Assembly (NCBI GenBank): GCA_002501855.1
Contig: DAOM01000248.1
Coordinates: 1 to 12,900, forward strand
Direction of reading: 5' to 3'
Source of the DNA: Candidatus Nitrosopolaris nunavutensis
GTDB lineage: Archaea > Thermoproteota > Nitrososphaeria > Nitrososphaerales > Nitrososphaeraceae
DNA: 12,900 nt
In this document: piece by piece, positions 1 through 12,900 of the stretch
Numbering within the stretch: position 1 is the stretch's first letter
Layout of the letters: each line of letters begins with the position of its first letter
Translations under genes and position numbers: made by a program
The notes under the pieces: model-generated
What the model saw: only the letters and a program-made list of their open reading frames with translations
Databases searched by the model: none
Told to the model about the DNA's origin: nothing

Positions 1-34
1 GTCTCGTAGGCTCGGAGATGTGTATAAGAGACAG
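1..34. other. Nextera/Tn5 sequencing adapter (not genomic)
   Basis: Bases 16-34 are exactly the 19-bp Tn5 mosaic end (AGATGTGTATAAGAGACAG). Bases 1-15 match the Nextera read-2 adapter except for one base (A instead of G at position 8). This is library adapter left at a contig end, not chromosomal DNA. It creates a false ATG at 18 and the false N-terminus MCIRDS on the following gene. Confidence 0.97.
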
Positions 35-35
35 T

Positions 36-482
36 TTCAAGACAGCTGAGGAGGACCGAAACAACCGTGAGGGATTAAAGGGGTGGCTTAATCCGACGAG
101 GTATGGCTGGGAGCGTGTGTCTTACTGGTTACAGCGATTAACGGGCCTATTTCTTTTGATATACTTCATTGGGCATATATACGAGACAAGCTCACTTACC
201 GGCGGTGCAGGCGCTTGGAACGCGATGTTACAGTTTACAGAAACGCCTTGGGGACATCTCTTTCTGATTCTTGTTATCGGGACAAGTACTTATCATTCTA
301 CAAATGGCATTAGATTGATATTTACGGAAGCCGGAAGGGGGCTCGGACGACCTGGAAGACCTGACTATCCATATGACGCTCTCTCACTGAATTACCGGCA
401 GAAATCCGGAATATGGATTGCACTTATCCTGGCAGCGGTCGCAATGTTCTATGGCGGTAACGTGCTCTTCGGCGGAGAGTAA
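36..482 (+). CDS. sdhC: Succinate dehydrogenase membrane anchor, cytochrome b-type subunit SdhC (5'-truncated)
   Basis: This is a membrane anchor of complex II, which passes electrons from succinate oxidation to quinone in the cytoplasmic membrane. The frame is open from the first genomic codon (TTC at 36). The apparent ATG at 18 is adapter, so the true start lies off the contig. Counted from TTC, hydrophobic segments lie at about residues 35-52, 75-90 and 126-144. The SdhC-type segment RLTG is followed by a His near residue 47, and the motif YHSTNGIRLI contains a His near residue 87. These are candidate heme/quinone-site residues. The piece is about 148 residues, so probably only a short N-terminal part is missing. 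sdhD follows after 30 bases on the same strand. sdhA is not in the window and may lie upstream. Identity as complex II anchor is firm from the context with sdhB; the C versus D label is by motif and order. Confidence 0.85.
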   Translation, partial: FKTAEEDRNNREGLKGWLNPTRYGWERVSYWLQRLTGLFLLIYFIGHIYETSSLTGGAGAWNAMLQFTETPWGHLFLILVIGTSTYHSTNGIRLIFTEAGRGLGRPGRPDYPYDALSLNYRQKSGIWIALILAAVAMFYGGNVLFGGE

Positions 483-512
483 AAGAAAATCAGAATATAG
501 TGTGATGGAAAT

Positions 513-863
513 ATGCTGCGCGAAAGACAAATAATGAGGATACATTACATCACAGGACTAGCGGCGTTATTCGTAGTCGCAGTTCATATTCTAATGCGTT
601 TGATAATGCCATTCCATATGAGCCTGCAGTACTCAAACGTAGTTGCAAATTACCATAACTTGCCATATGTGGTTCTACTGGAATCGATACTTGTGCTCCT
701 CGCTATCCATGGCTTCAATGGCCTACGAATTATATTGCTAGAATTACGACAGAATAGGACATGGGAAAATGGTGTAACGATATCTACGATTGCTGCAATG
801 ATAGCCATAATTGCGTTCGGTACTAGAACGATAATTATCGCTAATGGACTTGGAGTAGAATGA
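513..863 (+). CDS. sdhD: Succinate dehydrogenase second membrane anchor SdhD
   Basis: This is the second hydrophobic anchor subunit of complex II, 116 residues. Three membrane segments are visible at about residues 11-33, 51-77 and 88-111. The sequence HGFNGLRII near residues 66-74 mirrors the HSTNGIRLI of the preceding subunit, which suggests the two anchors are paralogous. The ATG at 513 is taken because a TAG at 498 blocks extension in this frame. An internal ATG at 534 (MRIHYITG) is the alternative. The gene lies 30 bases after sdhC and its stop is one base before the sdhB start, so the three are surely one transcript. The anchor is of the conventional SdhC/D membrane type, not the SdhE/F type of Sulfolobales. 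Small anchors diverge fast, so the family call leans partly on the position next to sdhB. Confidence 0.8.
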   Translation: MLRERQIMRIHYITGLAALFVVAVHILMRLIMPFHMSLQYSNVVANYHNLPYVVLLESILVLLAIHGFNGLRIILLELRQNRTWENGVTISTIAAMIAIIAFGTRTIIIANGLGVE

Positions 864-864
864 A

Positions 865-1716
865 ATGAGTGGTATCATAAAAAAAATATCTATGTTAAGA
901 ACAGGTAACAAGCTCGAGAGAAGTAAGAAGTCATTGAGAGCCCGCAGTAGTATAGTGCTGAGAGTATATAGAGCGAACAAGGCCGTTGGAGATTCCGCTC
1001 ACTATGATACATTTGAGGTGCCCATTCAGCGCTGGACAACAGTACTCGACGCTCTTCTATATGCAAAGTCTTACAAGGACACTAGCATAGGCATCAGGTA
1101 CTCTTGCAGAATGGCATCATGCGGCTCTTGCGGAATGAAAATTAATGGAATACCTCGACTTGCATGCTATACAAACGTATCAGAATTGGAATCCGGGGTA
1201 ATCAGCTGTGAGCCCTTGACAAACTTCCCACTTATACGAGACCTAGTAACCGACTTTTACCAATTTTTTAGCCATCACAAGAGTGTAAGGCCCTATATAA
1301 TAAATCAGAACGCAGATATTCGAGATAGTAAGGAATTGTCAGAATTCATACAGAGTCCACGAGACGTAGACGAATATCTGCAGTCCTCAAATTGCATCAA
1401 ATGTGGCTTATGTTACTCAGCTTGCCCCACGGTGGCGACCGACACGAAATTCCCAGGGCCGCAAGCCTTGGTGCAAGCTTATAGATATTCGGCAGATACC
1501 AGAGATATTGGTTCACGTGAAGATATGAAAGCTATTGATGACAAACACGGAATATGGAGATGCCATTTCGCTGGGTCCTGCAGCAGCGTATGCCCAAAAG
1601 GAGTAGACCCAGCTTTAGGGATACAACTACTTAGGGGTCATATGATGAGCTTTTCAAAACATAATAAGAAAATCGCAGAGCTGAAACATCACAGCCACGG
1701 CAACCAAATAACCTAA
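865..1716 (+). CDS. sdhB: Succinate dehydrogenase iron-sulfur subunit SdhB
   Basis: This is the electron-wire subunit of complex II, 283 residues, carrying electrons from the flavin subunit to the anchor. The N-terminal 2Fe-2S ferredoxin domain has C81, C86, C89 and C101 (CRMASCGSCG then AC). The C-terminal domain has C177, C180, C183 and C187 (NCIKCGLCYSACP) and C233, C239 and C243 (RCHFAGSCSSVCPKG). By comparison with E. coli SdhB, C177/C180/C183/C243 would hold the 4Fe-4S cluster and C187/C233/C239 the 3Fe-4S cluster. All ligands are present, so the enzyme looks functional. The start ATG at 865 is one base after the sdhD stop. It gives a basic N-terminal extension of about 30 residues before the ferredoxin fold, and Met10 (892) is a possible alternative. 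A perfect hairpin follows the stop codon directly. Confidence 0.95.
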   Translation: MSGIIKKISMLRTGNKLERSKKSLRARSSIVLRVYRANKAVGDSAHYDTFEVPIQRWTTVLDALLYAKSYKDTSIGIRYSCRMASCGSCGMKINGIPRLACYTNVSELESGVISCEPLTNFPLIRDLVTDFYQFFSHHKSVRPYIINQNADIRDSKELSEFIQSPRDVDEYLQSSNCIKCGLCYSACPTVATDTKFPGPQALVQAYRYSADTRDIGSREDMKAIDDKHGIWRCHFAGSCSSVCPKGVDPALGIQLLRGHMMSFSKHNKKIAELKHHSHGNQIT

Positions 1717-1739
1717 CCTAGAATGCGGTAGATTCTAGG
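1717..1739. terminator. 8-bp perfect hairpin between convergent sdhB and DUF59 genes
   Basis: CCTAGAAT (1717-1724) and ATTCTAGG (1732-1739) form a perfect stem with a 7-base loop. It begins on the first base after the sdhB stop and overlaps the stop codon of the opposing gene (1735-1737). The position suggests a two-way transcription end or mRNA 3'-end structure. Only a short T run (CTTTTG) follows on the + strand, so the terminator role is inferred. Confidence 0.5.
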
Positions 1740-2055
1740 CTTTTGCTGGAGGCGTACTTTCATTTACTTGTTTGTTTATTGCATCCGCCATAAAGTGGTT
1801 GCTGACACTTACTTTGACCTCTTCAATACCAGGCAATCTGTACACATTATCCCGGACGTCCTGTGCTATCTTGAAACCAAATACGGCAGGACAGAAAGGA
1901 CTTGTCAAATGCAGATCTATATCTATGTTGCCTTTATTGATATCAACCTTGTCGACCAACTCCAATTCCATAATGGAAACGCCTATTTCAGGGTCCACTA
2001 TCTTGGTTAATTCATCGAATATTTGCCTACGCGTCTGCTGAATATCTTGGCTCAT
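1735..2055 (-). CDS. DUF59 / MIP18 (PaaD-SufT-like) Fe-S cluster assembly protein
   Basis: This is a small cytoplasmic protein (106 residues) of the DUF59 family, whose members help mature Fe-S proteins. The family signature DPEIGVSIMELELV lies at residues 21-34. The conserved TSPFCP lies at 51-56 with Cys55, the usual reactive cysteine. The C-terminal beta strand GIEEVKVSV is also typical. I start at ATG 2055 (MSQDIQQTRR), not at the far upstream ATG 2115. The family domain begins there, and a TATA-like TATATAAC lies about 28 bases upstream, so the 2115 start would precede the promoter. The gene is convergent with sdhB, which itself needs three Fe-S clusters, and divergent from argH. The exact client proteins cannot be told from sequence. 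Confidence 0.87.
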   Translation of the reverse strand: MSQDIQQTRRQIFDELTKIVDPEIGVSIMELELVDKVDINKGNIDIDLHLTSPFCPAVFGFKIAQDVRDNVYRLPGIEEVKVSVSNHFMADAINKQVNESTPPAKA

Positions 2056-2079
2056 TACGATTAATTTTTCTCGTGATCC

Positions 2080-2090
2080 ATATATAACTA
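2080..2090 (-). promoter_or_regulatory. TATA box for the DUF59 gene, leaderless spacing
   Basis: The - strand reads AGTTATATATG here, centred about 28 bases before ATG 2055. Archaeal transcription starts about 25-27 bases after the TATA box, so the RNA would begin at or next to the start codon. Confidence 0.55.
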
Positions 2091-2210
2091 TTGCATAGCA
2101 AAATAGTCGACCCATACGAACTGCCTATTTTGTATTTCAAACATCTCGACGTTGTCTACCTCCTATTGCGCGTTACCAATAACAAGTAACATAATTCTGC
2201 TTTAACTATT

Positions 2211-2225
2211 ATAATATTAAAATAA
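2211..2225 (+). promoter_or_regulatory. TATA box region for argH
   Basis: The A/T block ATAATATTAAAATAA is centred about 28 bases before the GTG start at 2246. The 190-bp divergent gap between DUF59 and argH holds both promoters. It also contains a small inverted repeat, GTTAC-N9-GTAAC (2172-2190), of unknown meaning. Confidence 0.5.
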
Positions 2226-2245
2226 ACCGTCGATGTTGACAATGT

Positions 2246-3727
2246 GTGTATCGTTCAAGGCCGAAGGGCAATCTTGACAAAGATATGTTAAATTTTCTGT
2301 CTTCCCTGAATGACGATCAGCAAATATTACATTATGACATACTGGGAAGTGAAGCGCATGTCATAATGCTACATGATATCGGAATATTGACTTTGCATGA
2401 AACAAAAAAGATTTTGGTGGCATTGGAACAAATCAGGCACAAACCGGCGATGCTAGCTACTGGAGATGTCGAAGATATCCACGAGTCTATCGAATCTCTT
2501 ATCATACAACAAACCGGCGTCGACATTGGCGGGAAAATACAGATCGGTCGCTCAAGGAATGATCAGGTTATGTTAGACATTCGTATGAAGGTCCGAGATG
2601 ACATAACTGAAATATGCGAGAAGATAATTACTCTAATTACTTCACTCCTTAAAAACGCAGCCGAAAATATTGACACTATTATGCCAATGTATACCCATCT
2701 ACGACAGGCACAAATCGGTACCTTTTCACATTTCGCATTATCGTACGCAGATTCTCTCTTTAGGGATATGGACAGGCTGTACATTACTTACGTAAGGATT
2801 AATCAATCTCCGCTCGGTGCCGGTGCTATAGGAGGGTCAAGGATAAAACTTGACAGGCAGAAGACTGCCAGATTGCTTGGATTTAAGGGAATCGTAAGAA
2901 ATTCCATCGACGCTACTAGTTCGCGTGATACAATTATCGAATATACGATGGAACTCACCATTATAATGCTTACATTAAGCAGAATGACAGAAGATTTTAT
3001 AATCTGGTCGACCGATGAGTTCGGTTATCTGGATATTTCAGATGAATTTAGCTCATCATCCAGTGCAATGCCTCACAAAAAAAATCCTGATCCTCTCGAA
3101 CTACTAAGAGCAAAGGCAGGAACAGTGTCTGGTAATTTGCTTACAATGATCACCATTATCAAGGCTATTCCATCAGGATATAGCAGGGATATGCAGGAGA
3201 TAAAAACATCATTATGGCAAGCCTCTGCTACGACGACTCAGGCACTGAAAATCATGAATTATGTTGTGAAATCGCTGATCATAAACAAGGAAAGGATGCA
3301 GCATGCATCCAGTAGCAGCTATGCTATCTCATTCGATCTCGCAGAACTATTGGCTATCAAAAATGGGATATCTTTCCGAACCGCCCATAAAGTGATGGGG
3401 TTACTGGTGCAAAAAGCGATAGGTAATAATAGACAACCCCTCCGAATGCTTCGAGAGGAAGATATCAGGGAAGTGCTTGAAAGCTTGGGGTCTAAGTTAT
3501 CGGCAGAAGAAGTGTTGAAGGACATAAAGGAAGCCGCTCCACAAAAATCAATTAGTTCACGACAATCTTTAGGTTCCCCAAATCCAATGCAGGAGCAGAA
3601 TATGGTTAAACTTTCGAGAAGAAGATTGTCGGACTATTCGAAGCGAATCGCAAAACGTAAGGGACTTGTGGACGAAGCATTCAAAAATCTCACGAGAATG
3701 GTGAATAATTATTCAAAAAAGGCCTGA
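2246..3727 (+). CDS. argH: Argininosuccinate lyase
   Basis: This enzyme catalyses the last step of arginine synthesis, splitting argininosuccinate into arginine and fumarate in the cytoplasm. It has 493 residues, within the normal 450-500 range. Family marks in order are: MYRSR at the start, GRSRNDQV at 101-108 (substrate binding), MPMYTHLRQAQ at 147-157 with the conserved His151, SPLGAGAIGG at 188-197, and the fumarase/aspartase-superfamily signature SSSAMPHKKNP at 271-281. Its Ser-rich flexible loop (269-273) carries the catalytic serine. The start is GTG 2246: a stop at 2237 closes the frame upstream, and MYRSR is the expected N-terminus. An out-of-frame ATG at 2242 is not used. The gene stands alone on the + strand; no other arginine genes are in the window. 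Fumarate released here can enter the TCA cycle downstream of the nearby succinate dehydrogenase. Confidence 0.96.
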   Translation: MYRSRPKGNLDKDMLNFLSSLNDDQQILHYDILGSEAHVIMLHDIGILTLHETKKILVALEQIRHKPAMLATGDVEDIHESIESLIIQQTGVDIGGKIQIGRSRNDQVMLDIRMKVRDDITEICEKIITLITSLLKNAAENIDTIMPMYTHLRQAQIGTFSHFALSYADSLFRDMDRLYITYVRINQSPLGAGAIGGSRIKLDRQKTARLLGFKGIVRNSIDATSSRDTIIEYTMELTIIMLTLSRMTEDFIIWSTDEFGYLDISDEFSSSSSAMPHKKNPDPLELLRAKAGTVSGNLLTMITIIKAIPSGYSRDMQEIKTSLWQASATTTQALKIMNYVVKSLIINKERMQHASSSSYAISFDLAELLAIKNGISFRTAHKVMGLLVQKAIGNNRQPLRMLREEDIREVLESLGSKLSAEEVLKDIKEAAPQKSISSRQSLGSPNPMQEQNMVKLSRRRLSDYSKRIAKRKGLVDEAFKNLTRMVNNYSKKA

Positions 3728-3945
3728 AGAAAATAAGCGTATTATTAGATTGTTGGAGCATGCCGGCAAGATGGTAGCAATAACAGAGTTGTCCGCGGGT
3801 CATTTACATAGTAATCCCTTTTCTGACATGCAGAAATGACTTTCAGGGGATGGGTCGGTCGGACAAAAAAAATCCCAGATAGGTAAGAGTTGGGAGCGAT
3901 TCATCAGTTCGGTCATCATAACTGCGCGGCTTCGTTGAAGCTATC

Positions 3946-3952
3946 AAAAAAA
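3946..3952 (-). terminator. T7 tract downstream of tRNA-Gln
   Basis: The - strand has seven consecutive T about 15 bases after the tRNA 3' end. Archaeal RNA polymerase ends at such oligo-T runs. A second tract of eight T (- strand) lies near 3865-3872. Both fit termination of the tRNA-Gln transcript; neither has a hairpin. Confidence 0.5.
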
Positions 3953-3966
3953 GTGATTCACAAGAA

Positions 3967-4060
3967 TAGCCCGGCCCAGATTCGAACTGGGGTCAAAGGC
4001 TCCAAAGGCCTCTATGCTTGGCCACTACAATCGGCAGAACTGTCAGTCCTCTACCGGGCT
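3967..4060 (-). tRNA. tRNA-Gln(TTG) with a predicted 21-nt intron in the D arm
   Basis: The 94-nt gene folds to a regular 73-nt tRNA only if bases 4030-4050 are removed. The acceptor stem is AGCCCGG (4054-4060) with CCGGGCT (3968-3974) and discriminator A at 3967; no CCA is encoded. After removal the D stem is GTGT/GCAT with loop AGTGGCCAA. The anticodon stem is GAGGC/GCCTT with loop CTTTGGA, giving anticodon TTG. The T stem is CCCAG/CTGGG with loop TTCGAAT. The inserted 21 nt fall after nucleotide 10. Exon bases CGGT pair with intron bases GCCG to give the 4-bp central helix of an archaeal splicing motif, with 3-base bulges AG|A and AT|T at the cuts. The intron core can also pair AGGAC with GTTCT. 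The TATA box overlaps the stop codon of the upstream DUF354 gene. Confidence 0.9.
4030..4050 (-). other. Predicted non-canonical tRNA intron (bulge-helix-bulge-like)
   Basis: This is the stretch that must be cut out for tRNA-Gln to form a D arm, AGGACTGACAGTTCTGCCGA plus a final T on the - strand. It lies after nucleotide 10, not at the common site 37/38. The central helix is CGGT (exon, - strand) with GCCG (intron), three Watson-Crick pairs and one G-T. The exon-side outer helix is weak, so the motif is of the relaxed type. Confidence 0.82.
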
Positions 4061-4077
4061 TCCGGGCGTATTTTTCC

Positions 4078-4088
4078 CTATATATTAC
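4078..4088 (-). promoter_or_regulatory. TATA box of tRNA-Gln inside the DUF354 3' end
   Basis: The - strand reads TAATATATAG, ending on the TAG stop codon of DUF354. Its centre is 23-24 bases before the first tRNA base. The tRNA therefore seems to have its own promoter embedded in the last codons of the gene ahead of it. Confidence 0.5.
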
Positions 4089-5187
4089 CATCTTTAGAAT
4101 GTTGCGTGCTTATGTTCAGATACGAGAGCATTTTGTCTAAGGGATCTTCCATTTTGTCGAAAATGCGCGCCGCCAGTCTTTTCTGTTTTTTCTTATACTT
4201 CTCATCCTTTAGCATCCTGTTGGTCAATCTTACTAGTTCGATCGAATTTGATGCCCTCTTCACCAGCCCTGAAGACACGAGATATTTCTCTACATAAAAT
4301 CGAATTGGCGAGATAGAAATAGTAGGCGTTCCAACAAGCGAGGCCTCGGAAGTCATTGTTCCTCCTGCCCCTATGAACACGTCTGCTGAAGCTATCAGAG
4401 GAATTCCATCGACAACGTTTCTGAGTATGAAGGCCCTTGCTTCATACCTCTCCATTAACTGTCGTATTTGTTCTTCATATCTACATAGAATAACGATATT
4501 GATTGAATTGTGTAAGTTATTTACTAGGGCATCCACCATAGAAATGCGGTTTTCTAACATCTTGTCTGCTATGTATGATGCCTTCGTTTCTTCGAGCCTA
4601 ATCAGAACAATTTTTTTCCGGGGGTCAAGGTTCAATTCTCGTAAGCATGCAGGAGGTACAGATGACGATGGCGACGGATCCCGCTTGAGCCATGCAACAG
4701 GATCCAGAGCCCTGTACTGTGTTATCTTTGTCTTTGAAATACCGAACGGAAGCCACGCAGAAATGGGGATCACCCATGGACTGAAAAGATGATAGGTGAG
4801 TGGGATAGTGAGCTTCGAGACCGCTTCTGCGTGTGGAGAATCGTTAAATCCAATGTGTCTAATTCCAAGTCCATATGCCACCCGTGATGCTTCAGGAGAT
4901 GAGAATGTGATCGCGAAATCAGGTTCAAACTTATTTATCAAACCGGCGAGTTCAAAAATCCTAGATGCACTTTCTCGCAGCTTTTGGTATCTTTCTGCGC
5001 CGCCATGTCTGCCAACAATTTTGAGTTTGAGGTTTTTGACGTTGGCTAGTTCTACGGCTTCTCTATAATGTCTAGACGTACAGAGTAACTCGTGATCGGA
5101 TTCACGAAGCAAAGTTACTGCGGGACCAAAAAACATCACTTGCTTTGGCGTCAAGATGTCGAACCAAATTCTCAAGGATAACAACAC
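4078..5187 (-). CDS. DUF354 family protein (GT-B fold, glycosyltransferase/UDP-GlcNAc 2-epimerase-like)
   Basis: This archaeal protein of 369 residues belongs to DUF354, a family with the two-domain fold of UDP-N-acetylglucosamine 2-epimerase and GT-B glycosyltransferases. The N-terminal WFDILTPKQVMFFGP (residues 8-22) is the family hallmark. The second domain carries GAGGTMTSEASLVGTP at 273-288, where nucleotide-sugar binding is expected. No signal peptide or membrane segment is seen. The start is GTG at 5187 (GTG TTG TTA); the hallmark lies only a few residues in, so little can be missing. It diverges from a dehydrogenase-like gene and lies near a WbpB/WbpD-like pair, which suggests work on an acetylated sugar nucleotide for surface glycans. 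The exact reaction, epimerisation or glycosyl transfer, is not known for the family and cannot be fixed here. Confidence 0.85.
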   Translation of the reverse strand: MLLSLRIWFDILTPKQVMFFGPAVTLLRESDHELLCTSRHYREAVELANVKNLKLKIVGRHGGAERYQKLRESASRIFELAGLINKFEPDFAITFSSPEASRVAYGLGIRHIGFNDSPHAEAVSKLTIPLTYHLFSPWVIPISAWLPFGISKTKITQYRALDPVAWLKRDPSPSSSVPPACLRELNLDPRKKIVLIRLEETKASYIADKMLENRISMVDALVNNLHNSINIVILCRYEEQIRQLMERYEARAFILRNVVDGIPLIASADVFIGAGGTMTSEASLVGTPTISISPIRFYVEKYLVSSGLVKRASNSIELVRLTNRMLKDEKYKKKQKRLAARIFDKMEDPLDKMLSYLNISTQHSKDGNI

Positions 5188-5260
5188 TTAGTGGGATGGG
5201 ATGGAAAAAACTTTTCTTTAACCGTCCTTTAGATAGCTCTGGAGAGAAAATAAAAATTCC

Positions 5261-5270
5261 ATTTATAATA
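5261..5270 (+). promoter_or_regulatory. TATA box for the dehydrogenase-like gene
   Basis: ATTTATAATA is centred about 28 bases before GTG 5294. A purine run GAAGGAGG (5273-5280) sits between them. It is only one base from the TTG at 5282, too close to act as a Shine-Dalgarno site for that codon. This supports GTG 5294 as the start of a leaderless or near-leaderless mRNA. Confidence 0.5.
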
Positions 5271-5293
5271 TCGAAGGAGGCTTGTGCAACGAA

Positions 5294-6460
5294 GTGACTG
5301 GGAGCACATCGCAAATAACGACAGCCGTTTATGGACTGAGCACAGAAGGATATCGCATTGCCTCTTCAATAGCCGTTAAAGGTTTCAAGGTTTCATTGAT
5401 AGATGAGGCAGCCCGAATGGCTATTTCGTTAAAACCTGATATTGCCAGAACCTACCCGGATGTAAGCTCGCTGATAGAAGACGAACCTCTGCTTGCGCTC
5501 GAGCCCGTGGACGTCGCAGTCAGTGAGGCATCATACATTTTCTTTGCACCAAAGATTCGAAAAGTAGGACAAGAAGTAAAAAGTGATGTCACATCTAAAT
5601 TTAGAGACGCGACTAAGGCAATCAGAAAAGGCACCTCTGTGATCTACACTCTACCTACAGGAATCGGAGGGAATAACGAAAACATGGCCTTGATTGAACA
5701 TATTACTGGAATGAGTGTCGGAAAAGATATTTTCTATTATTACATGCCAATCAACCAAGAGCTCATTTCATCTCCTGAAATCATTGTTGGGTCTTTGAAT
5801 TCCAAACAAGATGCTGAAATTTCCAAGATGTTATACGATCCCGACATTAAGGGTCGGTTAAATTACATTGATATTATTTCCGCGGAATTTATGCATTCAA
5901 TACAGATCTTGGGGCATTATGCCCATATGGCAAGCGTGTTAGAGATCTGCAAAAACCTCAAACTTACCAATATCAAGAGCGAGCCGATAAATCGAGCATT
6001 CAGCGACCTTTACATAGACGATATTGCCAACGGCCTTTATGATCTGCGGGCCATAGGCTCCTCACTTGGAGGAGCAGGACCATTGATGTATCTGGTAAAT
6101 GGGAGCATAAAGGGGACTGAAGGTTACATTAAACATTTAATAGACGAGATCCGAGATTTGTTGAAGAAACGGGATCTAAAGGCTAGCAGGACCAAAGTAT
6201 CTATCGCATGGACGCTAGATCCCTATGAGATGCGCGGAGATAAGATTGAACTTTTATCGTCTCTTGAATCTAAACTGAAGGATTACATAGGAGATGTGGA
6301 ACGCCAGCCGTGGTCGGTATTCGATCTATATCCAACCGAAAAGACAAGGATAGTAGTAGCGTGCTCTAAATTAGATTTCGCTAGAATTATGACAAAGAAT
6401 AAACAGAATCCAGATTTTATTATGATGAAGGCCAATCCTGTTTGTGAAACCACAGGTTAG
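5294..6460 (+). CDS. UDP-glucose/GDP-mannose dehydrogenase-fold protein with altered active site
   Basis: I read this as a divergent nucleotide-sugar dehydrogenase. Numbering from the upstream TTG (5282), the N-terminal Rossmann segment VYGLSTEGYRIASSI lies at 16-30, with GLSTEG in place of GxGxxG. The middle part follows the family order: YYYMPINQELISSPEIIVG (152-170) stands where the substrate-binding PER region usually is. AEFMHSIQILGHYAH (201-215) stands for the AExxK...N helix, with the usual Lys and Asn absent. LGGAGPLMYL (262-271) stands for the GGHCxxxDP catalytic loop, with the Cys absent. A C-terminal Rossmann-like part follows (305-372). It may therefore bind a nucleotide sugar or NAD without classical oxidation. 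The start is GTG 5294 from promoter spacing; TTG 5282 would add four residues. The gene diverges from DUF354 and faces the acetyltransferase operon. The alternative is a [Fe]-hydrogenase-like (Hmd-related) Rossmann protein. Confidence 0.6.
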   Translation: MTGSTSQITTAVYGLSTEGYRIASSIAVKGFKVSLIDEAARMAISLKPDIARTYPDVSSLIEDEPLLALEPVDVAVSEASYIFFAPKIRKVGQEVKSDVTSKFRDATKAIRKGTSVIYTLPTGIGGNNENMALIEHITGMSVGKDIFYYYMPINQELISSPEIIVGSLNSKQDAEISKMLYDPDIKGRLNYIDIISAEFMHSIQILGHYAHMASVLEICKNLKLTNIKSEPINRAFSDLYIDDIANGLYDLRAIGSSLGGAGPLMYLVNGSIKGTEGYIKHLIDEIRDLLKKRDLKASRTKVSIAWTLDPYEMRGDKIELLSSLESKLKDYIGDVERQPWSVFDLYPTEKTRIVVACSKLDFARIMTKNKQNPDFIMMKANPVCETTG

Positions 6461-6483
6461 GTATTAAATCATCCTGGTTTAGA

Positions 6484-6500
6484 AAGTAAGGAACTTACTT
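6484..6500. terminator. 7-bp hairpin between convergent genes
   Basis: AAGTAAG (6484-6490) and CTTACTT (6494-6500) form a perfect inverted repeat with a 3-base loop. It lies in the 54-base gap between two converging genes, like the hairpin at 1717-1739. A two-way transcript end is a reasonable inference; no long T run is present. Confidence 0.4.
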
Positions 6501-6514
6501 ATGACGAGAAATAT

Positions 6515-7018
6515 TTAACTCGACGCTAACCACTCGGCTTTTTTCTTGTCGTATTCTGCTCTCGAATACTTCACCCTTGCAGGGTGCCCCATCACAACCA
6601 TTCTTGGTGGCACATCTTTTGTCACCACTGCCCCCATCGCTACGACGCTACCTTCTCCCACCCTTACCCCGGGCCTTATAACTGCTCTGCTTCCTATGAT
6701 AGCTCCTTCTTCTACTATGACCCCGCTCATTTTAGGACTCATAGGATAAGGATCGTTTGTGAAAGTTGCCCCAGGTCCGATGAAGACATTCTTGCCGATT
6801 GTTGTTAAAGGTGGAATATAGACAGATCCTTCAATTCGAGTATTTTCGCCTATTTTTACTTTATAGTCAACATGTGATAGCGAACCAATCATCACGTTGT
6901 CTCCTATTTCCGTATCATCCCCTACGTATGCAAAATGCCAGATCTTGACGTTCTGGCCAATTTTTGCAGATTTAGAGATGTAATTCGTTATTGTTGAAGT
7001 GGAGTTATTTTGGCTCAT
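6515..7018 (-). CDS. Hexapeptide-repeat acetyltransferase, WbpD-like
   Basis: This left-handed beta-helix acyltransferase has 167 residues. Repeated I/V-G-x-x-x turns run through most of the chain: AKIGQNVKI, TEIGDNVMIG, VKIGENTRI, TTIGKNVFIG, AIIGSRAVI and VRVGEGSVV. SHVDYKVKIG (48-57), VYIPPLTTIG (67-75) and FTNDPYP (86-92) match the branch that contains WbpD, the acetyl-CoA-dependent N-acetyltransferase acting on UDP-2-acetamido-3-amino-uronic acid. The start ATG 7018 gives a normal N-terminus. It is the last gene of the ilvE - Gfo/Idh - Trm112 - acetyltransferase operon, 12 bases after Trm112. The Gfo/Idh partner two genes upstream would supply the 3-keto step (WbpB-like), so a sugar role is well supported. 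The exact substrate is inferred. Confidence 0.88.
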   Translation of the reverse strand: MSQNNSTSTITNYISKSAKIGQNVKIWHFAYVGDDTEIGDNVMIGSLSHVDYKVKIGENTRIEGSVYIPPLTTIGKNVFIGPGATFTNDPYPMSPKMSGVIVEEGAIIGSRAVIRPGVRVGEGSVVAMGAVVTKDVPPRMVVMGHPARVKYSRAEYDKKKAEWLASS

Positions 7019-7030
7019 TCAAGAACGCCT

Positions 7031-7321
7031 CTACAGATGCCAAGGATTACCGGACTTTATAACTTTGTCAGGGATTTTATTTCTCCACTTCTGTAAAAAA
7101 TCTATTTCCGATTGCCTTTCGCGCAATTCGTCCGGCAACATTACGGGGATTTCGTCCACAATCGGAAAGAAACGAAGACATTTGCCGCAAAATAAAATAC
7201 CCTCAATTATGGCCGTGTCTGTACCGGAACCTTCTTCGAGCCGGGTATTTAGTTCAAATAGTTCCAGTGGATAATGCTTGTCGATAGGACACGCCAAGAT
7301 ATCAAGCATGGCTTTTCTCAT
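7031..7321 (-). CDS. Trm112-like zinc-binding protein
   Basis: This small protein of 96 residues has the Trm112 fold. MLDILACPIDKHYPLEL (5-21) is the family start, and CGKCLRFFPIVDEIPVMLP (45-63) is the second half. C11, C45 and C48 are likely zinc ligands, with D14 in place of a fourth Cys. Trm112 proteins activate and stabilise RNA and protein methyltransferases, and bacterial YcaR-type relatives are often encoded beside sugar or lipid A genes. The gene starts 2 bases after the Gfo/Idh stop and ends 12 bases before the acetyltransferase, so it is made together with them. No methyltransferase gene is in the window, so its partner here is unknown. Either the placement is only operonic convenience or the protein serves the sugar pathway. 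Confidence 0.85.
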   Translation of the reverse strand: MRKAMLDILACPIDKHYPLELFELNTRLEEGSGTDTAIIEGILFCGKCLRFFPIVDEIPVMLPDELRERQSEIDFLQKWRNKIPDKVIKSGNPWHL

Positions 7322-7323
7322 CT

Positions 7324-8289
7324 CTATTTCAAATCCATATAGATCGGCGAGCCGGTGTTGCTCGACAAAAGTGCTGCTTCCGCTACCTTAGTAACATTCC
7401 TTGCGTCTTCAGGAGTTACTACAGGTTCTCTGATTTTTCCGGCGACAACGTCGAGAAAACTTTGCAATTCTAATGTTAGCGGTTCTTTAAATTTACCGCG
7501 ACGCGGTATTATCGTAGCCTCTTCATAATCTATTTTGATCCTTTGAGTGATATAGTCTCCGGTAATGATACCCTCGGTGCAGACTGCGCTAAACTTTCTT
7601 ACTCGGTTCGGAGTGATCCAATTGGATGCGATAATTGCGACCCTCTGCTCGTCAAAGCCTAGCATAATAGTCGCAAAATCTTCATACGAATGAAATTTTG
7701 TACCGGAACGTGCAAAAACAACATGAGGCGTACTATTGAACAGGTACATTGCAGTATCAATATCGTGGACGGATGTATCGTAAATTATGCCGACGTCTCG
7801 AATATGTAAGGGCATTCTGTTTTCTCTATGAAACTCCATCATTAGTAGATCACCGTATTTGTGATTATCTATAATCTGCTTAACATCCTGAATGGCGGGA
7901 TTGAACCTTTCGATATACCCGGACGTCAAGATCACTTTTCTTTTCTTAGCTATTTCGATCATCTGTTCGCATTCAAACGAGGAGAATGCTAACGGTTTCT
8001 CGACAAAAACGTGAACTCCCTTTTCCATTATCTTTTTTGCCATAGCGAAGTGCGTCTTGGTAGGGGTGCAGACTATGCAGCCGTCTAAAGGAACTTCATT
8101 TTCTAGCAATTGCTCGAGCGAAAAATAAGGCTTTGCGTCATAAAGCGTGGCCAGTTCTCTTGCACGCAATTCATCGTTATCACATATTGACGCGAGGACG
8201 CCAATTTCATGCAAGACTCTCGCGTGGTTCTTACCCCATCCGCCAACTCCTATTACTGCGAATCTTCGTTTGTCCTCTGTTTTCACCAT
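7324..8289 (-). CDS. Gfo/Idh/MocA family oxidoreductase, WbpB-like
   Basis: This NAD(P)-dependent dehydrogenase has about 321 residues. The N-terminal Rossmann domain has FAVIGVGGWGKNHAR (10-24) with the GxGGWG dinucleotide loop. HVFVEKPLA (93-101) carries the conserved EKP. DTSVHDIDTAMYL (171-183) carries the His/Asp pair typical of the catalytic region. The C-terminal domain is the usual open beta sheet. Sequence neighbours of this type oxidise UDP-2-acetamido-2-deoxy-uronate at C3, which fits the WbpD-like acetyltransferase in the same operon. I start at ATG 8289, which overlaps the ilvE stop by 7 bases; GTG 8304 would add five residues. The DegT-type aminotransferase needed between the two sugar steps is not in this window. 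Confidence 0.88.
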   Translation of the reverse strand: MVKTEDKRRFAVIGVGGWGKNHARVLHEIGVLASICDNDELRARELATLYDAKPYFSLEQLLENEVPLDGCIVCTPTKTHFAMAKKIMEKGVHVFVEKPLAFSSFECEQMIEIAKKRKVILTSGYIERFNPAIQDVKQIIDNHKYGDLLMMEFHRENRMPLHIRDVGIIYDTSVHDIDTAMYLFNSTPHVVFARSGTKFHSYEDFATIMLGFDEQRVAIIASNWITPNRVRKFSAVCTEGIITGDYITQRIKIDYEEATIIPRRGKFKEPLTLELQSFLDVVAGKIREPVVTPEDARNVTKVAEAALLSSNTGSPIYMDLK

Positions 8290-9200
8290 ACAGATGTTAG
8301 CCACCTGGTGTACTCTGCGAGCTCTGCTGTTACGATTTTTGAATAGGTAGTACGAATTCTACCGGTCACAGGACCCTCCTTACCATCACCTACTACGCGA
8401 CCATCTATATCGATTATAGCTACGATTTCTGCTGCAGTCCCTGTGAGAAACAGCTCCGATGCCATGTATAGTTCGGTGCGAGAAATGGGACGCTCCATTA
8501 CCTCATATCCCAGATTCTTGGCTATAGCTATTGCAGCGTCACGTGTAATACCTTCTAAGGCAGATCCAGCTATATATGGTGTATATATTTTGTTGTTTCT
8601 GACGATGAAGATATTCTCTCCCGACGCTTCACTCACATTCCCATCTCTGTCCAGCATCACTGATTCGTCATAGCCGTTCCTATTGCTCTCTTGAGTTGCA
8701 AGTACTGAATTAAGATAGTTGCCAGCAGCTTTTGCCATTGGCGGTGTGGAGGAATCATGAATTCTGCGCCATGAAGAAATACAGGCACTAATGCCTTCTA
8801 CTTTAAAATACTTCGCAAATGGGAATACTATTATCACAACATGCGTAGGAGAATCCCTCGTTACATTCAAATCAATACCGTGCTGTCCTACAAATGCTAA
8901 CGGTCGGATATAACATGATTCTTTCATCCGATTTTTTTTCAATAACTCTAAAGTTGCCTCCTCTAATTCCTTTGCTGAATAATTCATTGCAATGGAATAG
9001 ACTGCAGCCGAGTGACGGAGTCTGTCCATATGTTCTCTCAATCTAAATACATGAAGATTATTTTTTGATGAATATGCACGAATGCCCTCAAAAACTGAAG
9101 TTCCATAGTGTAGAGCGTGAGTAGTAACTGGAACGGTCGCTTCTTCCCATTTTACAATTTTGCCATCAATCCAGATGAAGTCAGCGCCTTTTGTTCTCAT
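8283..9200 (-). CDS. ilvE: Branched-chain amino acid aminotransferase (class IV PLP)
   Basis: This enzyme transfers an amino group between glutamate and the 2-keto acids of leucine, isoleucine and valine. It has 305 residues, the usual length. FIWIDGKIV (8-16), HYGTSVFEGIRAY (31-43), FRLREHMDRL (52-61) and YIRPLAF (97-103) are family marks. The PLP lysine is K157 in PPMAKAAGNYLNS, and E191 lies in VSEASGENIFIV (189-200), the fold-IV signature. ATG 9200 is preceded by TTTTTATAAT about 27 bases upstream, giving a leaderless start. It is the first gene of a four-gene operon and overlaps the Gfo/Idh start by 7 bases. The neighbouring sugar genes need an aminotransferase, but the sequence is plainly branched-chain type, so I do not assign it that job. 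Confidence 0.94.
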   Translation of the reverse strand: MRTKGADFIWIDGKIVKWEEATVPVTTHALHYGTSVFEGIRAYSSKNNLHVFRLREHMDRLRHSAAVYSIAMNYSAKELEEATLELLKKNRMKESCYIRPLAFVGQHGIDLNVTRDSPTHVVIIVFPFAKYFKVEGISACISSWRRIHDSSTPPMAKAAGNYLNSVLATQESNRNGYDESVMLDRDGNVSEASGENIFIVRNNKIYTPYIAGSALEGITRDAAIAIAKNLGYEVMERPISRTELYMASELFLTGTAAEIVAIIDIDGRVVGDGKEGPVTGRIRTTYSKIVTAELAEYTRWLTSVW

Positions 9201-9222
9201 TTATGGCAGAGTCAATTCGCGG

Positions 9223-9233
9223 ATTATAAAAAT
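9223..9233 (-). promoter_or_regulatory. TATA box of the ilvE operon
   Basis: The - strand reads ATTTTTATAAT, centred about 27 bases before ATG 9200. It lies in the 42-base gap behind the nucleotidyltransferase gene, so the operon has its own promoter. Confidence 0.62.
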
Positions 9234-9242
9234 CTTCAAAAG

Positions 9243-9893
9243 TTAAACAAAGCCTTCTTTTGGAATTTTCATCCCCATCACCCTCAAGGTGCTATCGGAT
9301 GATCTTGCAAATTTCTCAACAATCTGCCAATTATGCTCGATCAAGTCTGCGACTCCGCTTGGTACCATATCCCGCCAATTTTGTTCCTCATGTCTTTGTT
9401 CACTGCGCGAACCGTTTGAAAATTTGGGAGTAATTTGGTCGTAGAGCATTTCCTTCACAGCAGAAGCTGAGCCTGCAAACCGACGGGCTTTTATGGGATT
9501 AAGCTTAAAGACAGACAAAGTAATTCTTTCAGCAACATCCCCTGTATATGTGATGAACTTTTCTTCCCTAACATTTCGGAGAATTTGATTTCTTAATATC
9601 CAGGAGAATGGAGAAATTAAGGGTGGCAAATATCTTACGAATGGCGAGACTAGCGAGTAATCCGGAGAAACGGTGATGGACTTATTATTTCCGAAAACCG
9701 ATTCAATCATTGCCTTCCTTATGTGATAAGGAAAAGGGAAACTGCGTGTATTGATCTCTTTATGATTTTTCAAAAACCTTACGGGATAAACGTAAACATT
9801 GTAGTCTCGCTGCAATAATAGAGAAATGATATGTCGATGGGTATTGGTAAAGGGATTCAAGTGTGCTAGGTAGATCGCCGCCACTCTTTCCAT
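9243..9893 (-). CDS. Nicotinamide-nucleotide adenylyltransferase-like nucleotidyltransferase
   Basis: This protein of 216 residues fits the HxGH cytidylyl/adenylyltransferase superfamily, nearest in layout to archaeal NMN adenylyltransferase (NAD synthesis). The N-terminal AHLNPFTNTHRHII (10-23) parallels the family segment RFQPFHxGHxxxI. The HxGH box reads TNTH, so the first His and the Gly are replaced while His19 is kept. FPFPYHIRKAMI parallels the NPFxxxER segment. FAGSASAVKEMLYD parallels the SGTxIRRxM phosphate-binding segment and is followed by NWRDMVPSGVADLI, as in NMNAT. It is longer than the 165-180 residues usual for archaeal NMNAT, with an insert before the last part. The start ATG 9893 has a TATA box 28 bases ahead. 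The true substrate may differ; the fold is likely. Confidence 0.65.
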   Translation of the reverse strand: MERVAAIYLAHLNPFTNTHRHIISLLLQRDYNVYVYPVRFLKNHKEINTRSFPFPYHIRKAMIESVFGNNKSITVSPDYSLVSPFVRYLPPLISPFSWILRNQILRNVREEKFITYTGDVAERITLSVFKLNPIKARRFAGSASAVKEMLYDQITPKFSNGSRSEQRHEEQNWRDMVPSGVADLIEHNWQIVEKFARSSDSTLRVMGMKIPKEGFV

Positions 9894-9916
9894 CAGTTAT
9901 AGTAAACGCTAGCGGA

Positions 9917-9926
9917 CATATAAATA
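9917..9926 (-). promoter_or_regulatory. TATA box for the nucleotidyltransferase gene
   Basis: The - strand reads TATTTATATG, centred about 28 bases before ATG 9893. It sits directly after the T tract that ends the Alba gene. Confidence 0.55.
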
Positions 9927-9928
9927 AC

Positions 9929-9950
9929 AAAAAGGGTCGAAAAGGCCCTT
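9929..9950 (-). terminator. Hairpin plus T tract after alba
   Basis: On the - strand AAGGG (9946-9950) pairs with CCCTT (9932-9936), with one further C-G pair beyond a mismatch. The run TTTTT (9933-9929) overlaps its end. The first base pairs overlap the Alba stop codon. It resembles an intrinsic terminator separating Alba from the next gene. Confidence 0.5.
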
Positions 9951-10269
9951 ATGACACTCGCTTTACTTCTATCTCGATTGTGGAGACATTCCGTGTTCTG
10001 CCGTCTTCTGATTGCACCGTCTCAGACCCAATTCTTACCTCGCCTACCCTGTAGCCGGCGTTCTCCATCCTCTTTAGGATAATCTGTGAAACATCTACTG
10101 CTCTACCAATGCTTAACCCTCGTGCCTTGATCGTTACCGACGGCTGATTAGCTAGTTGGATGAGTGTTGAAGTCACGTATGCCATCAAAGGCTTCTTTCC
10201 TATGTATACCGCGTCGCGTGGACCATCTCTATGAACTTGTGGGTTTTGTTGTGGTTGTGCTTCCGCCAT
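9949..10269 (-). CDS. albA: Alba family DNA/RNA-binding chromatin protein
   Basis: Alba is a small basic protein that coats archaeal DNA and also binds RNA. This one has 106 residues. The core starts at AVYIGKKPLMAYVTS (20-34), with the lysine pair K25/K26 corresponding to the acetylatable DNA-contact lysines of the family. IKARGLSIGRAVDVSQII (47-64) is the conserved dimer/DNA helix region. The C-terminal hairpin includes GRTRNVSTIEIEV (90-102). A 17-residue Gln/Pro-rich N-terminal tail precedes the fold. I choose ATG 10269 (MAEAQPQQ), not the ATG at 10326. The extra 19 residues have no family match, and the TATA-like ATTTAAATTA lies about 27 bases upstream of 10269, inside the longer reading. 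It stands alone between tRNA-Pro and a terminator. Confidence 0.95.
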   Translation of the reverse strand: MAEAQPQQNPQVHRDGPRDAVYIGKKPLMAYVTSTLIQLANQPSVTIKARGLSIGRAVDVSQIILKRMENAGYRVGEVRIGSETVQSEDGRTRNVSTIEIEVKRVS

Positions 10270-10290
10270 ATCAAGTTTAGTGGTTTGGGA

Positions 10291-10300
10291 TAATTTAAAT
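10291..10300 (-). promoter_or_regulatory. TATA box of alba
   Basis: The - strand reads ATTTAAATTA, centred about 27 bases before ATG 10269. It fits a leaderless start and argues against the longer 125-residue reading of Alba. Confidence 0.6.
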
Positions 10301-10370
10301 CTAGAAGATGAAACAGTTCCAGCCAATTCATCTTGTGCTATATTGCATATTTTACTTCTTTTTTGACTAA

Positions 10371-10444
10371 TGGGGCCGGCCGGATTTGAACCGACGATCT
10401 CCAGCGCCCGAGGCTGGCATCATACCAAGCTAGACAACGACCCC
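10371..10444 (-). tRNA. tRNA-Pro(CGG)
   Basis: This 74-nt gene has no intron. The acceptor stem is GGGGTCG with CGGCCCC (one G-T pair), discriminator A, and no encoded CCA. The D arm is GTCTAGCTTGGTATGAT. The anticodon stem is CCAGC/GCTGG with loop CTCGGGC, giving anticodon CGG for proline codon CCG. The T stem is GTCGG/CCGGC with loop TTCAAAT. A TATA-like TTTTTAATAA (- strand, 10471-10480) lies about 30 bases upstream. Confidence 0.95.
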
Positions 10445-10467
10445 TCGGCTTGCACAATCATGGTGAA

Positions 10468-10480
10468 TCTTTATTAAAAA
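10468..10480 (-). promoter_or_regulatory. TATA box of tRNA-Pro
   Basis: The - strand reads TTTTTAATAAAGA, 24-36 bases before the tRNA 5' end. The rest of the 160-base gap to the Bax1 gene shows no gene that I can support. Confidence 0.42.
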
Positions 10481-10604
10481 CATTAGCTGCAGTAGGGGGG
10501 TCCTATCTTTTTTCTCTCAAATACCATGTACCTAATACCTCGCTAAGTGCTCTGATTACCGATTATCGCGACTATCTCGATCCTCGGGATGGAACTGCAG
10601 CGAC

Positions 10605-12455
10605 CTATCTTTTTCTTGTTTCAATTGATGCATTAGTTGAATCTATGCCTCTCCATATTATATCATAGCCTAATTTTGAAAGGAGATCGACATGGCAAGA
10701 TTCGGGTACATTATACTTTTTAAAAAGGAAAATAGCATCCATGAACCTTGAGATAGAATTCAAAGATTTCTCTAGTTCCAATATTTTAGAACGCGATATT
10801 AGATATGTTCCAACAATTAGGTAACTACGCCCGTTATCATTTACATTTACATTTCCTGCCTCCCTAGATCGAAGAGCTATTAGCACCGAATCAGAAGGGA
10901 TATTATATTTTTCAGCTAACTCGCCTATCGATACTATGCCGCCGAAGCTGCCTCCATCAGTTCTGCTATCGTCTTCGTTATTATCCTGAGTAATACCAAT
11001 GGTAAGACGGTCTATCTCTGCTAGCAAATCATTCGAGGCGGTGCTTGCTATCCTTCGAATCATCTCCTGATCAATTGACTTCAAGTACGAAAGGATTGCC
11101 TTCAGGGGCACTTGACCGTTTTTATAAAGTATCAAATGATCCTTTTGTACTAATGAACCCAGTCTCGAGATGAGATCCTTTTCGACTTTTTTATACTTGG
11201 AAGCGGTGTAATAATCGCTATTCACTGCCAAAAAGATATCCAGTTTGTCATCTTTGTACAGTTGCTTATTCGCAGAAGAAATTCGTGTTAGTTTGCCGAT
11301 CTTTCGCTCGATATATTCCGTAGTCCAAAAGCCGACTATCTCTAAATATATGCGACGGCCGTACCTTTCAAACATAAAGTCTGGGATGAATGCCTTATCA
11401 TTGTCCAAAATGATCGGGTCCGGCTCCCTTATCAAGGTCCAGCCTGTGCGAAATTGCTGGAATTTTATCGCAAATTTTTCTTCAACAGTGCTATCAAAGG
11501 ACGAACCAGATTTGGCAGTTAGCTTCTTACTATTGTTATGACCAGGCAATGCCATTAATTGAGGTGCATCCTCTTTTGAGATGTGAAATTCATACATTTT
11601 CCTTCCTACAGATACTGACTTCCTGATAATCCATGCCTGCAGCGACCATGATTCTGCAGAAATTATAGACGGAAGTAATTTCGCAATCGCCGTGCCGTAG
11701 ATTTCCGTCACCTTGAACATGCTTTGTGGACCATCGAGAGAACACACAACTGTATCACCATGATAAATCGTATTTTTAGAGGTCCGATCGACTAATGTGC
11801 TTGGTTGGTTTCGAATATTATACATTAGGCCTACTCTTTTGACATCTCTTAGCACTCGTTTCCAGCTCGACCCTCCATGTAGAGCGACTTGTAGAGTTGT
11901 GCAGCTAAATAAGAGTGTCTGTATGAGGGCGAGGTTATACCATGCCACAAGGATTGCCGGCGTTATTCCATCGAAATTCTCCACAACTAAGTTCTCATCT
12001 AGGTCACTCCACATTTGATTTAGCACATTTTCCTTATCTACACCTAGCTGCCTCGCGACAGATTGAATTATCTCTTCTCTTCTAAGAATAGTTAATGCAA
12101 AATCAGATTTAGATGATTCTTCGAATAAACTTCGCCTTATTATATCAGGTTCAATCATGAGGTGAACCGAATCAATACCATTTTTCCTTGACTGTTCACT
12201 ACTGTTAAGAAACGTACACCTTCTTTCAAGTAAGGTAGAAATGCCCCTGACGAGTTTATAGTCTCCGTGTTTACTTTCGATTAGTCCAATTCGATCTGTA
12301 AGGAGTCCTTTTCTATCTCTTTTCTTCCATGATTCTTCGAACTCTCCGATTATATCAGCTGCCAACGATACGTCTTCATCCGAGGTACAAAAGATTGGGG
12401 CAATGTTTTTCCCTTTATCTGAAATTTTGACTCTGAGTAGTTGGAGCGGAAGCAT
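10605..12455 (-). CDS. bax1: Bax1 nuclease (DUF790), partner of XPB helicase
   Basis: Bax1 is an archaeal structure-specific endonuclease that works with the XPB helicase in a repair pathway resembling nucleotide excision repair. This protein has 616 residues. The N-terminal MLPLQLLRVKI (1-11) is the family start. The nuclease core is FDSTVEEKFA (320-329), AFIPDFMFE (355-363) and RIYLEIVGFWTTEYIERK (368-385). E325/E326, D359 and E372 are candidate metal ligands of a PD-(D/E)xK-like site, and the motif is intact. The C-terminal part (about 505-600) looks like a helix-turn-helix-like, less conserved segment. It starts at ATG 12455, with a second possible ATG 5 bases ahead and out of frame. A TATA-like GATAAAAGAT lies about 27 bases upstream. 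In many archaea xpb lies directly upstream of bax1; here only an XPB N-terminal domain is found there. Confidence 0.92.
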   Translation of the reverse strand: MLPLQLLRVKISDKGKNIAPIFCTSDEDVSLAADIIGEFEESWKKRDRKGLLTDRIGLIESKHGDYKLVRGISTLLERRCTFLNSSEQSRKNGIDSVHLMIEPDIIRRSLFEESSKSDFALTILRREEIIQSVARQLGVDKENVLNQMWSDLDENLVVENFDGITPAILVAWYNLALIQTLLFSCTTLQVALHGGSSWKRVLRDVKRVGLMYNIRNQPSTLVDRTSKNTIYHGDTVVCSLDGPQSMFKVTEIYGTAIAKLLPSIISAESWSLQAWIIRKSVSVGRKMYEFHISKEDAPQLMALPGHNNSKKLTAKSGSSFDSTVEEKFAIKFQQFRTGWTLIREPDPIILDNDKAFIPDFMFERYGRRIYLEIVGFWTTEYIERKIGKLTRISSANKQLYKDDKLDIFLAVNSDYYTASKYKKVEKDLISRLGSLVQKDHLILYKNGQVPLKAILSYLKSIDQEMIRRIASTASNDLLAEIDRLTIGITQDNNEDDSRTDGGSFGGIVSIGELAEKYNIPSDSVLIALRSREAGNVNVNDNGRSYLIVGTYLISRSKILELEKSLNSISRFMDAIFLFKKYNVPESCHVDLLSKLGYDIIWRGIDSTNASIETRKR

Positions 12456-12508
12456 GTCATGTCACACTTGCGTTGTATCTTTTATCTTGCAAGTCAAACG
12501 ATTATCCG

Positions 12509-12673
12509 TCAATCACTCAAATTCACATTCACAAGATAATCTAGAAAATCTTTAGAATATAGTGCAAAAGCTCTCAGCATGTTTGTGCGGGGATCTAAAT
12601 TAGAATAAGGAATATGTGCTACACCTTGTATCGATATTGTGCCTTTATCATAGCTCAGCATAGCCCTGGACAT
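12509..12673 (-). CDS. Stand-alone XPB N-terminal damage-recognition-like domain (54 residues)
   Basis: This short frame encodes 54 residues: LSYDKGTISIQGVAHIP (6-22), SNLDPRTNMLRAFALYSKD (24-42) and FLDYL (43-47). It lines up with the first 45 or so residues of archaeal XPB, where the pattern is YxRGTIxVxGxAHxP...DxRSxxxRALAxRYxDIIEY. The frame ends in TGA at 12509, and only 53 bases remain before Bax1, so no helicase motors (Walker A, DExH) can follow. The start ATG 12673 has a TATA-like TTAAAATTTT centred about 28 bases upstream, the same spacing as other genes here, so it may be expressed. It could be a functional mini-protein that pairs with Bax1 or with an XPB made elsewhere, or the relic of a deletion. 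The match was made from memory of the family without a database search. Confidence 0.62.
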   Translation of the reverse strand: MSRAMLSYDKGTISIQGVAHIPYSNLDPRTNMLRAFALYSKDFLDYLVNVNLSD

Positions 12674-12695
12674 TCTTATAACTAATAGCCGTATG

Positions 12696-12705
12696 AAAAT
12701 TTTAA
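12696..12705 (-). promoter_or_regulatory. TATA-like element before the XPB-domain gene
   Basis: The - strand reads TTAAAATTTT, centred about 28 bases before ATG 12673. This spacing matches the other leaderless starts in the window and is the main hint that the short gene is transcribed. Confidence 0.42.
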
Positions 12706-12715
12706 CCTTTGTTTA

Positions 12716-12900
12716 GCCCTGTATTGTGAAAGGTAGAAATCTGCACCGGTTTCTTACATGTGATATTTGTTTTTTCATCGCCATACAAGTTGAGTTAAAG
12801 GACAAGGTTTAAAAAACACTCGTCTCTCAGTTATTTATTATATTTAGTATAGGGGGACGAAGTCTATAACAGTTGATGATAGATTGATTCAGTTTTTGAG
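12716..12900. other. A/T-rich gap at the window end, no gene recognised
   Basis: No open frame with a family match was found on either strand. A T/A block TTATTTATTATATTTAG (12831-12847) looks like a + strand TATA region. It would start RNA near 12870, with the frame from 12867 open to the window end but lacking ATG, GTG or TTG at the right place. A gene or RNA starting just beyond the window is possible. Confidence 0.3.

Follow-up and report, generated by a model that had tools for sequence, protein, structure and literature searches.

The window, i.e. the whole stretch of 12,900 nucleotides of Candidatus Nitrosopolaris nunavutensis DNA that was analysed (contig DAOM01000248.1), carries a short frame for the N-terminal part of XPB ahead of bax1, with no helicase motor between them. 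This stub is very probably a decaying remnant of xpb, an N-terminal scrap left after loss of the remainder of the gene. XPB and Bax1 form a helicase-nuclease pair, and their genes are commonly adjacent in archaea. The features of the locus are the following:

12690..12705, minus strand: promoter-like block TTAAAATTTTCATACG ahead of the stub, identical in 4 of 4 stub-bearing DNA copies
12509..12673, minus strand: XPB damage-recognition-domain stub, very probably an xpb remnant (PF18458; XPB in the PDB; neutral substitution pattern)
12456..12508, minus strand: 53-base spacer from stub to bax1 (sequence; XPB profile scan)
10605..12455, minus strand: bax1, DUF790 nuclease of 616 amino acids, intact (PF05626, E 7.5e-90; omega 0.25-0.34)

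The stub frame opens with ATG, has 54 codons and closes with TGA (12509-12673, minus strand), and bax1 starts at 12455, which leaves a gap of 53 bases. These distances agree with the preliminary description, whose range of 12455..12673 contained the frame and also took in the gap, the frame proper being 12509-12673. The stub matched the Pfam family XPB_DRD (PF18458) with an E value of 1.7e-7 and 31.5 bits, above the curated cut-off of 26, so that the archaeal XPB N-terminal pattern read earlier in its residues was borne out by a profile match. This match spans profile positions 1-47 of 57 and stops short of the domain end. In a phmmer search of the stub against the PDB, three A. fulgidus XPB sequences were retrieved with E values of 8.8e-6 to 2.4e-5. 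The AlphaFold2 model of the stub, based on 22 aligned sequences, reached a pLDDT of 83.9, and its four best Foldseek matches were A. fulgidus XPB chains, with TMq values of 0.76-0.84. The stub can safely be identified as the damage-recognition domain (DRD) of XPB.

The stub is similar to archaeal XPB (RAD25; PF18458; PDB 2FZ4, 2FWR, 6P66) in sequence and predicted fold over the first ~47 of 57 positions, and it occupies the usual place of xpb relative to bax1. As an XPB helicase, its 54 codons hold the N-terminal damage-recognition domain and lack the SF2 motor domains and the thumb. From the window end to bax1 the XPB profile detects just the DRD, in line with the earlier claim that the motors are gone, and HD1, HD2 and the thumb (ThM) are absent; in the spacer (12456-12508), the XPB profile scan upstream of bax1 found neither helicase-motor nor C-terminal XPB similarity. 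Unlike archaeal XPB, the stub has therefore no ATPase and no Bax1-binding surface. Besides the short domain match, conserved DRD positions are replaced, and another residue takes the place of the DPR-motif arginine in 8 of the 12 distinct stubs, versus 3 of 50 XPB rows. Elsewhere in the window, a DUF354 gene lies at 4078-5187, with an oxidoreductase-, acetyltransferase- and aminotransferase-like set nearby at 6515-9200 (names given by eye).

The same short frame ahead of bax1 was found in related genomes, namely in three other assemblies (G001, G021 and G022), with identical junction and TGA and with a stub identity of 78-89%. The nearest genome compared, G001, appears to be Candidatus Nitrosopolaris wilkensis (contig QHBN01000128, same stub sequence), and the stub contigs of G022 and G021 are apparently WJXE01000140 and CAKOFP010000157. 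Additionally, nine database proteins have the C-terminal residues of these stubs (NVNLSD, NVNFSD or NVNLRD); seven of them are exactly 54 amino acids long, P0002 is identical to the stub of G001, and P0009 carries a tail past the shared C-terminal residues. The length rule of this search for 54-residue proteins left out full-length XPBs. P0001 and P0003-P0009 were compared as protein only, and stub DNA was compared in four copies (window, G001, G021 and G022). Two weak stub-like matches with an internal TGA were also seen, one in G050 (E 0.009) and one in G051 (E 0.005).

An assembly deletion between 12455 and 12509 had been considered in the preliminary description; an intact xpb of the window's organism would then have been collapsed by the assembler. 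The window is an assembled contig, and its first frame (window 1-50) opens with LVGSEMCIRDS ahead of an SdhC/D-like protein, a peptide which we take to be typical of sequencing-adapter read-through; this contig end is probably adapter-contaminated. However, as the same junction recurs in three other assemblies, and database proteins share the same C-terminal residues, the stub is not an assembly error, and we rejected this artefact as next to impossible.

The stub shows no protein-level purifying selection, weak constraint being not firmly excluded, and its rate of drift is close to neutral. Over codons 5-54 of the four DNA copies, 27 distinct changes from the majority were counted, 21 of them non-synonymous, and neutral placement of 27 changes gave a mean of 18.8-20.9 non-synonymous ones. 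For the expected amount of change, we relied on a neutral simulation whose tree was fitted to bax1 dS and not on one with hand-set branches, which on the G021 paths fell short of bax1 dS and gave 27.7 changes, 20.0 non-synonymous, with frames open in 0.50 of runs. On the fitted tree, the open runs held 30.2-30.6 changes, 21.1-23.4 of them non-synonymous; the probability of at most 27 changes was 0.28-0.30 and that of at most 21 non-synonymous ones 0.35-0.54, and all four neutral frames were stop-free in 0.30-0.58 of runs (substitutions only, no indels). Since both the amount and the kind of change fit neutrality, and neutral frames often stay stop-free, the open frame needs no selection. At a bax1-like omega of 0.28, the probability of at least 21 non-synonymous changes among 27 was 0.0011 or 0.00016, depending on the neutral fraction assumed, and at an omega of 0.5, which is not firmly excluded, it was 0.056 or 0.017. 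Among the same four relatives, bax1 has an omega of 0.25-0.34, and full-length XPB has 0.24-0.25 among G001, G021 and G022.

Likewise, in each of the six pairs the divergence of the stub is close to that of the intergenic DNA upstream of it, e.g. 0.140 vs 0.134 between G001 and G021. Across the 12 stubs, 8 of 18 XPB-conserved columns have changed, versus 3 of 18 across six full-length XPBs of the stub-bearing genus (g1), which are more divergent overall than the stubs; for variable XPB columns the counts are 17 and 16 of 25, respectively. Stub variability follows XPB conservation weakly (Spearman 0.30, p 0.05), the g1 XPB control giving 0.65.

The frame stays open in each of the four DNA copies, which over 150 bases show no internal indel, frameshift or stop. 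Its two ends are less stable. In G021 a 4-base deletion removes the stub ATG, another in-frame ATG lying four codons on. In P0009 the stop is lost, and its DGLVVWL agrees with the next frame of the G021 spacer, so that, judged from the protein, translation would read through the stop into the spacer. The frame is thus disrupted in some relatives, as in pseudogenes. A decaying relic was one of three options raised in the preliminary description, with dN/dS near 1 and frameshifts as its marks; it is favoured by the proportion of 21 of 27, which is in line with the neutral expectation, and by the two lost ends, and of the two marks the neutral pattern is present and an internal frameshift is absent from the four DNA copies.

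The preliminary description had also credited the stub with a start codon and a well-placed TATA element. The candidate TTAAAA at 12700-12705 ends 26 bases ahead of the stub ATG and is plausible, being identical in all four DNA copies; the start codon is deleted in G021. A stretch similar to the promoter-like block, as judged by eye, is found at locus L007 of G025, which has no stub. The identity of the block in four copies and this similar stretch in a stub-less locus suggest that the promoter now drives bax1; the block at 12690-12705 would probably be the old promoter of an xpb-bax1 unit, now serving bax1.

Two readings that give the stub a present role were weighed against decay. In one, its nucleotides and not its protein would be kept, as a 5' leader of the bax1 mRNA acting through spacing, translation control or an upstream ORF. 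The identity of the promoter block fits this, as does the lower divergence of the stop and spacer beside bax1 (0.018-0.070 across pairs, against 0.053-0.140 for the stub), but the stub body itself diverges like upstream intergenic DNA, near the bax1 dS rate, an Rfam scan of 10500-12900 gave no match at the gathering thresholds, and G025 (L007) and G023 have bax1 without a stub; we consider a retained leader unlikely. In the other reading, the stub would be a stand-alone damage-recognition micro-protein with its own leaderless promoter, which would bind DNA or Bax1 and modulate either the nuclease or the unlinked XPB. A DRD acting apart from its motors would, if functional, be the first case to our knowledge. 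The open ORF in all four DNA copies, the DRD-like predicted fold (pLDDT 84), the well-placed and invariant TTAAAA, the exact length of 54 residues in seven of nine database relatives and the weak residual correlation with XPB conservation can be read in its favour.

Against such a micro-protein stand the neutral substitution pattern, which gives no sign of selection on the protein, the missing ATG in G021, the replaced DPR arginine and the end of the DRD match at profile position 47 of 57. In the solved complexes from A. fulgidus and S. tokodaii, the N-terminal domain of Bax1 contacts ThM and HD2 of XPB, and the portions of PMC7293015 consulted do not name the DRD at this interface. Because the contact, as given in these portions, runs through HD2/ThM, a free DRD would have no known means of holding Bax1. 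When 250 genomes sampled from the order were scanned for orphan DRDs, all above-cut-off matches fell in frames of at least 183 amino acids, a negative result that is weak because the scan missed the known stub of G001; one below-cut-off match (G098:C8:23-151, E 0.009) fell in a 71-residue frame at a contig end. A micro-protein is thereby very improbable, and the stand-alone Bax1 cofactor or XPB regulator proposed in the preliminary description is not supported, given the neutral substitutions and the loss of ATG in G021 and of stop in P0009.

Decay of the linked gene would leave XPB to be supplied from elsewhere, and a full-length XPB was found in the three relatives sharing the stub, these being relatives and not the window's own genome: G001, G021 and G022 have XPB open frames of 477-484 amino acids on contigs other than that of the stub. 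With an omega of 0.24-0.25, these constitute a functional homologue elsewhere, in line with a pseudogene. Of the 48 genomes of the family Nitrososphaeraceae in which both genes were found, 18 have xpb immediately ahead of bax1 and 30 have it on a separate contig, the contig end cutting off the DNA upstream of bax1 in two of the latter (G004 and G024). The gene order in genus g5 is a divergent 104-residue gene, xpb and bax1; in G001, G021 and G022 it is the same divergent gene, the stub and bax1; in G023, G025 and G064 the same upstream gene is followed by bax1, with no DRD trace. The stub thus stands like xpb in the archaeal xpb-bax1 pair, directly upstream, on the same strand and next to the divergent gene as in g5, but the helicase gene is here reduced to a stub and the full xpb of three relatives is unlinked.

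The trees of XPB (47 rows) and Bax1 (49 rows) recovered the genera, with g1 as a single group in each, and the unlinked XPB was therefore inherited within g1. The inner order of g1 is equal in both trees, one inner XPB node being weakly supported (84/72), and the relations of g1, g2, g4, g7 and g11 are not resolved in the XPB tree. Around the unlinked xpb, G001 and G022 have a flanking frame in common, as do G023 and G024; no flanking frame common to both pairs was found within the stretches compared. Transfer of the whole xpb-bax1 block is not favoured, g1 Bax1 being monophyletic and the upstream gene the same.

Some other loci of the family were peculiar. In 13 of 18 g6 genomes (G028-G036, G039-G042), several of which are incomplete, neither XPB_DRD nor DUF790 was detected at the thresholds used, which would fit a joint loss of xpb and bax1. 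Near position 1992 of L026 (G011), the bax1-linked XPB is split into 183 and 295 residues in different frames, by assembly error or early decay. At L037 (G053, g9) the XPB N-terminus is g6-like and unlike other g9 rows, pointing to contamination or transfer, and three g9 genomes (L102, L105 and L106) hold a second helicase-like frame, ~25% identical to XPB, beside a full XPB.

The DNA upstream of 52 bax1 genes (1 kb at most) was scanned with the DRD and XPB profiles, 49 regions being usable, as those of G004, G024 and G060 have at most 25 bases. The C-terminal part of an intact xpb is present in 18 of the 49 and not in the other 31, in which the only DRD traces were the four stubs. In G044 (genus g7), two C-terminal XPB scraps lie at 4271-4387 and 4419-4499 of L129, ahead of bax1 at 4558, in different frames but in the correct order and place. 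They are weak (best profile E value 0.0004 in a 7.5-kb stretch; tblastn 5.9e-4), and G044 has a full-length XPB frame on a separate contig (C388). This is apparently a second, independent decay of xpb; if these weak matches hold, one genus would have kept the front of xpb and another its back, as passive decay would. In G002 and G064, helicase-like matches on the opposite strand were disregarded as belonging to different SF2 genes.

The age of the linked copy was approached from the DRD itself. The stub does not have the states common to the six g1 XPBs (GN past the second strand, LDY ahead of the helix), which suggests that the linked copy branched off prior to the radiation of the genus. The XPB most similar to the window stub is one of g6 (0.63), and the DRD of the G001 XPB has its nearest relative outside its own genus in G044 (0.72). 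For xpb and bax1, dS is ~0.7 between G001 and G025, and 1.65 and 2.35, near saturation, between G001 and G023. Neutral decay was simulated from eight starting domains, a ninth, that of G044, being dropped for a gap; with at least 0.2 changes per site, an identity of at least 0.60 was kept in just 0-14% of runs, by starting domain. This low survival of identity implies that the linked copy was probably constrained until shortly before the four copies split. On the plain account, to judge by 43 columns, two xpb copies would have coexisted and the linked one would have been truncated late. We infer this two-copy stage, since none of the family genomes compared had two full xpb copies, and no full-length protein with a stub-like DRD was found at E <= 0.001 (4 candidates, in a search limited to sequences sharing exact words).

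A variant that overlaps decay of the linked gene concerns the source of the other copy: the unlinked XPB may have been acquired from a related genus, upon which the resident linked xpb became redundant. The differing nearest neighbours of the G001 XPB DRD (G044) and the stub (g6) and the unresolved part of the XPB tree are in keeping with it, but the g1 XPBs form a monophyletic group whose inner order is that of bax1, with weak support at one XPB node, and the stub signal comes from 43 columns; we hold such an acquisition to be doubtful. Alternatively, an orphan DRD might have been functional beside Bax1 for long, and either have been released from selection recently or still be functional in some lineages. 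This would account for the good preservation of the stub despite its apparent early split from the resident XPB, and is nevertheless quite improbable.

For decay of the linked xpb, the course of events would be as follows. The ancestral array would have been the divergent 104-residue upstream gene, xpb and bax1. In the ancestor shared by the window, G001, G021 and G022, within Candidatus Nitrosopolaris and close kin, which are soil ammonia-oxidising archaea, the DNA from the DRD to the xpb/bax1 boundary would have been lost, presumably by deletion, after a period with two xpb copies. This loss would have left 54 codons, closed by a TGA soon after the break. Transcription of bax1 most likely still starts from the old xpb promoter, which would place the stub within the bax1 leader, and XPB function would be supplied in trans by the unlinked full-length xpb.

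The stub is similar to internal-deletion pseudogenes in its neutral ratio, its start and stop losses and the full-length copy elsewhere (in relatives). It differs from typical gene remnants in that it still reads as a short open frame, and for this reason P0004 has been named a hypothetical protein by one source. Among the titles listed for Bax1/XPB and XPB pseudogenes in archaea, for Thaumarchaeota Bax1 and for Nitrosopolaris, none concerns a truncated XPB next to bax1; passages of PMC7293015, PMC7554672 and PMC10117904 were also consulted.

The stub is an ordinary remnant of a broken-up operon and most likely no new cofactor. In this family, an operon that normally pairs a helicase with a nuclease is seen breaking up (18 linked vs 30 unlinked of 48), with two different remains of xpb caught beside bax1, the N-terminal stub in g1 and the weak C-terminal scraps in G044. 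This suggests that the 54-residue hypothetical proteins matching XPB_DRD in these genomes should be treated as remnants.
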